64,000 bases of DNA from contig NZ_JACCBA010000001.1 in the NCBI RefSeq assembly GCF_013409365.1, positions 62,001 to 126,000 of the forward strand. Reading direction: 5' to 3'. The DNA is from Actinomadura luteofluorescens. GTDB lineage: Bacteria > Actinomycetota > Actinomycetes > Streptosporangiales > Streptosporangiaceae. Below, one piece after another: positions 1 to 64,000 of this stretch. The notes beneath the pieces were generated by a model. That model had not been told where the DNA came from and ran no database searches. It saw nothing but the letters and a program-made list of their open reading frames with translations. Numbering within the stretch: the stretch's first letter is position 1; every line of letters begins with the position of its first letter. Both the position numbers and the translations under genes were made by a program.

Positions 1-678
1 GCTGACGTGGTCGCCGATGCTGCCGGGCAGCAGCGTGGCGAGCGGCGTCAGCACCAGCACGAACCCGATGACGCCGGTGATGCCTCCGGCGGTGTGCCGC
101 ACGATGGCGCCGATCGCCAGGGCGAAGAGCCCGAGCATCGCCAGGTACAGGCCGCCGCCGATGACGGCGCGCAGCACGCCCTCGTCGCTCAGCGACACCT
201 GTGCCTTGTCCCCGATGAGCGCCGAGCCGATGAAGAACGAGACGAACGACACCACGACGCCGAGGACGAAGACGACCGCACCGAACACCAGGGCCTTCGC
301 CCACAGAACGGGCAGCCGCTTCGGCACCGCGAGCAGGCTCGCGCGGATCATGCCGGTCGAGTACTCCGACGCGATCACCAGCACGCCGAGCACGCAGATG
401 GTCAGCTGGCCGAGGAAGAAGCCGCTGCCGAGGATGAAGCCGGTCGGGTCGGCGACGACGGAGGCGCGGTCGGCGGGGTTGGTGTTGTCCCACTGCGCGA
501 CGGTGACGCCGACCAGCAGCGCGGTGAATCCGAGGTCCACGACGACGAGCAGGATCAGCGTCCACAGCGTGGACCGCACGGTGCGGATCTTCGTCCACTC
601 CGAGAGCAGGAGGCGCCCGAAGCCGGGACGGGGGTGGGCCGCGGGATCCGCGGCGGGCGTGGCGGTGGCCGTGGTCAT
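1..678 (-). CDS. ABC-2 type transporter permease, 3' part missing
   Basis: This encodes the membrane half of an ABC exporter. The first 226 codons are present and the rest lies beyond the window edge. After a Pro/Ala-rich start the protein reads LLLSEWTKIRTVRSTLW, the usual opening of ABC-2 permeases. Hydrophobic segments follow, around residues 40-60, 90-110, 125-150 and 165-215. The ATG at 678 overlaps the stop of the upstream ATPase in an ATGA, so the two are translationally coupled and surely form one transporter. The substrate cannot be told. Confidence 0.88.
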   Translation of the reverse strand, partial: MTTATATPAADPAAHPRPGFGRLLLSEWTKIRTVRSTLWTLILLVVVDLGFTALLVGVTVAQWDNTNPADRASVVADPTGFILGSGFFLGQLTICVLGVLVIASEYSTGMIRASLLAVPKRLPVLWAKALVFGAVVFVLGVVVSFVSFFIGSALIGDKAQVSLSDEGVLRAVIGGGLYLAMLGLFALAIGAIVRHTAGGITGVIGFVLVLTPLATLLPGSIGDHVS

Positions 679-1643
679 CGGTTCTCCCCCTCCTCGGCGA
701 GGACGGCACTCGGCGCGGGGACGGCCGCCGGCGCGGGCTCGCCGGCTCCGCCGTACTCGACGCTGTCGCGGGTCAGTTCCATGAACGCCGACTCCAGCGA
801 GCCGCGGGTCGGGGTGAGCTCGTGCAGCACGATGCCCTCGGCCGCGGCGAGCTCCCCGACGCGGGGCGCCTCCATGTGGGAGACGTTGAGCAGCCCCTCC
901 TCCTGCACGGACGCCTTGCCCCCCTCGGCGGTGACGAGGTCGGCGAGGCGGGCCGCGTCCGGGCTGCGGACGATCACCGCCTTCTCGGTGCTGCGCTCGA
1001 TGAACTCCTCGGTGGAGCAGTCCGCGATCAGCCGGCCGCGGCCGACGACGATGAGGTGCTCGGCGGTGACGGCCATCTCGTTCATCAGGTGGCTGGAGAC
1101 GAACACCGTGCGCCCCTCGGCGGCGAGCCTCTGCATGAGCGTGCGGATCCAGACGATGCCCTCCGGATCGAGGCCGTTGACGGGCTCGTCCAAGACGAGC
1201 ACGGACGGGTCGCCGAGCAGCGCGGCGGCGATGCCGAGCCGCTGCCCCATACCCAGCGAGAAGCCGCCGGCGCGTTTGCGGGCGACGCCGCCGAGGCCGA
1301 CGAGCTCGACCACCTCGTCGACGCGCTTCTTGCCGATGCCCTGCGTCTGGGCGAGGCACAGCAGGTGGTTGTAGGCGCTGCGGCCGGTGTGGACGGCCCG
1401 CGCCTCCAGCAGCGCCCCGACGACGCGCATCGGCGCGTTCAGGTCGCGGTAGTGGCGGCCGTGGATCCGGGCGTCCCCGCGGTCGGGGCGGTCCAGGCCG
1501 AGCAGCAGCCGCATGGTGGTCGACTTCCCGGCGCCGTTGGGGCCGAGGAACCCGGTGACCCGCCCGGGGACCACCGTGAACGACAGGTCGTCCACGGCCG
1601 TCCTGTCGCCGTAGCGCTTGGTGAGGTTCTCCGCCTCGATCAT
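675..1643 (-). CDS. ABC transporter ATP-binding protein (exporter type)
   Basis: This is the 322-residue ATPase of the exporter whose permease follows. Visible motifs are Walker A GPNGAGKST (about 34-42), signature SLGMGQ (129-134), Walker B VLVLDEP (148-154) and the downstream NGLDPEG. The signature departs from LSGGQ but matches the drug/bacitracin-type ABC-2 ATPases. The reading frame is open up to 1706, but MIEAENLTKRYG is the normal N-terminus and a GGGAGAGG Shine-Dalgarno lies just upstream, so 1643 was chosen. The gene diverges from the DUF2236 gene. The substrate is unknown; antibiotic or lipid export is typical of the family. Confidence 0.92.
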   Translation of the reverse strand: MIEAENLTKRYGDRTAVDDLSFTVVPGRVTGFLGPNGAGKSTTMRLLLGLDRPDRGDARIHGRHYRDLNAPMRVVGALLEARAVHTGRSAYNHLLCLAQTQGIGKKRVDEVVELVGLGGVARKRAGGFSLGMGQRLGIAAALLGDPSVLVLDEPVNGLDPEGIVWIRTLMQRLAAEGRTVFVSSHLMNEMAVTAEHLIVVGRGRLIADCSTEEFIERSTEKAVIVRSPDAARLADLVTAEGGKASVQEEGLLNVSHMEAPRVGELAAAEGIVLHELTPTRGSLESAFMELTRDSVEYGGAGEPAPAAVPAPSAVLAEEGENR

Positions 1644-1772
1644 GCCTCTCCCGGCGTCTCTCGGTAGTGGTTCGGTGACCGGAATCACACTAGTGCCCCG
1701 GGGCACCGACCGGATCCTCCGCAGTGCGGATCATTTGGCGCCCGGCGGCGGGGCGCGGCACCGCGGCACCCT

Positions 1773-1791
1773 TATTGACCGTCTGCCAATA
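1773..1791. promoter_or_regulatory. Inverted repeat TATTG-N9-CAATA in a divergent promoter region
   Basis: Two perfect 5-bp arms flank 9 bp in the space between the ABC ATPase and the DUF2236 gene. The size suits an operator for a TetR-type dimer. TTGACC inside it could also be a -35 box for the rightward gene. No regulator gene adjoins it, so its role is a guess. Confidence 0.35.
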
Positions 1792-1836
1792 GGTGCGCGA
1801 GGATGGCCGGGCACGATCCGACCGCCGGGAGGCGCC

Positions 1837-2673
1837 GTGACCGCCCCGTCCCAGATCACGCCCGAAAGCCTCGCCGACCGCGACGTGCTGCGGACCCTCG
1901 CCGCCGAGCCGCTGGTCGGCCTCGCGGCCGGCCGGGCCCTGCTCATGCAGCTCGCCCACCCGGCCGTGGCGCGCGGCGTCGCCGAGCACAGCGACTTCGC
2001 CGAGCGCCCCCTGGCCCGGCTGTTCGGCACCCTCGACTTCCTGCTGATCGTCACCTTCGGCACGCCGGAGCAGGTGGCGCGCATCGCGGCGAAGGTCCGC
2101 GGCATCCACACCACCGTGCGCGGCGAGGACTACTCCGGCAACGACCCGGACCTCCAGCTCTGGGTCAACGCGACCCTCATCGACTCGGCCCTGCACGTCT
2201 ACGAGCACGTCATACGGGGCGGCGACCCCGCCCTGGCCGAGGCCTACTACCGGCAGGCGCGGGTCGTCGCCGAGGTCCTCGGCTGCCCCTTGGAGTCGCA
2301 GCCTCCCGACCTCGCCGCGTTCCGCGCGTACATGGCCGCCACGCTCGCCGCCCTGAAGGTCACCGGCACCGCCCGCGAGGTCGCCGCCGCCGTCCTGTGG
2401 CCCCGCCGCCTGCGCACCCTGGCGCCCGCACTCGCCGTCTTCCGGCTCCTCACGGCCGCGCTCCTGCCGGACGAGCTGCGGGACCAGTTCGGCCTGCCGT
2501 GGACCCCGGCACGCCGCCGGACGGCCGGCGCGCTCCTGCGGACGGCCCGCCTCGGCCGCCGCCTGACCCCCGCCCCGCTGAGGCGCCCGCCGGAGCCCCT
2601 GCTGGTCCGGCTGGCCGCCTACCGCGTGAACCGGACGCTCTCGGCCCGCCGGGCGCGGCGCCGGGCCGCCTAG
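1837..2673 (+). CDS. DUF2236 / MpaB-like oxygenase family protein
   Basis: The 278-residue protein belongs to the DUF2236 family, heme-dependent oxygenase-like proteins related to latex clearing protein Lcp and fungal MpaB. The family pattern is visible: LVGLAAGRALLMQLAHPAVARG near the start, then the HTTVRG and YVNATL-like segments (here LQLWVNATL) and YYRQARVVAEVLG. The frame is open upstream to 1618, but a GGGAGG Shine-Dalgarno 4 nt before GTG 1837 marks the start. Its stop shares the palindrome CTAG with the stop of helY on the other strand. The substrate is unknown. Confidence 0.82.
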   Translation: MTAPSQITPESLADRDVLRTLAAEPLVGLAAGRALLMQLAHPAVARGVAEHSDFAERPLARLFGTLDFLLIVTFGTPEQVARIAAKVRGIHTTVRGEDYSGNDPDLQLWVNATLIDSALHVYEHVIRGGDPALAEAYYRQARVVAEVLGCPLESQPPDLAAFRAYMAATLAALKVTGTAREVAAAVLWPRRLRTLAPALAVFRLLTAALLPDELRDQFGLPWTPARRRTAGALLRTARLGRRLTPAPLRRPPEPLLVRLAAYRVNRTLSARRARRRAA

Positions 2674-5435
2674 GCGACGGACGAGTAGGCGACCACGCCG
2701 CGGCGCATGGCGTCCATGGCGCGGCGGGCGGTCCTGCGGAGGTGGCTGTTGGCGGGCGCGGCGTCGGTGACCTGGCCGAGAAGGTCGAGGAGCTGCTTGA
2801 CGGCCCGGACGAAGTCGCCCGCGGTGAGGTCGCTCTCCATCAGCACCTCGTCGAGCTCGTCGCCCTTGGCCCACCGGTAGGCGGTCCACGCGAAGCCGAG
2901 GTCGGGCTCGCGCAGGAACGAGACGCGGTTGTCGCGCTCGACGCCCTCCAGCTGGCCCCAGAGCCGCACCATGGCGGCCAGCGCCTCCTGCGCCGGGCCC
3001 GGGGGCGTGCGGGGCGGCGTGGCGTCGTCGGGCTGCCGCGACTCGTAGACGAGGGCGGACACGCACGCGGCCAGCTCGGCCGGGCCGAGCTTCTCCCACA
3101 GGCCCTCGCGCAGGCTCTCGGCGGTGAGCAGGTCCAGCTCGTTGTAGATGCGGCCGAGGCGGCGGCCCTCGGCGGTGACGGAGTCGCCGTCGAGGTAGCC
3201 GAGCTGCTGCAGGACGGCGCAGACGCGGTCGAACGTGCGGGCGATGACCTGCGAGCGGCCCTCCACGCGGCGCCGCAGCTGCTCGGTCTCGCGGTCCAGG
3301 CGGTGGTAGCGCTCGGCCCAGCGGGCGTGGTCCTCGCGCTTGTCGCAGCCGTGCACCGGATGCGCGCGCAGCTCGGCGCGCAGCCGGGTGATCTCGGCGT
3401 CGTCGGCGGCGGGCGAGTCGCCGCGCGAGCGTTTGCGCTCGCGCGCGTCGTCGGGCACCTTGTTGCGCAGCGTGGACGCCAGGTCGCGGCGGTCCTGCGG
3501 GTTGCGGGGGCTGAAGGACTTCGGGACGCGGATCCGCTCGACGGGCTCGACGGCGCGCGGGAAGTCCTGGATCGACAGCCGCTGCACGGACCGGTTCACG
3601 GTCAGCACGAGCGGCGCGGGCCCGTCGGAGCGGCGGCCGACGCCCGGGTCCAGGACGACCGCCAGGCCCGAGCGCCGCCCGGACGGGACGAGGATGACGT
3701 CGCCCGGACGCAGCCGCTCCAGGGACCGGGCCGCCTCCGCGCGGCGCGCTCCGGCGCGCTCGCGCGACAGCTCGGACTCGCGGTCCGACAGGCTCCGCCG
3801 CATCGCGGCGTACTCCATGAAGTCGCCGAGATGGCACTCGGCGGCCTTGGCGTAGCCCTGGAGGGCCTCCTCGTTCTTGTGCACCTGCCGGGCCAGGCCG
3901 ACGACGGCGCGGTCGGCCTGGAACTGCGCGAACGACTCCTCCAGGAGCGTGCGGGCCCGTTCGAGGCCGACGGCCCCGACGAGGTTGACGGCCATGTTGT
4001 AGGACGGCCGGAAGCTGGAGTTCAGCGGGTAGGTGCGGGTGCCGGCCAGCCCGGCCACCGACGCGGGCTCGACGCTCGGGCCCCACACCACGACGGCGTG
4101 GCCCTCGACGTCGATGCCGCGCCGCCCGGCGCGCCCGGTCAGCTGGGTGTACTCGCCCGGGGTGAGGTCGACGTGGGCCTCGCCGTTCCACTTGTCCAGC
4201 TTCTCGATCACCACGGTGCGGGCGGGCATGTTGATGCCGAGCGCGAGCGTCTCGGTGGCGAACACCGCCTTGATCATCCCGCGGGTGAACAGCTCCTCGA
4301 CGATCTCCTTGAACGTCGGGAGCATCCCGGCGTGGTGGGCGGCGACGCCGCGCTCCAGGGCCTCCCGGAAGTCGCCGTAGCCGAGGATCCGCAGGTCCTC
4401 CGGCGCGATGTCGGCGGTGCGCAGCTCGGCGTGCGCGCGGATCTCCTCGGCCTCCTCCTTGGAGGTCAGCCGGATCCCGGCGTGCAGGCACTGCAGGACG
4501 GCGGCGTCGCAGCCGGCGCGGCTGAAGATGAACGTGATCGCCGGGAGCAGCCCGGCGCGGTCCAGCCGCTCGATCACCTCCGGCCGGGGCGGCGGCCGGA
4601 ACCGCTGCGGGCGCGGGGCCCGGCGGCGGCCGGTGCGGCGCCCCTGGTTGACCTTGGCGCGCCGGACCTCCTCCACCGCCATCCGGGTCAGCTGCGGGTT
4701 CAGCCGGGCCCGGTCCCCGCCCTTGCCGGTGTCGACGAACAGGTCGTACAGCCGCGTCCCCACCAGCATGTGCTGGAAGAGCGGGACGGGGCGGTGCTCG
4801 TCCACGATCACCGCGGTGTCGCCGCGGACCTCGTGCAGCCACTCGCCGAACTCCTCGGCGTTGCTGACGGTCGCCGACAGCGCCACGATCCGCACCGAGT
4901 CCGGAACGTGGATGATCACCTCTTCCCAGACGGCGCCGCGGAACCGGTCGGCGAGGTAGTGCACCTCGTCCATCACGACGAACGCCAGCCCGGCGAGGGT
5001 CTGCGAGCCCGCGTACAGCATGTTGCGCAGGACCTCGGTCGTCATGACGACGATCGGGGCCTCCCCGTTGACGCTGTTGTCGCCGGTCAGCAGGCCCACC
5101 TTCTCCGGGCCGTACCGGCGGACGAGGTCGGCGTACTTCTGGTTCGACAGCGCCTTGATCGGCGTGGTGTAGAAGCACTTGGTGCCGCCGGTCAGGGCGA
5201 GGTGGACCGCGAACTCCCCCACCACCGTCTTCCCGGAACCGGTGGGTGCGGCGACCAGCACGCCGCTGCCGTCCTCCAGGGCCTGGCACGCCTCCAGCTG
5301 GAACGCGTCGAGCTCGAAGTCGTACAGCGTCCGGAAATCCAGCAGGGCCGGGCCGTGCCCGGCGGTGCGCCGGCGGTAGGCGGCGTAGCGCTGGGCCGGG
5401 GTCTGTCCGGCCGACGTGGTGTCGGGGGTGGTCAT
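2670..5435 (-). CDS. helY: Ski2/Mtr4-like DEAD/DEAH-box helicase HelY
   Basis: The 921-residue protein is a superfamily 2 RNA/DNA helicase of the HelY type found next to tatC in mycobacteria. Walker A is APTGSGKT (63-70) and motif II is DEVH (156-159). Motif Ia TPIKALSNQK, motif III SATVSN and the C-terminal QLTGRAGRRGID of motif VI are all present. The long C-terminal DSHCT-like region is complete. The ATG at 5435 follows the -10 box TAGGCT by 7 nt, which implies a leaderless mRNA and excludes the longer frame to 6131. A role in RNA processing or repair is inferred from the family. Confidence 0.93.
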   Translation of the reverse strand: MTTPDTTSAGQTPAQRYAAYRRRTAGHGPALLDFRTLYDFELDAFQLEACQALEDGSGVLVAAPTGSGKTVVGEFAVHLALTGGTKCFYTTPIKALSNQKYADLVRRYGPEKVGLLTGDNSVNGEAPIVVMTTEVLRNMLYAGSQTLAGLAFVVMDEVHYLADRFRGAVWEEVIIHVPDSVRIVALSATVSNAEEFGEWLHEVRGDTAVIVDEHRPVPLFQHMLVGTRLYDLFVDTGKGGDRARLNPQLTRMAVEEVRRAKVNQGRRTGRRRAPRPQRFRPPPRPEVIERLDRAGLLPAITFIFSRAGCDAAVLQCLHAGIRLTSKEEAEEIRAHAELRTADIAPEDLRILGYGDFREALERGVAAHHAGMLPTFKEIVEELFTRGMIKAVFATETLALGINMPARTVVIEKLDKWNGEAHVDLTPGEYTQLTGRAGRRGIDVEGHAVVVWGPSVEPASVAGLAGTRTYPLNSSFRPSYNMAVNLVGAVGLERARTLLEESFAQFQADRAVVGLARQVHKNEEALQGYAKAAECHLGDFMEYAAMRRSLSDRESELSRERAGARRAEAARSLERLRPGDVILVPSGRRSGLAVVLDPGVGRRSDGPAPLVLTVNRSVQRLSIQDFPRAVEPVERIRVPKSFSPRNPQDRRDLASTLRNKVPDDARERKRSRGDSPAADDAEITRLRAELRAHPVHGCDKREDHARWAERYHRLDRETEQLRRRVEGRSQVIARTFDRVCAVLQQLGYLDGDSVTAEGRRLGRIYNELDLLTAESLREGLWEKLGPAELAACVSALVYESRQPDDATPPRTPPGPAQEALAAMVRLWGQLEGVERDNRVSFLREPDLGFAWTAYRWAKGDELDEVLMESDLTAGDFVRAVKQLLDLLGQVTDAAPANSHLRRTARRAMDAMRRGVVAYSSVA

Positions 5436-5442
5436 ACCATCG

Positions 5443-5448
5443 AGCCTA
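5443..5448 (-). promoter_or_regulatory. Leaderless -10 box TAGGCT of helY
   Basis: The minus strand reads TAGGCT, a 7-nt spacer and then the ATG at 5435. This fits the TANNNT actinobacterial -10 with transcription starting at or next to the start codon. No Shine-Dalgarno is present. Confidence 0.6.
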
Positions 5449-5473
5449 CGGTTTCGACCGGCCCGATACCCAA

Positions 5474-6352
5474 TCAGCGGGCCCGGTCGCCCTTCTCCAG
5501 CTCCGCGTCGATCGACTCGAGGTCGAGGGGCGAGACCTCGTCGTCGGCCAGGCCCGCGTACGGGTCGGGGCGGCGGGCCCGCCTGCGGTCGTTGAGGAAG
5601 GCCAGCAGCGCGGCGATCTCGAACAGCAGGACGGTCGGCAGCGCGAGCGCGAGCATCGTGAACGGGTCGGCGCTCGGCGTGGCGACCGCCGCGAACACGA
5701 AGATGCCGAACAGGATCAGGCGCTGGGACCGGCGGATCCGCGACGAGCTCAGCACGCCCGCCATGTTCAGCACGACCACGAACAGCGGGAGCTCGAACGT
5801 CAGCCCGAACACCAGCAGCATCGTCAGCACGTAGCTGAGGTAGCTGTCGACCGTGATCAGGGGCTTGACGTCGTCGGCGACGAAGCCCAGGAAGATCGCC
5901 AGGCCCTTGTCGACGGTGAGGTACGCCAGGGCGGTGCCGACGAAGAACAGCGGGACGGCGGCGCCGAGGAACACGTACGTCCAGCGCCGCTCCCGCTGGT
6001 ACAGGCCGGGCGCCACGAACGCCCAGAGCTGGTACAGCCAGAACGGCGAGGAGACGACCCCGCCGATGATGCAGGAGATCTTCAGCTTCAGGAAGAACGA
6101 GGAGAAGATCCCGTTGACGAACAGGGAGCACTGGTCCTTGTCGACCACGTGGGACTGGGGCAGCGAGCAGTACGGCTGCTTGAGGAAGTCCCAGACGGGG
6201 TCGAACAGCAGCCAGCCGAGGACCGCGCCCACCGCGAAGGCCAGCACGGCCTTGATCAGCCTGTTCCGCAGCTCACGGAGGTGGTCCATGAGGGGCATGC
6301 GACCGTCGGGGGCGGCGGCGGCTTCGCGCCTGTTCAGCTTCATCGTCGGCAT
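5474..6352 (-). CDS. tatC: Twin-arginine translocase subunit TatC
   Basis: TatC is the multi-spanning receptor for folded Tat substrates in the cytoplasmic membrane. The 292-residue protein begins with the family signature MPLMDHLRELRNRLIKAV and shows six hydrophobic segments. The conserved first periplasmic loop is extended by SLPQSHVVDKDQCSLF. The tail after about residue 255 is charged and variable. An in-frame ATG lies at 6343 as well as at 6352, and neither has a clear Shine-Dalgarno. It follows tatA by 41 nt and precedes helY, the same order as in Mycobacterium. Confidence 0.95.
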   Translation of the reverse strand: MPTMKLNRREAAAAPDGRMPLMDHLRELRNRLIKAVLAFAVGAVLGWLLFDPVWDFLKQPYCSLPQSHVVDKDQCSLFVNGIFSSFFLKLKISCIIGGVVSSPFWLYQLWAFVAPGLYQRERRWTYVFLGAAVPLFFVGTALAYLTVDKGLAIFLGFVADDVKPLITVDSYLSYVLTMLLVFGLTFELPLFVVVLNMAGVLSSSRIRRSQRLILFGIFVFAAVATPSADPFTMLALALPTVLLFEIAALLAFLNDRRRARRPDPYAGLADDEVSPLDLESIDAELEKGDRAR

Positions 6353-6393
6353 TCGGCTCGGGGGTGGCGGGCGGGTCGTGGCGCGGGGCCGGG

Positions 6394-6771
6394 TCAGCCC
6401 TTGCGCGCCTGACCGGGGTCCGACACCGGGACACCCTGGATCGGCTCGCCCGAGCCCAGCGCACCGCGGGAACGCTGCCCGCTCTCGGAGGCCGCCGCCT
6501 CGCGCTCCAGCCGGGCCGCCTCCTCGCGCAGCCGCGCCGCCCTGTCGCGCGCGTCGTCGCCCTGCGAGGACGGCTGCGAGGACGGCATGGTCTTGGCGGG
6601 CCGGTCGGCGGGCGCGTCGTCATCGTCCTCGCGCAGGCCCTTGGTCTCGGCCTTCAGGATGCGCGCCGACTTGCCCAGCGAACGGGCGAGCTGGGGCAGC
6701 TTCGCCGACCCGAAGATCAGGACGACGACCAGCAGGATGATGAGCAGTTCGGGGGTCCCGATGTTCGGCAT
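6394..6771 (-). CDS. tatA: Twin-arginine translocase subunit TatA
   Basis: This is the pore-forming Tat subunit, 125 residues. A short N-terminal transmembrane helix ([15 protein letters not shown]) is followed by the FGSAKLP hinge and an amphipathic helix ([14 protein letters not shown]). The remainder is a long charged and disordered tail. AGAGGA lies at good distance before the ATG. A TACGAT -10 about 60 nt upstream of the start suggests a promoter for the tatA-tatC pair inside the gap after the small upstream gene. No tatB is in the window. Confidence 0.95.
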
Positions 6772-6797
6772 GTGCAGTCCTCTTCAACAGGTGACAC

Positions 6798-7046
6798 TCA
6801 GGACGATCGTACGCCGTCCCCGGGCGGTTGTGGCGATCGATCGTCTTCCAGCCGGGAGAGTTCATCGCGCAGCGCCGACCGTTCCGGCTCGAGCCGGCGC
6901 CTGGTGCGTTCCAGTTCACGTCCGAAACGCCGCACGCCGAGCCACACCTTGAACGCGCACCAGGCGAGCACGGCCAGCCCGGCGAAACCGAGCGCCACCG
7001 ACACCGAGACCCACGCCACATCCGCCACGCTATCCGATCGGCTCAC
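6798..7046 (-). CDS. Small membrane protein with coiled-coil tail, coupled to pafC
   Basis: This is an unrecognised 82-residue protein. One transmembrane helix (about WVSVSVALGFAGLAVLAWCAF) is followed by a strongly charged helix with heptad-like spacing (RRFGRELERTRRRLEPERSALRDELSRLEDD). That layout resembles TatB or DivIVA-like tails but has no recognisable motif. The GTG at 7046 overlaps the pafC stop as GTGA, implying coupled translation. A second GTG at 7028 would give 76 residues. It sits between pafC and tatA, where mycobacteria have no gene. Confidence 0.65.
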   Translation of the reverse strand: MSRSDSVADVAWVSVSVALGFAGLAVLAWCAFKVWLGVRRFGRELERTRRRLEPERSALRDELSRLEDDRSPQPPGDGVRSS

Positions 7047-8056
7047 GCCAGACCGTACCGGGCCAGCGCCCGCGCCGCGTCGCCGCGCACGCCGGCCGCG
7101 ATCGCCTCCGGGGCCACGACGCGGCCCTGGTCGCCGAGCCGCAGCGCCAGGCCCCGCACCCAGCGGGCGTCCGGGGTGCGCAGGACGACCCGCAGCCGCC
7201 CCTCCCCCAGTTCCTCCACGCTCTCGCACGGGTAGTAGTCGGCGACCCACCGGCCGCGCGGGGACAGCTCCAGGGTGACCGCCTCGTCCTGCGGCGAGGG
7301 GCGGAACAGGCCGGCGTCCACGTCGATCGGCTCCGCGTCGTCCGGCACCTCGGCGGGCACGTCCAGCATCGACAGGTCGGCGATCCGGTCCAGCTTGAAC
7401 AGCCGCACCCCCTCGGCCCGGCGGCACCAGCCCTCCAGGTAGGTGGTGCCCTCCACGACCAGCAGCCGCATCGGGTCGACGTCGCGCTCGGTGTTCTCGT
7501 CCCGCGCCGGGACGTAGTAGGTCAGGTGGACGCGGCGGCCCGCCGCGATCGCCTCGCGCAGCACGCCGACCGCGGTGCGGGCCGGGTCGGCCGAACCGCC
7601 CCGGGCGTCCACCTCCACGGCGACCTTGCTGGACACCGCCGCGGCCGCGCCCGCCGCGCTCTCCAGCTTGGCGATGACGCGGCTGAGCGCGTCCCGGTCG
7701 TGCAGCTCGGGGATCTCGGCCAGCATCCGCAGCGCCACCAGCAGCGCGCTCGCCTCGTCCACCTTCAGCCGCAGCGGCCGGGCGATCGACTCCGCCTCCG
7801 CCACCGTGATCTCCCCGCCCTCGTAGGACAGGTCGATCGGGCAGTAGGGGTCGGGCGCGCGCAGCTCCACGCACCACAGCAGGTTCAGGTCGTCGATCAG
7901 CTGCTTCTCGGTCACCCCGAACGCGGCGGCCGCCTCGCCGAGCAGCACGGAGTCGCGGTTCACCACGTACGGGACGAGCGCCAGCAGGCGCGCGAGCCGG
8001 TCGGTGGACGTCGTCGCCGACTTCGCCGCCGTCTTCGCCGCCGTTTTCGCCGTCAT
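7043..8056 (-). CDS. pafC: WYL-domain transcriptional regulator PafC
   Basis: PafC is one half of the PafB-PafC heterodimer that activates the mitomycin C / LexA-independent DNA damage response in actinobacteria. The 337-residue protein starts with an Ala/Lys/Thr-rich stretch and a winged helix (RLLALVPYVVNRDSVLLGEA). It continues with the WYL domain (RRVHLTYYVPARDE through TYLEGWCRRAEGVRLFKLDRI) and a WCX extension. The ATG at 8056 overlaps the pafB stop as ATGA. The ligand of the WYL domain is thought to be single-stranded DNA; that is family knowledge, not seen here. Confidence 0.93.
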   Translation of the reverse strand: MTAKTAAKTAAKSATTSTDRLARLLALVPYVVNRDSVLLGEAAAAFGVTEKQLIDDLNLLWCVELRAPDPYCPIDLSYEGGEITVAEAESIARPLRLKVDEASALLVALRMLAEIPELHDRDALSRVIAKLESAAGAAAAVSSKVAVEVDARGGSADPARTAVGVLREAIAAGRRVHLTYYVPARDENTERDVDPMRLLVVEGTTYLEGWCRRAEGVRLFKLDRIADLSMLDVPAEVPDDAEPIDVDAGLFRPSPQDEAVTLELSPRGRWVADYYPCESVEELGEGRLRVVLRTPDARWVRGLALRLGDQGRVVAPEAIAAGVRGDAARALARYGLA

Positions 8057-9078
8057 CGGCCGTTCATCTCCCCCTGCTCGCCGTGCCCCTCCGGGTGCGC
8101 GCCGGCCGCGGCCAGCACCGACTTCAGGTGCTGCACCACCGCCTCGCGCAGGTCCGGCGGATCGAGGACCACCACGTCGTCGGCGAACCGCGCGAGGTAG
8201 GGCGCGAACCGGTCGACGTCTCCGAAGGTCAGGACCGCCTCGTCCCACTCGCCGTCCCAGGCCGGCTCCTCGACCGGCCGGACGTCGCGGGCCCACCGCC
8301 GCGGGCCCTGCGCCGCGCCGCGGCGCAGCCGGACCGTCGCCGGGCGGGGCTCGCCGAGCGGCTCGCTCCAGTCGAACGCGATGCGCCGCACGTCGACACC
8401 GTCCGGGACCGTCACCGACCCGGGCGGGCCGTCCGGCGCGACGTCCCCGACGATGCGGCTCAGCCGGAACACCCGCTGCTCGTCGCGGTCGCGGTCGAAC
8501 CCGACCACGTACCAGCGGCCGCGCCGGCTCACCACGCCCCACGGGTCCAGGTGCCGGCGCGCCACCGACGTGCGCCCGATGCCCTGGTAGTCGAACGCGA
8601 CCGGGCGGCCGTCGCGCACCGCCTCCCACAGGGCCGGGAAGGACGGGTCCTGGGTGTTCACCCGCGGCTCGATGCCCGTCGCGGCGGCCACGTCGGTCTC
8701 CACCCCGGCCGCGCGCAGCTTCAGCAGCGCCCCCGACGCCGCCTCGGCCATGCTGGCGCGCTGCCACACCCGCGCCGCCAGGCCCAGCACCGCCGCCTCG
8801 TCCGGGCTCAGGTGGATCTCGGGCAGCTCGTAGGCCTGCGGGGGGATCCGGTAGCCGATCTCCTCGCCGCCGCCGCCCTGCTGGTCGCTGCCGACCTCCA
8901 GCGGGACGCCGAGCTCGCGCAACTCCTCCTTGTCCCGCTCGAACATGCGCTTGAACGCCTCGTCGGAGTCGGGATAGCCGGGCACCGCCCGGCGGATCTG
9001 CTCGGCCGTCAGATAGCGCCGGGTGGCGAGCAGGCAGACCACCAGGTTCAGCAGCCGCTCGGTCTTGCGCCGCGACAC
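8053..9078 (-). CDS. pafB: WYL-domain transcriptional regulator PafB
   Basis: This is the 341-residue partner of PafC. An N-terminal winged helix (KTERLLNLVVCLLATRRYLTAEQI) precedes a WYL domain (GRPVAFDYQGI through GRWYVVGFDRDRDEQRVFRLSRI) and a C-terminal WCX domain. The frame runs to 9141, but GAGGTGG lies before GTG 9078, and residue 2 onward (SRRKTERLLNLV) matches the family start. It is the first gene of pafB-pafC-small protein. Unlike in Mycobacterium it is not directly behind pafA, because four other genes intervene. Confidence 0.93.
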   Translation of the reverse strand: MSRRKTERLLNLVVCLLATRRYLTAEQIRRAVPGYPDSDEAFKRMFERDKEELRELGVPLEVGSDQQGGGGEEIGYRIPPQAYELPEIHLSPDEAAVLGLAARVWQRASMAEAASGALLKLRAAGVETDVAAATGIEPRVNTQDPSFPALWEAVRDGRPVAFDYQGIGRTSVARRHLDPWGVVSRRGRWYVVGFDRDRDEQRVFRLSRIVGDVAPDGPPGSVTVPDGVDVRRIAFDWSEPLGEPRPATVRLRRGAAQGPRRWARDVRPVEEPAWDGEWDEAVLTFGDVDRFAPYLARFADDVVVLDPPDLREAVVQHLKSVLAAAGAHPEGHGEQGEMNGR

Positions 9079-9160
9079 TCCGCCACCACCTCGTTCCCTC
9101 CGTGAGCCCCGAACCCCGGCCGGCGTGCCGATCGTCCCCACGTGCCGTCCTGCAGGACGC

Positions 9161-9166
9161 TACCGT
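9161..9166 (+). promoter_or_regulatory. Leaderless -10 box TACCGT of the DUF3866 gene
   Basis: TACCGT is followed by 8 nt and the GTG at 9175. It selects this start over the upstream GTG at 9142, which would lie before the transcription start. Confidence 0.5.
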
Positions 9167-9174
9167 TTCCCGGT

Positions 9175-10257
9175 GTGATCCGATGGCGCAAAGGCACAGT
9201 CGAGGACATCCGCCGCGAATGGCCGGGGGCGGTCGAGCTGGACGTCTCGATCGGGGGCGAGGGGACGCACCGGGCCCTGGCCTATCCCGCCCTGGTGGGA
9301 AGGCCCGAACCGGGCGACACCGTCCTGCTCAACACTACGGCCTTGGCGATGGGGCTCGGCACCGGCGGGTACGCCATGGTCGTCGCGGTCCCGGACCGGC
9401 TCCCGCCCGACCCGGAGGGGCCGGGCCACCTGGTCAAGGCCCGCTACACCCCGCTGCAGGCCACCGTCCTCGGCGCCGACGAGCAGGACTCGCCCCACCA
9501 CGCGGTCCTGCGCGACGCCGACTCGCTGGACGCGATGCCCGTCATCGTCGCCGACCTGCACTCCGCGCTGCCCCCGATCCTGGCCGCCCTGCTGGCCGCG
9601 CGCCCGGGCGCGCGGGTCGTCTACGTGATGCCGGACGGCGGGGCGCTGCCGGCGTGGTTCTCGATGTCGATCGCCCGGCTGAAGGACGCCGGGGCCCTCG
9701 CCGCGACCGTCACCGTGGGGCAGGCGTTCGGCGGCGACCTGGAGGCCGTCACCGTCCACACCGGCCTGCTGGCCGCGCGGCTCGTGCTGGAGGCCGACGT
9801 GGTGGTCCTCGCCCAGGGGCCCGGCAACCTGGGCACGGGCACCAAATGGGGCTTCTCGGGCGTTTCGGCGGGCGAGGCCGTCAACGCCGCGTCCGTGCTG
9901 GGCGGGCGGCCGGTGGGGTCGCTGCGGGTCAGTGAGGGCGACGGCCGCGAGCGCCACCTCGGTGTCTCGCACCACTCCCTGACCGCCTACGGGCGCGTGG
10001 CGCTGGCCCGCGCCGACATCCCCGTCCCCGAACTCGGCGGCCACTTCGGCGCCCGCGTCGCCGCCGGGGCCGCGCCGCTGGGCGACCGGCACCGGCTCGT
10101 CCCCGTCCCCGTCGACGGCCTCCACGAGACCCTCAGGGCCGCCGAGAAGGACTGGGGCGTCCGGCTGTCGACCATGGGCCGCCGCCTGGACGAGGACCTT
10201 CCCTACTTCCTCACGGCGGCCGCCGCGGGCCGCCACACGGCCGCCCTGCTCGGCTGA
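9175..10257 (+). CDS. DUF3866 family protein
   Basis: The 360-residue protein matches DUF3866, an actinobacterial family of unknown function usually found near pafA. It opens VIRWRKGTVED and continues with GDTVLLNTTALAMGLGTGGY, a block conserved in the family. A Gly/Ala-rich core follows (MPVIVADLHSALPPILAALL, then VVVLAQGPGNLGTGTKWGFSG), which hints at a nucleotide or sugar-nucleotide binding fold, though this is speculative. No signal peptide is visible. It diverges from pafB and ends 2 nt from the oppositely oriented DUF3291 gene, leaving no room for a terminator. Confidence 0.82.
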   Translation: MIRWRKGTVEDIRREWPGAVELDVSIGGEGTHRALAYPALVGRPEPGDTVLLNTTALAMGLGTGGYAMVVAVPDRLPPDPEGPGHLVKARYTPLQATVLGADEQDSPHHAVLRDADSLDAMPVIVADLHSALPPILAALLAARPGARVVYVMPDGGALPAWFSMSIARLKDAGALAATVTVGQAFGGDLEAVTVHTGLLAARLVLEADVVVLAQGPGNLGTGTKWGFSGVSAGEAVNAASVLGGRPVGSLRVSEGDGRERHLGVSHHSLTAYGRVALARADIPVPELGGHFGARVAAGAAPLGDRHRLVPVPVDGLHETLRAAEKDWGVRLSTMGRRLDEDLPYFLTAAAAGRHTAALLG

Positions 10258-10259
10258 CC

Positions 10260-10805
10260 TCAGAGCGCCGCGGGCTCGGCGCCCGCGGGCTCACCGCCCG
10301 CGGGCTCACCGCCGGCACCGGCCCCGGCACCGGGCCCAGCGCCCGCAGCCTCCTCGGCGGTGAAGGACGAGCTGAACGTGAACGCCCGCGGCGTGGGGCC
10401 GTCCGCGCGGAGCAGCGCGAGGCGCTCCAGGGCCTCGCCGACGCTCGGGACGTGGCCCGCCGGCACCCACCACAGGACGAGATGCGCGTCCACGTGCCGC
10501 TGGAACCACTCGCGGCGGCGCCGCATCGTCTCCAGGTGCGCGCTGCGGTAGACGAAGTCCCACAGCGCCTCCGCCGACTCCCACACCGAGAAGTTGACGA
10601 TGACGTCGTCGCCGGCGGGGCGCATCCCGGTGGCGTCGGCCTCCCCCTCCTCCACCAGGCGCCAGACGAATCCCGGCGTGCCGTCGGCGAGCGCGTTGAC
10701 CGGCTCCACCAGCGCGACGAAGTCGGCCATGCGCGGGTCGGCGAGGGGGAAGCGGAGCGTGGCGAGGTTGAACTGCGCGAGGTGGTACCGGGTCCGTGTG
10801 CTCAT
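10260..10805 (-). CDS. DUF3291 family protein (dimeric alpha/beta-barrel type)
   Basis: The 181-residue protein has the DUF3291 core (YHLAQFNLATLRFPLADPRM, VIVNFSVWESAEALWDFVYRSAH, REWFQRHVDAHLVLWWVPAGH). This is a ferredoxin-like fold related to antibiotic biosynthesis monooxygenases. The reaction is unknown. The last 30 residues are a Gly/Ala/Pro/Glu repeat tail encoded by a tandem DNA repeat. It lies 32 nt behind the Cys-rich regulator on the same strand and is probably co-transcribed with it. Confidence 0.8.
   Translation of the reverse strand: MSTRTRYHLAQFNLATLRFPLADPRMADFVALVEPVNALADGTPGFVWRLVEEGEADATGMRPAGDDVIVNFSVWESAEALWDFVYRSAHLETMRRRREWFQRHVDAHLVLWWVPAGHVPSVGEALERLALLRADGPTPRAFTFSSSFTAEEAAGAGPGAGAGAGGEPAGGEPAGAEPAAL
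10281..10310. repeat. Two tandem 15-bp units in the DUF3291 tail
   Basis: The unit gcccgcgggctcacc occurs twice head to tail, with a degraded copy just before. Each unit carries the palindrome GCCCGCGGGC and encodes a GGEPA-type pentapeptide. It is probably a slippage-prone low-complexity tail. Confidence 0.7.
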
Positions 10806-10837
10806 GGGCTCACCCCACCACGCTCCCCACTTCTATG

Positions 10838-11494
10838 TCAATGCTCGTTGTTTTTAGAATGCGCGGCCGCGACGCAGCACCAGCCGGGCCGCGGATCCAT
10901 CCGGACCCGGACCCGCGAGCCCTCCACCAGCCCTTCGAGCAGCGCCAGGTTCATCCCGCAGACCAGCGGCGGGAACTGCTCGGCGACCACGTGGAAAGGG
11001 CAGTTGCGCATGCGCAGGACGGCGCCGTCCTCGTCCATGACCGGCTCGTAGCCGCGGCCGGCCAGCACCTCCGCCAGGTCGTCCAGAGTGCCGAAGGAGC
11101 CGCCCCGGCCGCGCAGCGCCCTCCCCTTGCGGCGGGCCGCGTCCTGGAGCTCCATGTCGAGGCCGGCCGACTCGGCCGCCTCGGCCAGCAGCCCCGCCGC
11201 CGTCCGGTAGTCGCGGGCGGGCACCGAGACGTCCCGCTCCGCCGACGAGCGCCGGTAGACCTTCGCCGGGCGGCCCGCCCCGGGCCCGGAGCGCCCCGTC
11301 AGCCGCCTGCTGCCGGCCTCCAGGAGCCCGGCGTCGACCAGCTTGTCCAGGTGGAAGGCCGCCAGGGTCCGCGCGACGCCGGCCGCCTCGGCGGCCTCCC
11401 CCCGTCCCACCTCGCGGCCCTGGCCCGCGACGAACTCGTACAGCCGCCGCCGCACCGGATCCTGCAGCAGCGCGATCGCGTCGATGTCCTCCAT
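10838..11494 (-). CDS. Winged-helix regulator with C-terminal cysteine cluster (SufR-like)
   Basis: The 218-residue protein has an ArsR/HTH_5-type winged helix (DPVRRRLYEFVAGQ, AAGVARTLAAFHLDKLVDAGLL), a linker GAGRPAKVYR, and a C-terminal domain with Cys165, Cys179, Cys206 and Cys207. The NCPFH, LVCGMN and PGWCC segments are like SufR / COG2345 regulators, in which such cysteines hold an iron-sulfur cluster. It is likely a redox- or Fe-S-sensing repressor. The palindrome TTCTAAGAA 8 nt before its ATG is a plausible autoregulatory site. It probably controls the following DUF3291 gene. Confidence 0.8.
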   Translation of the reverse strand: MEDIDAIALLQDPVRRRLYEFVAGQGREVGRGEAAEAAGVARTLAAFHLDKLVDAGLLEAGSRRLTGRSGPGAGRPAKVYRRSSAERDVSVPARDYRTAAGLLAEAAESAGLDMELQDAARRKGRALRGRGGSFGTLDDLAEVLAGRGYEPVMDEDGAVLRMRNCPFHVVAEQFPPLVCGMNLALLEGLVEGSRVRVRMDPRPGWCCVAAAHSKNNEH

Positions 11495-11501
11495 CCCGCC
11501 A

Positions 11502-11510
11502 TTCTAAGAA
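11502..11510. promoter_or_regulatory. Palindrome TTCTAAGAA before the SufR-like gene
   Basis: This perfect 9-bp palindrome centred about 12 bp upstream of the regulator's ATG is AT-rich in a GC-rich background. A related motif, ATTCTAAAAAC on the minus strand, lies in the last codons of the same gene just before the DUF3291 gene. An operator is inferred. Confidence 0.45.
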
Positions 11511-11539
11511 CGACGGGAACTCGACTTAGAGCGCTCGGC

Positions 11540-12472
11540 TCAGTGCGCGCCCAGCAGGTCCACGACGAACACCAGCGTGTCGTTCCCCTTGATGCCGAAC
11601 TGCGGCAGGCCCTTGGCCCCGTACCCGAGCGCCGGCGGCACCACCAGCAGCACGCGGCTGCCCACCCGCTGGCCCACCAGGCCCTGGTCCCAGCCCTTCA
11701 TCACCTGGCCGGTCCCGATCATCGCCCCGAACGGGTGGCCCTCCGACCAGGAGGAGTTGAAGGCCTTCCCGTCGCGCCAGAAGTACCCGCCGTACTGCAG
11801 CGCCACCAGCTGGCCCTTGCGCACCGCCGGGCCGTCCCCCTTGACCAGCGTCCGGACCTGGAGGCCCTTCGGCGGGGCCGAGCGCGGCATCGTCACCGCC
11901 GGCGCCCGCCCGGCCGCCGCGTCCGCCACCTTCGGCAGCCCCGGCTCGTCCAGCGGCGCCTGACGCGCCCCGTGCGGGCCCGCCGTCCGCGGGTACACCG
12001 CCCGGACGTCCAGGACGTACACCAGCGTGTCGTCGCCGCTCACCTGGTGCTTCGGGTCGCCCTCGCCGCCGAAGCCGTCCTTCGGCGGGATCCGGGTCAC
12101 CACCCGCGACCCCGGCCGCACCCCCTCGAACGCCTTCGTCAGGCCGGGCACCAGACGCCCGGTGGGGAAGGCGCCCGGCTCGCCCTTGGAGTAGCTGCTG
12201 GCCAGCAGCTTGCGCCCGCCCTTGTTCCACCGGTAGCCCACGTAGTCGGCCACGACGAGGTCGCCCTTGCGCGCCGCGGTTCCCTCGCCCTTCTTCACGG
12301 TCTTCACCGCGAAGGAGTCACCGGGTGCCCCCTTGGGGAACTTCACCTGCGGCAACTTCCCGAAGTCGCCGCTCACCTCGACGTCCACGCCGCCGCCCGA
12401 GCAGGCGGCGGACAGCGCGAGCGGCAGGGCGAGCACGACGGCCGCGGGGAGGAACCGAACACGACGACGCAT
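11540..12472 (-). CDS. Secreted two-domain FKBP-type peptidyl-prolyl isomerase lipoprotein
   Basis: This 310-residue lipoprotein has signal peptide RRRVRFLPAAVVLALPLAL and lipobox LSAAC with Cys24 as acylation site. It carries two FKBP domains. The N-terminal one (about 60-160) is divergent; the C-terminal one (about 205-310) keeps GQLVALQYGGYFW, GQVMKGWDQGLVG, VVPPALGYG and DTLVFVVDLL. It should assist folding outside the membrane. It lies directly behind pafA on the same strand but after a strong hairpin. An FKBP next to pafA is also usual in Streptomyces. A 9-bp hairpin occupies its leader. Confidence 0.92.
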   Translation of the reverse strand: MRRRVRFLPAAVVLALPLALSAACSGGGVDVEVSGDFGKLPQVKFPKGAPGDSFAVKTVKKGEGTAARKGDLVVADYVGYRWNKGGRKLLASSYSKGEPGAFPTGRLVPGLTKAFEGVRPGSRVVTRIPPKDGFGGEGDPKHQVSGDDTLVYVLDVRAVYPRTAGPHGARQAPLDEPGLPKVADAAAGRAPAVTMPRSAPPKGLQVRTLVKGDGPAVRKGQLVALQYGGYFWRDGKAFNSSWSEGHPFGAMIGTGQVMKGWDQGLVGQRVGSRVLLVVPPALGYGAKGLPQFGIKGNDTLVFVVDLLGAH

Positions 12473-12491
12473 ACGGGGGTCCTTCGGGGGT

Positions 12492-12515
12492 GGTGAGCGC
12501 TACTGCGCGCTCACC
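12492..12515 (-). promoter_or_regulatory. Perfect 9-bp hairpin or operator in the FKBP leader
   Basis: The arms GGTGAGCGC and GCGCTCACC enclose TACTGC, starting 20 nt before the FKBP start codon. It could be an mRNA hairpin affecting translation or a dimer operator. TAGGGT, a -10-like box, abuts its upstream side on the minus strand. Confidence 0.5.
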
Positions 12516-12560
12516 CTACCGCCCGGGTGACCTGCCGGTAACCTGCCGTGCGCGTTGCCC

Positions 12561-12592
12561 GCGGCGGCCCGGGACGCGCGCCGGGCCGCCGC
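12561..12592 (-). terminator. GC-rich hairpin after pafA
   Basis: A perfect 12-bp stem (GCGGCGGCCCGG with CCGGGCCGCCGC) and an 8-nt loop lie 10 nt beyond the pafA stop. There is no T tract, which is usual for actinomycete terminators. It separates pafA from the FKBP gene. Confidence 0.7.
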
Positions 12593-12601
12593 GCCCCACG
12601 C

Positions 12602-13960
12602 CTACATGCCGGCGATGAGCTTGTCCACGCGCTCGTCCACGGAACGGAACGGGTCCTTGCACAGCACCGTCCGCTGCGCCTGGTCGTTCAGCTTCAGATG
12701 GACCCAGTCCACCGTGAAGTCGCGCCGCTTCTCCTGCGCCTTGCGGATGAACTCGCCCCGCAGCCGCGCCCGCGTCGTCTGCGGCGGCACCGACTTCGCC
12801 TCGAAGATGTCGAGGTCGCGCGACACCCGGTCGACCGACCCCCGCTTCTCCAGCAGGTAGTACAGCCCGCGGTCGCGGTGCACGTCGTGGTAGGTGAGGT
12901 CGAGCTGGGCCACGCGCGGCGACGACAGCGGCAGGTCGTACTTGCGCCGGTACCGCTCGATCAGCTTGTACTTGATCACCCAGTCGATCTCGCGCGAGAC
13001 CAGGTCCAGGTCGCCGGTCTCCACCGCGCGCAGCGTCCGCTCCCACAGCTCCAGCACCCGCTTGGCCGTCGCGTCGCCGCCCCGCGCGTCCACGAAGTCG
13101 CGCGCCTTGCCGTAGTACTCCTTCTGGATCTCCAACGAGCTGGCCTCGCGGCCGTTGGCCAGCCGCACCTTGCGGCGGCCCGTCATGTCGTGGCTGACCT
13201 CGCGGATCGCCCGGATCGGGTTCTCCAGGGTGAGGTCGCGCATCACCACCCCCGCCTCGATCATCCGCAGCACCAGGTCGGTCGCCCCGACCTTGAGCAG
13301 CATCGTCGTCTCGCTCATGTTCGAGTCGCCGACGATCACGTGCAGGCGGCGGAACCGCTCGGCGTCCGCGTGCGGCTCGTCGCGGGTGTTGATGATCGGG
13401 CGGGACCGCGTCGTCGCCGACGACACGCCCTCCCAGATGTGCTCGGCCCGCTGCGACACGCAGTACACCGCGCCGCGGGGCGTCTGCAGGACCTTGCCGG
13501 CGCCGCAGATGATCTGCCGCGTCACCAGGTACGGGATCAGCACGTCCGCGAGCCGTCCGAACTCGCCGTGCCGCCCCACCAGGTAGTTCTCGTGGCAGCC
13601 GTAGGAGTTGCCGGCCGAGTCGGTGTTGTTCTTGAACAGGTAGATGTCGCCGGCGATGCCCTCCTCGCGGAGCCGCCGCTCGGCGTCGACCAGGAGGCCC
13701 TCCAGGATCCGCTCGCCCGCCTTGTCATGCGTCACCAGGTCGACGACGCTGTCGCACTCCGGCGTCGCGTACTCAGGATGGCTCCCCACGTCCAGGTAGA
13801 GCCGGGCCCCGTTGCGAAGGAACACGTTGCTGCTGCGGCCCCACGACACGACCCTGCGGAACAGATAGCGCGCCACCTCGTCCGGTGACAACCGCCGCTG
13901 CCCGCGGAAGGTGCAGGTGACGCCGTACTCGTTCTCAAGCCCGAAGATGCGCCTGTCCAC
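12602..13960 (-). CDS. pafA: Pup-protein ligase PafA
   Basis: PafA joins the C-terminal Glu of deamidated Pup to substrate lysines using ATP. The 452-residue protein has the Mg-ATP site glutamate in GLENEYG (Glu9) and the catalytic aspartate in [16 protein letters not shown] (Asp57). It also has the [18 protein letters not shown] and [12 protein letters not shown] blocks shared with Dop, and the C-terminal subdomain. No Dop-loop insertion is present after residue 40, which separates it from Dop. GTG 13960 follows TAGGGT by 6 nt, so the mRNA is leaderless. Hairpins on both sides make it its own transcription unit. Confidence 0.97.
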
Positions 13961-13966
13961 ACCAAG

Positions 13967-13972
13967 ACCCTA
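13967..13972 (-). promoter_or_regulatory. Leaderless -10 box TAGGGT of pafA
   Basis: The minus strand reads TAGGGT, 6 nt, GTG. There is no Shine-Dalgarno. It supports the annotated start and an independent pafA transcript. Confidence 0.6.
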
Positions 13973-14057
13973 TGCGGCGCGGCCGTCACTTGGCAGTCTC
14001 TCGACCCACCGTTTCCGGCGAACGCGGGCGCCGCGCCGCAAGGCGCCCCGAACACCG

Positions 14058-14108
14058 CGGGCCCGCGGCGGCGGGGACGGTGTCGCCGTCCCCGCCGCCG
14101 CGGGCCCG
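14058..14108 (-). terminator. 23-bp perfect hairpin after prcA
   Basis: The arms at 14058-14080 and 14086-14108 are perfectly complementary around the loop TGTCG. It lies 44 nt beyond the prcA stop and ahead of the pafA promoter, so it should end the prcB-prcA transcript. Confidence 0.8.
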
Positions 14109-14152
14109 TCTCGGCAGGCGGGAGGCCGGCCGGCGCCCCGCCCGCCCGCGCG

Positions 14153-14929
14153 TCAGTCCTCGTCGGCGCCGGACGAGGAGGCCGTGCCCCCGCCGGCGGA
14201 ATCTCCGGCGTCCTCGCCGCCGGAGGTGGCGGACCCGGAGTCCTCCGCCGAGAGCAGGTCCCCGATCCGCGCCGCCGACAGCCGCTTGAACAGGCGGTGC
14301 TCACGGTTGCGGTCCAGCACCGCGACCTCGAGCGAGGTCGCCTCCAGATGCCGGTCGGAGTCCTGGGCCTCCAGCGCCCGCACCGCCGTGCGCAGCGCGT
14401 CCTCCAGCGCGGAGCCCTCCCGGTAGCCGTCCTTCAGCGACTGCGCCACCGCCTCGGCCTGCCCGCCCATGGCGACGTAGCCGTGCTCGTCGGCGACCGA
14501 GCCGTCGAACGTCAGCCGGTAGATCTGGTCGGTCTCGGCGTCGTCGCCCACCTCCGCGACGACCAGCTCGACCTCGTAGGGCTTGTTGGTCTCGGTGAAG
14601 ATCGTCCCGAGCGACTGCGCGTACACGTTCGCCAGGCCCCGCGCCGTCACGTCGCGGCGGTCGTACTGGTAGCCGTTGATGTCGGCGTAGCGGACGCCAC
14701 CGAGTCGCAGGTTCTCGAACTCGTTGTACTTCCCCACCGCCGCGAACGCGATCCGGTCGTAGATCTCACTGATCTTGTGCAGCGCCCGCGACGGGTTGTC
14801 CGCCACGAACAGGATGCCGTCGTCGTACTGCAGCACCACGACACTGCGGCCGCGCGCGATGCCCTTGCGCGCGTAGTCCGCCTTGTCCTTCATCTGCTGT
14901 TCGGGCGACACGTAGAACGGCATGGACAC
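14153..14929 (-). CDS. prcA: 20S proteasome alpha subunit
   Basis: This is the outer-ring alpha subunit, 258 residues. [20 protein letters not shown] (here [13 protein letters not shown]) and [28 protein letters not shown] are conserved. The last 30 residues form an acidic Ser/Gly/Asp tail (from about [12 protein letters not shown]) not needed for the fold. GTG 14929 has AAGGGA at 9-nt spacing. ATG 14923 is an alternative. It follows prcB by 15 nt. It receives substrates from the ARC ATPase, whose GQYL tail docks in alpha-ring pockets. Confidence 0.96.
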
Positions 14930-14944
14930 CGGTCTGGATCCCTT

Positions 14945-15790
14945 CTATCGCAGCGGGGCGGTCGGGCCGCCCGGCGAGTCGTAACGTGCGTCGACGACGG
15001 CCTGCGCCAGCGCGCCCACCTCGTCCTCGCCGAGCCGGCGGTACCCGTCCGCCGTCACCGACGCCACCACGGGGAAGATCCGGCGGGTCAGGTCGGGGCC
15101 GCCCGTCGCCGAGTCGTCGTCGGCCGCGTCGTAGAGCGACTGGACGCACGCGAGCGCCGCGTCCTCCGCCGACAGGTCCGGCCGGTAGAGCTTCTTCAGG
15201 GCGCCGCGCGCGAAGACCGAACCCGAGCCGATCGAGTGGAAGTCGCGCTCCTCGTAGCGGCCGCCCGCCGGGTCGTAGGAGAAGATCCGCCCCTCGTTCC
15301 GCTCCTCGTCGTAGCCCGCGAACAGCGGCACCACCGCCAGGCCCTGCATGGCCATCGCGAGGTTCTGCCGCACCATCGTCGCCAGGCGGTTCGCCTTGCC
15401 CTCGACCGACAGCGTCCGGCCCTCGCGCTTCTCGTAGTGCTCCAGCTCCACCTGGAACAGCCGGACCATCTCGATCCCGATCCCGGCCGTGCCGGCGATC
15501 GCGATCGCGGAGAACTCGTCGGCCCGGAAGACCTTCTCGATGTCGCGCTGCGCGATGACGTTGCCCGCCGTCGCCCGCCGGTCGCCCGCCATCACCACCC
15601 CGCCGGGGAAGCCGACCGCGACGATCGTCGTCCCGTGCGGGATGTCCTCGCCCGCCCGCGAGGACGGCGGCGTCCGCCTGCCGGGCAGCAGCTCCGGGGA
15701 GTACGCCCCGAGGAACTCCGTGAACGACGACGTATCCGGGCTCGCGAACAACCCCGGCAGACGTCCGGTGTGCGAATCGTGGGACGCCAC
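14945..15790 (-). CDS. prcB: 20S proteasome beta subunit
   Basis: This is the catalytic inner-ring subunit, 281 residues. A 53-residue propeptide should be removed before Thr54 in [13 protein letters not shown], giving the N-terminal nucleophile threonine. Core motifs [31 protein letters not shown] and [10 protein letters not shown] follow. GTG 15790 has an AAGGGAG Shine-Dalgarno. It is first in prcB-prcA. It is separated from pup by a hairpin and its own leader with a palindrome, rather than being directly coupled to pup. Confidence 0.97.
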
Positions 15791-15824
15791 GCGACTCCCT
15801 TCCCCTCCACCATTGCGCCGGCCT

Positions 15825-15838
15825 CGGTGATCTCACCG
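15825..15838. promoter_or_regulatory. Palindrome CGGTGA-TC-TCACCG in the prcBA leader
   Basis: A perfect 6-2-6 inverted repeat lies between the putative -10 boxes and the prcB start. It is an operator candidate, or a leader hairpin if the promoter call is right. Confidence 0.45.
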
Positions 15839-15844
15839 GCGCGG

Positions 15845-15866
15845 ACTCTACGACCCTACTGTTCAA
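15845..15866 (-). promoter_or_regulatory. Putative promoter of prcBA
   Basis: The minus strand contains TTGAAC followed by TAGGGT and TAGAGT, both TANNNT boxes, 55-70 nt before prcB. The spacing of TTGAAC to either box is too short for a classical -35, so only the -10 element is suggested. It supports an independent prcBA transcript. Confidence 0.4.
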
Positions 15867-15961
15867 GGTCGCCCGCGCGCATGCCGCCCGATCACCGGTC
15901 CGGTCAGCCCACGGCGAACCCGGCCCGCACGCGCCCCGGGCGCGCGGGCACGGACACACGA

Positions 15962-15992
15962 ACATGGGCGGGCCGCCGCGGCCCACCCATGT
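15962..15992 (-). terminator. Hairpin after pup
   Basis: The arms ACATGGG-C-GGGCCG and the matching 3' arm form a 13-bp stem with one mismatch and a 3-nt loop. It lies about 80 nt beyond the pup stop on the minus strand and would separate pup from prcBA. Confidence 0.6.
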
Positions 15993-16071
15993 CCTCACTA
16001 CCGTGTCAAGTTGGAGTTCCGCCCCGGAGAAACGGCGATTCGCTATGCGGCCGATCCGCCCGCTTTGGGGT

Positions 16072-16281
16072 TCACTGTCCGCCCTTTTGGATATAGGCGC
16101 GGACGAAGTCCTCGGCGTTCTCTTCCAGCACCTCGTCTATTTCGTCCAGGATCGAGTCCACGTCGTCGGTGAGCTTCTCCTGGCGCTCCTGCACGTCCTC
16201 GGTGGTCGTGGCCTCGGTCTCCTCGACCTCTTCCGTGCGCCGGGTGGTCTGCTTCTGACCGCCGGTGTCCTTCGTGGCCAT
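16072..16281 (-). CDS. pup: Prokaryotic ubiquitin-like protein Pup
   Basis: This is the 69-residue protein tag. It is charged and disordered, with the ARC-binding helical segment VDSILDEIDEVLEENAEDFVRAYIQKGGQ split here as VDSILDEIDEVLEENAEDF and VRAYIQ. The C-terminus is GGQ, so Dop must deamidate Gln69 to Glu before PafA can use it. GGAGG lies at good spacing before ATG 16281. A TAGGGT box is about 30 nt upstream. A hairpin follows the gene. Confidence 0.97.
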   Translation of the reverse strand: MATKDTGGQKQTTRRTEEVEETEATTTEDVQERQEKLTDDVDSILDEIDEVLEENAEDFVRAYIQKGGQ

Positions 16282-16310
16282 TCCGTACCTCCGCTCTGCC
16301 GGTGCCTCCG

Positions 16311-16316
16311 ACCCTA
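16311..16316 (-). promoter_or_regulatory. -10 box TAGGGT of pup
   Basis: The minus strand reads GATAGGGTCGG about 30 nt before the pup ATG, with a GGAGG Shine-Dalgarno between. Unlike its neighbours this mRNA has a short leader. Confidence 0.5.
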
Positions 16317-16469
16317 TCTCCGATCTTCGACGGTGCGCGGAACTCTCGGGTCCGTTTCCCGTCTCCGCCCGGGGGCCGGGGGCATGCTCGGGTTATCGCC
16401 GGTCCGCCGCCCAGCGAAACGGGCAAACCGTCCACGAAACCGGCCCGTTACCCGGCACGGCCCGCGGGC

Positions 16470-17987
16470 TCAGCTCTGGCCGGTCAGGGTGGCCACGAGC
16501 TCCGCGGCGGTGCGGCAGCGGTCCAGGAGGGCGCCCACGTGCTGCTTGGTGCCCCGCAGGGGCTCCAGAGTGGGCACGCGCTGCAGCGACTCCCGCCCCG
16601 GGACGTCGAAGATGACCGAGTCCCAGGAGGCCGCGGCGACTGATTCGGCGTACTGGCGCAGGCAGCGGCCCCGGAAGTAGGCCCGCGTGTCCTCCGGCGG
16701 GTCCTCTACGGCGGCCTGGACCTGCTCCTCGGTGACGACCCGGTCGATGCGCCCGCGGTCCACCAGGCGGTTGTACAGGCCCTTGTCGGGCCGGATGTCG
16801 GTGTACTGCAGGTCGACGAGCTGCAGGCGCGAATGGGACCAGTCCAGGCCGTCGCGGCTGCGGTAGCCCTCCAGCAGGGACAGCTTGGCGACCCAGTCGA
16901 GCTCGCGGGACAGCTGCATCGGGTCGTCGCCGAGGCGGTGCAGGACGGACTCCCAGCGGTCCAGGACGTCCCTGGTCATCTCGTCCACGTCCGCGCCGAA
17001 CCGGTCCTCGACGTACTTGCGCGACTGCTCCAGGTACTCCATCTGGAGCTGGACCGCGGTCATCTTGCGGCCGTCGCGCAGCGTGAGCAGGTGCTTGCAG
17101 GACGGGTCGTGGGAGACCGCCCGGAGCGCGGCGACCGGCATGTCGACCGAGAGGTCGACGGTGAGGAAGCCGTCCTCGATCATGGCGAGGACGAGCGAGG
17201 TGGTGCCCAGCTTGAGGTACGTGGACAGCTCGGCCATGTTGGCGTCGCCGATGATGACGTGCAGCCGCCGGTACTTCTCGGGGTCGGCGTGCGGCTCGTC
17301 GCGGGTGTTGATGATCGGCCGCTTGAGCGTGGTCTCCAGCCCCACCTCGACCTCGAAGAAGTCGGCGCGCTGGCTGATCTGGAAGCCGTCGCCGCGGCCG
17401 TCCACGCCGATGCCGACGCGGCCGGCGCCGCAGACGACCTGGCGGGAGACGAAGAACGGGGTCAGGTGCCGGACGATGTCGGCGAAGGGCGTCTCGCGGC
17501 GCATGAGGTAGTTCTCATGGCAGCCGTAGGAGGCGCCCTTGTTGTCGGTGTTGTTCTTGTAGAGCTGGATGGGGTGGGTGCCGGGGACGAGCGCGGCGCG
17601 CCGCGCCGCGTCGGCCATCACGCGCTCGCCCGCCTTGTCCCAGATGACGGCGTCGAGCGGGTTGGTGCACTCGGGCGCCGAGTACTCCGGGTGCGCGTGG
17701 TCGACGTACAGCCGGGCCCCGTTGGTGAGGATGACGTTGGCGAGGCCGAGGTCCTCGTCGGTGAGCTGCGTGGGGTCGGCGACCTCGCGGGCGAGGTCGA
17801 AACCGCGGGCGTCGCGGAGCGGATTCTCCTCCTCGAAGTCCCAGCGGGCCCTGCGGGCCCGTGCCGCCGACGCCGCCAGGTAGGCGTTGACGACCTGGGA
17901 GGAGGTCACCATCGCGTTGGCCCCTGGCTGTCCGGGTACGGAGATGCCGTACTCGGTCTCGATGCCCATCACCCGCCGAACACTCAT
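16470..17987 (-). CDS. dop: Pup deamidase / depupylase Dop
   Basis: Dop converts the C-terminal Gln of Pup to Glu and removes Pup from substrates. The 505-residue protein shares the PafA fold. It has GIETEYG with Glu10 and [14 protein letters not shown] with catalytic Asp96. It also has the Dop-specific insertion (about 41-80, rich in Arg/Asp/Glu) that PafA lacks. [18 protein letters not shown] and [16 protein letters not shown] are present. ATG 17987 follows TAGGCT by 7 nt, so it is leaderless. An inverted repeat at 16418-16449 could end the transcript but is weak. Confidence 0.97.
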
Positions 17988-17994
17988 ATCGTCG

Positions 17995-18000
17995 AGCCTA
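17995..18000 (-). promoter_or_regulatory. Leaderless -10 box TAGGCT of dop
   Basis: The minus strand reads TAGGCT, 7 nt, ATG. There is no Shine-Dalgarno. The same box and spacing occur at helY. Confidence 0.6.
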
Positions 18001-18061
18001 TCGGGGCCGGGAGGGTGGAGCCACGGGGCCCGCTGTTCGCGGCGCCCGTGGCGTGGCGCGC

Positions 18062-18097
18062 CGCGCGGCGGCCCCTGTGTGCAGGGGCCGCCGCGCG
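18062..18097 (-). terminator. 16-bp perfect hairpin after arc
   Basis: The arms CGCGCGGCGGCCCCTG and CAGGGGCCGCCGCGCG enclose TGTG, 20 nt beyond the arc stop. It isolates arc from the dop promoter. Confidence 0.8.
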
Positions 18098-18116
18098 TGT
18101 GCGTCAGGGTCGGGGG

Positions 18117-19880
18117 CTACAGGTACTGGCCGGTGTTGGCGACGGTGTCGATGGAGCGTCCGGCCTCGGAGCCCTTGGTCCCGGAGACCAGCGTGCGGAT
18201 GTAGACGATCCGCTCGCCCTTCTTGCCGGAGATGCGGGCCCAGTCGTCGGGGTTGGTGGTGTTGGGCAGGTCCTCGTTCTCGCTGAACTCGTCGACGCAG
18301 GCGGCCAGCAGGTGGTTGACCCGCATGCCCTTCTGGCCGGTGTCGAGGAACTGCTTGATGGCCATCTTCTTGGCGCGGTCGACGATGTTCTGGATCATCG
18401 CGCCGGAGTTGAAGTCCTTGAAGAACAGGACTTCCTTGTCCCCGTTGGCGTAGGTGACCTCCAGGAAGCGGTTCTCCTCGCTCTCGGTGTACATGCGCTC
18501 GACGGTGCGCTGGATCATCGCCTCGACGGTCGCCTCGGTGGAGCCGCCGTGCTCCTTGACGTCGTCGGGGTGCAGCGGCAGTCCGTCCAGGATGTACTTG
18601 GAGAAGATGTCCTTGGCGGCCTCGGCGTCCGGCCGCTCGATCTTGATCTTGACGTCCAGCCGGCCGGGCCGCAGGATCGCGGGGTCGATCATGTCCTCGC
18701 GGTTGGACGCGCCGATCACGATGACGTTCTCCAGGCCCTCGACGCCGTCGATCTCGCTGAGCAGCTGAGGGACGATGGTGTTCTCGACGTCGGAGGAGAC
18801 CCCCGACCCGCGGGTGCGGAAGATGGAGTCCATCTCGTCGAAGAACACGATGACCGGCGTCCCGGCGGACGCCTTCTCGCGGGCCCGCTGGAAGACCAGG
18901 CGGATGTGCCGCTCGGTCTCGCCGACGTACTTGTTCAGCAGCTCGGGGCCCTTGATGTTGAGGAAGAAGCTCTTGCCCTCCTGGCCGGTCTTCTCTGCGA
19001 CCTGCTTGGCGAGCGAGTTCGCGACGGCCTTGGCGATGAGCGTCTTGCCGCAGCCGGGCGGACCGTAGAGCAGCACGCCCTTGGGCGGCCGCAGCTGGTG
19101 CTCGCGGAACAGGTCGGCATGCAGGTAGGGCAGCTCCACCGCGTCGCGGATCATCTCGATCTGCGATCCGAGGCCGCCGATCTCGTTGTAGGAGATGTCG
19201 GGGACCTCTTCGAGGACGAGCTCCTCGACCTCCGCCTTGTGGATCTTCTCGTAGGCGTAGCCGGACCTCGGCTCGAGCATCAGGGAGTCGCCCGCCCGCA
19301 GCGGGACGCCGCGCAGCGGCTCGGCGAGCTTGACGACGCGCTCCTCGTCGGCGTGCGCGATGACCAGGGCGCGCTCGCCGTCGTCGAAGAGCTCCTTGAG
19401 CATGACGACCTCGCCCTGCTCCTCGAACCTCAGCGCCTCGACGACGTTGAGGGCCTCGTTGAGCATGACCTCCTGGCCGCGCTGCAGTTCGTCGACGTCG
19501 ACGGCCGGGCTGACGTTCACGCGCAGCTTGCGCCCGCCGGTGAAGATGTCGACCGTTCCGTCGTCTCGCGCGTCCAGGAAGACGCCGAAGCCGGACGGTG
19601 GTTGTGCGAGCCTGTCGACCTCCTCCTTGAGCGCCACGATCTGTTCGCGAGCCTCTTTGAGGGTCGCTACGAGACGCTCGTTCTGACCGGTTACGGCGGC
19701 CAGGTTGGCCTGCGCCTCATGGAGGCGTTCTTCCAGCACACGTACTTGGCGCGGGGATTCCGCGAGCTTCCGGCGCAGCACGGAGATCTCTTCCTCCAGG
19801 AAGGAGATCTGCGTCTGAAGGTCCCTGACCTCCTTTTCGTGCTGCGCCCTGCGCGCCCCAGCATCGTCACGAGCGGCCAC
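18117..19880 (-). CDS. arc: Proteasome-activating AAA ATPase ARC/Mpa
   Basis: This hexameric unfoldase feeds pupylated proteins to the 20S core. The 587-residue protein has an N-terminal coiled coil (about 10-92) that binds Pup, then OB domains (about 97-225) and a AAA module. The AAA module has Walker A GPPGCGKT (273-280), Walker [11 protein letters not shown] (343-352) and LRPGRLD. It ends in GQYL, the motif that docks and opens the proteasome gate. GTG 19880 has AGGAGG 8 nt upstream, so the longer frame is not used. A TAGGGT box lies 43 nt upstream. Confidence 0.97.
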
Positions 19881-19922
19881 GCCCCGCCACCTCCTCACGA
19901 AGAGAGCCGACGACCTACTGAG

Positions 19923-19928
19923 ACCCTA
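19923..19928 (-). promoter_or_regulatory. -10 box TAGGGT of arc
   Basis: The minus strand reads TAGGTAGGGTCTCAG 43 nt before the GTG. The AGGAGG Shine-Dalgarno shows that this gene has a normal leader. Confidence 0.45.
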
Positions 19929-20040
19929 CCTATCTGGAGGGCTTCCGTAACCTGCCCATTCGGTGTTCGTGTCGTGCGGGGGTCTTCCGGGAGGGTTGGC
20001 AGGGGCGCCGTGGAGGCGACGCGGGGTGTGGGCTTACGAC

Positions 20041-20070
20041 GCCCGGACCTGCGGGTTCGAGGTCCCGGGC
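20041..20070 (-). terminator. Hairpin between trmI and arc
   Basis: GCCCGGACCT pairs with AGGTCCCGGGC with one bulge around a 9-nt loop. It lies about 90 nt beyond the trmI stop. The loop GCGGGTTCG looks like a tRNA T arm but no other tRNA part is present. Confidence 0.5.
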
Positions 20071-20161
20071 GTGTCGTGGCACGGCGTTTGCCGAGTCCGG
20101 TGAAGGGGCTCGGACAGAATGTGATCTAGGTTGCGTTTCAGCGTCCCGGCCTCGAGAGAGG

Positions 20162-21085
20162 TCAGGACTCGGCACCGCTGGGCGGGGGCGCGGCGTCGCC
20201 GGGCGCGGGGTGGGCGCCCTTCGCGGGACGGCGGCGCCGGGCGGGCGGGGTCACCCCGTCGGCGAGGCGGCGCGCGGTGACGAGGAAGCCGGTGTGGCCG
20301 ACCATGCGGTGGTCGGGTCGGACGGCGAGCCCGTCGACGTGCCAGGAGCGCAGCATCGTCTCGAAGGCGTAGGGCTCGGCGAACCGGCCGTGCGAGCGCA
20401 GGTCCTCGACGACCCGCGACATCTGGGTGGTGGTGGCGATGTAGGCGCAGACCATGCCGCCGGGCACGAGGGCCTTGGCGACGGCGTCGAGGGTCTCCCA
20501 GGGCGCGAGCATGTCGAGGACGACGCGGTCGACGTCGGTCTCGGCGAGGGCGTCCTCCAGGGAGCCGACGGTGAGGCGCCAGGCGGGGTGGGGCCCGCCG
20601 AAGAACTTCTCGACGTTGGCGCGGGCGATGTCGGCGAAGTCGGGCCGGCGCTCGTAGGAGGAGACGAGGCCGTGCTCGCCGACGGCGCGCAGCAGGAAGC
20701 AGCTGAGGGCCCCGGACCCGGCGCCGGCCTCGACCACGCGGGCGCCCGGGAAGATGTCGGCCATCGCGATGATCTGGGCGGCGTCCTTGGGGTAGACGAC
20801 GGCGGCGCCGCGCGGCATGCGCAGGGTGAAGTCGGCGAGCAGCGGGCGGAAGGCCAGGTACTCGGTGCCGCCGCTGGAGCGGAAGACGCTGCCCTCGGGG
20901 CTGCCGATCATCTCGTCGTGGGGCACCGAGCCCTTGTGCGAGTGGTAGACCTTGCCGGGCTGGAGGGTGATGGTGTTGATCCGGCCCTTGGGGTCGGTGA
21001 GCTGAACCTGGTCGCCGGGGCGGAACGGGCCGTGCGGGATGCGGCCGGGCGAGGGGGCGGGGCCGTCGGGTCGGGGTTCGCTCAT
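20162..21085 (-). CDS. trmI: tRNA (adenine-58-N1)-methyltransferase TrmI
   Basis: This SAM-dependent enzyme makes m1A58 in the tRNA T loop. The 307-residue protein has an N-terminal beta domain (GRINTITLQPGKVYHSHKG) and the Rossmann motif VVEAGAGSGALSCFLLRAVG. The acidic SAM-ribose loop is at SYERRPDF, followed by VVLDMLAPWE and VCAYIATTTQ. The last 35 residues are a basic, Pro-rich tail. ATG 21085 follows TAGCCT by 8 nt (leaderless), so the two extra upstream codons are unlikely. Its place beside arc matches Mycobacterium. Confidence 0.94.
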   Translation of the reverse strand: MSEPRPDGPAPSPGRIPHGPFRPGDQVQLTDPKGRINTITLQPGKVYHSHKGSVPHDEMIGSPEGSVFRSSGGTEYLAFRPLLADFTLRMPRGAAVVYPKDAAQIIAMADIFPGARVVEAGAGSGALSCFLLRAVGEHGLVSSYERRPDFADIARANVEKFFGGPHPAWRLTVGSLEDALAETDVDRVVLDMLAPWETLDAVAKALVPGGMVCAYIATTTQMSRVVEDLRSHGRFAEPYAFETMLRSWHVDGLAVRPDHRMVGHTGFLVTARRLADGVTPPARRRRPAKGAHPAPGDAAPPPSGAES

Positions 21086-21093
21086 GGAACTCA

Positions 21094-21099
21094 AGGCTA
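21094..21099 (-). promoter_or_regulatory. Leaderless -10 box TAGCCT of trmI
   Basis: The minus strand reads TAGCCT, 8 nt, ATG 21085. Confidence 0.5.
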
Positions 21100-21147
21100 G
21101 CGGCGCGCGCGGGCAGGTCGGGCCGCCGCGACGGCCCGCGGGCGCGG

Positions 21148-22329
21148 TCAGATGCCGGCGAAGGCGCGGTCGACGTCGGCGACCGCGAGGACGCCGTAGA
21201 CGCCTCCGTCGGGCTCCACGAGCAGGTACTCCGAGGCGGGGGCGCGCCGCAGCGCCTCGACGAGCTCCTCGCCGGACAGGTCGGCGGGCAGGGTGAGGCC
21301 GTCGCCGATGCCCCGCGACAGGTCGCCCGCGCTGACCCAGGGGCGCCGGTGCTCGGGGGTCGCGGTGACGGCCTTCTCGCTGACGAGGCCGAGGGGCCTG
21401 CCGTCGTGGTCGGCGATGACGATGGCGCCCGCGTGGTCCTCGCGGGCGCGGCGGACGGCCTCGGCGAGCGGGATGTCCGCGGTGACGAGGGTGGCGCGGC
21501 GGGCGAGGCGGCGCGCGGACAGCAGCGGGATGCGGTCGCGGACGCGCTCGGCGCGGATGGACTGGGTGGCGCCGACCCAGATGAAGGAGGCGACCAGGGC
21601 CGACCAGAGCAGGGCGAGCCAGCCGATGCCGCCGCCCTCGCCGGTGTTGTAGGTGGCCAGGTAGGCGCCGGCGACGAGGCAGGCGATGGCGACGCCGCGG
21701 CCCACCCAGCCGGCGAAGACGCCGCCGCTGCGGCTGCGTCCGGTGACCTTCCAGACGACGGCGCGCACGAGGCGGCCGCCGTCCAGCGGGAGGCCGGGCA
21801 GCAGGTTGAACAGCCCGACCAGGAGGTTGGCGAAGGTCAGGGCCTCGACGAGCAGCAGCGCGACGTCCGGCAGGGGGAGGAAGGCGTGGACGAACAGGCC
21901 GATCCCGGCGAGGACGAGGTTCACCAGCGGCCCGGCGAACGCGATGAGGAACTCGCGGCCGGGGGTGGGGGCCTCGCGCTCGATGGAGGTCTCCCCGCCG
22001 AGGATGTGCAGGGTGACCGAGCGCACGGGAAGGCCGAAGACGCGCGCGGTGACGGCGTGGCTCAGCTCGTGGACGAACACCGAGCCGTAGAGCAGGACGG
22101 CGTAGGTGAAGGCGACGAGGTAGCTCAGCGGCCGGCTGACGACGCCGTCGACCTGGCCCTCGAACATGACGGTGACGAGGACCGCGACCAGGAACCAGCT
22201 GGGCGAGACGTAGACGGGCACGCCGAACAGGCGGCCCATGAGCAGGCCGGGGCGTGCGGGGCGGTCGTCGTCGGGACCGCGGCCGCCGGCCGGGGTCCTG
22301 TCCTCGGTCGGGGGCGCGCTGTGTGTCAC
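21148..22329 (-). CDS. Site-2 protease family zinc metallopeptidase with CBS domains (M50)
   Basis: This 393-residue intramembrane protease has zinc motif HELSH (87-91), with the third ligand in NLLPGLPLDGG (Asp183). About six transmembrane segments run from residue 40 to 260. A C-terminal pair of CBS domains (about 270-390: PLAEAVRRAREDHAGAIVIAD and EYLLVEPDGGVYGVLAVADV) follows. This is the Rip3-like M50B layout, in which the CBS pair senses nucleotides or energy state. GTG 22329 lies 7 nt after TAGCAT. It is divergent from the nuclease gene. The substrate is not known. Confidence 0.92.
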   Translation of the reverse strand: MTHSAPPTEDRTPAGGRGPDDDRPARPGLLMGRLFGVPVYVSPSWFLVAVLVTVMFEGQVDGVVSRPLSYLVAFTYAVLLYGSVFVHELSHAVTARVFGLPVRSVTLHILGGETSIEREAPTPGREFLIAFAGPLVNLVLAGIGLFVHAFLPLPDVALLLVEALTFANLLVGLFNLLPGLPLDGGRLVRAVVWKVTGRSRSGGVFAGWVGRGVAIACLVAGAYLATYNTGEGGGIGWLALLWSALVASFIWVGATQSIRAERVRDRIPLLSARRLARRATLVTADIPLAEAVRRAREDHAGAIVIADHDGRPLGLVSEKAVTATPEHRRPWVSAGDLSRGIGDGLTLPADLSGEELVEALRRAPASEYLLVEPDGGVYGVLAVADVDRAFAGI

Positions 22330-22336
22330 GCCCCTG

Positions 22337-22342
22337 ATGCTA
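22337..22342 (-). promoter_or_regulatory. Leaderless -10 box TAGCAT of the M50 protease gene
   Basis: The minus strand reads TAGCAT, 7 nt, GTG 22329. Confidence 0.5.
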
Positions 22343-22415
22343 CGGCCCCGGCGGGGGTGCCGGTCCTCCGCCGGGCGCGCGGCGGCGGTGCGGGATTTCC
22401 GTCGGGGGTGTCACC

Positions 22416-22421
22416 TACGCT
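22416..22421 (+). promoter_or_regulatory. Leaderless -10 box TACGCT of the RecB-like nuclease gene
   Basis: TACGCT, 8 nt, ATG 22430. No Shine-Dalgarno is present. Confidence 0.5.
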
Positions 22422-22429
22422 GCTGTGCC

Positions 22430-23437
22430 ATGACGACGACCGAGGCGGGCAGCACCGAGGCCGGTGGTATCGAGGCGGGCGGCACCGACGCGGCGGGCGG
22501 GGCGTCCGTGCCGCCCGCGCGCATGCCGGAGGCGGGGGACGCGGCGGTGGTGGTCGGGTCGTTGTCGCCGTCGCGGGCGGGCGATTTCATGACGTGCCCG
22601 CTGCTGTACCGGTTCCGGGTGATCGACCGGATCCCGGAGCGGCCGAGCGCCGCGGCCGTGCGGGGAACGCTGGTGCACGCGGTGCTGGAGCGGCTGTTCG
22701 ACCTGCCGACCGGGGCGCGCACGCCGGCGGCGGCGCTGGAGATGCTGGCGCCGGAGTGGGACCGGCTGCTGGAGGAGGAGCCGGAGCTGGCCGAGCTCTT
22801 CGAGGACGGCGCCGACGGCGAGGCCGAGCACGCCGAGTGGCTGGCGCAGGCGCGGCGGATGGTCGAGCGCTACTTCACCCTCGAGGACCCGCGCCGGCTG
22901 GAGCCGGCCGAGCGCGAGCTGTTCGTGGAGACGGTGCTCGACTCCGGACTGAAGCTGCGCGGGTACATCGACCGCGTCGACGTGGCGCCCAGCGGCGACG
23001 TGCGGATCGTGGACTACAAGACCGGGACGGCCCCGCGGGCCGACTTCGAGGCGCGGGCCCTGTTCCAGATGAAGTTCTACGCGCTGGTGCTGTGGCGGCT
23101 GCGCGGCCGGGTGCCGCGGCTGCTACAGCTGATGTACCTGGGCAACGGCGAGATCCTGCGCTACGAGCCGGACGAGGCCGACCTGCGCGCCACGCAGCGC
23201 AAGGTGGAGGCGCTGTGGCAGGCGATCCGGCGGGCGATGGAGACCGGCGAGTGGCGGGCGCGCGCGGGGCGGCTGTGCGACTGGTGCGACCACAAGGAGC
23301 GCTGCCCGGAGTTCGGCGGCACTCCCCCGCCGCTGCCCGCGGCGCCGGTGAACCGCCCCTCCCCCGCCGATCTGGAGGAGGCACGGCGCGCGGACGCGCG
23401 CGCGGGGGTCGCTGCCCGGGAGCACGACGATCTCTAG
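22430..23437 (+). CDS. RecB/Cas4-type PD-(D/E)XK nuclease with iron-sulfur cysteines
   Basis: This 335-residue nuclease has the catalytic motif GYIDRVD (Asp181) ... IVDYKTGT (Asp195, Lys197) and a following QMKFYALVLW helix. Four cysteines, Cys56 in FMTCPLLYRF and Cys283/286/292 in CDWCDHKERC, have the spacing of the Fe-S nuclease domain of AddB, Cas4 and Dna2. The first 40 residues are low-complexity Gly/Ala/Thr/Glu repeats. It corresponds to the RecB-family gene near mpa in M. tuberculosis. A DNA-end processing role is inferred. Confidence 0.92.
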   Translation: MTTTEAGSTEAGGIEAGGTDAAGGASVPPARMPEAGDAAVVVGSLSPSRAGDFMTCPLLYRFRVIDRIPERPSAAAVRGTLVHAVLERLFDLPTGARTPAAALEMLAPEWDRLLEEEPELAELFEDGADGEAEHAEWLAQARRMVERYFTLEDPRRLEPAERELFVETVLDSGLKLRGYIDRVDVAPSGDVRIVDYKTGTAPRADFEARALFQMKFYALVLWRLRGRVPRLLQLMYLGNGEILRYEPDEADLRATQRKVEALWQAIRRAMETGEWRARAGRLCDWCDHKERCPEFGGTPPPLPAAPVNRPSPADLEEARRADARAGVAAREHDDL

Positions 23438-23520
23438 TAGTGCCCCCGGAGCGGCCGGGTCATCCTTGGGGAGGACCGCGGATCCGCGTTCAGGAGGGCT
23501 CAGGACCTGCCGCGGCCTCC

Positions 23521-23526
23521 TAGGGT
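23521..23526 (+). promoter_or_regulatory. Leaderless -10 box TAGGGT of the histidine kinase gene
   Basis: TAGGGT, 7 nt, GTG 23534. Confidence 0.55.
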
Positions 23527-23533
23527 GATTGTC

Positions 23534-24757
23534 GTGTCACCCCGCATCCGTGGTCTCCACGCCGTCCGCGCCTGGCTGCACGCGCGCCCGATGGCGGCCG
23601 ACGCGTTGCTCGCGCTCGGCGTGCTGGCGGTGGGGCTGCCGCAGCTCTTCCTGGAGGAGCTGCCCACCGGCGACGGCTACGACCATTTCCGGACGCCGGA
23701 CGTCTGGGACGGGCTGCTGGTCACCGCCGTGACGATGGCGCTGGCCTGGCGCCGCCGCCACCCGATGCCGGTGCTGCTGTTCATCATCGGCGGCGAGGTC
23801 GTGATGGCGGTGGCGCACTATCCGCCGTCGCTGCCGGACGTCGTGGCGTTCCTGGTGGCCGTCTACAGCGTGGCGGCGCACCGGGGGCTGGCGCAGAGCG
23901 CGCTCGGCGGCGTGACGGCGTTCGTCTACTTCCTCGCCTACCTGCTGGTGCTGCCGCTGTCGGTGGCGCCGGAGGTGCTGATCACCGACTGCGCGCTGGT
24001 GATCGGCGTGTGGGTGCTGGGCCGCAACCTGCGGCTGCGCCGGGCGTACTTCGCCGAGCTGGAGGACCGGGCGGCGCGGCTGGAGCGTGCCCGCGGCACC
24101 GACGCGCGGGCCGCGCGGGTCGAGGAGCGGTCCAGGATCGCGCGGGAGCTGCACGACGTCGTGGCGCACCACGTGAGCGTCATGACCGTGCAGGCGGGCG
24201 CCGCGCGGCGGATCATCGACCGGGACCCCGGCAGCGCACGCGAGGCGATGTCGACGATCGAGGAGGTCGGGCGGACCGCGCTGAGCGAGATGCGGCGGAT
24301 CGTCGGCGTGCTGCGCACGGACCGCGATCCCGAGCGGGCGGGCCGGGAGCTGGCGCCGCAGCCGGGCCTCGGCGACCTCGGCGAGCTGCTGGAGCACGTC
24401 CGGGAGACGGGCCTGTCGGTGCAGCTGTGGATGGAGGGCGAGGCGCGGCCGCCGTCCCCGGGCGTGGACGTGGCGGCGTTCCGGCTGATCCAGGAGGCGC
24501 TGACGAACACGCTGAAGCACGCGGGGCCGCAGGCGCGGGCCTGGGTGCGGCTCTACTACGGCGACAGCGACCTGACGGTGGAGATCGAGGACGACGGGCG
24601 CGGGACGGCGACGTTCATGGCCGACAACGGGGACAATCCCGGGCACGGTCTGGTCGGCATGTACGAGCGGGTCGCGCTGTACGGTGGCGAGTTGAAGATC
24701 GGGCCGAGGGTCGGCGGCGGGTTCGGCGTGCGGGCCCGGTTCCCGCTGGAGCCGTGA
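23534..24757 (+). CDS. Membrane sensor histidine kinase, HisKA_3 (NarL-partner) type
   Basis: The 407-residue kinase has about four to five transmembrane segments (25-165) with very short loops and no sensor domain. A dimerisation helix with the phospho-histidine ([19 protein letters not shown], His207) and a HATPase domain ([33 protein letters not shown]) follow. It therefore probably senses something in the membrane. GTG 23534 is set by the -10 box. The cognate regulator is 110 nt downstream with its own promoter. The ABC exporter after it is a likely target. Confidence 0.93.
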
Positions 24758-24771
24758 GCCGCGCGAGGCCG

Positions 24772-24777
24772 TAGGTT
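24772..24777 (+). promoter_or_regulatory. -10 box TAGGTT before the response regulator
   Basis: TAGGTT lies just after the kinase stop, about 50 nt before a 13-codon leader ORF that overlaps the regulator start. It suggests that the regulator can be transcribed separately. Confidence 0.4.
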
Positions 24778-24828
24778 GGGCAGGAGCGCCGCGGACGCGG
24801 CGGTCACGGTGAGGCGAGGAGCGCGACG

Positions 24829-24870
24829 ATGAACGGTCCGGGACGGCGGCCGGCGGTGGCGGCCCGATGA
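24829..24870 (+). CDS. 13-codon leader ORF overlapping the response regulator start
   Basis: The ATG at 24829, preceded by GAGGCGAGGAG, reads [13 protein letters not shown] and stops at TGA, whose ATGA overlap contains the regulator's ATG. It has a better ribosome site than the regulator itself, so it may serve to deliver ribosomes by translational coupling. The peptide has no recognisable function. Confidence 0.4.
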
Positions 24871-25547
24871 CCACGGTGCGGGTGCTGCTCGTCGACGACC
24901 AGCCGCTGCTGCGGACGGGGTTCCGGCTCATCCTGGAGGCGGAGGCCGACCTCGCCGTCGTCGGGGAGGCCGGGGACGGCGCGGCGGCGGTGGAGCTGAC
25001 CCGGTCGCTGCTGCCGGACGTGGTGCTGATGGACATCCGGATGCCGGGGGTGGACGGCATCGAGGCGACCCGCCGGATCATCCGGGAGGGCGCGGCCTCG
25101 CACGACCCCAGGGTGCTGATCCTGACGACGTTCGACCTGGACGAGTACGTCATCGAGGCGGTCCGGGCGGGCGCCAGCGGGTTCCTGCTCAAGGACTCCC
25201 CGCCCGAGGACCTGGTGCAGGCGATCCGGATCGTGGCGGAGGGCGACGCGATCGTGGCGCCGTCGGTGACGCGGCGCCTGCTGGACAAGTTCGCCAACCG
25301 GCTGCCCGCCGTGCGGGACGCGGCGCCCCCGCCGGGGCTGGACACCCTGACCCAGCGGGAGCGCGAGGTGCTGTCGCACGTGGCCCGCGGCCAGTCCAAC
25401 GCCGAGATCGCGGCGGAGCTCGTGGTGAGCGAGACGACGGTGAAGACGCACGTGGGCAACGTCCTGGCCAAGCTCGGCCTGCGGGACCGCGTGCAGGCCG
25501 TGGTGTACGCGTACGAGACGGGGCTGAGCAGGCCCGGCCAGAGCTGA
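24867..25547 (+). CDS. NarL/FixJ-family response regulator
   Basis: The 226-residue regulator has a receiver domain with acidic pocket Asp10/Asp11, phospho-acceptor Asp56 (LMDIRMPG), Thr in LILTTF and Lys in GFLLKDSPP. The C-terminal LuxR helix-turn-helix is [27 protein letters not shown]. It is the partner of the upstream kinase. A strong hairpin follows. A palindrome near the promoter of the next operon could be its binding site. Confidence 0.95.
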
Positions 25548-25566
25548 CGCGCGGGGCCGGGGGGCC

Positions 25567-25591
25567 GGCCTCAGGGTCGGTCCCTGAGGCC
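25567..25591 (+). terminator. 10-bp hairpin after the response regulator
   Basis: GGCCTCAGGG and CCCTGAGGCC enclose TCGGT, 20 nt beyond the stop, followed by CCCCTGGCTTTCGG. Confidence 0.65.
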
Positions 25592-25675
25592 CCCCTGGCT
25601 TTCGGCATCGGAGGCCTACTCCGGTAGGACGACGGAGGGCGGGCTTCTCCTGCCGTGGGTGGACGGGCAAGTCCG

Positions 25676-25716
25676 TTCCTGGGGTCCAGGAAACCGGTTT
25701 GTTCGACTTCTAGGGT
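25676..25716 (+). promoter_or_regulatory. Promoter and candidate operator of the FtsX-type exporter
   Basis: The palindrome TTCCTGG-GGT-CCAGGAA (25676-25692) is followed by AACCGGTT and a -10 box TAGGGT (25711-25716). The palindrome covers the -35 position, as expected for an activator or repressor. The start codon is about 70 nt further on. The neighbouring response regulator is the obvious candidate, but this is inference. Confidence 0.5.
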
Positions 25717-25788
25717 TTTGGGAGTCGGATCGCCGGGGGCACGACGCGGTCCGGACGCATTCCTGCTCACTCACCCACGGGAGTACAC

Positions 25789-26616
25789 GTGACGAACACC
25801 GCCCCATCGACCGCCGGCGCGCCCGCGCCCGGGGCGGGCGACTTCGCCGCTCGAACCCAGCAGATCGCGAAGGTGTACGGGCGCGGCGACGCCCAGGTCG
25901 TCGCGCTCGACACGGTCACCGTCGGCATTCCCCGCGGCCGGTTCACCGCGATCATGGGCCCCTCCGGATCCGGCAAGTCCACCCTGATGCACTGCATGGC
26001 GGGGCTGGACTCGGTGGACTCCGGGGCGGTCTTCATCGGGGACACCGATCTGACCCGGCTCAAGGACAAGCAGCTCACCCGGCTGCGCCGCGACAAGATC
26101 GGCTTCATCTTCCAGGCGTTCAACCTGGTGCCGACCCTGACCGCGCTGGAGAACATCACGCTGCCGATGGACATCGCGGGCCGCAGGCCCGACCGGGAGT
26201 GGCTGGACTCGGTGATCGACACGGTGGGGCTGCGGCCGCGGCTCAAGCACCGTCCCACCGAGCTGTCGGGCGGGCAGCAGCAGCGGGTGGCGTGCGCCCG
26301 CGCCCTGGCGTCCCGACCGGAGATCATCTTCGCGGACGAGCCGACCGGGAACCTGGACTCGCGCTCGGGCGCCGAGGTCCTCGGCTTCCTGCGCGACTCG
26401 GTGCGGCGGATGGGGCAGACCATCGTGATGGTCACCCACGACCCGTCCGCGGCCGCGTACGCCGACCAGGTGCTGTTCCTGTCCGACGGGCAGATCGTCG
26501 ACACCATGACCGAGCCGACCGCCGAGCGGGTGCTGGAGCGCATGAAGGGCTTCGACGCCGGCGGCCACGACACCCGTCCCGCGGACGCGGCCGGATCCGG
26601 GGTGTCGGCGCGATGA
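25789..26616 (+). CDS. ABC transporter ATP-binding protein, MacB/LolD type
   Basis: The 275-residue ATPase has Walker A GPSGSGKST (57-65), Q-loop FIFQAFNLVPTLTALENI, signature LSGGQQQR (159-166) and Walker B IIFADEPTGNLDS. FQAFNL and TGNLDSRSG are typical of the FtsE/LolD/MacB class that works with FtsX-fold permeases. GTG 25789 has GGGAG upstream. The stop overlaps the permease ATG. Together they probably export lipid, peptide or antibiotic. Confidence 0.95.
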   Translation: MTNTAPSTAGAPAPGAGDFAARTQQIAKVYGRGDAQVVALDTVTVGIPRGRFTAIMGPSGSGKSTLMHCMAGLDSVDSGAVFIGDTDLTRLKDKQLTRLRRDKIGFIFQAFNLVPTLTALENITLPMDIAGRRPDREWLDSVIDTVGLRPRLKHRPTELSGGQQQRVACARALASRPEIIFADEPTGNLDSRSGAEVLGFLRDSVRRMGQTIVMVTHDPSAAAYADQVLFLSDGQIVDTMTEPTAERVLERMKGFDAGGHDTRPADAAGSGVSAR

Positions 26617-29114
26617 TGGGCAAGGTCACGCTCCGCAACCTCGCGGCGCACAAGATCAGGCTGGTGCTGACGGCCGTCGCGGTGATCCTCGGCGTCGCGT
26701 TCGTGGCCGGCACGCTGATCTTCACCGACAGCATGAACAAGCAGTTCGACGAGCTGTTCAGCCGGATCGGCACGAACGTGGCCGTCGACGTGCGGGCCAA
26801 GAAGGTCGTCGAGGGCGACGACGACGGGATGGCGGCGCAGCCGGTGCCGGCGACCGTGCTGAAGACCCTGCAGGGCATCGACGGCGTCAAGGACCCCAAG
26901 GGCAACGTCAACGGGTACGCCGCCGTCGTCGGCAAGGACGGGAAGATCGTCGGGACGGCCCAGGACGGCCCGCCGCAGTTCGGAACGAACTGGTCGACGG
27001 GCGGGACCTACGACCTGGCGTCGGGCCGCGCCCCGCGGGGGCCGGACGAGGTCGTCATCGACGCCAAGACCGCGGAGAAGGGCAAGCTCGCGGTCGGCGA
27101 CACCACCCGGGTCATCACCGCCGGCCCGCCCGTCCGCATGCGGATCGTCGGGCTGGTCGACGCGGGGAACCTGATGGGCGCGACCCTCACCGGGTTCGAC
27201 ACCCCGACCGCGCAGCGGCTGATGCTGAAGCCCGGCTACTTCAGCGACATCGAGATGGGCTCCACCGGCCCGTCCCAGGCCGAGCTGCGCGACCGGGTCG
27301 CCAAGGCGCTGCCGCAGAACCTGGAGGCCGTCACCGGCGAGAAGCTCCGCGAGGAGTCCAAGAGCGACATCGCCACGATGATGAGCTTCTTCCGCACGTT
27401 CCTCCTCGTGTTCGCGCTCATCTCGATCTTCGTCGGGTCGTTCATCATCTTCAACACGTTCTCGATGCTGGTCGCGCAGCGGACCCGCGAGCTGGCGCTG
27501 CTGCGCGCCATCGGCGCCGCCCGCGGCCAGGTGACGCGGGCGGTGATCGGCGAGGCCGTCGCGGTCGGTGTGGTCGGCTCCACCCTCGGCCTCGCGGCCG
27601 GCGCGGGCCTGGCGTCCCTGCTGCAGAGCCAGATGGGCGACGCCGGGCAGGGCGGGCTGACCTTCACCGCGACCCCGGTGATCTGGTCGTACGCGGTGGG
27701 CATCGTGGTGACGGTCGTGTCGGCCTACTTCCCGGCCCGCCGCGCCGCGAAGATCCCGCCGGTGGCGGCGATGCGCGACGACGTCGCGCTGCCGCAGCGG
27801 TCGCTGCGGATCCGGATCGCGCTCGGCTCCCTGCTCACCCTCGTGGGCGCGGGCCTCATCGGCGCCGGCCTCGCCGGGGCCGGCGGCAACCCGGCGGTCC
27901 CGGTGGGCGTGGGCGCGTTCGCGGTCTTCATCGGCGTCGCCATGCTCGCCCCGGTGATCAGCGTCCCGGTGATGAAGGTGCTCGGGGCCCCGTTCGCGCG
28001 GCTGATGGGCTCCCCCGGGCGCCTCGCGCGGCAGAACGCGCTGCGCAACCCGCGCCGCACCGCCGCGACGGCCGCCGCGCTGATGATCGGGCTGGCGCTG
28101 ATCACCACGGTCAACGTGCTGGGCGCGACCATGCGGGCCTCGATCGACGAGCAGGTCGACGCGCAGTTCGGCGCCGACTACCTCGTCGAGGTGCAGGGCG
28201 CGGGCGCCGTCAGCGCCGACGCCGCGCAGAAGGTCCGGGCGACCCCCGGGGTCGCCGCCGCGTCCCCCACCTACGAGGGCGACGCCAGGATCGCCGGCAA
28301 GAAGGCCTGGTACATGTCCGGCGACGCGGCGGTGATCGCCAAGGCCGCCAAGCTGAAGATCACCTCCGGTGGCAGCGACATCGGCGACGCCGGGATCATG
28401 GTGGACGAGGGCACCGCCAAGGCCCGCGGATGGAAGGTCGGGGCCGTGGTCCCGGTGCAGTTCACCGACGGGCGGACCGAGCGGCTGACGCTGGCGGGCG
28501 TGTACGCCAAGAGCGATCTGATCGGTCCCCGCCTCATCTCCCAGCAGGCGCACCTGCGGCACACGCTGAAGCCGGCCGTGACCTCGGTCGTGGTGGACGC
28601 CTCCGCGCCGTCGGCGGCGACGAAGGGCGCGCTGGAGTCGGCGCTGAAGGACTACCCGAACCTCAAGGTGTCCGACCAGGCGTCGCTGAAGGCCGACGCC
28701 CGCAAGCAGGTCGACGGGCTCGTGACGTTCCTGACGATCCTGCTGGTGATGTCCGTCATCATCGCGGCCGTCGGGGTGATCAACACCCTGGCGCTTTCGG
28801 TGATCGAGCGGACCCGGGAGATCGGGCTGCTGCGCGCGATCGGGATCTCCCGGCGGCAGCTGCGCCGCATGATCCGGCTGGAGTCCATCATGATCGCGGT
28901 CTTCGGCGCCGTGCTCGGCATGGGCATCGGGGTGGCGTTCGGCGCGGCCCTGCAGAACGCCCTCGCCGACAAGGGCCTCGGGGTCCTCGCCGTCCCGTAC
29001 GCGACCCTGGGGATCTACCTGGTGGTCGCCGCGGTCATCGGTGTGCTGGCGGCCCTCTGGCCGGCGTGGCGCGCGGGCCGGATGGACGTCCTCAAGGCCA
29101 TCTCCACCGAGTAG
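26613..29114 (+). CDS. FtsX/MacB-type ABC permease (double FtsX domain)
   Basis: The 833-residue permease begins MMGKVTLRNLAAHKIRLVL with the first transmembrane helix. It has a large MacB-PCD-like extracellular domain (about 45-250) and an FtsX block (about 255-385, with QRTRELALLRAIGAARGQ). A second set runs from about 475 and ends in ERTREIGLLRAIGISRRQLRR and MDVLKAI. The duplicated layout is typical of actinobacterial exporters such as the DUF214 group. Its ATG overlaps the ATPase stop. A bidirectional terminator follows. The substrate is unknown. Confidence 0.94.
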   Translation: MMGKVTLRNLAAHKIRLVLTAVAVILGVAFVAGTLIFTDSMNKQFDELFSRIGTNVAVDVRAKKVVEGDDDGMAAQPVPATVLKTLQGIDGVKDPKGNVNGYAAVVGKDGKIVGTAQDGPPQFGTNWSTGGTYDLASGRAPRGPDEVVIDAKTAEKGKLAVGDTTRVITAGPPVRMRIVGLVDAGNLMGATLTGFDTPTAQRLMLKPGYFSDIEMGSTGPSQAELRDRVAKALPQNLEAVTGEKLREESKSDIATMMSFFRTFLLVFALISIFVGSFIIFNTFSMLVAQRTRELALLRAIGAARGQVTRAVIGEAVAVGVVGSTLGLAAGAGLASLLQSQMGDAGQGGLTFTATPVIWSYAVGIVVTVVSAYFPARRAAKIPPVAAMRDDVALPQRSLRIRIALGSLLTLVGAGLIGAGLAGAGGNPAVPVGVGAFAVFIGVAMLAPVISVPVMKVLGAPFARLMGSPGRLARQNALRNPRRTAATAAALMIGLALITTVNVLGATMRASIDEQVDAQFGADYLVEVQGAGAVSADAAQKVRATPGVAAASPTYEGDARIAGKKAWYMSGDAAVIAKAAKLKITSGGSDIGDAGIMVDEGTAKARGWKVGAVVPVQFTDGRTERLTLAGVYAKSDLIGPRLISQQAHLRHTLKPAVTSVVVDASAPSAATKGALESALKDYPNLKVSDQASLKADARKQVDGLVTFLTILLVMSVIIAAVGVINTLALSVIERTREIGLLRAIGISRRQLRRMIRLESIMIAVFGAVLGMGIGVAFGAALQNALADKGLGVLAVPYATLGIYLVVAAVIGVLAALWPAWRAGRMDVLKAISTE

Positions 29115-29130
29115 CCCAGACCTCGCGGCC

Positions 29131-29177
29131 ATGAGGAAAGGCCCGGTCCCCCTCGCGGGGGCCGGGCCTTTCCTCAT
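29131..29177. terminator. Bidirectional terminator between convergent genes
   Basis: Sixteen-base outer arms starting ATGAGGAAAGGC and ending GCCTTTCCTCAT, plus an inner CCCCC/GGGGG pair with one bulged T, form a stem of about 21 bp. The A- and T-rich ends make it usable in both directions. It lies between the exporter permease and dppF. Confidence 0.8.
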
Positions 29178-29208
29178 GCGCGAGACGCGCGAGGCGCGCC
29201 TGGCAGCG

Positions 29209-30375
29209 CTACTCCACGGGCTCCGCGTCGTCGGCCGGGACCGGGTCGGCGGTCGGCGCGGCGGGCGTCACCGCGGCCTTGGCGACCGCGTCGGTCGCGC
29301 TGACCGTGGTGTTCTCCGGGAAGTGGCAGGCCGCCTGGTGACCCGGGCTGAGCTCGACCAGCGGCGGCTCGACCTGCTTGCAGATGTCCTGCGCCTTCCA
29401 GCAGCGGGTGTGGAAGCGGCAGGCGGGCGGCGGGTCGAGCGGGCTCGGCACGTCGCCCTCCAGCCGGATGCGCTTGCGGTCCCCGCGCTCGCTCGGGTCG
29501 GGGATCGGCACCGCCGACAGCAGCGCGTTGGTGTAGGGGTGCATCGGCCGCTCGTACAGGTCCGCCCGGTCCGCCACCTCGACGATCTTGCCGAGGTACA
29601 TGACGGCGACGCGGTCGGAGATGTGCCGGACGACCGACAGGTCGTGCGCGATCACCACGTAGGTGAGGTCGAGCTCGTTCTGCAGGTCCTCCAGCAGGTT
29701 GACGACCTGCGCCTGCACCGACACGTCCAGCGCCGACACCGGCTCGTCCGCGACGATCAGCTTCGGCTTGAGGGCCAGGGTGCGGGCGATGCCGATGCGC
29801 TGCCGCTGACCGCCGGAGAACTCGTGCGGGTAGCGGTTGTAGTGCTCGGGGTTCAGCCCGACCAGCTCCAGGATCTCCTGGACGGCCTTCTTGACGCCCT
29901 GCTTGGCCTCGAGGTTCTGCAGCCGGAAGGGCGCCCCGACGATCGCGCCGACCGTCTTGCGCGGGTTCAGCGACGAGTACGGGTCCTGGAAGATCATCTG
30001 AAGGTCCCGGCGGAGCGGCCGGAGCCGCCCCTGCGACATCGTGGTGATGTCCTGGCCCTCAAAAGTGATCTTGCCGAAGCTCGGGTCCAGCAGCCGCATG
30101 ATCATCCGGCCGGTGGTGGACTTGCCGCAGCCCGACTCGCCCACCAGCCCGAGCGTCTCGCCCTTGCGGACGGAGAACGACACGCCGTCGACGGCCTTGA
30201 CCGCCGCGACCTGCCGGCGCAGCAGCCCCGCGGTGACGGGGAAGTGCTTGCCGAGGTTCTCCACCTCCAGCAGCGGCTCGCCGTCCCGCGCGGGGCGGGT
30301 CTCCGCGGCCGGACGGGTCTCGTCGGCCGGGGTCTTCGTAGTGTTCACAGTCTCGTTCCCACCCGTGCTCGTCAC
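29209..30375 (-). CDS. dppF: Oligopeptide ABC transporter ATP-binding protein DppF/OppF
   Basis: This is the 388-residue second ATPase of the peptide importer. Walker [26 protein letters not shown] and Walker [13 protein letters not shown] are present. The C-terminal oligopeptide-binding signature [14 protein letters not shown] completes the Opp/Dpp-type ATPase. About 45 disordered residues precede the ABC domain and an Ala/Pro-rich tail follows it. GTG 30375 overlaps the dppD stop as GTGA; the longer frame to 30435 would overlap dppD more. It is the last gene of dppC-A-B-D-F. Confidence 0.93.
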
Positions 30376-31438
30376 AGCTTCGCCCGGATCTCGTCGTTCC
30401 AGATCTGCCGCTTCTTCTCCAGTGGGAGATGGCACGCCGCCTTGTGGCCCGGCTCGGCCTCGACCAGCTCGGGCCGCTCGGTCGTGCTCTTGTCCCCGTT
30501 GAGGTCACTGTAGGGGCAGCGCGGATGGAACGCGCAGCCCGACGGCACGTTGATCAGGCTCGGCGGCGAACCCTCGATCGGCATCAGCCGCTCCGAGCGC
30601 TCCCGGTCCAGCCTCGGCATCGAGCCGAGCAGGCCCCAGGTGTAGGGGTGCAGCGGCTGGTGGAAGGCGTCGTCGACCGACGCGTACTCCACCGCGCGCC
30701 CCGCGTACATCACCAGGATGTCGTCGGACAGCTCGGCGACCACCCCGAGGTCGTGGGTGATCATGATGACCGCGGAGTTGAACTCCTGCTGCAGGTCCCG
30801 GATCAGGTCCAGGATCTGCGCCTGGACGGTCACGTCCAGTGCCGTGGTCGGCTCGTCGGCGATCAGCAGCTCGGGGTCGCAGGACAGCGCCATCGCGATC
30901 ATCGCGCGCTGCCGCATGCCGCCGGAGAACTGGTGCGGGTAGTCGTCCACCCGCTTGTCCGGCTTGGGGATGCCGACCTTGCCGAGCATGTCAACGGCGT
31001 GCTTGCGGGCCACCGACTTGGACACGTCGTTGTGCACCCGGTAGGCCTCGACGATCTGCTGGCCGACCGTGTAGAAGGGGTGCATCGACGACAGCGGGTC
31101 CTGGAAGATCATCGCCATGTCGCGGCCGCGGAGCCGGCGCACCTCGGACTGCGAGGCGCCGACGATCTCCTTGCCGTCCAGCCAGATCTCCCCGGACACG
31201 TCGGCGTTGCGCCGGTTGTGCAGGCCGAGGATGCCGAGGCTGGTCACGCTCTTGCCGGAGCCCGACTCGCCCACGATCCCGAGCGTGCGGCCGCGCTCCA
31301 GCTGAAACGACAGCCCGTCGACGGACTTGACCAGGCCGTCGTCCGTCGGGAAGTGGATCTTCAGGTCGCGGACCTCGAGGAACGCGCTCGGGGCCTCGCC
31401 GGTGCCCGCGGTGTCCGCGGCGGGCGCGGTGCCGGTCA

Positions 31439-31439
<1 letters not shown>
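30372..31439 (-). CDS. dppD: Oligopeptide ABC transporter ATP-binding protein DppD/OppD
   Basis: This is the 355-residue first ATPase. Walker A GESGSGKS, the Q-loop [10 protein letters not shown], signature [15 protein letters not shown] and Walker [15 protein letters not shown] are present. The C-terminal [11 protein letters not shown] motif is characteristic of Opp/Dpp ATPases and may bind Fe-S. Its ATG overlaps the dppB stop by one base (TGATG). It forms a heterodimer with DppF on the DppB/DppC membrane pair. Confidence 0.95.
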
Positions 31440-32452
<1,013 letters not shown>

Positions 32453-32466
32453 AATGCTCGGCCCGA

Positions 32467-32510
32467 CCCGCCGGCCGGCGGGACCTGTGGGTCCCGGACC
32501 GGCCGGCGGG
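32467..32510 (-). terminator. Attenuating hairpin between dppA and dppB
   Basis: A stem of 12 + 7 bp with a GA bulge (CCCGCCGGCCGG...CGGGACC with its complement) lies 48 nt after the dppA stop and 15 nt before dppB. In binding-protein operons such a hairpin allows excess of the solute-binding protein. That role is inferred. Confidence 0.6.
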
Positions 32511-32557
32511 CGTCGCCTTCACCTGCCTTCAGCTGGACGCACGGACGAAGCGGAGTG

Positions 32558-34321
32558 TCACTCCACGCCCATGTTGAGGTAGTCGTACATTCCGCCGTAG
32601 TAGTAAGTGATGCCCGCGTTGGTCACGCGCTTCGGCCGGTACATCAGGGCCTTGGCGTAGATCAGCGGGACCTCGGCGGCGGTCGCCATGACCGCCTTGT
32701 CGACCTCACCGTAGGCCTTCAGGCGAGCGGCCTTGTCACCGTTGGAGATCGCGTCGTCGAGACCCTTGTTGACCTTCGGGTCGTTGAGCTCGGCGAGGTT
32801 GTTGCCGCCGGACGGCTTGATCGCCGCACCGTGCACGATCTGCGAGAGGAAGCCGTAGCCGGTGGGCCAGTCGGCCGCCCACGCCATGATCATCATGCCG
32901 ACGCCGTGGTCGTGGACGTACTTCGGCACGCCGACGTACTTGTTGAAGTAGTCGCCGGCCGGGAACTGCACGATGCTGACCTTGATGCCGACCTTGGCGA
33001 GGCTCTGCTGGATCGCCTCGGCCATCGCGACTTCCTTCGGCCGGTCGGACCGCGCCGAGATCTTGGTGCTGAAGCCGTTCGGCTGGCCGCAGGCCTGCAG
33101 CTCCGACTTGGCCTTGGCGAGCGTCGCCTGGTCGAGGCCACCGCCCTCGGCCTGCTTCTGGGGGAACAGGTCGAACTTGGTGTACCCGTCCACCGACGGC
33201 GGCAGCACGGTGGTGGCGATGTCGCCACCGGCCAGCGGGCCTCCGTAGGCGGTCTGCGCGGCGACCTTGTCGGTCGCGTACTGCACGGCCGTCCGGCAGT
33301 GGATGTTGTCCAGCGGCTTGACGTTCACGTTCAGCGACATGAACCGCAGGAAGCCCTGGACGGGGTTGTCGACGTACGGCTTCTGCTCGGGGGTCAGCAC
33401 CTTCGGCTGGGTCCCGGCCTGGACGCCGACGCCGGTGATGTCCATGTCCAGCGCGCCGGCCAGCTGCCGCTGGTCGATGTCGTCCGCGTTCTGCTTGACC
33501 TGGACCTCGATCTTGTCCGGCAGCGCCTTGCGGAGCGGGTCGGTGCTCTGGTTCCAGTTCGGGTTGCGCGACAGCGACATCGACTTGCCGCGCGTGTAGT
33601 TGTCGATCTTGTACGGGCCGCTGGAGACGATCGCGGACTCGTACTTCGTGCCGGTGTCCTTGGCCTTGGGCACAGGGATGGACTGCGACATCGAGACCAG
33701 GTAGTCGAATTCCTGGAACGCCTCGTTCAGGTGGAAGACGATCGTCTGGTCGTCGGGGGTCTCGATGGACTTCAGACCCTCGTCGCTCTTGTCGTCGTAC
33801 GGGCCCTTGTAGGCGGGCTTGTTGTCGACGAGGTACTGCTTGAAGTACTTCGGCCCGAGCTGCAGTTCCTTGGTGTAGTTGCTGCGCTCGATCGCGTACT
33901 TGACGTCCTTGGACGTGACCGTGGTGCCGTCGTCGTACTTGACGCCGGTCCGCAGCTTGTACGTCCAGGTCTTGCCGCCGTCGGTGGACTGGCCCATGTC
34001 GGTGGCCAGGTCAGGGACGATCTCGAGGCTCTCCTTGCCCGCGGCCGCCTTGGCCGTGGTCAGACCGCGGCCGTAGAGACGGGCGAAGTTCTGGGAGAAC
34101 GCGTAGTAGGTGTTGCCCGGGTCCGGCGAGTCCCAGTCGTCGGAGTCGGCCAGCTTGAGCGTGCCGCCCTTCTTGTCCGACTTGTTGACGACCTCGTTCA
34201 CGCCGGCGTTGTACCCGGGGCCGCTCCCCGAGCCTCCGGATTCACCGCCGCCGCAGGCGGCGAGCCCTGCGGCCGCGACCACACCGGCCGCGAAGACCGC
34301 AATTGGTCTCATCTTGTTCAT
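32558..34321 (-). CDS. dppA: Peptide ABC transporter substrate-binding lipoprotein
   Basis: This is a 587-residue family 5 extracellular binding protein (SBP_bac_5). Signal peptide MNKMRPIAVFAAGVV and lipobox LAACGGG place Cys23 as the lipid anchor, followed by a Gly/Ser linker. The family signature lies around TAKAAAGKESLEIVPDLATDM, with DGTTVTSKDVKYAIER as the conserved motif. The frame is open to 34369, but MNKMRP is the proper signal-peptide start. It sits in the middle of the operon between the two permease genes, which is not the usual first place. Peptides are the likely ligand. Confidence 0.93.
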   Translation of the reverse strand: MNKMRPIAVFAAGVVAAAGLAACGGGESGGSGSGPGYNAGVNEVVNKSDKKGGTLKLADSDDWDSPDPGNTYYAFSQNFARLYGRGLTTAKAAAGKESLEIVPDLATDMGQSTDGGKTWTYKLRTGVKYDDGTTVTSKDVKYAIERSNYTKELQLGPKYFKQYLVDNKPAYKGPYDDKSDEGLKSIETPDDQTIVFHLNEAFQEFDYLVSMSQSIPVPKAKDTGTKYESAIVSSGPYKIDNYTRGKSMSLSRNPNWNQSTDPLRKALPDKIEVQVKQNADDIDQRQLAGALDMDITGVGVQAGTQPKVLTPEQKPYVDNPVQGFLRFMSLNVNVKPLDNIHCRTAVQYATDKVAAQTAYGGPLAGGDIATTVLPPSVDGYTKFDLFPQKQAEGGGLDQATLAKAKSELQACGQPNGFSTKISARSDRPKEVAMAEAIQQSLAKVGIKVSIVQFPAGDYFNKYVGVPKYVHDHGVGMMIMAWAADWPTGYGFLSQIVHGAAIKPSGGNNLAELNDPKVNKGLDDAISNGDKAARLKAYGEVDKAVMATAAEVPLIYAKALMYRPKRVTNAGITYYYGGMYDYLNMGVE

Positions 34322-34365
34322 GTGCAGGCGCACCCCTTCAATTAGACGGGTCGGTTGAACCCGAG

Positions 34366-35358
34366 TCACTTGGCCCGAGGGTCGAGAGCGTCCCGCAGCC
34401 CGTCACCGAAGAGGTTGAAGGCGAGGACGGTGATGAAGATGGCCATACCGGGGATGATCATGTACGCGGGGTCCGAGGAGTAGATCGGAACCGCGAGCGT
34501 CAGCATGGCGCCCCACGAGGGCGTCGGCGGGATCACTCCGACGCCGAGGAACGACAGCGCCGCCTCGAACAGGATGTTGGTCGGGATCAGCAGGGTCGAG
34601 TAGACCAGGATCGGGGCGACCAGGTTCGGCAGGATCTCCTTGAAGAGCACGTAGGAGTTGCGGGCGCCCAGGCTGCGCGCGGCGTCGACGAACTCGCGTT
34701 CGCGCAGCGAGAGCGTCTGGCCGCGGATGATGCGGCCGATGTAGGGCCAGTTGAAGAAGCCGATGACCACGACCAGCACCGAGATCCGCAGGCCGTTGCC
34801 GTTCATGCCGAACGCGCCGTCGGAGACGACGCCGACCAGCGCGATCGCGAACAGCAGCAGCGGGAAGGCCAGGAAGGCGTCCATGGCCCGGCTGATCAGG
34901 TAGTCGACCCAGCCGCCGAAGTAGCCGGCCACGATGCCCATGACCGTCCCGATGACCACCGAGAGCAGGGTGGCCAGGAACGACACCAGGAGCGAGATCC
35001 GGGCTCCGTGCACGATGCGGGCCAGCAGGTCGCGGCCGGTGCCGGGCTCCACGCCCAGCAGGTGCTCGCCGCTGATGCCCGTGTGCCAGATCCCGGACTT
35101 CGGCCGGTTGTAGGTCGGGTCGATCAGGTTCTGGTGGTACGTCAGCGGGTTCTGCACGAAGTACGGACCGAAGATCGCGATCAGGATGAGCACGAACACG
35201 ATGACCGCGCCGGTCAGAGCGACCTTGTCCCGCTTCAGCCGCATCCAGGCGATCTGCCCGAGTGAGCGTCCCTGGATCTTCTTCCGGTCGACGCCGACGA
35301 GAACAGCCTCCGGCTGCGCCTCGCTGTCGGACCCGGTCACCTCTATGGGTGCGGCCAC
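34366..35358 (-). CDS. dppC: Oligopeptide ABC transporter permease DppC
   Basis: The 330-residue permease has an N-terminal cytoplasmic tail of about 45 residues, the first helix VALTGAVIVFVLILIAIFG, and the HLLGVEPGTGRDLLARIVHGARISL segment split by the first loop. It also has the EAA motif EFVDAARSLGARNSYVL, and it ends DALDPRAK. An AGGAGGT Shine-Dalgarno 7 nt before GTG 35358 is the best in the window. It is the first gene of the operon, about 108 nt behind the predicted transcription start. Confidence 0.94.
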   Translation of the reverse strand: MAAPIEVTGSDSEAQPEAVLVGVDRKKIQGRSLGQIAWMRLKRDKVALTGAVIVFVLILIAIFGPYFVQNPLTYHQNLIDPTYNRPKSGIWHTGISGEHLLGVEPGTGRDLLARIVHGARISLLVSFLATLLSVVIGTVMGIVAGYFGGWVDYLISRAMDAFLAFPLLLFAIALVGVVSDGAFGMNGNGLRISVLVVVIGFFNWPYIGRIIRGQTLSLREREFVDAARSLGARNSYVLFKEILPNLVAPILVYSTLLIPTNILFEAALSFLGVGVIPPTPSWGAMLTLAVPIYSSDPAYMIIPGMAIFITVLAFNLFGDGLRDALDPRAK

Positions 35359-35718
35359 GCTCGATACCTCCTACCGTCCGGCCACTGGTTCGGCCATGCC
35401 GCCGGCGAGTGACCGGCGGTCGCGGAGATCATCCGCTGCCCCCGCGCCCGTTACGCCGCGTTTGCTGAAGGGAAACGTAGTCCTTCGGGCACGACTGTCC
35501 ATCCGTGAAGCGTCCTTCGGAAGTACCCGTATCTGACTTGTGATCTCGTCGTCATCTGGGCAACACGCGTCCGCGCACCACTTCGGACAAATCGCCCGAA
35601 TAGTACGTTCGGTGGAGACCTGCCCGGCACCTCCGCGGGGGTCCGGAACAGCAAGCTTTACCGTACTGAGTCCGATCTGAGACTGATCGTCCGCAGGTCA
35701 GGGCCGGGACGCGCAGAA
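35359..35718. other. Intergenic region upstream of the dpp operon
   Basis: This 360-nt stretch has lower GC than its surroundings and no credible ORF. It holds the predicted dpp promoter (35474-35501) and a leader of about 108 nt. Farther upstream are other AT-rich patches (around 35590-35610 and 35655-35670) that could be additional promoters or regulator sites. Confidence 0.5.
35474..35501 (-). promoter_or_regulatory. Predicted promoter of the dpp operon
   Basis: On the minus strand TGGACA (35496-35501), a 16-bp spacer and TACGTT (35474-35479) fit a sigma-70-type promoter. The start would be near 35466. Confidence 0.55.
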
Positions 35719-35762
35719 ACGGCGGGCCGGGACGTCCGCTTCGGGACGTCCCGGCCCGCCGT
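35719..35762 (-). terminator. 19-bp perfect hairpin terminator
   Basis: ACGGCGGGCCGGGACGTCC pairs perfectly with its downstream arm around the loop GCTTCG, 27 nt beyond the stop of the small membrane protein gene. It ends that gene's transcript and shields the dpp promoter. Confidence 0.8.
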
Positions 35763-35788
35763 GTGGCGCGTGCGGCGGCCGCGCGGCG

Positions 35789-36217
35789 TCAGGAGATGCC
35801 GCGGTCGCGGAGGATCTTCTCGATCTCCGCCATCTCCGGGTCGCCGCCCCCGGGCGCGGGCCCCTCGACACCCCGCTTCGGCTTGGCGGCGCGGCCCGTG
35901 GAACGGCGTCCCTCGCCGCCCTCGGCGGCCTTGCCGCCGCCGCCGGCGCCGGCGCGGCGGCTCAGCATCGCTCCCGACGCCAGGTAGAGCATCACGGCCA
36001 GGCCCGCCACCGCGACGCCCGCCCACTTCACCGGGCTGAACGCCAGGTCGACGAAGAACTCGGTCACGCCCGTCATCGCCGCCGCCAGCGGCACCAGCGA
36101 CAGGGCCGCGCCGCGCAGGCCGGTGCCCGCCCCCCGGCGGCGGTAGGCGCCCCAGCTGATCACCAGACCGACCAGGGTCACCCCGAGACTGATCGCGAAT
36201 ATGGCTGCGTCGCTCAT
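35789..36217 (-). CDS. Small conserved-type membrane protein, function unknown
   Basis: The 142-residue protein has three probable transmembrane helices (5-22, 36-52, 63-82), each separated by short loops. A Gly/Lys-rich linker and a conserved-looking C-terminal helix (DPEMAEIEKILRDRGIS) follow. I do not recognise a named family. GAGGGG lies before the ATG. It stands alone between the dpp operon and the HAD gene. Confidence 0.75.
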   Translation of the reverse strand: MSDAAIFAISLGVTLVGLVISWGAYRRRGAGTGLRGAALSLVPLAAAMTGVTEFFVDLAFSPVKWAGVAVAGLAVMLYLASGAMLSRRAGAGGGGKAAEGGEGRRSTGRAAKPKRGVEGPAPGGGDPEMAEIEKILRDRGIS

Positions 36218-36264
36218 GCCGGCCCCTCATTCCGTGCGGCGGTGCTCTCTCCATCGTCACACGC

Positions 36265-36299
36265 GAACCGCCGGACCTGCTCCTTCTGGCGGACGGTTC
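36265..36299 (-). terminator. Weak hairpin between the HAD and membrane-protein genes
   Basis: GAACCG-CCG pairs with CGG-A-CGGTTC with one bulge. It lies 135 nt beyond the HAD stop. It is only a tentative terminator. Confidence 0.3.
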
Positions 36300-36433
36300 C
36301 CGTCCGGGACGATCTCCTCCTGCGGCGGGATCCGCCCCCTAGGGGCCGCCCCCGCGGGTACCGGCTCCCAGGTATCAGGTCACGGCCGGGCAACGAGCAG
36401 GCGGCGGGTCGGGGGCGGGACGGGCGCTCCCGA

Positions 36434-37090
36434 TCAGGCGACCAGCGAACGCAGCCGCTCCAGGTCGACCTCGCGCAGCGAGGCGACCACCGTCCGTCCC
36501 GGCGCGGGAGGGATCGGCAGGAGGCCGGGGACGGCGACGGTGACGCACCCCGCCGCCTCCGCGGCCGCGACCCCGTTCGGGGAGTCCTCCAGGACCACGC
36601 AGCGGGCGGGGTCGGCGCCGAGCCGGGCGGCGGCGGTCAGGTACGGCTCGGGGTGGGGCTTGGTCCGGGCCACCTCGTCCCCGGCGACGCTGAGCGCGAA
36701 GTGCTCGCGGCCGACGGCGTCCAGCACCGGCTCGATCAGCCGCCGGTGGCTGGAGGACACCAGGGCCGCCGTCACCCCGGCGGCGCGGACCTCGGCGAGC
36801 AGCTCCTTGGCGCCCGGCATCATCGGGACGCAGGCGCCGAGCCGCTCGACCATGCCGTCCAGCATCCGCCGGCCGACCTCCTCGCGGGGGGCGTCCGCCC
36901 CGGTCAGCTCCAGCATGTAGTCGACGGCGAGGTAGAGGGAGCCGCCGACCAGCCGCTCCTGGTGGGCGGGGCTCCACTCGCCGCCGAGCCACGCCATGAC
37001 CTCCGACTCCACCTCCAGCCAGACGCGCTCGGAGTCGATGAGAAGGCCGTCCATGTCGAACAGCACGGCGTGGGGGCCGGCACCAGTCAC
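36434..37090 (-). CDS. HAD-superfamily sugar-phosphatase/phosphomutase-like hydrolase
   Basis: The 218-residue HAD hydrolase has nucleophile motif VLFDMDGLLIDSE (Asp12, Asp14), motif II VSSSHR, motif III Lys in TKPHPEPY, and motif IV VLEDSPNG. The helical cap domain (about 20-85) matches beta-phosphoglucomutase-like enzymes. GTG 37090 has GAGGGA 4 nt upstream. The ATG at 37135 is rejected because it lies over a TAGGGT -10 box. The exact substrate is unknown; a sugar phosphate is likely. Confidence 0.87.
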   Translation of the reverse strand: MTGAGPHAVLFDMDGLLIDSERVWLEVESEVMAWLGGEWSPAHQERLVGGSLYLAVDYMLELTGADAPREEVGRRMLDGMVERLGACVPMMPGAKELLAEVRAAGVTAALVSSSHRRLIEPVLDAVGREHFALSVAGDEVARTKPHPEPYLTAAARLGADPARCVVLEDSPNGVAAAEAAGCVTVAVPGLLPIPPAPGRTVVASLREVDLERLRSLVA

Positions 37091-37124
37091 AACTTCCCTC
37101 ACAGGTCGCACGAGCAGGGAAACC

Positions 37125-37130
37125 ACCCTA
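37125..37130 (-). promoter_or_regulatory. -10 box TAGGGT of the HAD gene
   Basis: The minus strand reads GGATAGGGTGG about 35 nt before the GTG at 37090. This places the transcription start inside the upstream part of the frame and supports the shorter protein. Confidence 0.5.
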
Positions 37131-37270
37131 TCCATGCGATCAAGGGACACTCCGGCCGGTGCCCCGCCGGACGGGCGGCGCCTCTTGGACGGGGTGTGCA
37201 AGAGACGGTGACGGATGGGACACCGGACCGATAGCGTTCCGGCAGTGACTACCAACGGGTAAGGAACGGC

Positions 37271-37732
37271 ATGAGCGCGTACCGCACCATCCTCGTCGGC
37301 ACCGACGGCTCCGACTCCTCGTTCCGCGCGGTCGACAAGGCCGCGCAGCTGGCCGCCGCCACGGGCGCCACCCTCCTGCTCGCCTCCGCCTACAGCCCCA
37401 TGCCCGAGCGCGAGCGCGCCAGCGCCTCCGACCGGCTCGGCGACCTGGCCTACAAGGTGCAGGGGTCCACCCCCGCCGACGACGCGCTGCGGGCCGCGCG
37501 GGAGCGGGCGGTCGCCGCCGGCGCCACCGACATCGAGCAGGAGGCCGTCGAGGGCGACGCCGTGGACGTGCTGTCGAAGCTGGCGAAGGAGCGCCCCGTC
37601 GACCTCATGGTGATCGGCAACCGGGGGCTCAACAGCCTCGCGGGCCGCATCCTCGGCTCCGTCCCGGCGAACCTGTCGCACCGCGCCTCCTGCGACGTGC
37701 TCATCGTGCACACCACTCCGCGCGGCAAGTGA
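37271..37732 (+). CDS. Universal stress protein (UspA family)
   Basis: The 153-residue single-domain Usp opens YRTILVGTDGSDSS. It has the ATP-binding signature GNRGLNSLAGRILGSVPANL (G-x2-G-x9-G-S), so it is the nucleotide-binding type. AAGGA lies before the ATG. It is a single gene between divergent and codirectional neighbours. Its targets are unknown. Confidence 0.93.
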   Translation: MSAYRTILVGTDGSDSSFRAVDKAAQLAAATGATLLLASAYSPMPERERASASDRLGDLAYKVQGSTPADDALRAARERAVAAGATDIEQEAVEGDAVDVLSKLAKERPVDLMVIGNRGLNSLAGRILGSVPANLSHRASCDVLIVHTTPRGK

Positions 37733-37838
37733 CGCCGCTCTCCCGGGGCCGGTGACCCGATCGTGACCCGGGTTCCGCCGCGGGCGTACAGGGCGGGGTC
37801 TGGCTTCCGGAGGGGTGGGGTACGTCATCGTCAGGACG

Positions 37839-37844
37839 TAGGCT
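37839..37844 (+). promoter_or_regulatory. -10 box TAGGCT upstream of the PAC2 gene
   Basis: TAGGCT lies 92 nt before the PAC2 GTG. The leader carries a possible 9-codon ORF (37859-37888, MSGAPDPRE) and C/G-rich runs that could fold. Confidence 0.4.
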
Positions 37845-37936
37845 GACAGCCACCGATCATGAGCGGGGCCCCCGACCCCCGGGAATGACGGCCCCCGTCG
37901 GTGACGCTGTACCTGGGCGTCGAAAGGAGGCAGCGC

Positions 37937-38779
37937 GTGGTCGAGCTCGAAAGCGTGCCGGAACTCGTCGATCCGGTGCTCGTGGCCGCCTTTGAGGGGT
38001 GGAACGACGCCGGGGAGGCCGCCAGCGGGGTGATCGCGCATCTGGAGTCGACCTGGGAGGCGGTGCCCATCGCCGAGCTCGATCCGGACGACTACTACGA
38101 CTTCCAGGTCACCCGCCCCATCGTGGAGATGAGCGACGGCGAGACCCGCGGTATCACCTGGCCGACGACCCGCGTGTCGTGGGCGCGGCTCCCGAACGGC
38201 AAGGACGTCGTGCTCCTGCACGGGATCGAGCCCAACATGCGGTGGCGGTCGTTCTGCCGCGAGCTGGTCGGGCTGATGCTGGAGCTCGAGATCCGCAACG
38301 TCGTGCTGCTCGGCGCGCTGCTCGCCGACGCCCCCCACACCCGGCCGGTCCCGGTCACCGGCGCCGCGTCCGAGGCGGGCCTGGTCAACACCCTGAACCT
38401 GGAGCCGGCCCGCTACGAGGGGCCGACCGGCATCCTCGGGGTGCTCCAGGACGCCTGCGCCAAGGCCGACCTCGACACCGTGTCGCTGTGGGCGGCCGTC
38501 CCGCACTACGTCGCCCAGCCCCCCTCCCCCAAGGCAACCCTCGCGCTGCTGCGCCGCGTCGAGGACCTCCTCGACGTCACCGTCCCGCTCGGCGAGCTGC
38601 CCGAGGAGGCCCGCGCCTGGGAGCACGGCGTCAATGAGCTCGCCGAGGAGGACTCGGAGGTCGCCGAGTACGTCCGCACCCTGGAGGAGCAGAAGGACGC
38701 CACGGAGCTGCCCGAGGCGAGCGGCGACGCCATCGCCCGCGAGTTCGAGCGCTACCTGCGCCGCCGCGACCCGGGCTGA
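37937..38779 (+). CDS. PAC2 family protein
   Basis: The 280-residue protein is a bacterial relative of eukaryotic proteasome assembly chaperone PAC2. Family blocks LVAAFEGWNDAGEAAS, VTRPIVEMSDG, GIEPNMRWRSFCREL and VVLLGALLADAPHTRPVPVTG are present, along with GPTGILGVLQDACAKADL. A perfect AAAGGAGG lies 6 nt before GTG 37937. Whether it acts on the proteasome in actinobacteria is not established; the family is often genomically near it. A strong bidirectional terminator follows. Confidence 0.9.
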   Translation: MVELESVPELVDPVLVAAFEGWNDAGEAASGVIAHLESTWEAVPIAELDPDDYYDFQVTRPIVEMSDGETRGITWPTTRVSWARLPNGKDVVLLHGIEPNMRWRSFCRELVGLMLELEIRNVVLLGALLADAPHTRPVPVTGAASEAGLVNTLNLEPARYEGPTGILGVLQDACAKADLDTVSLWAAVPHYVAQPPSPKATLALLRRVEDLLDVTVPLGELPEEARAWEHGVNELAEEDSEVAEYVRTLEEQKDATELPEASGDAIAREFERYLRRRDPG

Positions 38780-38829
38780 GCGCCGCGCCGCCCCCGCTGG
38801 GACGGCCTCCACCCTCCGCTGAACATGCG

Positions 38830-38871
38830 AGCGCCGGCGGGCCCGCCGAGACGGGCCCGCCGGCGCTTTTT
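38830..38871. terminator. Rho-independent terminator between PAC2 and mshC
   Basis: A perfect 16-bp stem (AGCGCCGGCGGGCCCG and its complement) with a 6-nt loop is followed by TTTTT. It serves the rightward PAC2 gene and can also act for leftward mshC, whose stop is 10 nt away. Confidence 0.88.
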
Positions 38872-38880
38872 CAGGCTGAG

Positions 38881-40116
38881 CTAGGGCCGGAGCGCGACGC
38901 CGAGGAGGGCGTCGACGATGGCGGCGGCCTGCGCCGGCGCGGCCTCGTCGGCGCCATCGGCGGAGGCCCAGGAGTCCACGGCCGCCAGCGCGGCCGGGGT
39001 GCCCAGATCGTCGGCCAGCGCCTCGCGGACCGCGGCGGCCAGCGGGGCGGCGGGCGGGCCGGACGGGCGGGCCGCGGCGGCGCGCCAGCGGCCGAGCCGC
39101 GCGGCCGCCTCGTCGAGGGCGTCCGGGGTCCACTCCCAGTCGGAGCGGTAGTGGTGGGCCAGCAGCGCCGTCCGGATCGCCATCGGGTCGGCGCCCGACT
39201 CCCGCAGCTTCGACACGAACACGAGGTTGCCGCGCGACTTCGACATCTTCTCGCCGTCCAGGCCGACCATGCCGGTGTGCACGTAGGCGCGGGCGTGCGG
39301 CCGCTCCCCCGTGGCGACCTGCGCGTGCGAGGCGCCCATCTCGTGGTGCGGGAACGCCAGGTCCGAGCCGCCGCCCTCGACGTCGAACGCCATGCCCAGG
39401 TACTCGATGGAGATCGCCGAGCACTCCACGTGCCAGCCGGGGCGCCCCTCGCCGAACGGCGAGTCCCAGCCGGGCTCGCCGGGCCGCCGCGCCATCCACA
39501 GCAGCGCGTCGAGGGGGTCGCGCTTGCCGGCCCGGTCCGGGTCGCCCCCGCGCTCGGCGAACAGCGGCGCCATCTCCTCCCGCGTAAGCCGGCTGACCTG
39601 GCCGAACGCCGGGTCGGAGGCGATGGGGAAGTAGACGTCGCCGTCCACCTCGTAGGCGGCGTCCCGGCCGCGCAGCTTCTCGATCATCTCGATGATCAGC
39701 GGGATCGACTCGACCGCGCCGACGTAGCGGTCGGGCGGCAGCACGCGCAGCGCGGTCATGTCGTCGCGGAAGAGCTGGATCTCCCGGTCGGCGAGCGCGC
39801 GCCAGTCCTCACCGGTCTGCCGGGCACGTTCCAGGAGCGGGTCGTCGACGTCGGTGGTGTTCTGGACGTAGTGGACCCGGTGGCCGAGGTCGCGCCACAC
39901 GCGGTTGACGAGGTCGAAGGCCAGGTAGGTGTTGGCGTGGCCGAGGTGCGTCGCGTCGTAGGGGGTGATCCCGCACACGTACATCCTGGCGGTGTCGCCC
40001 GGGGACGTGGGGCGCGTCGTCCCGGTGCCGGTGTCGTGCAGGCTGAGGGGCCGGGTCGCGGCGGGGAGCCCCGCGTCGGACAGGCTGGGGACTTCGGAGG
40101 CGGGCCACGATCGCAT
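38881..40116 (-). CDS. mshC: Mycothiol ligase MshC (cysteine:GlcN-Ins ligase)
   Basis: MshC joins cysteine to glucosaminyl-inositol in mycothiol synthesis. The 411-residue protein is CysRS-like with [20 protein letters not shown] (HIGH-type HLGH at 57-60, Zn ligand Cys48), WHVECSAIS and KMSKSRGN. The family N-terminal segment is present and the CysRS anticodon domain is absent, so it is MshC and not CysS. ATG 40116 follows TAAGCT by 6 nt (leaderless). PAC2-mshC adjacency is also seen in Mycobacterium and Streptomyces. Confidence 0.95.
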
Positions 40117-40122
40117 ACGGAA

Positions 40123-40128
40123 AGCTTA
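40123..40128 (-). promoter_or_regulatory. Leaderless -10 box TAAGCT of mshC
   Basis: The minus strand reads GGATAAGCT, 6 nt, ATG 40116. There is no Shine-Dalgarno. Confidence 0.55.
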
Positions 40129-40194
40129 TCCATGCGTACTTCGCGGCATGAATCCGAGATCGCGGCTTCCGCCCGACGGGCCGGCCCCGCCGCC

Positions 40195-41148
40195 TCAGCG
40201 GAGCCGGACGCGCGGGTCCAGCACCGAGTAGCCGATGTCGACCAGCAGGTTCGCGACGACGACGAACGACGTCACCAGCAGCGTCACCCCGATGATGACC
40301 GGGGTGTCGCCGAGCGCGATGGACTGGTAGACGAGCTGCCCCACGCCCTGCAGCCCGAACACCTTCTCGGTGACGATGGTGGAGCCGACCAGCGCGCCGA
40401 GGTCGATGCCGAGCTGGGTGACGACGGGGGCCAGCGCCGTCCGCAGCCCGTGCCGGGTGACGACGCGGCGCTCCGGCAGCCCCTTGGCCCGCGCCGTCCG
40501 CACGTAGTCCTCGCCGAGCGCGTCCAGCATCGCCCCGCGGGTGAGGCGCGTGTAGGTGGCGATCATGAGGAACGCCAGCGCGATCCACGGCAGGACGATC
40601 CGGCGCAGGAAGTGCTCCTGCAGCGGGGGCCCCGCCTCGAACAGGTGGACGGCGCCCCCGCCGAACCCCGCGGAGAACACGTGCAGCAGCGCGAGGGCCA
40701 TCACGAAGGGCGGGGTGGACAGGCCGATCAGCACGAACACGGTCGCGGCCCTGTCCCCCAGGCCGCGTGCCCGCGTCGCGCAGAGGACGCCGAGGAGCAC
40801 GCCGCCGGTGAACCACAGGACGGCGGCGCCCGCCACCAGGCACAGCGTCGTGGGGAGTCGCTGGCCGATCAGGACGGTGACCGGCATGCCGTTGATGTAG
40901 GAGTCGCCGAGGTCGCCGCGCAGCAGCCGTCCGGCGAACCGCCAGTACTGGACGAGGACGGGGCGGTCCAGCCCGAGGTTGCCGCGGATCTGGTCGAGGG
41001 TGTCGGCGGTGGCGCGCGGGCCGCCGATGACGCGCTCCACGGGGACGGGCGAGACGTGCAGGAACACGAAGACCAGCGTGGCCGTCAGCCACAGCACCAC
41101 GACCGCGTACAGCAGGCGGCGGAGGACGAACCGCGCCACGCGCCTCAC
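40195..41148 (-). CDS. Oligopeptide-type ABC permease, OppB/DppB family (orphan pair)
   Basis: The 317-residue permease starts FVLRRLLYAVVVLWLTATLVF. It has the EAA loop EDYVRTARAKGLPERRVV and ends SVLDPRVRLR, all as in OppB. GTG 41148 overlaps the stop of the upstream permease as GTGA; GTG 41139 is an alternative. No ATPase or binding protein accompanies the pair, so it probably borrows ATPases such as DppD/DppF encoded 9 kb away. It is clearly diverged in sequence from the window's DppB. Confidence 0.92.
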   Translation of the reverse strand: MRRVARFVLRRLLYAVVVLWLTATLVFVFLHVSPVPVERVIGGPRATADTLDQIRGNLGLDRPVLVQYWRFAGRLLRGDLGDSYINGMPVTVLIGQRLPTTLCLVAGAAVLWFTGGVLLGVLCATRARGLGDRAATVFVLIGLSTPPFVMALALLHVFSAGFGGGAVHLFEAGPPLQEHFLRRIVLPWIALAFLMIATYTRLTRGAMLDALGEDYVRTARAKGLPERRVVTRHGLRTALAPVVTQLGIDLGALVGSTIVTEKVFGLQGVGQLVYQSIALGDTPVIIGVTLLVTSFVVVANLLVDIGYSVLDPRVRLR

Positions 41149-42113
41149 CGCCCCCCGGGCGCGCGGTCGCCGCGCGGGTCGAAGGCGTCGCGGATGCCCT
41201 CGCCGAGCAGGTTGAACGCCAGCGTGGTCGCCAGCAGCAGGACGCCCGGGACGGCCAGCAGCCACCAGGCGGTCTGGAACACGTCGCCGCCCTCGCCGAG
41301 CATCGACCCCCAGCTCGGCATCGGCGGGCGCACCCCGACGCCGAGGAACGACAGCGTCGCCTCGAACACGATCGAGGCCGGGACCAGCAGCGAGGTCAGC
41401 ACGGTGACGTGCGCGGACAGGTTCGGCAGGACCTCGCCGAACATGATCCGCAGGTCGGAGGCGCCGAGCGCGCGGGCCGCCTCGATGAACTCCCGCCGCC
41501 TCAGCATGATCACCTGCCCGCGGATGACGCGGGCGACCGCGGCGAACGAGAAGAACGCGACGATGAGGATCGTCATGGTCAGGCCGGCGGCGACCGAGCT
41601 GATCTGGAAGGTGGTGGCCAGCACGATGGCCACCAGCAGGTACGGCAGGGCGAGCAGCATGTCCATGAGCCGGGCGAGCACGGTGTCCAGGGCGCCGCCC
41701 GCAAACCCGGCGAGCGTCCCGACCGCGGTTCCGGCGGCGGAGGCGGTCAGGGCCGCGAGGACCCCGACGGCCAGGGAGATCCGCGCGCCGTAGGCGGCGC
41801 GGACCAGGACGTCGCGGCCGAGCTGGTCGGCGCCGAGAGGGAACCGCGCGCCCGGCCCGCGCGGCCGCCCTCCGGCGTCCAGGCCGGTGCCGGGGAACGT
41901 CGCGTCGTAGGGGTGGCCGGTCAGGTGCGCCCACAGCGGCGCCAGCGCCGCGAACGCGAGGATCAGCGCGAGGACGGCGAGCGCCGCGACGGCGAGCCGG
42001 TCGCGGCGGAACCGGGTCCAGGCGAGCTGGCAGGGGGTGCGGCCGTCCACCGGCAGGGCCTCGTCCGGCGCCGTGCTCGGCCTGCGGGTCTCGACCTCGG
42101 CGTAGCTGCTCAT
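41145..42113 (-). CDS. Oligopeptide-type ABC permease, OppC/DppC family (orphan pair)
   Basis: The 322-residue permease has a cytoplasmic N-terminus, a first helix (LAVAALAVLALILAFAALAP), and the conserved FPLGADQLGRDVLVRAAYGAR. The EAA loop EFIEAARALGASDLRIM is present and it ends EGIRDAFDPRGDRAPGGR. It is the first gene of the two-gene unit. The upstream 160 nt has an AT-rich patch (TAGTTTGACTACCTAAT on the minus strand) that may hold the promoter. Confidence 0.92.
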   Translation of the reverse strand: MSSYAEVETRRPSTAPDEALPVDGRTPCQLAWTRFRRDRLAVAALAVLALILAFAALAPLWAHLTGHPYDATFPGTGLDAGGRPRGPGARFPLGADQLGRDVLVRAAYGARISLAVGVLAALTASAAGTAVGTLAGFAGGALDTVLARLMDMLLALPYLLVAIVLATTFQISSVAAGLTMTILIVAFFSFAAVARVIRGQVIMLRRREFIEAARALGASDLRIMFGEVLPNLSAHVTVLTSLLVPASIVFEATLSFLGVGVRPPMPSWGSMLGEGGDVFQTAWWLLAVPGVLLLATTLAFNLLGEGIRDAFDPRGDRAPGGR

Positions 42114-42272
42114 CGCGCCGCCGCGCGTGCCACCGCTGCCATCCGCACTCCCCGTCTGCCGATGACCCTCCGCGGGCGGCCCAGCCCCGACGAAGATCGC
42201 ATTAGGTAGTCAAACTAGCACCGAGCGTCATGTTCCGCAGCCGGAGCCGGCAAGTGGGCGGGACACCGTCCC

Positions 42273-43037
42273 TCAGCGCACGCGGGTCCAGGCGCGCGGG
42301 TCCCCGGGGACGGCGGAGAAGTCGTACCGGAGGCCGGTCCGGCCGAGGGCGACGAGGCTGACGGAGGTGGTGCCCCACACGCGGCCGTCGCCCAGGTCGA
42401 GCAGGGGAAGCAGGGCGCGGTGGTCGGCGCGGGGCAGCCCGTCGCCGTCCACCAGCGGCAGCCACGCGCCCCAGGCCCGCTCCAGCGGGTCCTCCAGGCG
42501 CGGTTCGGGCCGCGGCGCGGCGGCCAGAAGCGGCCGGAAGTGCGCGAGCCGCGCCGCCATGTAGGCGTCCTCGGTCTCGCCCTCCAGCTGGCCCTCCCCC
42601 TCCAGCCCGCTGTTGACGATCATGTGCAGGCCGGGGCCGAGCGCGCGCTCGGTGAGGGCCGTGCCGTCCCAGCTCCACAGCCGCACCCGGTCCGGTTCGG
42701 CGCCGACGAGGTGGAAGGGGTCGAACGCGGCGAGGTCGGGCCGCCCGAGCTTGCCGTCGGCGGCGACCCGCAGCGGCAGTTCCCCGCGCGAGGCCCGGCC
42801 GGCCTCGGGCGCCATCACGCCGCGGCCGTTCAGCACGACGGCGGCGCGCGGCGCGCCGGGGTCGACCGCGAGCCAGGTGCCGCCCGCGCGCAGGTCGCGG
42901 CCGCCGACGAGGCCGGGGCGGTCGGGCCAGTGCGGGCCGGGGGGCTCCCACGCGCGGGCGACGAACTCGTCGCGCACGCCCACGAGGAGCACCGGGACCG
43001 GGGAGGACGGGTCGACACTGATGATCGCCGTGCACAT
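42273..43037 (-). CDS. NRDE family protein (Ntn-hydrolase-like)
   Basis: The 254-residue protein begins MCTAIISVD, the N-terminal Cys2 of the NRDE family (transport and Golgi organisation 2-like), which has an Ntn-hydrolase fold. It then has VLLVGVRDEF, WLAVDPGAP, and HMIVNSGLE near the middle. It ends with a WGTTSVSLVALGRTGLRYDF segment typical of the family. The function is not known; the nucleophile suggests amidohydrolase activity. Upstream frame (MECSNWG) is rejected because Cys must follow the initiator Met. Confidence 0.85.
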   Translation of the reverse strand: MCTAIISVDPSSPVPVLLVGVRDEFVARAWEPPGPHWPDRPGLVGGRDLRAGGTWLAVDPGAPRAAVVLNGRGVMAPEAGRASRGELPLRVAADGKLGRPDLAAFDPFHLVGAEPDRVRLWSWDGTALTERALGPGLHMIVNSGLEGEGQLEGETEDAYMAARLAHFRPLLAAAPRPEPRLEDPLERAWGAWLPLVDGDGLPRADHRALLPLLDLGDGRVWGTTSVSLVALGRTGLRYDFSAVPGDPRAWTRVR

Positions 43038-43082
43038 GCCCCAATTGGAGCACTCCACCGAAATGCCGGACCCGGCGGGGCG

Positions 43083-43304
43083 GGCCTAGTAGGACCTGTC
43101 TCGAAGTGCCCGGCCACGCACGCGAACGCGTGACCTGCCCGGTGGAGCAAAGCCGAAGGTGAGCGGAGCCGGGCAGATCGCGAAGCGATGCCGCGTTCGC
43201 CCAGGCCAGGTCACCCAGCGAGCCGCAAGGCGAGCGAAGAGGGCCGGGCCTTTGAAACACAGCCGCAAGGCGAGCGAAGTGGGCCGGGGCTGAATCAACA
43301 CAGC
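43083..43304. repeat. Structured intergenic repeat region
   Basis: About 220 nt without a gene hold two near-identical 28-nt units (43221-43248 and 43261-43288, core AGCCGCAAGGCGAGCGAAG) and a third degraded copy (43151-43173). Perfect inverted pairs are GCGAACGCG/CGCGTTCGC (43122-43130 with 43192-43200), GTGACCTG/CAGGTCAC (43130-43137 with 43207-43214) and CTGCCCGG/CCGGGCAG (43135-43142 with 43169-43176). The arms cannot all pair at once, so alternative folds are possible. It may be a dispersed element or an RNA. No ORF is convincing. Confidence 0.65.
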
Positions 43305-44096
43305 CTAGAGCGGCGGCCAGGGGATGGCGGGCCAGTCCTCGGGCGGGTAGGGGTGGATGCGGTGCTTGAGCATCAGCTCGACGCGGCGCCGGGTGGCGTC
43401 GACCTCCTCGGCGGTGAGCAGCTCGGCGAGCCGCGCGCCCAGGGCGCCGCCGCGCAGGCCCGCGTCGACCCGGCCGAGCGCCTCGACGGCCTCGGAGGTG
43501 AGGGGTTTGCCGCGCCACTGCCACAGGACGGTGCGCAGCTTGTACTCGACGGAGAAGCAGACGCCGTGGTCGCAGCCGTACACGTGGCCGTCGCCGGGCG
43601 GCAGCAGATGGCCGATCTTGCGGTCGGCGTTGTTGACCACGGCGTCGAAGACCGCCATCCGGCGGACGGCCTCCTCGTCGGAGCGCGACAGGCCGACCAG
43701 GTCGACGTCGGGGTCGGGCTCCACCCACAGCTGGACCATGCCGGGCCCGTAGGGGCCGTCGCGGTGGACGGTCGGCGGGACGGTGTCCCAGCCCATCGCC
43801 TTGGAGACCTCGTAGGCGGCGACCTCCCGCTCGGCGAGCGTCCCGTCGGGGAAGTCCCACAGGGGACGCTCCCCCGCGACCGGCTTGTAGACGCAGTTGG
43901 CCGCGACCCCGTCGTGCTCGATCGCGCAGTAGAGGGTGGCGTTGGACGCCTGGACGAGCCGGCCCTCCACGGCGATGCGCCCGGCGGTCAGCAGCCGCTC
44001 GGCGGCGGCCGCGTCGCGCGGGGACACCCCGTGCCCGGCCTCGTCCCGCCCGCCTGCGTCGCCGGCGGGCGCCCGGCCCCGGGAGGACTGCGTCAT
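43305..44096 (-). CDS. SCO1664-type PI3/PI4-kinase-like family protein
   Basis: The 263-residue protein is of the actinobacterial SCO1664 family, annotated as related to phosphatidylinositol kinases. Its kinase-like motifs are CVYKPVAGERPLWDFPDGTL (ATP-lysine strand), AVFDAVVNNADRKIGH (catalytic-loop-like) and HVYGCDHGVCFS (metal Asp). GGGAG lies 9 nt before ATG 44096. It follows DUF3090 and the phosphatase in a conserved trio. The substrate is unknown. Confidence 0.85.
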   Translation of the reverse strand: MTQSSRGRAPAGDAGGRDEAGHGVSPRDAAAAERLLTAGRIAVEGRLVQASNATLYCAIEHDGVAANCVYKPVAGERPLWDFPDGTLAEREVAAYEVSKAMGWDTVPPTVHRDGPYGPGMVQLWVEPDPDVDLVGLSRSDEEAVRRMAVFDAVVNNADRKIGHLLPPGDGHVYGCDHGVCFSVEYKLRTVLWQWRGKPLTSEAVEALGRVDAGLRGGALGARLAELLTAEEVDATRRRVELMLKHRIHPYPPEDWPAIPWPPL

Positions 44097-44149
44097 GCGT
44101 TCATTCTCCCGGCCACGTCGTCCATGATCCAGCACAGCGGGGTGTCATC

Positions 44150-44698
44150 TCAGCCGAGGTATCCGTTCTGGCGGGGGCACACGTGCCCCTCGCTGTCGAG
44201 CGGCAGGCCGCACAGCGGGCACGGCGGCCGCCCCGCCGCGACCACCTTCAGGGCCCGCTCGGTGAAGGCCCGGGCCTGCGCCGCGCTGATCCGCACCCGC
44301 AGCACCGCGACGGCGGGGTCGTCCTCGCCTACCTCGGGCTCCTCGTCGGACTCGGTGACCTCCTGCGCCTCGATGACCACCTGCTCGTCGTCGGGGTCCC
44401 AGGCCAGCGCCATCGTGCCGACCTTGAACTCCTCCTCGACGGGCTGGTCGAGGGGGCCGTCGTCCTTGAGCTCGGACGGGGCGGCCGTGGGCACGGCGGG
44501 GTCCCCGCCGCTGCGCCGCAGGACCTCGTCCAGCAACTCCTCGAGCCGCTCGGCCAGCAGCGTCACCTGGAACTTCTCCAGGCCCACGCTGGTGACGCGG
44601 CGTCCGGAGCGCGCCTGCAGGTAGAACGCGCGGTCGCCGGGGCGCCCGACGGCGCCGGCGACGAAGCGCTCCGGCAGGTCGTAGGAGATGACGGGCAT
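44150..44698 (-). CDS. DUF3090 family protein with zinc ribbon
   Basis: The 182-residue protein starts MPVISYDLPERFVAGAVG and has RAFYLQARSG near the front. A C-terminal zinc-ribbon-like motif has Cys pairs in CPLCGLPLDSEGHVCPRQNG. The acidic middle is variable. ATG 44698 follows TAGGGT by 7 nt, and this box lies over the last codons of the phosphatase gene, so an internal promoter is likely. It belongs to the conserved trio with the SCO1664-type gene. The function is unknown. Confidence 0.88.
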   Translation of the reverse strand: MPVISYDLPERFVAGAVGRPGDRAFYLQARSGRRVTSVGLEKFQVTLLAERLEELLDEVLRRSGGDPAVPTAAPSELKDDGPLDQPVEEEFKVGTMALAWDPDDEQVVIEAQEVTESDEEPEVGEDDPAVAVLRVRISAAQARAFTERALKVVAAGRPPCPLCGLPLDSEGHVCPRQNGYLG

Positions 44699-44705
44699 GA
44701 CAAAG

Positions 44706-44711
44706 ACCCTA
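44706..44711 (-). promoter_or_regulatory. Leaderless -10 box TAGGGT of DUF3090, inside the upstream gene's end
   Basis: The minus strand reads TAGGGT, 7 nt, ATG 44698. It overlaps the stop region of the phosphatase gene. Confidence 0.5.
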
Positions 44712-45422
44712 CGCGCCGCCGCCCACGGCCGCGTCACTCGACCCGAGTCCGTCTTTCCCGGAACGTTCCTCCGGCGGTTCCGGGACCAACCCGGCGACGT
44801 CGCCGCCGGTGTCGTTGAGCCGGACGACGAACGGTCGCGTCTCGGTGTAGCGGATCACGGTGAGCGACGCCGGGTCGGCCTGGATGCGCTGGAACTGGTC
44901 CAGGTGCAGGCCGAGGGCGTCGGCGACGATCGACTTGATGATGTCGCCGTGACTGCACACCGCGTAGAGCGCGTCCGGGCCGTGGGCTGCGGCGATGCGC
45001 CCGTTCCAGTCGCGGACGGCGGTGACGGCGCGGTGCTGCGCGTCCGCCAGCGCCTCCCCCGCATCGCCGGGGAACCGGGCGGCGCTCGGATGGGCCTGCA
45101 CGACGCGCCAGAGCGGCTCCTCCGCCAGCTCCTTGAGAGGGCGGCCCGTCCAGTCGCCGTAGCGGACCTCGCCGAACCGGTCGTCGGTCTCGATCTTCTC
45201 GGCGGGCTCGCCGCGCCCCGCGGCGACGGCCTCGGCGGTCTCGACGCAGCGTTCGAGGGGGCTGGACACGACGGCGGCGAGCGGCAGGGGGGCCAGGCGG
45301 GCGCCGAGCGCCGCCACCTGGGCGCGGCCCCGCTCGTCCAGGCGCACCCCGGGCGTCCATCCGGCCAGCACGGGGCCGGTCATAGCGGTCAGGCCATGCC
45401 GAACCAGCAGAAGCGTCGTCAC
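44709..45422 (-). CDS. Histidine phosphatase family protein (MSMEG_4193 type)
   Basis: The 237-residue protein has the RHG catalytic motif LLLVRHGLTAM with the phospho-histidine. It also has SSPLERCVETAEAVA, FGEVRYGDWTGRPLKEL and the second catalytic His in VCSHGDIIKSI. These mark a phosphoglycerate-mutase-like phosphatase. GTG 45422 follows TAGAGT by 7 nt. It is the first gene of the trio phosphatase-DUF3090-SCO1664 type, which is conserved in Streptomyces and Mycobacterium. The substrate is not established. Confidence 0.92.
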   Translation of the reverse strand: MTTLLLVRHGLTAMTGPVLAGWTPGVRLDERGRAQVAALGARLAPLPLAAVVSSPLERCVETAEAVAAGRGEPAEKIETDDRFGEVRYGDWTGRPLKELAEEPLWRVVQAHPSAARFPGDAGEALADAQHRAVTAVRDWNGRIAAAHGPDALYAVCSHGDIIKSIVADALGLHLDQFQRIQADPASLTVIRYTETRPFVVRLNDTGGDVAGLVPEPPEERSGKDGLGSSDAAVGGGA

Positions 45423-45429
45423 ACCGGCC

Positions 45430-45435
45430 ACTCTA
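45430..45435 (-). promoter_or_regulatory. Leaderless -10 box TAGAGT of the phosphatase gene
   Basis: The minus strand reads TAGAGT, 7 nt, GTG 45422. Confidence 0.55.
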
Positions 45436-45475
45436 GGAGATCATCCGGACCTTTCGACGCCCCGGATGCGCGACA

Positions 45476-46456
45476 ATGCGTGGTGTGATCGTCGACAAGG
45501 CCATCTACGCCGGCGGGAAGCGCCGCGACATCGAGGGCGATATCAGCGACGCCTTCGACCTCGCCCGCGAGGACGGCGAGTGCTTCCTGTGGATCGGCCT
45601 CTTCGAGCCCGACGAGGACGAGTTCGAGCTGGTCAAGGACGAGCTGAACCTGCATCCCCTGGCGGCCGAGGACGCGGTCTCGGCGCACCAGCGGCCCAAG
45701 ATGGAACGCTACGACGACACGCTGTTCGTGGTGCTGAAGACGCTCGCCTACATCGACAAGACCTCCGACATCGAGGTCGGCGAGATCATGGTCTTCCTCG
45801 GCCGGGACTTCGTGGTGACCGTCCGGCACGGCGCGGGGAACCCGCTCGGGCCGGTCCGCGAGCGGCTGGAGGACTCGCCGGACCTGCTCGCGCACGGCGC
45901 CACCGCGGTCCTGTACGCGGTGTGCGACGAGGTCGTCGACCGGTACGGCGTCGTCGCGCACGAGGTGGAGGTCGACATCATCGGGCTGGAGCGGGCCGTG
46001 TTCGACCCGAACGCCCGGGACGTCACCGCCGACATCTACTCGCTCAAGCGGGAGGTGCTGGAGTTCCGCAGCGCCGAGGACCCGCTCGTCCCCGTGCTGC
46101 AGGAGATCGTGAAGGGCCGCGTCGCCGAGTGCGGCTCCACCCGCGAGTACTTCCGCGACGTCCTGGACCACCTGCTGCGCGTCGACGGGCAGGTCGACTC
46201 CCACAACGAGCTGCTCAACAGCGTGCTGACCGCGCACCTGGCGCTGCTCGGCAAGCGGCAGAACGAGGACATGCGCAAGATCTCCGCGTGGGCCGCGATC
46301 ATCGCGGTGCCCACCGCGATCGCCGGGATCTACGGCATGAACTTCGACCACATGCCCGAGCTGCACTGGACCATCGGGTACCCGCTGGTCATCGCGGTGA
46401 TGGCGGTCGTGTGCGTGCTCCTGTTCCGCCGTCTGCGCAAGAGCGGCTGGCTCTAG
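45476..46456 (+). CDS. corA: Magnesium/cobalt transporter CorA family protein
   Basis: The 326-residue CorA-type channel has a large cytoplasmic domain and a long stalk helix. Two C-terminal transmembrane helices flank the signature YGMNF (GMN selectivity filter). An acidic loop FDHMPELHWTIGY lies between them. The ATG at 45476 has no strong Shine-Dalgarno; GTG 45485 in the same frame is an alternative. Its stop shares CTAG with the convergent membrane-protein gene. It diverges from the phosphatase. Confidence 0.93.
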   Translation: MRGVIVDKAIYAGGKRRDIEGDISDAFDLAREDGECFLWIGLFEPDEDEFELVKDELNLHPLAAEDAVSAHQRPKMERYDDTLFVVLKTLAYIDKTSDIEVGEIMVFLGRDFVVTVRHGAGNPLGPVRERLEDSPDLLAHGATAVLYAVCDEVVDRYGVVAHEVEVDIIGLERAVFDPNARDVTADIYSLKREVLEFRSAEDPLVPVLQEIVKGRVAECGSTREYFRDVLDHLLRVDGQVDSHNELLNSVLTAHLALLGKRQNEDMRKISAWAAIIAVPTAIAGIYGMNFDHMPELHWTIGYPLVIAVMAVVCVLLFRRLRKSGWL

Positions 46457-47082
46457 GGGCCGGTGCCGGCGGAGTCGAGAGGGGACGCGGGCGCGGCGAG
46501 GAGCACCGCCCACAGGTGGGACTCCGCGTCGCGCGCCTCGAGGCGGCGGCGCATCCGCTCGATGCCGGAGCGCGTGGGCAGCGCCAGCCAGACGAGCAGC
46601 GGGTAGCCGAGGACGAACCCGGCGACGAAGACCAGCTCGCTGTGGGCGACCATCGCCAGCGGGAGCCCCAGCAGGATCACGCCCTCGGCCAGCGCGAACC
46701 GCAGCAGGACCGCCTGCCGGAACATCATCAGCGCGGTCCGCGCCGCCGCGCCCGGGTCGGCGCCCGGCGCCATCGGGCGCGGCGCGCGGGGTCCGGCGAG
46801 CAGGGCCGCCAGCGCGACGGCCGCGAGCGGCAGGTAGATCCACGGCGAAGCGTCCCCGCGGCCGTCCTCGACGATCAGCGGCATGATCGCCAGGATCAGC
46901 AGGGGGGCGGCCAGCAGCGCCAGCATCATCAGGCGCATCCGGCCGAGCTCGGTGCCGCCGCGCAGCGAGGCGAGGTAGCCGGGGTCGTCGCCCGGACCGG
47001 CGCCGAACACCGGCGCCGTCTGCGGCCCGCCGTCGCCCTCCGGCGTCTTCGGCGAGTACATCGAGAACGGGGGTGGCGCCAT
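46453..47082 (-). CDS. Four-helix membrane protein, function unknown
   Basis: The 209-residue protein has a Pro/Gly-rich N-terminus (APPPFSMYSPKTPEGDGG), then hydrophobic helices around 50-68, 80-95, 120-140 and 143-165. A charged C-terminal segment (IERMRRRLEARDAES) follows. I do not recognise the family. ATG 47082 is 8 nt after TAGAGT and is leaderless; the longer frame to 47175 is rejected. The stop overlaps the corA stop in CTAG. Confidence 0.78.
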   Translation of the reverse strand: MAPPPFSMYSPKTPEGDGGPQTAPVFGAGPGDDPGYLASLRGGTELGRMRLMMLALLAAPLLILAIMPLIVEDGRGDASPWIYLPLAAVALAALLAGPRAPRPMAPGADPGAAARTALMMFRQAVLLRFALAEGVILLGLPLAMVAHSELVFVAGFVLGYPLLVWLALPTRSGIERMRRRLEARDAESHLWAVLLAAPASPLDSAGTGP

Positions 47083-47090
47083 GGCTGCGC

Positions 47091-47096
47091 ACTCTA
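47091..47096 (-). promoter_or_regulatory. Leaderless -10 box TAGAGT of the membrane-protein gene
   Basis: The minus strand reads TAGAGT, 8 nt, ATG 47082. Confidence 0.5.
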
Positions 47097-47200
47097 GCCC
47101 GGCGGCGCCCGGTCGCAATAGATCCTCACCAGGATCTTTGCGCCGCGCGCGGGTCCGGCCGGGGCGGCCGCTCACTTTCCGCGCGACTCGCCCGGACCGC

Positions 47201-47206
47201 TAGATT
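47201..47206 (+). promoter_or_regulatory. Leaderless -10 box TAGATT of the aldo-keto reductase gene
   Basis: TAGATT, 8 nt, ATG 47215. No Shine-Dalgarno is present. Confidence 0.5.
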
Positions 47207-47214
47207 GGCCGCCT

Positions 47215-48174
47215 ATGAAGGAGCGTCACCTCGGGCGGAGCGGGCTGCTGGTGTCCCGGCTGGGACTCGGCACCATGACCTGGGGCCAGGACACCTCCCC
47301 GGACGAGGCGGCCGCGCAGCTCATCGCCTTCGTGGAGGCCGGGGGCACCCTGGTCGACACCGCCGACGTCTACAACGACGGCCACAGCGAGCGCATCCTC
47401 GGCCACCTGCTGCGCGAGCTGGTCGACCGCGACGACCTCGTCGTCGCGACCAAGGCGGCGATCAGGCCGAACGGACGCTACGACGGCTCCCGCAGGCACC
47501 TGCTGCGCGCCCTCGACGCCTCGCTCGACCGGATGGACCTCGACTTCGTCGACCTGTGGCAGCTGCACGTCTACGACCCGCACACCCCGCTCGAGGAGAC
47601 CCTCTCGGCACTGGACGAGGCGGTCTCCTCGGGACGGGCCCGGTACGTCGGGGTCTCCAACTACGCGGGCTGGCAGGTCGCCAAGGCCGCCGCCTGGCAG
47701 CGGGCCTGGCCGGGCCGCGCGCCGGTCGTGTCCGCGCAGCTGGAGTACTCGCTGCTGAGCCGCGACATCGAGCGGGAGGTCGTGCCCGCCGCGCTGGACG
47801 CGGGGGCGGGCCTGCTGCCGTGGTCGCCGCTCGGCCGCGGCGTCCTCACCGGCAAGTACCGCACCGGCATCCCCGCCGGGTCGCGCGCCGCCGCGCCCCA
47901 CTTCGCCGAGTTCGTCCAGCCGTACCTGGACGAGGAGTGCGCCCGCATCGTGGAGTCGGTGGTGACCGCCGCCGAGGGCCTCGGCTGCTCCCCGCTCGCC
48001 GTGGCGCTCGCGTGGGTCCGCGACCGGGAGGGCGTCGCCGCGCCGATCGTCGGCGCGCGGACCGCGGCGCAGCTCGGCGCGATCCTGGCGAGCGAGGAGG
48101 TCACGCTGCCGCACGAGATCCGCGGGGCGCTGGACGACGTCTCCGATCTCTCCGACACGACCTCCCACCCGTGA
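47215..48174 (+). CDS. Aldo/keto reductase
   Basis: The 319-residue NADPH-dependent oxidoreductase has the complete catalytic tetrad Asp48, Tyr53, Lys80 and His118 (VDTADVY, VATKA, WQLHVYD). It has the cofactor-binding GVSNYAGWQ and the NADP pocket IVGARTAAQLG. Sequence style fits the AKR11/AKR12 type reductases. It is a single gene. The substrate is unknown. Confidence 0.93.
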   Translation: MKERHLGRSGLLVSRLGLGTMTWGQDTSPDEAAAQLIAFVEAGGTLVDTADVYNDGHSERILGHLLRELVDRDDLVVATKAAIRPNGRYDGSRRHLLRALDASLDRMDLDFVDLWQLHVYDPHTPLEETLSALDEAVSSGRARYVGVSNYAGWQVAKAAAWQRAWPGRAPVVSAQLEYSLLSRDIEREVVPAALDAGAGLLPWSPLGRGVLTGKYRTGIPAGSRAAAPHFAEFVQPYLDEECARIVESVVTAAEGLGCSPLAVALAWVRDREGVAAPIVGARTAAQLGAILASEEVTLPHEIRGALDDVSDLSDTTSHP

Positions 48175-48255
48175 TTCGTCCGTGAACCCCGGGGCCGTCC
48201 GTGGCACGCTCTGGACGGTCCACCGCCAACCGAGATCAGCCGTGACGGGAAGCCC

Positions 48256-50160
48256 GTGACCGACACCCCTGACCACACCCCCACCCCCGAGGAGCGCAAG
48301 GCGCGCGCCGAGGCCGCCATGCGCGCGGCAGAGGCCGCCGCAGGCGCGCTCGACGGGCGGGACGCCCCCGAGCCCGCGCCGCGTTCGTCGCCGCAGCCGC
48401 CGCCCGAGCCCGCCGGCGGCCCGGAGGAGGGCCTGCGGGCCCTCGGCGGTCTGTTCGCGGAGACGGGCGTGCCCGCCGCGCTCGCCTCCCGCGCCATGGC
48501 GCGCCTCGGGCCGGGAGCCGCCGGGCGGCTGCGCGAGGACCCGTGGCGCCTGCTGAGCGTCCCCGGCGTCCAGCCCGGTCAGGCCGACCACTTCGCCCGC
48601 GCCCTGCTCGGCGAGGACGCCCGCCCCGGCGACCCCCGCCGCGGCGGGGCCCTCGTCCTGCACCTGCTGACGGAGGCGGCACGCCAGGGCCACACGGTCA
48701 CGCCCGCCGCCGACGTCCTGTCCGCGCTGGAGCGGCTGCGCTTCCCCGACCCGCCGCGCGCCGTCGAGGCGGCGCTGGACGAGGCGGAGGTCCTGTCGCT
48801 CACCGAGGAGCCCGAGTTCGACGAGGAGGCGTTCGAGGACGGCGCCGAGCCGCCGGAGCCGGAGGAGACGCTCGGCCCGGCGCGGTGGGCGCTCGCGGAG
48901 GAGGCGGCGGCCGAGGGGTTCCAGCGCCTGACGCTCACCGCCGTGCCGCTGCTCGACGAGGCGGCCCTCAAGGGCCTGCGCGACGGGCTCCCCGAAGACC
49001 GCTCCCTGGCCCTCACCGCCGCGCTGCGCACCGGCGTGAGCATCCTTTGCGGCGCGCCGGAGGGCCTCGCGCGCACGGTCACCGAGATCGCCGCTGCCGC
49101 GGCGTCGCAGGGCGTCCGCACGGCCGTGGCGGCGCCCACCGACCGCGCCGCCGCCGACCTCGCGGCCGCCGTCCCCGGCGGGGCGGCGCAGGGGTTCGCG
49201 GTCACCAGCCTGCACCGGCTGCTGGAGCCGCGCGAGGACCCGTCGGCCGCGCCCGGGGCGGTGCTCTACGAGCGCGGCGAGCAGCGGCCCTTCGACCTCG
49301 ACCTGGTCATCGTGACGGACGGCGCGGCGCTCGACGTCGAGCTGTGCGCGGTGCTGACCGAGGCGTGCCCCGACGGCGCCCATCTCGTGCTGTGCCGCGA
49401 GCCGGGCGCCCCGCCGCCCGCCGGCCCCGGCCGGCCGCTGGACGATCTGGAGGCGTCGGAGACCGTGCCCGTCGTGGCGCTGGACCCCGAGCCGCCGTCC
49501 GGCCCGCTCGGCGCGATCACCGACGCGGTGCGCGGCGGCGAGCTCGCGGCCGTGGACGCCCCCGGACACGAGGTCGTCATCGTGCCGGCCGAGGACGCCG
49601 GCGAGGCGGTGCACCGGGCCGTCCAGCTCGTCGCCGACTCGATCCCCCGCGCTCTCGGCATCCCGGTCGAGGACGTCCAGGTCGTCGCCCCGGCCGCGGG
49701 CGGTGAGGCGGGCGCAGGCGCCCTGAACGCCGCGCTCAAGGCGCGCCTGAACCCGGGCCCCGGCGCGTTCGGCGGCATGGACCCCGGCGACCGCGTGGTC
49801 GTCGCCGCGCCGCTCCCGCAGGCCCCGCTCGGCGAGACCGGCGTGGTGACCGGCGGCGGACCGCACGGGCTGGAGGTCGGCTTCCCGGGCGGCGCCGCGG
49901 TCGTCGCCCCGGCGGAGGCGTCCCGGCTGCGGCACGGCTGGGCGGTCCCCGTGGCGCTCGCGCGCGGGACGCGGCGTCCCGCCGTGGTGGCGGTGCTGGG
50001 CGCGGACGGCCTGTCACGGCCGCTGGTGGCCACCGCGTTCGGGCTCGCGCGCCGCCACCTGTCGGTCGTGCAGGCGGCCGGACCCGCACTGGCCAGGGCC
50101 GTCCGCGAGGACGGGGCCCCGGCCCGGCGCACCAGGCTCGCGCGGCTGGTGGCCCAGTGA
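48256..50160 (+). CDS. RecD2-like helix-hairpin-helix protein lacking helicase motifs
   Basis: The 634-residue protein aligns by pattern with RecD2 helicases. An N-terminal HhH region (DPWRLLSVPGVQPGQADHFA) is followed by AARQGHTVTP. The Walker A position then reads CGAPEGLA (265-272) instead of GGPGTGKT. APTDRAA (293-299) and TSLHRLLE (317-324) are recognisable, but Walker B is VIVTDGAALD (351-360) where RecD has VDEASM. The C-terminal motif VI region is TAFGLAR instead of TAVTRAR. ATP hydrolysis is therefore unlikely. GGGAAG lies before GTG 48256. It is probably a structural DNA-binding paralogue. Confidence 0.8.
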   Translation: MTDTPDHTPTPEERKARAEAAMRAAEAAAGALDGRDAPEPAPRSSPQPPPEPAGGPEEGLRALGGLFAETGVPAALASRAMARLGPGAAGRLREDPWRLLSVPGVQPGQADHFARALLGEDARPGDPRRGGALVLHLLTEAARQGHTVTPAADVLSALERLRFPDPPRAVEAALDEAEVLSLTEEPEFDEEAFEDGAEPPEPEETLGPARWALAEEAAAEGFQRLTLTAVPLLDEAALKGLRDGLPEDRSLALTAALRTGVSILCGAPEGLARTVTEIAAAAASQGVRTAVAAPTDRAAADLAAAVPGGAAQGFAVTSLHRLLEPREDPSAAPGAVLYERGEQRPFDLDLVIVTDGAALDVELCAVLTEACPDGAHLVLCREPGAPPPAGPGRPLDDLEASETVPVVALDPEPPSGPLGAITDAVRGGELAAVDAPGHEVVIVPAEDAGEAVHRAVQLVADSIPRALGIPVEDVQVVAPAAGGEAGAGALNAALKARLNPGPGAFGGMDPGDRVVVAAPLPQAPLGETGVVTGGGPHGLEVGFPGGAAVVAPAEASRLRHGWAVPVALARGTRRPAVVAVLGADGLSRPLVATAFGLARRHLSVVQAAGPALARAVREDGAPARRTRLARLVAQ

Positions 50161-50263
50161 GGTACTGATGGGTAAAGAAACCCCCGTGTCGCGGTTTACG
50201 GACGACCCCGTATGGGACACGATGTCAACAAGGGTCAGGCACGGCATCGGGTGGAGGAGCGAC

Positions 50264-50905
50264 ATGCCCCAGCGGCTCAGGCGGCTCGGAACGGCGTCGG
50301 CGGCGGTCTCGGCGGGGGCGCTCGTCCTGGTCCTCGCCGCCCCGGCGGCCGAGGCGGCGGCGGAGACGTGCAAGAAGGGCGTCGACCCCGAGAGCACGGT
50401 GGAGAACTGGAAGTGCAACCTCGGCAACCTGCGCGAGGCGATCACCCCGAAGAGCCCCACCCCGGCTCCGGCGCCGTCCAAGACCGTGAAGCCCGTCCCC
50501 GAGAGGACCTCGAAGAAGACGAGGACGCCGGCCAAGGCGCCCGCCAAGGCCCCGCGCAGGCCCGCCTCGGCGCGGAGCGGCGGGCGGGCGGCGCCCGGCC
50601 CCGCCCCGATGACAGGGCCGGGCGGCCTCAAGCCGTACTCCGGGCAGGCGCCGGCCACGGCCGCCGGGCTGCCGGGCGTCCTGCCCACCCCGGAGATCGC
50701 GGCCGACCCGAACGCCTACCGCAACGCTTCGGCCGGGACGGCCGCCATGCCGCAGACCCGCCTCATCTCCCCCGTGGCCGCCACCGGCCAGGACGACGGC
50801 CAGATGGTCCTGGTCGCCGCCGCGGCCGGGGCCGCCGGGGCCGTGGGCGCGCTCAACGTCAGCGTCGCGGGCCGCGCCCTCCGCCGCCGGCGCGAGGCCC
50901 GCTGA
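50264..50905 (+). CDS. Secreted or membrane-anchored Pro/Ala/Lys-rich protein
   Basis: The 213-residue protein has an N-terminal signal peptide (LRRLGTASAAVSAGALVLVL, cleavage near AEAAAET). A short region with two cysteines follows (TCKKGV and WKCNL). A long Pro/Lys/Ala-rich linker comes next, and then a C-terminal hydrophobic helix (MVLVAAAAGAAGAVGALNVSV) before RALRRRREAR. That order fits a cell-envelope protein anchored at its C-terminus. GGAGGAG before ATG 50264 sets the start; the frame opens at 50168. No family is recognised. Confidence 0.7.
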   Translation: MPQRLRRLGTASAAVSAGALVLVLAAPAAEAAAETCKKGVDPESTVENWKCNLGNLREAITPKSPTPAPAPSKTVKPVPERTSKKTRTPAKAPAKAPRRPASARSGGRAAPGPAPMTGPGGLKPYSGQAPATAAGLPGVLPTPEIAADPNAYRNASAGTAAMPQTRLISPVAATGQDDGQMVLVAAAAGAAGAVGALNVSVAGRALRRRREAR

Positions 50906-50913
50906 GGACGGCT

Positions 50914-50949
50914 CCCGCGGCCGCGCCGGAACCCGGCGCGGCCGCCGGG
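50914..50949. terminator. Hairpin between convergent genes before fabI
   Basis: CGGCCGCGCCG pairs with CGGCGCGGCCG (11 bp), extended by CCC/GGG across a bulge. It lies just beyond the secreted-protein stop and next to the fabI stop. Confidence 0.6.
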
Positions 50950-50950
50950 G

Positions 50951-51739
50951 TCACATGGACGGCGCGCCGACCGAGTGCAGCCCGCCGTCGACGTGGACGA
51001 TCTCGCCCGTCGTCGCGGGGAACCAGTCCGACAGCAGGGCCGCGCACGCGCGGGCGGTGGGCTCGCTGTCCTTGATGTCCCAGCCGAGCGGGGCCGCCTG
51101 CGGCCACAGCTCCGTCATGCCCTCGAAGCCGGGGATGCTCTTGGCCGCCATCGTCGCGAGCGGGCCCGCGGCGACGAGGTTCACCCGGATGCCCTGCGGG
51201 CCCAGGTACTTGGCCAGGTAGCGGGCGCACGACTCCAGGCCGGCCTTCGCCACGCCCATCCAGTCGTACACCGGCCACGACTTGGTGGCGTCGAAGTCGA
51301 GGCCGACGACCGAGCCGCCGTCCTTCATCAGCGGCAGGCACGCCATCGTCAGCGACTTCAGCGAGTACGCGGAGGCGTGCACGGCGGTGGCGACGTCCTC
51401 CCAGGGCGTCTCCAGGAAGTTCCCGCCGAGCGCCGTCTGCGGCGCGAACGCGATCGCGTGCATCACGCCGTCGAGGCGGTCGAAGCCGCTGTCGCGCAGG
51501 TTCCCGGCGAGGGCGCCGAGCTGGTCGGCGTCGGTCACGTCGAGTTCCAGCACCGGCGGCGGGTTGTCGGGGCCGGACGGCAGCCGCTTGGCGGTCCGCT
51601 GCGTGAGGGTCGGCCGCGGGTAGGCGGTCAGCACCACCTCGGCGCCCTGCTCCTGCGCGATCCGCGCGACGTGGAAGCCGATGGAGGCGTCGGTGAGGAC
51701 GCCGGTGACCAGGATGCGCTTGCCTTCGAGGATTCCCAT
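50951..51739 (-). CDS. fabI: Enoyl-ACP reductase FabI/InhA type
   Basis: The 262-residue NADH-dependent enzyme has catalytic Tyr158 and Lys165 (YDWMGVAKAG), LDFDATKSWPVYDWMG, and a Gly-rich start ILVTGVLTDASIG. These features resemble mycobacterial InhA rather than enteric FabI. Ala is present in MHAIAF where InhA has Ser94. It reduces the enoyl intermediate in fatty-acid elongation. It follows fabG by 5 nt in the fabG-fabI order typical of actinobacteria. Confidence 0.94.
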   Translation of the reverse strand: MGILEGKRILVTGVLTDASIGFHVARIAQEQGAEVVLTAYPRPTLTQRTAKRLPSGPDNPPPVLELDVTDADQLGALAGNLRDSGFDRLDGVMHAIAFAPQTALGGNFLETPWEDVATAVHASAYSLKSLTMACLPLMKDGGSVVGLDFDATKSWPVYDWMGVAKAGLESCARYLAKYLGPQGIRVNLVAAGPLATMAAKSIPGFEGMTELWPQAAPLGWDIKDSEPTARACAALLSDWFPATTGEIVHVDGGLHSVGAPSM

Positions 51740-51744
51740 GTCCG

Positions 51745-52494
<750 letters not shown>

Positions 52495-52595
52495 GCGGCC
52501 CGCGCGCCCGCTGCGGATGTGCCGAACCGACAAGATCCGCTCACCTCCCTTTGTTCGGGCGGCGCGCGGGCCCCCGGCGGGACGGGCGCGGACGG

Positions 52596-52601
52596 TAGGT
52601 T
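52596..52601 (+). promoter_or_regulatory. Leaderless -10 box TAGGTT of tldD
   Basis: TAGGTT, 7 nt, GTG 52609. It excludes the long upstream frame. Confidence 0.55.
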
Positions 52602-52608
52602 GCGGAGG

Positions 52609-54108
52609 GTGCATGACATCGATCCCGCCTTCACCGCGCTGCCGCTCCGCGCGCTGGCCGACGCGGCCCTGTCCCGCGCCAGGGAGCTGGGCGCGGAGCA
52701 CGCCGACTTCCGCCTGGAACGCATCCGCAGCCAGACGCTCCGCCTCCACGACGCCGCCCTGGAGACCGCCCTGGACGCCGACGACGTCGGGCTGTCCGTC
52801 CGGGTCGTCAAGGACGGCACCTGGGGCTTCGCCGCCGGCATCGACCTGACCCCCGAGGGCGCCGCCCGCGTCGCCGCGCAGGCGGTCGAGGTCGCCGCCG
52901 TCGCCAGGGCCGTCAACCGCGAGCCCATCGAGCTGGCGCCCGAGCCCGTCCACGGGGAGCGCACCTGGGTCTCGGCCTACGAGACCGACCCGTTCGAGGT
53001 GCCGACCGCCGACAAGGTCGCGCTGCTGGCGGGCTGGAGCCGCCGGCTGCTCGGCGACGACCGCGTCGACCACGTCGACGCGACCCTGCTGCAGGTCAAG
53101 GAGAACAAGTTCTTCGCCGACCTCGCCGGCACGGTCACCACCCAGCAGCGCGTCCGGCTGCACCCCGTCGTCAACGCCGTGGGCATCGCCGGCGGCCTGT
53201 TCGACACCATGCGCACCCTGGCGCCGCCCGCCGGGTACGGGTGGGAGTGGCTGTCGGGCGAGCACTGGGACTGGGACGCCGAGCTGGCCCGCGTCCCCGA
53301 ACTGCTCGCCGAGAAGCTCGCCGCGCCGTCGGTGGAGCCGGGCGTGTACGACGTCGTCGTCGACCCGTCCAACCTGTGGCTGACGATCCACGAGTCGATC
53401 GGGCACGCCACCGAGCTGGACCGGGCGCTCGGCTACGAGGCCGCCTACGCGGGCACCTCGTTCGCCACGCCCGACAAGCTCGGGACGCTGCAGTACGGCT
53501 CCAAGGTCATGAACATCACCGGGGACCGGACGGCCGAGCACGGCCTCGCCACCATCGGCTACGACGACGAGGGCGTGCAGGCCCAGGCGTTCGACATCGT
53601 CACCGAGGGCCTGTTCACCGGGTACCAGACCGACCGGCGCATCGCCCGCCTCACCGGCGCCGGGCGCTCCAACGGCTGCGCGTTCGCCGACGCCGCGTCC
53701 AGCATGCCGATCCAGCGGATGGCGAACGTCTCGCTCAAGCCCGCCGAGGGCGGCCCGTCCACCGACGAGCTGATCTCGGGGGTCGAGCGCGGCATCTACA
53801 TCGTCGGCGACAAGAGCTGGTCGATCGACATGCAGCGCCACAACTTCCAGTTCACCGGGCAGCGGTTCTTCCGCATCGAGAACGGGCGCCTGGCCGGGCA
53901 GCTCCGCGACGTCGCCTACCAGGCGACCACCACCGACTTCTGGAACTCGATGGAGGCCGTCGGCGGGCCGCAGACCTACGTGCTCGGCGGCGCGTTCAAC
54001 TGCGGCAAGGGCCAGCCGGGGCAGGTCGCGCCGGTCAGCCACGGCTGCCCCTCGGCGCTGTTCCGCGGCGTCAACATCCTCAACGCGCTGAAGGAGGCCG
54101 GCCAGTGA
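52609..54108 (+). CDS. tldD: Metalloprotease TldD
   Basis: TldD is the catalytic half of the TldD-TldE zinc protease. The 499-residue protein has the HExxxH motif HESIGH (261-266) and the N-terminal domain LRALADAALSRARELGAEHAD. Its C-terminus contains NCGKGQPGQ and the FRGVNI block. It pairs with the next gene through a GTGA overlap. In other bacteria the pair trims leader peptides or degrades unfolded peptides; here no RiPP precursor is nearby, so a general role is likelier. Confidence 0.95.
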   Translation: MHDIDPAFTALPLRALADAALSRARELGAEHADFRLERIRSQTLRLHDAALETALDADDVGLSVRVVKDGTWGFAAGIDLTPEGAARVAAQAVEVAAVARAVNREPIELAPEPVHGERTWVSAYETDPFEVPTADKVALLAGWSRRLLGDDRVDHVDATLLQVKENKFFADLAGTVTTQQRVRLHPVVNAVGIAGGLFDTMRTLAPPAGYGWEWLSGEHWDWDAELARVPELLAEKLAAPSVEPGVYDVVVDPSNLWLTIHESIGHATELDRALGYEAAYAGTSFATPDKLGTLQYGSKVMNITGDRTAEHGLATIGYDDEGVQAQAFDIVTEGLFTGYQTDRRIARLTGAGRSNGCAFADAASSMPIQRMANVSLKPAEGGPSTDELISGVERGIYIVGDKSWSIDMQRHNFQFTGQRFFRIENGRLAGQLRDVAYQATTTDFWNSMEAVGGPQTYVLGGAFNCGKGQPGQVAPVSHGCPSALFRGVNILNALKEAGQ

Positions 54109-55496
54109 GCACGATCAGGCCGCAGGAGGCCGTCGAGCGGGCCCTGTCGCTGTCGCGCGCCGACGACTGCGTCGTCATCGCCGACGAGGCGAGCACCGCC
54201 AACCTGCGGTGGGCGGGCAACACCCTCACCACCAACGGCGTGACCCGCTCCAGCCGCCTCACCGTCATCGCGCTGCGCGACACGGCGGACGGCGTGGCGG
54301 CGGGCGTGGTGTCGCGGTCGGCCGTCGACGCCGACGGCATCGAGGAGCTGGTGCGCGCCGCCGAGGCCGACGCCGCGGGCAACGAGGCCGCCGAGGACGC
54401 CCGGCCGCTGGTCGCCGAGGGGCCGCCCGCCGGTGCCGCCGGTTGGGACGACGAACCCGCCGAGACCGGGATCGGGGTGTTCGAGGGCTTCGCTCCCGCG
54501 CTGGGCGAGGCGTTCGCCGCCGCGCAGGCCGGCGACCGGCGCCTGTACGGGTTCGCCAACCACGTCCTCACCTCGACGTTCCTCGGCTCCTCGGCGGGGC
54601 TGCGGCTGCGGCACGACCAGCCCACCGGGCTGCTGGAGCTGAACGCCAAGGGCGCGGGCGGCTCGGCGTGGGCGGGCGTCGGCACCCGCGACTTCACCGA
54701 CGTCGACGTCCCCGCCCTCACCGGCGACCTCGCCCGGCGGCTGGAGTGGGGCGAGCGGCGCGTGGACCTGCCGGCCGGCCGGTACGAGACGATCCTGCCG
54801 CCGTCCGCCGTCGCCGACCTGATGATCTACCTGTACTGGTCGGCGGGCGCCCAGGACGCGCAGGACGGCCGTACGGTGTTCAGCGCCCCCGGCGGCGGCA
54901 CCCGCGTCGGGGAGCGGCTCGCGGACCTGCCGATCACCCTGTCCAGCGACCCGGCCGCCCCGGGCATGCAGTGCGCCCCGTTCGTCGTCGCGCACGCCTC
55001 CAGCCGCGAGGCGTCGGTGTTCGACAACGGCCTCGCGCTCGGCGCCACCGACTGGATCAGCGACGGGACCCTCACGTCCCTGGCCCAGACCCGGCACTCC
55101 GCCGAGCGCACCGGGCTGCCGCTCACCCCCGCCGTCGACAACCTGGCGATGCGGGGGCCGGACGGCGGCGCGACCCTGGAGGAGATGGTCGCCCGCACCG
55201 AGCGCGGTCTGCTGCTGACGTGCCTGTGGTACATCCGGGAGGTCGACCCGCAGAGCCTGCTGCTGACCGGCCTCACCCGCGACGGCGTCTACCTCGTCGA
55301 GGACGGCGAGGTCGTCGGGGCGGTGAACAACTTCCGGTTCAACGAGAGCCCCGTCGACCTGCTGTCGCGGATCTCCGAGGTCGGCGAGACCGGGCCGACA
55401 CTGCCGCGCGAGTGGTCGGACTACTTCACCCGCACCGCCATGCCGGCGGTCCGGGTGCCCGACTTCCACATGTCGACGGTGAGCCAGGCCACCTGA
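54105..55496 (+). CDS. tldE: Metalloprotease partner TldE/PmbA
   Basis: The 463-residue protein is the non-catalytic partner of TldD and lacks HExxxH. It shows VERALSLSRADDCVVIADE, RWAGNTLTTNGVTRSS and VFDNGLALGATDWISDGTLTSL. Its C-terminal block is LTRDGVYLVEDGEVVGAVNNFRFNES, split here into family signatures GVYLVEDGEVVG and NNFRFNESP. GTG 54105 overlaps the tldD stop. A very large terminator follows. Confidence 0.94.
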   Translation: MSTIRPQEAVERALSLSRADDCVVIADEASTANLRWAGNTLTTNGVTRSSRLTVIALRDTADGVAAGVVSRSAVDADGIEELVRAAEADAAGNEAAEDARPLVAEGPPAGAAGWDDEPAETGIGVFEGFAPALGEAFAAAQAGDRRLYGFANHVLTSTFLGSSAGLRLRHDQPTGLLELNAKGAGGSAWAGVGTRDFTDVDVPALTGDLARRLEWGERRVDLPAGRYETILPPSAVADLMIYLYWSAGAQDAQDGRTVFSAPGGGTRVGERLADLPITLSSDPAAPGMQCAPFVVAHASSREASVFDNGLALGATDWISDGTLTSLAQTRHSAERTGLPLTPAVDNLAMRGPDGGATLEEMVARTERGLLLTCLWYIREVDPQSLLLTGLTRDGVYLVEDGEVVGAVNNFRFNESPVDLLSRISEVGETGPTLPREWSDYFTRTAMPAVRVPDFHMSTVSQAT

Positions 55497-55504
55497 GCCG
55501 TCAC

Positions 55505-55577
55505 GGGCCGGGGACGGCGGGAGGGCGCCGGGGGCCCGGGACCGGGCCCGCCCGCGCGGACCCGCCGTCCCCGGCCC
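55505..55577. terminator. Long cruciform terminator between tldE and dodecin
   Basis: Perfect 17-nt arms (GGGCCGGGGACGGCGGG at 55505-55521 with 55561-55577) enclose a second hairpin (GGGCCCGG with CCGGGCCC). It is symmetric and so can stop both convergent genes. Confidence 0.75.
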
Positions 55578-55584
55578 CGCGCGG

Positions 55585-55797
55585 TCAGGCGTCCTCCAGG
55601 CGGAAGCCGACCTTCATGGTGACCTGGAAGTGGCCCACCTCGCCGTCCTCGATGTGGCCGCGGACCTCGGTCACCTCGAACCAGTCCAGGTGCCGCAGGG
55701 TCTGCGAGGCCCGCCGGACGCCGTTGCGTATCGCGGCGTCGACGGACTCCGGCGACGTCCCCACGATCTCGGTCACGCGGTACGTGCGATCGGTCAT
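55585..55797 (-). CDS. Dodecin family protein
   Basis: The 70-residue flavin-binding dodecamer has the family layout YRVTEIVGTSPESVDAAIRNG, LRHLDWFEVTEVRG and VGHFQVTMKVGFRLED. Trp in LDWFEV stacks on the flavin. GGAGGAG before ATG 55797 fixes the start. It stores FMN or riboflavin. It is monocistronic, between terminators. Confidence 0.94.
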   Translation of the reverse strand: MTDRTYRVTEIVGTSPESVDAAIRNGVRRASQTLRHLDWFEVTEVRGHIEDGEVGHFQVTMKVGFRLEDA

Positions 55798-55853
55798 CGA
55801 CTCCTCCAGATGTTTTGCCCAGTGCCGCCGGTGCAGGTCGGACTCCATGGGCT

Positions 55854-55859
55854 TACCGT
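55854..55859 (+). promoter_or_regulatory. Leaderless -10 box TACCGT of the DUF3099 gene
   Basis: TACCGT, 6 nt, GTG 55866. An ATG at 55863 is too close to the box. Confidence 0.45.
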
Positions 55860-55865
55860 GGAATG

Positions 55866-56201
55866 GTGAAGGTCAATCCCCGCCACCACCGCGAGCCGGC
55901 GGTCTACACGGTCACCGACGCTCCCCGCCCCATGTCGGAGGACATCGGGCACCGCCAGCGGCGTTACCTGATCTCCATGGGCGTCCGCACGATCTGCTTC
56001 GTGGGGGCGGTGGTGGCCGCCGTGGCGGGCGCGCCGTGGTGGCTCGCGCTGCTCATGGTGGTCGGCGCCGCGCTGCTCCCCTACGTCGCGGTGATCTTCG
56101 CCAACGGGGGGCGCGAACCGACCGCCCCGGCGGCCTTCGACGACCGCCTCCGCAAGGAACAGAAGCCGGTTTCCGGACAGCGTCCGGAAATCCGGTCGTG
56201 A
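55866..56201 (+). CDS. DUF3099 membrane protein
   Basis: The 111-residue protein has the DUF3099 start NPRHHREPAVYTVTDAPRP and two transmembrane helices (about 45-63 and 66-85), with a tail of basic and polar residues. The function is unknown; it is widespread in actinobacteria. The start at 55866 is chosen by the -10 spacing; ATG 55863 adds one residue. A 6C-like RNA follows. Confidence 0.83.
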   Translation: MKVNPRHHREPAVYTVTDAPRPMSEDIGHRQRRYLISMGVRTICFVGAVVAAVAGAPWWLALLMVVGAALLPYVAVIFANGGREPTAPAAFDDRLRKEQKPVSGQRPEIRS

Positions 56202-56208
56202 CATTCTC

Positions 56209-56240
56209 TTGACTAACCGCGGGGGGTTTCGGTGTACGAT
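56209..56240 (+). promoter_or_regulatory. Putative promoter of the 6C-like RNA
   Basis: TTGACT (56209-56214) and TACGAT (56235-56240) are good boxes but the 20-bp spacing is long. The RNA would begin near 56247. Confidence 0.45.
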
Positions 56241-56246
56241 TTGTAC

Positions 56247-56358
56247 CGGCGCTCTGGTCCCCCGTCGGGGCGCCCGTGCCGGTGTTCCGGGCCCCCGTCG
56301 GAACACCGATGATGCGGCGCCGGGTGGATTGCCCCCGTATCCACCCGGCGCCGCTTTT
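56247..56358 (+). ncRNA. 6C-like small RNA with three C-rich hairpin loops
   Basis: Three successive hairpins each show CCCCCGT in or beside the loop, at 56259-56265, 56292-56298 and 56332-56338. The stems are GGCGC/GCGCC (56248-56274), CGGTGTTCC/GGAACACCG (56280-56308), and a perfect 16-bp stem (56314-56329 with 56339-56354) followed by TTTT. The last is a Rho-independent terminator. Actinobacterial 6C RNA is defined by hairpins whose loops carry runs of at least six C, so the family call is likely. The third CCCCCGT may be an extra loop. Targets in mycobacteria pair through these C runs. Confidence 0.7.
56314..56358 (+). terminator. Terminator hairpin of the 6C-like RNA
   Basis: Sixteen perfect base pairs with a 9-nt loop containing CCCCC and a TTTT tail. 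It is both the last hairpin of the RNA and an intrinsic terminator. Confidence 0.8.
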
Positions 56359-56913
56359 CTCTCTCCGGGGTTCCCGCTGAAACTTCGCGGGCGCGCAGAT
56401 GACCTTCTTCGCACCTTCACTTGACCGCCCGCTCGGGCCGACGCACATTTGCGCGATTACGCAAGCCTTCCGCGCTGTCCTGCTCCGGCCATGAACCGGA
56501 ACCCCGTCCTCGCGAACCCCGCGCACCGGTATCCGCAGGGAGCGGGGCGTTCCCGCGCGGGCACCCTCCGTCAGGAGGGGCCGGCGGCGGACCGATCCTT
56601 CCCGGCGCCCGCCGCGTACTGCTGAGCGGCACCACCGTCCCCGCGCCCCAGGGGAGGTCCCGTGGACCCGGACTCCGGCCGGACGACCGCCGCGGCGCGG
56701 AAGGCCGCGCTCCGCAGGGCGAGGCGCCCGGCCAGCCGTCCTGACCGGCGCGCCCCCGTCCCGGGCCTCCCGCCCCCCTTGACGGCGACGGCCGATGAGA
56801 CGAACATCACAGCTGCTTCACCTGAGACATATCGACCATGTGTCTCAGAACGCGGGCCGTCCACCCACGGCGCGACGCGGCCCGCGGCCCCGCCCGGGAA
56901 ACGGAGATCGGCC
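56359..56913. other. Intergenic region upstream of the VWA gene
   Basis: About 550 nt without a convincing gene; the open frames here lack good starts and codon bias. The most notable element is the inverted repeat at 56822-56848. TTGACG (56779-56784) is the best -35-like box. Nothing else is clear. Confidence 0.4.
56822..56848. promoter_or_regulatory. Inverted repeat CTGAGACATAT-N5-ATGTGTCTCAG
   Basis: Ten of eleven positions in the arms match. It lies 66 nt before the VWA start codon and is AT-rich. It fits a dimeric repressor site or a hairpin. Confidence 0.5.
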
Positions 56914-58932
56914 ATGAGCGCATTCGACGACGTGCCCGAGTGGGCGCCCCGGAACCCGCCGGAGCCGGGCGGCCCCGAGTCCCCCTACACCTTCCTCGGC
57001 GCCTCGCACCCGGCCGGGCTCCCGCCCCGCGGCGCGGCGGGCGGGCCCGAGAGCGAGCCCTTCGACGCCTTCAGCAGACCCGGCCGCACGCCCCGTCCCC
57101 CGGGCCCGGCGCACGCCGCCGCCAAGCAGCCGCGGGGGCCGTGGGCCCTCGGCGGAGGCCGCCCGCCGCGGCGGGTCGGCGGCGTCCTGCTCGGGCCGCT
57201 GGCGGGCGCGGTCGGCCTGGTGCTGCTCACCGGGTTCGGCGCGTACGCGATCGCCTCGGCGGGCGAGGGCTGCGCCGGCGGCGGCGCGGTGACGCTCGAC
57301 GTGGCCGCGGCGCCGGACGTCGCGCCCGCGGTCGCGCGGGCGGCGGGGCGCTTCAACGACGCGGGGCACGAGGTGGACGGGCGGTGCGCCCGCGCGCGGG
57401 TGCGCGCCGCCGACCCCGCCGCGGTGGCGACGCTGCTGTCCGGCAAGGGCGTGGCCGGCGTCGCCCGCAGGCCGGACGTCTGGATCCCCGACTCCTCGCT
57501 GTGGACCAAGCTCGCCGGCGGCTCCGGGGCGGCCCCGGCCGCGGACGCCTCGGGGCGGCCCGACGGGATCGCCTCGACCCCGATCGTCCCCGCGGTCCCG
57601 CGCGGGCTTGCGACGCAGCTGCGCAACCTCGGCGCCCCGGAGCGGCCGTCCTGGAAGGACCTGCTCGCCGCGGCCGGGACGGCCTCCGGCGCCGAGCCTG
57701 ACCCCGCCGGGGGCCGCACCGGGGTGCTACCGCCGCGGCTGTTCCGACTCCAGGTCCCCGATCCGTCCCGGAGCGCGACCGGCATGGGCTCGCTGATCCT
57801 GGCCGGTGCGCTGCTGGGGGACGCCCCCGGCGGCGAGGCGTCGTTCACCGGTGTGGTCCGCACGATCCGGGAGGGCGTCGCCGTCTCCGTGGACGCCGAG
57901 TTCGCCGCGTTCGCCTCGTCCGCCTCGTCCGGCCAGGGCGAGGCCGACCGTTACCCGGTCGCGATGGCGCCCGAGCAGGCGGTGTTCGCCTACAACGCGC
58001 GGCGTCCGGCCGAGCCGGCGGTCGCGCTGTATCCGGCGGAGGGGACGATCTACCTCGACTACCCGGTCACCGTCCTGGCGGAGGACCGGGCCAGGGCGGG
58101 CGCGGCGCGGTTACTGCGGACGGCGCTCGCGGACAGGGCGACCCGGGACGACCTCCGGCGGCTGGGCTTCCGGGCGCCCGGCGGAGCCGCGCCCGCGTCG
58201 TTCTCGCCGCGGACCGGCCTGGACCCGCGCCCCCCGCGGGCGCTCCCCGAGACGCCCGCCGCGGACGTGCGGCGCACCATGCAGTCGTGGGCGCAGCTGT
58301 CGCTGAGCATCCGGATGCTCAGCATCATCGACGTGTCGGGGTCCATGGACGAGCGGGTCGCGCCGGGCGTGACGCGGCTGCAGTCCACGGTGCGCACGGC
58401 CCAGGGCGGACTCGCGCTGCTGCCGGACGACAGCGAGCTCGGCCAGTGGATCTTCTCCACGGACCTGCGGGGCGACCGGGACTGGCGGGAGCTGGTCGGC
58501 GTGGGACCGCTCAACGAGCGGCTGGGGTCGGCGACCCGGCGGCAGCTCGTGCTGAGCGCGTTCGCGCGGATCCGGGTGAAGCCGCACGGCGACACCGGCC
58601 TGTACGACACGGTCATGGCGGCGTTCGACTACATGAAGCGGACCTACAAGCCGGAGTACGTGAACTCGGTCCTGCTGTGGACGGACGGGAGGAACGAGGA
58701 CCCGCACGGCCCGTCCCTGGAGGAGACCCTCGACCACATGCGGCGCGAGTACGACCCGGAGCGCCCCGTCCAGGTCAACATGCTGGGCTACGGGTCGGAC
58801 GTGGACGTCAACGAGCTGCGGCGGATCGCGCAGGTGACGCACGGCGACGCCTACGTGGCCGAGACGCCCGGGCAGATCCAGGCGATCTTCCTCGAGGCCG
58901 TCTCGCGCCGGGTCTGCGAACCCGGCTGCTGA
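56914..58932 (+). CDS. Membrane-anchored binding-protein/VWA domain protein
   Basis: The 672-residue protein has a cytoplasmic Pro/Gly-rich N-terminus (1-85) and one transmembrane helix (about 90-113). An extracellular substrate-binding-protein-like region (about 125-430) precedes a VWA domain whose MIDAS motif begins at Asp473 (IIDVSGSMDE). The VWA also contains VLLWTDGRNEDPHG and the tail IFLEAVSRRVCEPGC. The order suggests a sensor or adhesion protein on the outer face. CGGAGA lies before ATG 56914. Ligand and partner are unknown. Confidence 0.85.
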   Translation: MSAFDDVPEWAPRNPPEPGGPESPYTFLGASHPAGLPPRGAAGGPESEPFDAFSRPGRTPRPPGPAHAAAKQPRGPWALGGGRPPRRVGGVLLGPLAGAVGLVLLTGFGAYAIASAGEGCAGGGAVTLDVAAAPDVAPAVARAAGRFNDAGHEVDGRCARARVRAADPAAVATLLSGKGVAGVARRPDVWIPDSSLWTKLAGGSGAAPAADASGRPDGIASTPIVPAVPRGLATQLRNLGAPERPSWKDLLAAAGTASGAEPDPAGGRTGVLPPRLFRLQVPDPSRSATGMGSLILAGALLGDAPGGEASFTGVVRTIREGVAVSVDAEFAAFASSASSGQGEADRYPVAMAPEQAVFAYNARRPAEPAVALYPAEGTIYLDYPVTVLAEDRARAGAARLLRTALADRATRDDLRRLGFRAPGGAAPASFSPRTGLDPRPPRALPETPAADVRRTMQSWAQLSLSIRMLSIIDVSGSMDERVAPGVTRLQSTVRTAQGGLALLPDDSELGQWIFSTDLRGDRDWRELVGVGPLNERLGSATRRQLVLSAFARIRVKPHGDTGLYDTVMAAFDYMKRTYKPEYVNSVLLWTDGRNEDPHGPSLEETLDHMRREYDPERPVQVNMLGYGSDVDVNELRRIAQVTHGDAYVAETPGQIQAIFLEAVSRRVCEPGC

Positions 58933-58961
58933 CCCGCCCCGGCGGCCGACCCCTCTCGTAT

Positions 58962-59011
58962 TTGATTCTAGAACTGGATTCGAGATAACTTAGCGTTCTG
59001 TTAGTAACGCT
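58962..59011 (+). promoter_or_regulatory. Promoter and operator of the acyl-CoA dehydrogenase operon
   Basis: TTGATT (58962-58967), 18-bp spacer and TAACTT (58986-58991) form a sigma-70-type promoter. The inverted repeat AGCGTT-N8-AACGCT (58992-59011) directly follows the -10, covering the transcription start, an ideal place for a TetR-type repressor. The TetR gene is third in the operon, so autoregulation is likely. The 18-bp AT-rich stretch stands out from the background. Confidence 0.65.
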
Positions 59012-59028
59012 GGCGAGAGGGGCACGGC

Positions 59029-60180
59029 GTGCGCCGCACCGTTTTCAACGAGGACCACGAGGCCTTCCGGGACACGATCCGGGCGTTCATCGAGGCCGAG
59101 GTGGTCCCGGTCTACGAGGAGTGGGAGAACGCCGGCCACCCGCCGCGCGACTTCTACACCAAGCTCGGCGAGCTGGGCGTGTTCGGCATCCAGGTGCCCG
59201 AGGAGTACGGCGGCGCGGGCGAGACGAGCTTCAAGTACCAGGCCGTGGTGTCCGAGGAGTGCGCCCGCGCCGGGGTGAGCTTCGGCGGCTACGGCGTGCA
59301 CGTCAACCTCGTCCTGCCGTACCTGCTGAAGTACGGGTCGCAGGAGCAGAAGAAGCGCTGGCTGCCGCCGTTCGTGTCCGGCGAGATGATGACGGCGATC
59401 GCGATGACCGAGCCCGGCACCGGCTCCGACCTCGCGGGCATGCAGACCACGGCGAAGCTGGACGGCGACCACTACGTCCTGAACGGCGCCAAGACGTTCA
59501 TCACCGGCGGCGTCCTCGCCGACCGGGTGCTCGTCGTCGCGCGGACGTCCCCGGCGACGCCGGAGAACCGCCGGGCGGGCCTGTCGATCCTCGCCGTGGA
59601 CACCCGGAGCGAGGGCTACGCGGTCGGCCGCAAGCTGGAGAAGATCGGGCTGCGCAGCTCCGACACCGCCGAACTGTCGTTCACCGACGTCCGGGTGCCC
59701 GTGGAGGACCTGCTCGGCGAGGAGGGCCGCGGGTTCGAGTACCTGACGCACAACCTCGCCGAGGAGCGCCTCGGCATCGCGACCAGTTCCTACGCGTCGG
59801 CGGCCGCCGCCGTGGAGTTCGCCCGCAGGTACGTCCAGGAGCGCACCGTCTTCGGCAAGACCGTGTCGTCGTTCCAGAACACCAAGTTCGTGCTGGCCGA
59901 GTGCGCCACCGAGGTCGAGGCGGCCCGCTCGCTCGTCGACCGCTGCATCGAGGCGCTGGACGCCGGAGAGCTCACCCCCGCCGACGCCGCCGTCTGCAAG
60001 CTGTTCTGCACCGAGGTGCAGGCCCGCGTCGTCGACAAGTGCCTCCAGCTGCACGGCGGCTACGGCTACATCCTGGAGTACCCGATCGCGCGCCTGTACG
60101 CCGACGCCCGGGTCGCCCGGATCTACGGCGGCACCAGCGAGGTGCTCAAGACCATCATCGCCAAGGACATCCAGGTCTGA
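59029..60180 (+). CDS. Acyl-CoA dehydrogenase
   Basis: The 383-residue flavoprotein oxidises acyl-CoA to the 2-enoyl-CoA. It has TEPGTGSDLAGMQTTA (FAD/substrate motif), GAKTFITGG and RTVFGKTVSSFQNTKF. The catalytic Glu350 is in GGYGYILEYPIARLYADARV, split here as GGYGYILEYP and ARLYADARV. GAGAGGGG lies 8-10 nt before GTG 59029. It is first in an operon with an SDR and a TetR gene. Chain length preference cannot be read. Confidence 0.94.
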   Translation: MRRTVFNEDHEAFRDTIRAFIEAEVVPVYEEWENAGHPPRDFYTKLGELGVFGIQVPEEYGGAGETSFKYQAVVSEECARAGVSFGGYGVHVNLVLPYLLKYGSQEQKKRWLPPFVSGEMMTAIAMTEPGTGSDLAGMQTTAKLDGDHYVLNGAKTFITGGVLADRVLVVARTSPATPENRRAGLSILAVDTRSEGYAVGRKLEKIGLRSSDTAELSFTDVRVPVEDLLGEEGRGFEYLTHNLAEERLGIATSSYASAAAAVEFARRYVQERTVFGKTVSSFQNTKFVLAECATEVEAARSLVDRCIEALDAGELTPADAAVCKLFCTEVQARVVDKCLQLHGGYGYILEYPIARLYADARVARIYGGTSEVLKTIIAKDIQV

Positions 60181-60196
60181 CGGAAGGGCTGCGCAC

Positions 60197-60952
60197 ATGA
60201 CCGACACCCGGGTGGCCATCGTCACCGGCGCCGCGCGCGGCATCGGCGCCGCCACCGCCGTCCGCCTCGCCAGGGAGGGCTTCGCCGTCGCGGTCTGCGA
60301 CCTCGACGAGGCCGCCTGCGCCGGCACGGTCGAGACGATCACCAAGGACGGCGGCACCGCGCTCGCCGTCGGCGTGGACGTCGCCGACACCGCGCGGGCG
60401 AACGCCGCCGTCGCGCGCGTCGCCGCCGAGCTCGGCCCGCCCGTCGTCCTGGTGAACAACGCCGGCATCACCCGCGACAACCTCCTGTTCAAGATGTCCG
60501 ACGACGACTGGGACTCGGTCCTGTCGGTGCACCTGCGCGGCTCGTTCGTGATGACCCGCGCGGCGCAGGAGCACATGACGAAGGCCGGATGGGGCCGGAT
60601 CGTGAACCTGTCGTCGGTGTCGGCCCTCGGCAACCGCGGCCAGGTCAACTACTCGGCGGCCAAGGCGGGCCTGCAGGGGTTCACCAAGACGCTGGCGATC
60701 GAGCTGGGCAGGTTCGGGGTGACGGCCAACGCGATCGCGCCGGGGTTCATCGCCACCGAGATGACCGCCGCGACCGCCGCCCGCGTCGGCGTCGACTTCG
60801 AGGACTTCAAGGCCGCCGCCGCCAAGGAGATCCCGGTCCGGCGCGTCGGCGTCCCCGAGGACATCGCCGGGACCGTCGCGTTCCTGGTCGGCGACGACGC
60901 GTCGTTCGTGTCCGGGCAGGTCATCTATGTGGCCGGTGGTCCCCGCGCGTGA
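60197..60952 (+). CDS. Short-chain dehydrogenase / 3-oxoacyl reductase (FabG-like)
   Basis: The 251-residue SDR has VTGAARGIGAATA, VNNAGITRDNLLFKM, NLSSVSALGNRGQVNYSAAKAG with catalytic Ser, Tyr and Lys, and IAPGFIATEM. It most resembles FabG-type 3-hydroxyacyl/3-oxoacyl reductases and here likely serves acyl-CoA degradation with the upstream dehydrogenase, 16 nt away. GGAAGG lies before the ATG. Its last codons overlap possible upstream starts of the TetR gene. Confidence 0.92.
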   Translation: MTDTRVAIVTGAARGIGAATAVRLAREGFAVAVCDLDEAACAGTVETITKDGGTALAVGVDVADTARANAAVARVAAELGPPVVLVNNAGITRDNLLFKMSDDDWDSVLSVHLRGSFVMTRAAQEHMTKAGWGRIVNLSSVSALGNRGQVNYSAAKAGLQGFTKTLAIELGRFGVTANAIAPGFIATEMTAATAARVGVDFEDFKAAAAKEIPVRRVGVPEDIAGTVAFLVGDDASFVSGQVIYVAGGPRA

Positions 60953-60965
60953 CGGGGCGGCCCGG

Positions 60966-61526
60966 GTGCGCGACCGGGACGGGACGGAGGAGTCGCTGCG
61001 CGCGGCGGCGGTCGCGCTGCTGCGGCGCGGCGGCGTCCTCGCCGGGCTGAACCTGCGCCAGGTCGCCGACGAGGCGGGGGTCAACCGCGGGCTGGTCTAC
61101 CAGTACTTCGGGTCGCGGCGGGCGCTGCTGCGCTCGGCGCTGTTCCACCGGTCGCGCCCGAACGCCGAGGACGCCGTGGACGCGGCCGGGCTGCCGCTGC
61201 GCGAGCGGCTGGCGCGGCTGTTCTGGACGAGCCTGCGCGACCCCGAGCCGGTCCGGCTGGCGACGCTGCTGGTGCTGGACGGCGACGACCGGCCCCGGGT
61301 CCTGCTCAACCGGGGCGCGGGCCGGGAGGACCTCGCGGCGGAGGCGGAGCGCGGCGACCTGCCGGTCGAGGACGTGGCCGCCGTGCAGGCCGCCATCGCC
61401 TCCACCGTCTACGGGTACACGCTGCTGCGCGAGCACCTGGCACGGGAGATCGGCGTGCCCGCCGAGGAACTCGACGAGCGCATGGCCCGCTGCGTGGAGG
61501 CCATGTTCGTGCGCCGCCCCGGCTAG
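60966..61526 (+). CDS. TetR family transcriptional regulator
   Basis: The 186-residue regulator has a TetR helix-turn-helix (LNLRQVADEAGVNRGLVYQYFGSRRALL) and a variable C-terminal ligand domain. GTG 60966 lies 13 nt after the SDR stop; ATG 60927 and GTG 60936 are in frame and would overlap the SDR gene. It probably represses its own operon through the 58992-59011 palindrome with an acyl-CoA as inducer. Its stop shares CTAG with the convergent gene. Confidence 0.88.
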   Translation: MRDRDGTEESLRAAAVALLRRGGVLAGLNLRQVADEAGVNRGLVYQYFGSRRALLRSALFHRSRPNAEDAVDAAGLPLRERLARLFWTSLRDPEPVRLATLLVLDGDDRPRVLLNRGAGREDLAAEAERGDLPVEDVAAVQAAIASTVYGYTLLREHLAREIGVPAEELDERMARCVEAMFVRRPG

Positions 61527-62293
61527 CGGGGGCGGGCCTCGGCGAGCCGTTCCGCGAGGACGGCCGGGGCCTCGACCAGGGACGGGCCGTACCAGGTGAG
61601 GAGCCGGCCGCTGACGAGCGCGGCGTCGAGCCCGGGGAAGGACTCCGGGCCGTCGTCCTCGGTGAAGCGGTACGGCTCGTCCGGCAGGACCACCAGGTCC
61701 GCGCCGGCCGCGTTCAGCTCGTCCAGCGGGATCTTCGGGTAGCGCTCGGGATGCCCGGCGTAGACGTTGGACACGCCGAGGCGGGCCAGGACGTCGCCGG
61801 TGAAGGTGTCGCGCCCGACGACCATCCACGGCCGCCGCCAGATCGGGATCACCGCCGCCCGGGGCTCGCCGGGCGCGACGCCGGCCCAGACGCGGGACGC
61901 CTCCTCCAGCCAGCCGGGCGCCGGCACCCGGCACGCCTCGGTGAGCATGCGCCGCAGCGACGCCAGCGCCTCCTCGACCGTGCGGATCCGCGTCATCCAC
62001 ACCGGCACGCCGGCCGCGCGCAGCGCCTCGACGTCGGCGGGCCGGTTCTCCTCGGTGTTGCCGACGACGACGTCGGGCCGCAGCCCGATGATCCGCTCCA
62101 GGTCGGGGTTCTTGGTGCCCCGCACGCGCGGCACGTCCAGGCCCTCGGGGTGGGTGCACCAGTCGGTGGCGCCGGCGAGCAGCCCCGGCGCGGTCGCCGC
62201 GACCGTCTCGGTCAGGGACGGGACGATCGACACGACTCGGCGCACCCGGTCCGGGACACCGGCCGGGGCGCCGGTGTCGTCGTGGACGGCCAT
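61523..62293 (-). CDS. Helical-backbone metal-receptor (BtuF-like) protein without signal peptide
   Basis: The 256-residue protein has the periplasmic-binding type III fold: VSIVPSLTETVAA, LLAGATDWCTHPEG, LRPDVVVGNTEENRPADVEAL, a long helix, then GVSNVYAGHPERYPKIPLDELNAAGADLVVLPDEPYRF, shown by segments GVSNVYAG and DLVVLPDEPY. It lacks a signal peptide and lipobox, so it is probably cytoplasmic. It lies 12 nt behind the mutase gene, so a cobalamin-linked role is plausible but unproven. Confidence 0.82.
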   Translation of the reverse strand: MAVHDDTGAPAGVPDRVRRVVSIVPSLTETVAATAPGLLAGATDWCTHPEGLDVPRVRGTKNPDLERIIGLRPDVVVGNTEENRPADVEALRAAGVPVWMTRIRTVEEALASLRRMLTEACRVPAPGWLEEASRVWAGVAPGEPRAAVIPIWRRPWMVVGRDTFTGDVLARLGVSNVYAGHPERYPKIPLDELNAAGADLVVLPDEPYRFTEDDGPESFPGLDAALVSGRLLTWYGPSLVEAPAVLAERLAEARPR

Positions 62294-62305
62294 CGGCGGG
62301 GCGCC

Positions 62306-64000
62306 TCAGACGTTGCGGCGGTACTGGCCGCCGACCTCGAAGAACGCGTCGGTGATCTGCTGGAGGCTGCACACGCGCGCCGCGTCCATCAGCACCGCGA
62401 ACACGTTCTCGCCGGACCGGGCCGCGTCCTTGAGCGCGGCGAGGGCGGCCCGCGCCCCGTCCCGGTGCGCCTCCTGGTAGCCGTGGACGCGGTCGAGCTG
62501 GGAGCGCTTCTCGCCCTCGGTGGCGCGGGCGAGCTCGATCGTCTTCGGGGTCCCGTCGCCGGCCTCGGGGCCGCGGAACGTGTTGACGCCGATGATCGGC
62601 AGCGAGCCGTCGTGCTTGCGCTGCTCGTACAGCATCGACTCGTCCTGGATGCGGCCGCGCTGGTAGCCGGTCTCCATCGCGCCGAGGACGCCGCCGCGCT
62701 CGCTGATGCGGTCGAACTCGGCCAGCACCGCCTCCTCGACCAGATCGGTCAGCTCGTCGATGACGAACGACCCCTGCAGCGGGTTCTCGTTCATCGCCAG
62801 CCCCCACTCGCGGTTGATGATGAGCTGGATCGCCAGGGCCCGCCGCACCGACTCGGCCGTCGGCGTGGTGACCGCCTCGTCGTAGGCGTTGGTGTGCAGG
62901 CTGTTGCAGTTGTCGTAGATCGCGATGAGCGCCTGCAGCGTCGTGCGGATGTCGTTGAAGTGCATCTCCTGCGCGTGCAGGGAGCGCCCGGACGTCTGCA
63001 CGTGGTACTTGAGCTTCTGGCTGCGCTCGTTCGCGCCGTACCGGTCGCGCATGGCCACGGCCCAGATGCGGCGGGCCACCCGTCCGAGCACGTTGTACTC
63101 GGGGTCCATGCCGTTGGAGAAGAAGAACGACAGGTTGGGCGCGAAGTCGTCGATGTCCATGCCCCGCGCCAGGTAGGACTCGACGTAGGTGAAGCCGTTG
63201 GCGAGGGTGAACGCGAGCTGGCTGATGGGGTTCGCCCCGGCCTCGGCGATGTGGTAGCCGGAGATCGACACCGAGTAGAAGTTGCGGACCTTGTTGGCGA
63301 TGAACCACTCCTGGATGTCGCCCATCATCCGCAGGGAGAACTCGGTGGAGAAGATGCAGGTGTTCTGCCCCTGGTCCTCCTTGAGGATGTCGGCCTGCAC
63401 GGTGCCGCGCACGGTGGACAGCACGCGCGCGCGGATCTGCGCGGCCTCCTCCTCGGACGGCTCGCGGCCGTTCTCCTCGTAGAAGGCGTCCAGCCCCTGG
63501 TCGATGGCCGTGTTGAGGAAGAACGCCAGGATCGTCGGCGCGGGACCGTTGATGGTCATCGACACCGACGTGGTCGGGGACGACAGGTCGAACCCGTCGT
63601 AGAGCGCCTTCATGTCGTCCAGCGTGGCGATCGAGACACCGGACGTGCCGACCTTGCCGTACACGTCGGGGCGCTCGTCGGGGTCGCGCCCGTACAGGGT
63701 GACCGAGTCGAAAGCGGTGGACAGGCGCGTCGCGGGCTGGCCCTCCGACAGCAGCTTGAACCGGCGGTTGGTGCGGAAGGGGTCGCCCTCCCCCGCGAAC
63801 ATGCGGGCGGGGTCCTCGTTGTCGCGCTTGAAGGGGAACACCCCGGCGGTGAACGGGAACCGGCCGGGCAGGTTCTCGTTGCGCAGGAAGCGCAGCAGCT
63901 CGCCGTGGTCGGTGTAGCGCGGCAGCGCGACGCGGGGGATCCTGCTGCCCGACAGGGACTCGCGCGTGAGCGTGGTGCGCAGCTCCCTGTCGCGGATCTT
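62306..64000 (-). CDS. icmF: IcmF-type fused isobutyryl-CoA/acyl-CoA mutase, 3' part
   Basis: The last 565 codons are present; the 5' part with the B12-binding and GTPase domains lies outside. The frame stays open through 64000, reading [17 protein letters not shown] and then [38 protein letters not shown] and [20 protein letters not shown] open the substrate-binding TIM barrel. [22 protein letters not shown] and [11 protein letters not shown] follow. [21 protein letters not shown] and the closing GGQYRRNV match IcmF rather than plain MutB. It isomerises isobutyryl-CoA or a related branched acyl-CoA using adenosylcobalamin. Confidence 0.92.

Follow-up and report, generated by a model that had tools for sequence, protein, structure and literature searches.

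The gene at positions 48,256 to 50,160 of the 64,000-nucleotide stretch of the Actinomadura luteofluorescens genome analysed here (the window; the source genome is a single contig of 9.62 Mb) encodes a protein that, judged by its sequence, is a real pseudohelicase, selected and clade-wide. It descends from motor-intact helicases, as its orthologues lie mostly at the same locus and its clade is nested among them, and its catalytic motifs have been lost across the lineage, in every member examined, while the gene has been conserved. Our main reading, to which we assign a probability of about 0.6, is that it is an orthologue of a short RecD2-type helicase (the short form) whose motor was most likely lost once, that the gene was kept thereafter, and that the protein would have an ATP-independent role in DNA binding or as a scaffold. 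The features of the locus, in window positions, are the following.

47,215 to 48,174, plus strand: aldo/keto reductase gene, a conserved neighbour, 81 bp upstream of the short form (Pfam Aldo_ket_red, 1.1e-67)
48,256 to 50,160, plus strand: motor-dead short RecD2-like protein, 634 amino acids, GTG start
48,256 to 48,429, plus strand: residues 1–58, variable Ala/Pro-rich N-terminus; an N-terminal HhH module occupies this place in most motor-intact orthologues
48,430 to 48,699, plus strand: residues 59–148, HHH_RecD2 domain (Pfam), retained; 17 of 20 conserved positions kept, none lost
48,805 to 48,870, plus strand: residues 184–205, acidic tract of the middle region, seen in the sequence
49,048 to 49,071, plus strand: former Walker A, CGAPEGLA; the lysine is present in all 22 motor-intact and all 6 canonical rows but in none of the 48 degenerate ones
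49,315 to 49,335, plus strand: former Walker B, TDGAALD; among degenerate forms Asp in 2 of 48 and Glu in 9 of 48
49,393 to 49,416, plus strand: former motif III (GDPAQLP), CREPGAPP; among degenerate forms Asp in 33 of 48 and Gln in 15 of 48
49,951 to 49,980, plus strand: former motif V, VALARGTRRP; in the alignment Arg replaces Glu573
50,032 to 50,052, plus strand: former motif VI, TAFGLAR; its arginine (position 597) is Leu here and is kept in 27 of 48 degenerate forms

The original prediction had described an intact frame of 634 codons with blocks in the order of RecD2 and with every helicase motif lost, and this description is borne out. The HHH_RecD2 domain (PF14490) matches residues 59–148 at 8.7e-12, with 45.2 bits against a Pfam cut-off of 27, and AAA_19 matches at 1.4e-7. 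The NCBIfam model of RecD2, TIGR01448, matches at 2.3e-35 over profile positions 138–711, and a profile of 63 sequences aligns with RecD2 of Deinococcus radiodurans (3e1s) at 8.6e-50 over positions 18–572 of 578. The protein therefore resembles RecD2 in its HHH domain and in the SF1B-like order of its core along nearly the whole profile, but it lacks the N-terminal part, its score of 121.9 bits is far below the curated TIGR01448 cut-off of 500, with the model not fully covered, and none of Walker A, Walker B and motifs III to VI is present in working form in the alignment. The degraded sequences at Walker A, Walker B, motif III and motif VI are those predicted; alignment to motif-complete relatives places VALARGT at motif V, which had been recorded as absent, and shows motif IV to lack its YRQ as well.

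What the degenerate forms keep was scored over 236 columns with 90% or more uniformity among 22 motor-intact rows (four of these columns are gaps in the window protein), a column being counted as kept if common to at least 80% of 48 degenerate rows, from which the two long, remnant-like sequences L026 and L140 were left out. The HHH domain keeps 17 of 20 such columns, the middle region 6 of 12, lobe 1 22 of 80, and lobe 2 59 of 120. The arginine of motif IV is present in 0 of 48 degenerate forms and the histidine and glutamine of motif V in 5 of 48 each, and several conserved residues of lobe 2 at or near motif V are gone; the glycine of motif V survives in 45 of 48, and some non-catalytic positions of the core persist. 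Partial retention of catalytic residues, as for the motif III aspartate and the motif VI arginine, suggests that some motifs are incompletely eroded outside the Actinomadura group. An HMM of the N-terminal HhH module matches 21 of 24 motor-intact short forms, five canonical RecD2 proteins weakly and one fragment (L038), and with this HMM the module is absent from every degenerate form. In 16 Actinomadura/Thermomonospora rows the HHH domain has a mean net charge of +3.4, versus +0.7 in motor-intact rows; in Streptomyces-like forms its net charge is -4. The middle region (residues 149–244) has a mean net charge of about -17 in the same 16 rows, and the protein is acidic overall.

In a sample of 81 genomes of the order, counting as carriers those with a match better than 1e-50, the short form occurs in 54, of which 50 belong to the window's own GTDB family and four to families f2 and f3. 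The P-loop lysine and pattern are found in none of the 50 carriers of the own family, 49 of which have a single frame, whereas the four short forms of f2 and f3, from the window's own order, keep every motif. The dead form is present in 12 of 13 genomes of the own genus, this genome included; for the remaining one (G004, about 450 contigs) canonical RecD2 alone was found. The short form is missing from 27 of the 81 genomes of the order and is therefore dispensable in whole genera. Among the best 120 of 1165 relatives of the window protein, which where named are chiefly Actinomadura, Spirillospora, Thermomonospora and Actinocorallia, the P-loop pattern is absent in 117, some of them partial, and is kept in P0110, P0116 and P0118. 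Likewise, 46 of 49 named loci on genome contigs, some partial, are without it, the other three coming from one Frankiales and two Geodermatophilaceae MAGs.

In a sample of 98 genomes of the class, 43 have a match to a motor-intact query at 1e-30, a count that includes canonical RecD2. Among the loci returned, the motifs are kept, to the extent covered, in those of families f9, f12, f14, f16, f18, f19 and f23, and those of f20 and f10 are without them. Family f20 is Streptomyces (a protein is 100% identical), and all five of its genomes examined carry dead forms. The lysine is absent in all of the best 120 of 4785 relatives of the Streptomyces form; two of these contain GK[ST] by chance, in their N-terminal tail. 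All 118 relatives newly listed for the motor-intact query (the best listed of 6990) have a P-loop, as do 21 of 21 motor-intact loci. P0293 and P0320, motor-intact MAG proteins related to the f2 form and labelled Streptosporangiaceae bacterium, count against a simple family rule, although this label is the source's own naming and may not equal the window's GTDB family. In one genome of family f4 a degenerate remnant without motifs (a frame of 371 amino acids, at about 7533–8645 of L160; L026) directly follows a same-strand aldo/keto reductase gene, and another genome (G113) contains a fragment of the short form. The loss of the motor is wider than the Thermomonosporaceae, the family across which the original prediction had proposed to measure selection, and includes Streptomyces. 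Homologues keeping Walker A and B, which were to speak against a maintained pseudohelicase, do exist and mostly at the same locus. They belong to other families, and since all 50 carriers of the own GTDB family are without the P-loop lysine, we read them as the ancestral state.

The common neighbour indicates that these two kinds of protein belong together. The aldo/keto reductase gene is found in 57 of 68 loci, a count that includes the window itself, a redundant copy (L082) and one locus (L160) in which the short form is unmatched; eight of the 11 exceptions lie at contig edges and three are family f19. In the remaining loci with both genes the reductase is upstream of the short form in the same orientation. 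It accompanies 9 of 13 motor-intact loci and, within the stretch taken, 21 of 24 further carriers, being the adjacent gene in Actinomadura and lying up to about 4 kb away in some other genera. The motor-intact short forms also share the architecture that follows the N-terminal part, at about 40–52% identity, but keep the helicase motifs and mostly the N-terminal module. On account of the shared reductase, the best reading is that dead and motor-intact forms are orthologous at a single locus. Other neighbours are more restricted. The product of the gene that follows the short form (50,168–50,905, 245 amino acids) has no Pfam match at 1e-5, and its relatives come after the short form in many Actinomadura loci. 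Further downstream and on the opposite strand (50,951–52,449) are two short-chain dehydrogenase/enoyl reductase genes (Pfam adh_short_C2), which we take to be FabI- and FabG-like and which also occur in most Actinomadura loci and in some other genera.

Phylogenetic analysis of 76 rows, from which 81 motif columns had been removed and in which the degenerate rows are a selection (39 loci, 10 listed proteins and the window), groups the 48 degenerate forms in a single clade (support 100/99; 200 of 200 bootstrap trees) nested among motor-intact forms, with Streptomyces inside it on a long branch. A quick tree that includes L026 and L140 places 50 in one group (SH-aLRT 98), with the caution that these two long branches meet. 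The degenerate forms also share V378 (45 of 48), P417 (44 of 48) and the loss of Glu573 (47 of 48, with Arg instead in 32), which fits a single loss. It is possible, if rather doubtful, that the motor was lost in parallel, twice or more, in Streptomyces and in the window's family. The motor-intact state of f2 and f3 and the different reading of the Walker A region in Streptomyces-like forms would agree with this, and the arrangement expected from taxonomy, with two losses, is 27.4 log units lower and just barely rejected (p-AU 0.042), the Streptomyces branch being long. However, the single clade is obtained without the motif columns, and the three shared positions speak against separate events. 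From these sequences a single ancient loss is favoured and the two-loss arrangement weakly rejected, the matter being unsettled.

The ATPase motor would accordingly have been lost in the ancestor of a large clade that comprises Streptomyces, Actinomadura, Thermomonospora, Actinocorallia and their kin. The descendant proteins would retain a RecD2-like fold, would not hydrolyze ATP, and may bind DNA through the HHH domain without ATP and scaffold proteins of repair or replication. That the motor was lost and the HHH domain retained points to such ATP-independent DNA binding or scaffolding, and the protein probably holds DNA or partner proteins rather than unwinding DNA. The HHH domain carries a favourable charge in the Actinomadura group, which it does not in Streptomyces, so a role as protein scaffold is conceivable. 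For the fuller proposal, that a helicase was converted once, in the ancestor of the Streptomyces/Actinomadura group, into a motor-less scaffold for DNA architecture or repair that is under selection and independent of RecD2, we would put the odds at even. Several observations count against our explanation, namely that the HHH domain is not the slowest region in Actinomadura, the negative HHH charge in Streptomyces-like forms, the acidity of the protein, the losses in lobe 2, an omega above that of canonical RecD2, one split frame (G040), and the 27 genomes of the order that lack the short form.

RecC of RecBCD is a helicase fold without a working motor that is put to structural use within a known complex. 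The short form could by analogy be a subunit dedicated to a larger repair machine, a structural arm with little DNA binding of its own, although RecC is not RecD2-like. Lobe 2 is the slowest region in Actinomadura (omega 0.137, versus 0.204 for the HHH region, where, as for the middle region and frame +2, the estimate comes from models other than GY+F3X4), several of its conserved residues at or near motif V have been lost, and the strongly acidic middle region would suit protein contacts. We regard this as unlikely, because the aldo/keto reductase is the only neighbour found across families when seven neighbour proteins of the window were tested.

The search for a second recD2 in the same genome led to a motif-complete protein of 746 amino acids with GGPGCGKS, VVDECS, GDVDQLPS, ITIHRSQGSEYP and TGITRAKK, and most carriers of the short form, the window's genome among them, have a second match at the level of canonical RecD2. 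This co-occurrence would suit a regulator of canonical RecD2, as the original prediction had considered. Such a role is improbable, since 6 of 13 tested carriers of the dead form, two of them single-contig genomes, are without a RecD2 above the family cut-off, although these RecD2-less carriers had been picked for showing a single match in an earlier search; the same finding makes dependence on RecD2 unlikely, and an obligate regulator is a weakened candidate. Five of six tested genomes with a motor-intact short form are likewise without a RecD2 above the cut-off, as if the motor-intact form were substituting for it. Among the 27 genomes of the order without a short form, 17 have a second RecD2-type match, of which the sole one read (L134) is motif-complete; no such second match appears among the matches listed for carriers of the short form, a pattern that may merely reflect clades.

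That ATP might still be bound or hydrolyzed through a rebuilt site is very improbable: although the P-loop region of Actinomadura forms is shortened by only one residue relative to motor-intact forms, none of the 48 degenerate forms has the lysine or the motif IV arginine, and 46 of them lack the Walker B aspartate.

The maintenance of the gene was evaluated by its omega. For the dead form in ten genomes of the own genus, whose tree is long so that dS is partly saturated, omega is 0.092 (GY+F3X4), 0.173 (GY+F1X4) and 0.215 (MG+F1X4), two to three times the values for canonical RecD2 of the same genomes (0.031, 0.084 and 0.098, respectively), and the wrong-frame controls that converged give 1.6–3.8. 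Under GY+F3X4, motor-intact short forms have 0.060 (f19, five rows) and 0.054 (f16, four rows), and dead forms 0.063 (Streptomyces-like, three rows) and 0.089 (g9, five rows). In close pairs, the safer check, the dead form has 0.24–0.29 by NG86 and 0.067–0.081 by YN00, the neighbouring reductase 0.12–0.28 and 0.029–0.052, and FabG 0.10–0.16 and 0.030–0.065; TldD rows were left out, being misaligned over 60 codons with an omega of about 0.5. The gene is constrained by purifying selection, less than its neighbours and RecD2, in agreement with the predicted maintenance and against decay. Carriers fetched additionally have one frame each, with the exception of the single-contig genome G040 (L173), in which the short form is split over two frames, possibly by recent loss or sequencing error. 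Internal stops in L019 and L108–L111 lie ahead of the homologous part. Actinomadura sp. WMMA1423 has the locus twice, near both ends of its record (L039 and L082), and the second copy, frameshifted at a contig end with flanks as in L039, was taken to reflect assembly redundancy. The A. rubrisoli frame (L083) leaves the family after about residue 307, at a contig end. A pseudogene on its way out is scarcely credible, in spite of the genomes that lack the gene and the one split frame, given an omega far under one and an intact frame in 49 of 50 carriers; decay is rejected for the clade as a whole, and single lineages may still be losing the gene.

A precedent for a dead helicase with DNA binding and a partner is D. 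radiodurans PriA, an assayed pseudohelicase for which it is reported that Walker A and B were lost in the lineage with the gene kept, that DNA is still bound, and that there is evidence of DnaB binding (PMC4504706). PriA belongs to a different helicase family, and the short form, known here from sequence, has lost more motifs. For B. subtilis RecD2, one report describes a preference for forks and links to SsbA and RecA, and mentions the N-terminal region of RecD2 as a proposed DNA binder (PMC12143592); the HHH protein in PMC9500057 appears as a ComEA hit. Among the papers listed on RecD2, on pseudohelicases and on Streptomyces and Actinomadura, a motor-less RecD2-like clade was not found at the level of titles and the beginnings of abstracts.

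Proteins of this clade bear the database names helix-hairpin-helix protein, RecD-like helicase, AAA family ATPase, exodeoxyribonuclease V alpha subunit or conjugal transfer protein TraA. An ATPase chemistry is implied by most of them, yet, going by the usual motifs, these proteins cannot have it. As the clade includes Streptomyces, tests of the function are feasible in common laboratory strains, and dead and motor-intact orthologues, mostly at the same locus, offer a natural comparison for the roles of RecD2-type helicases beyond unwinding.
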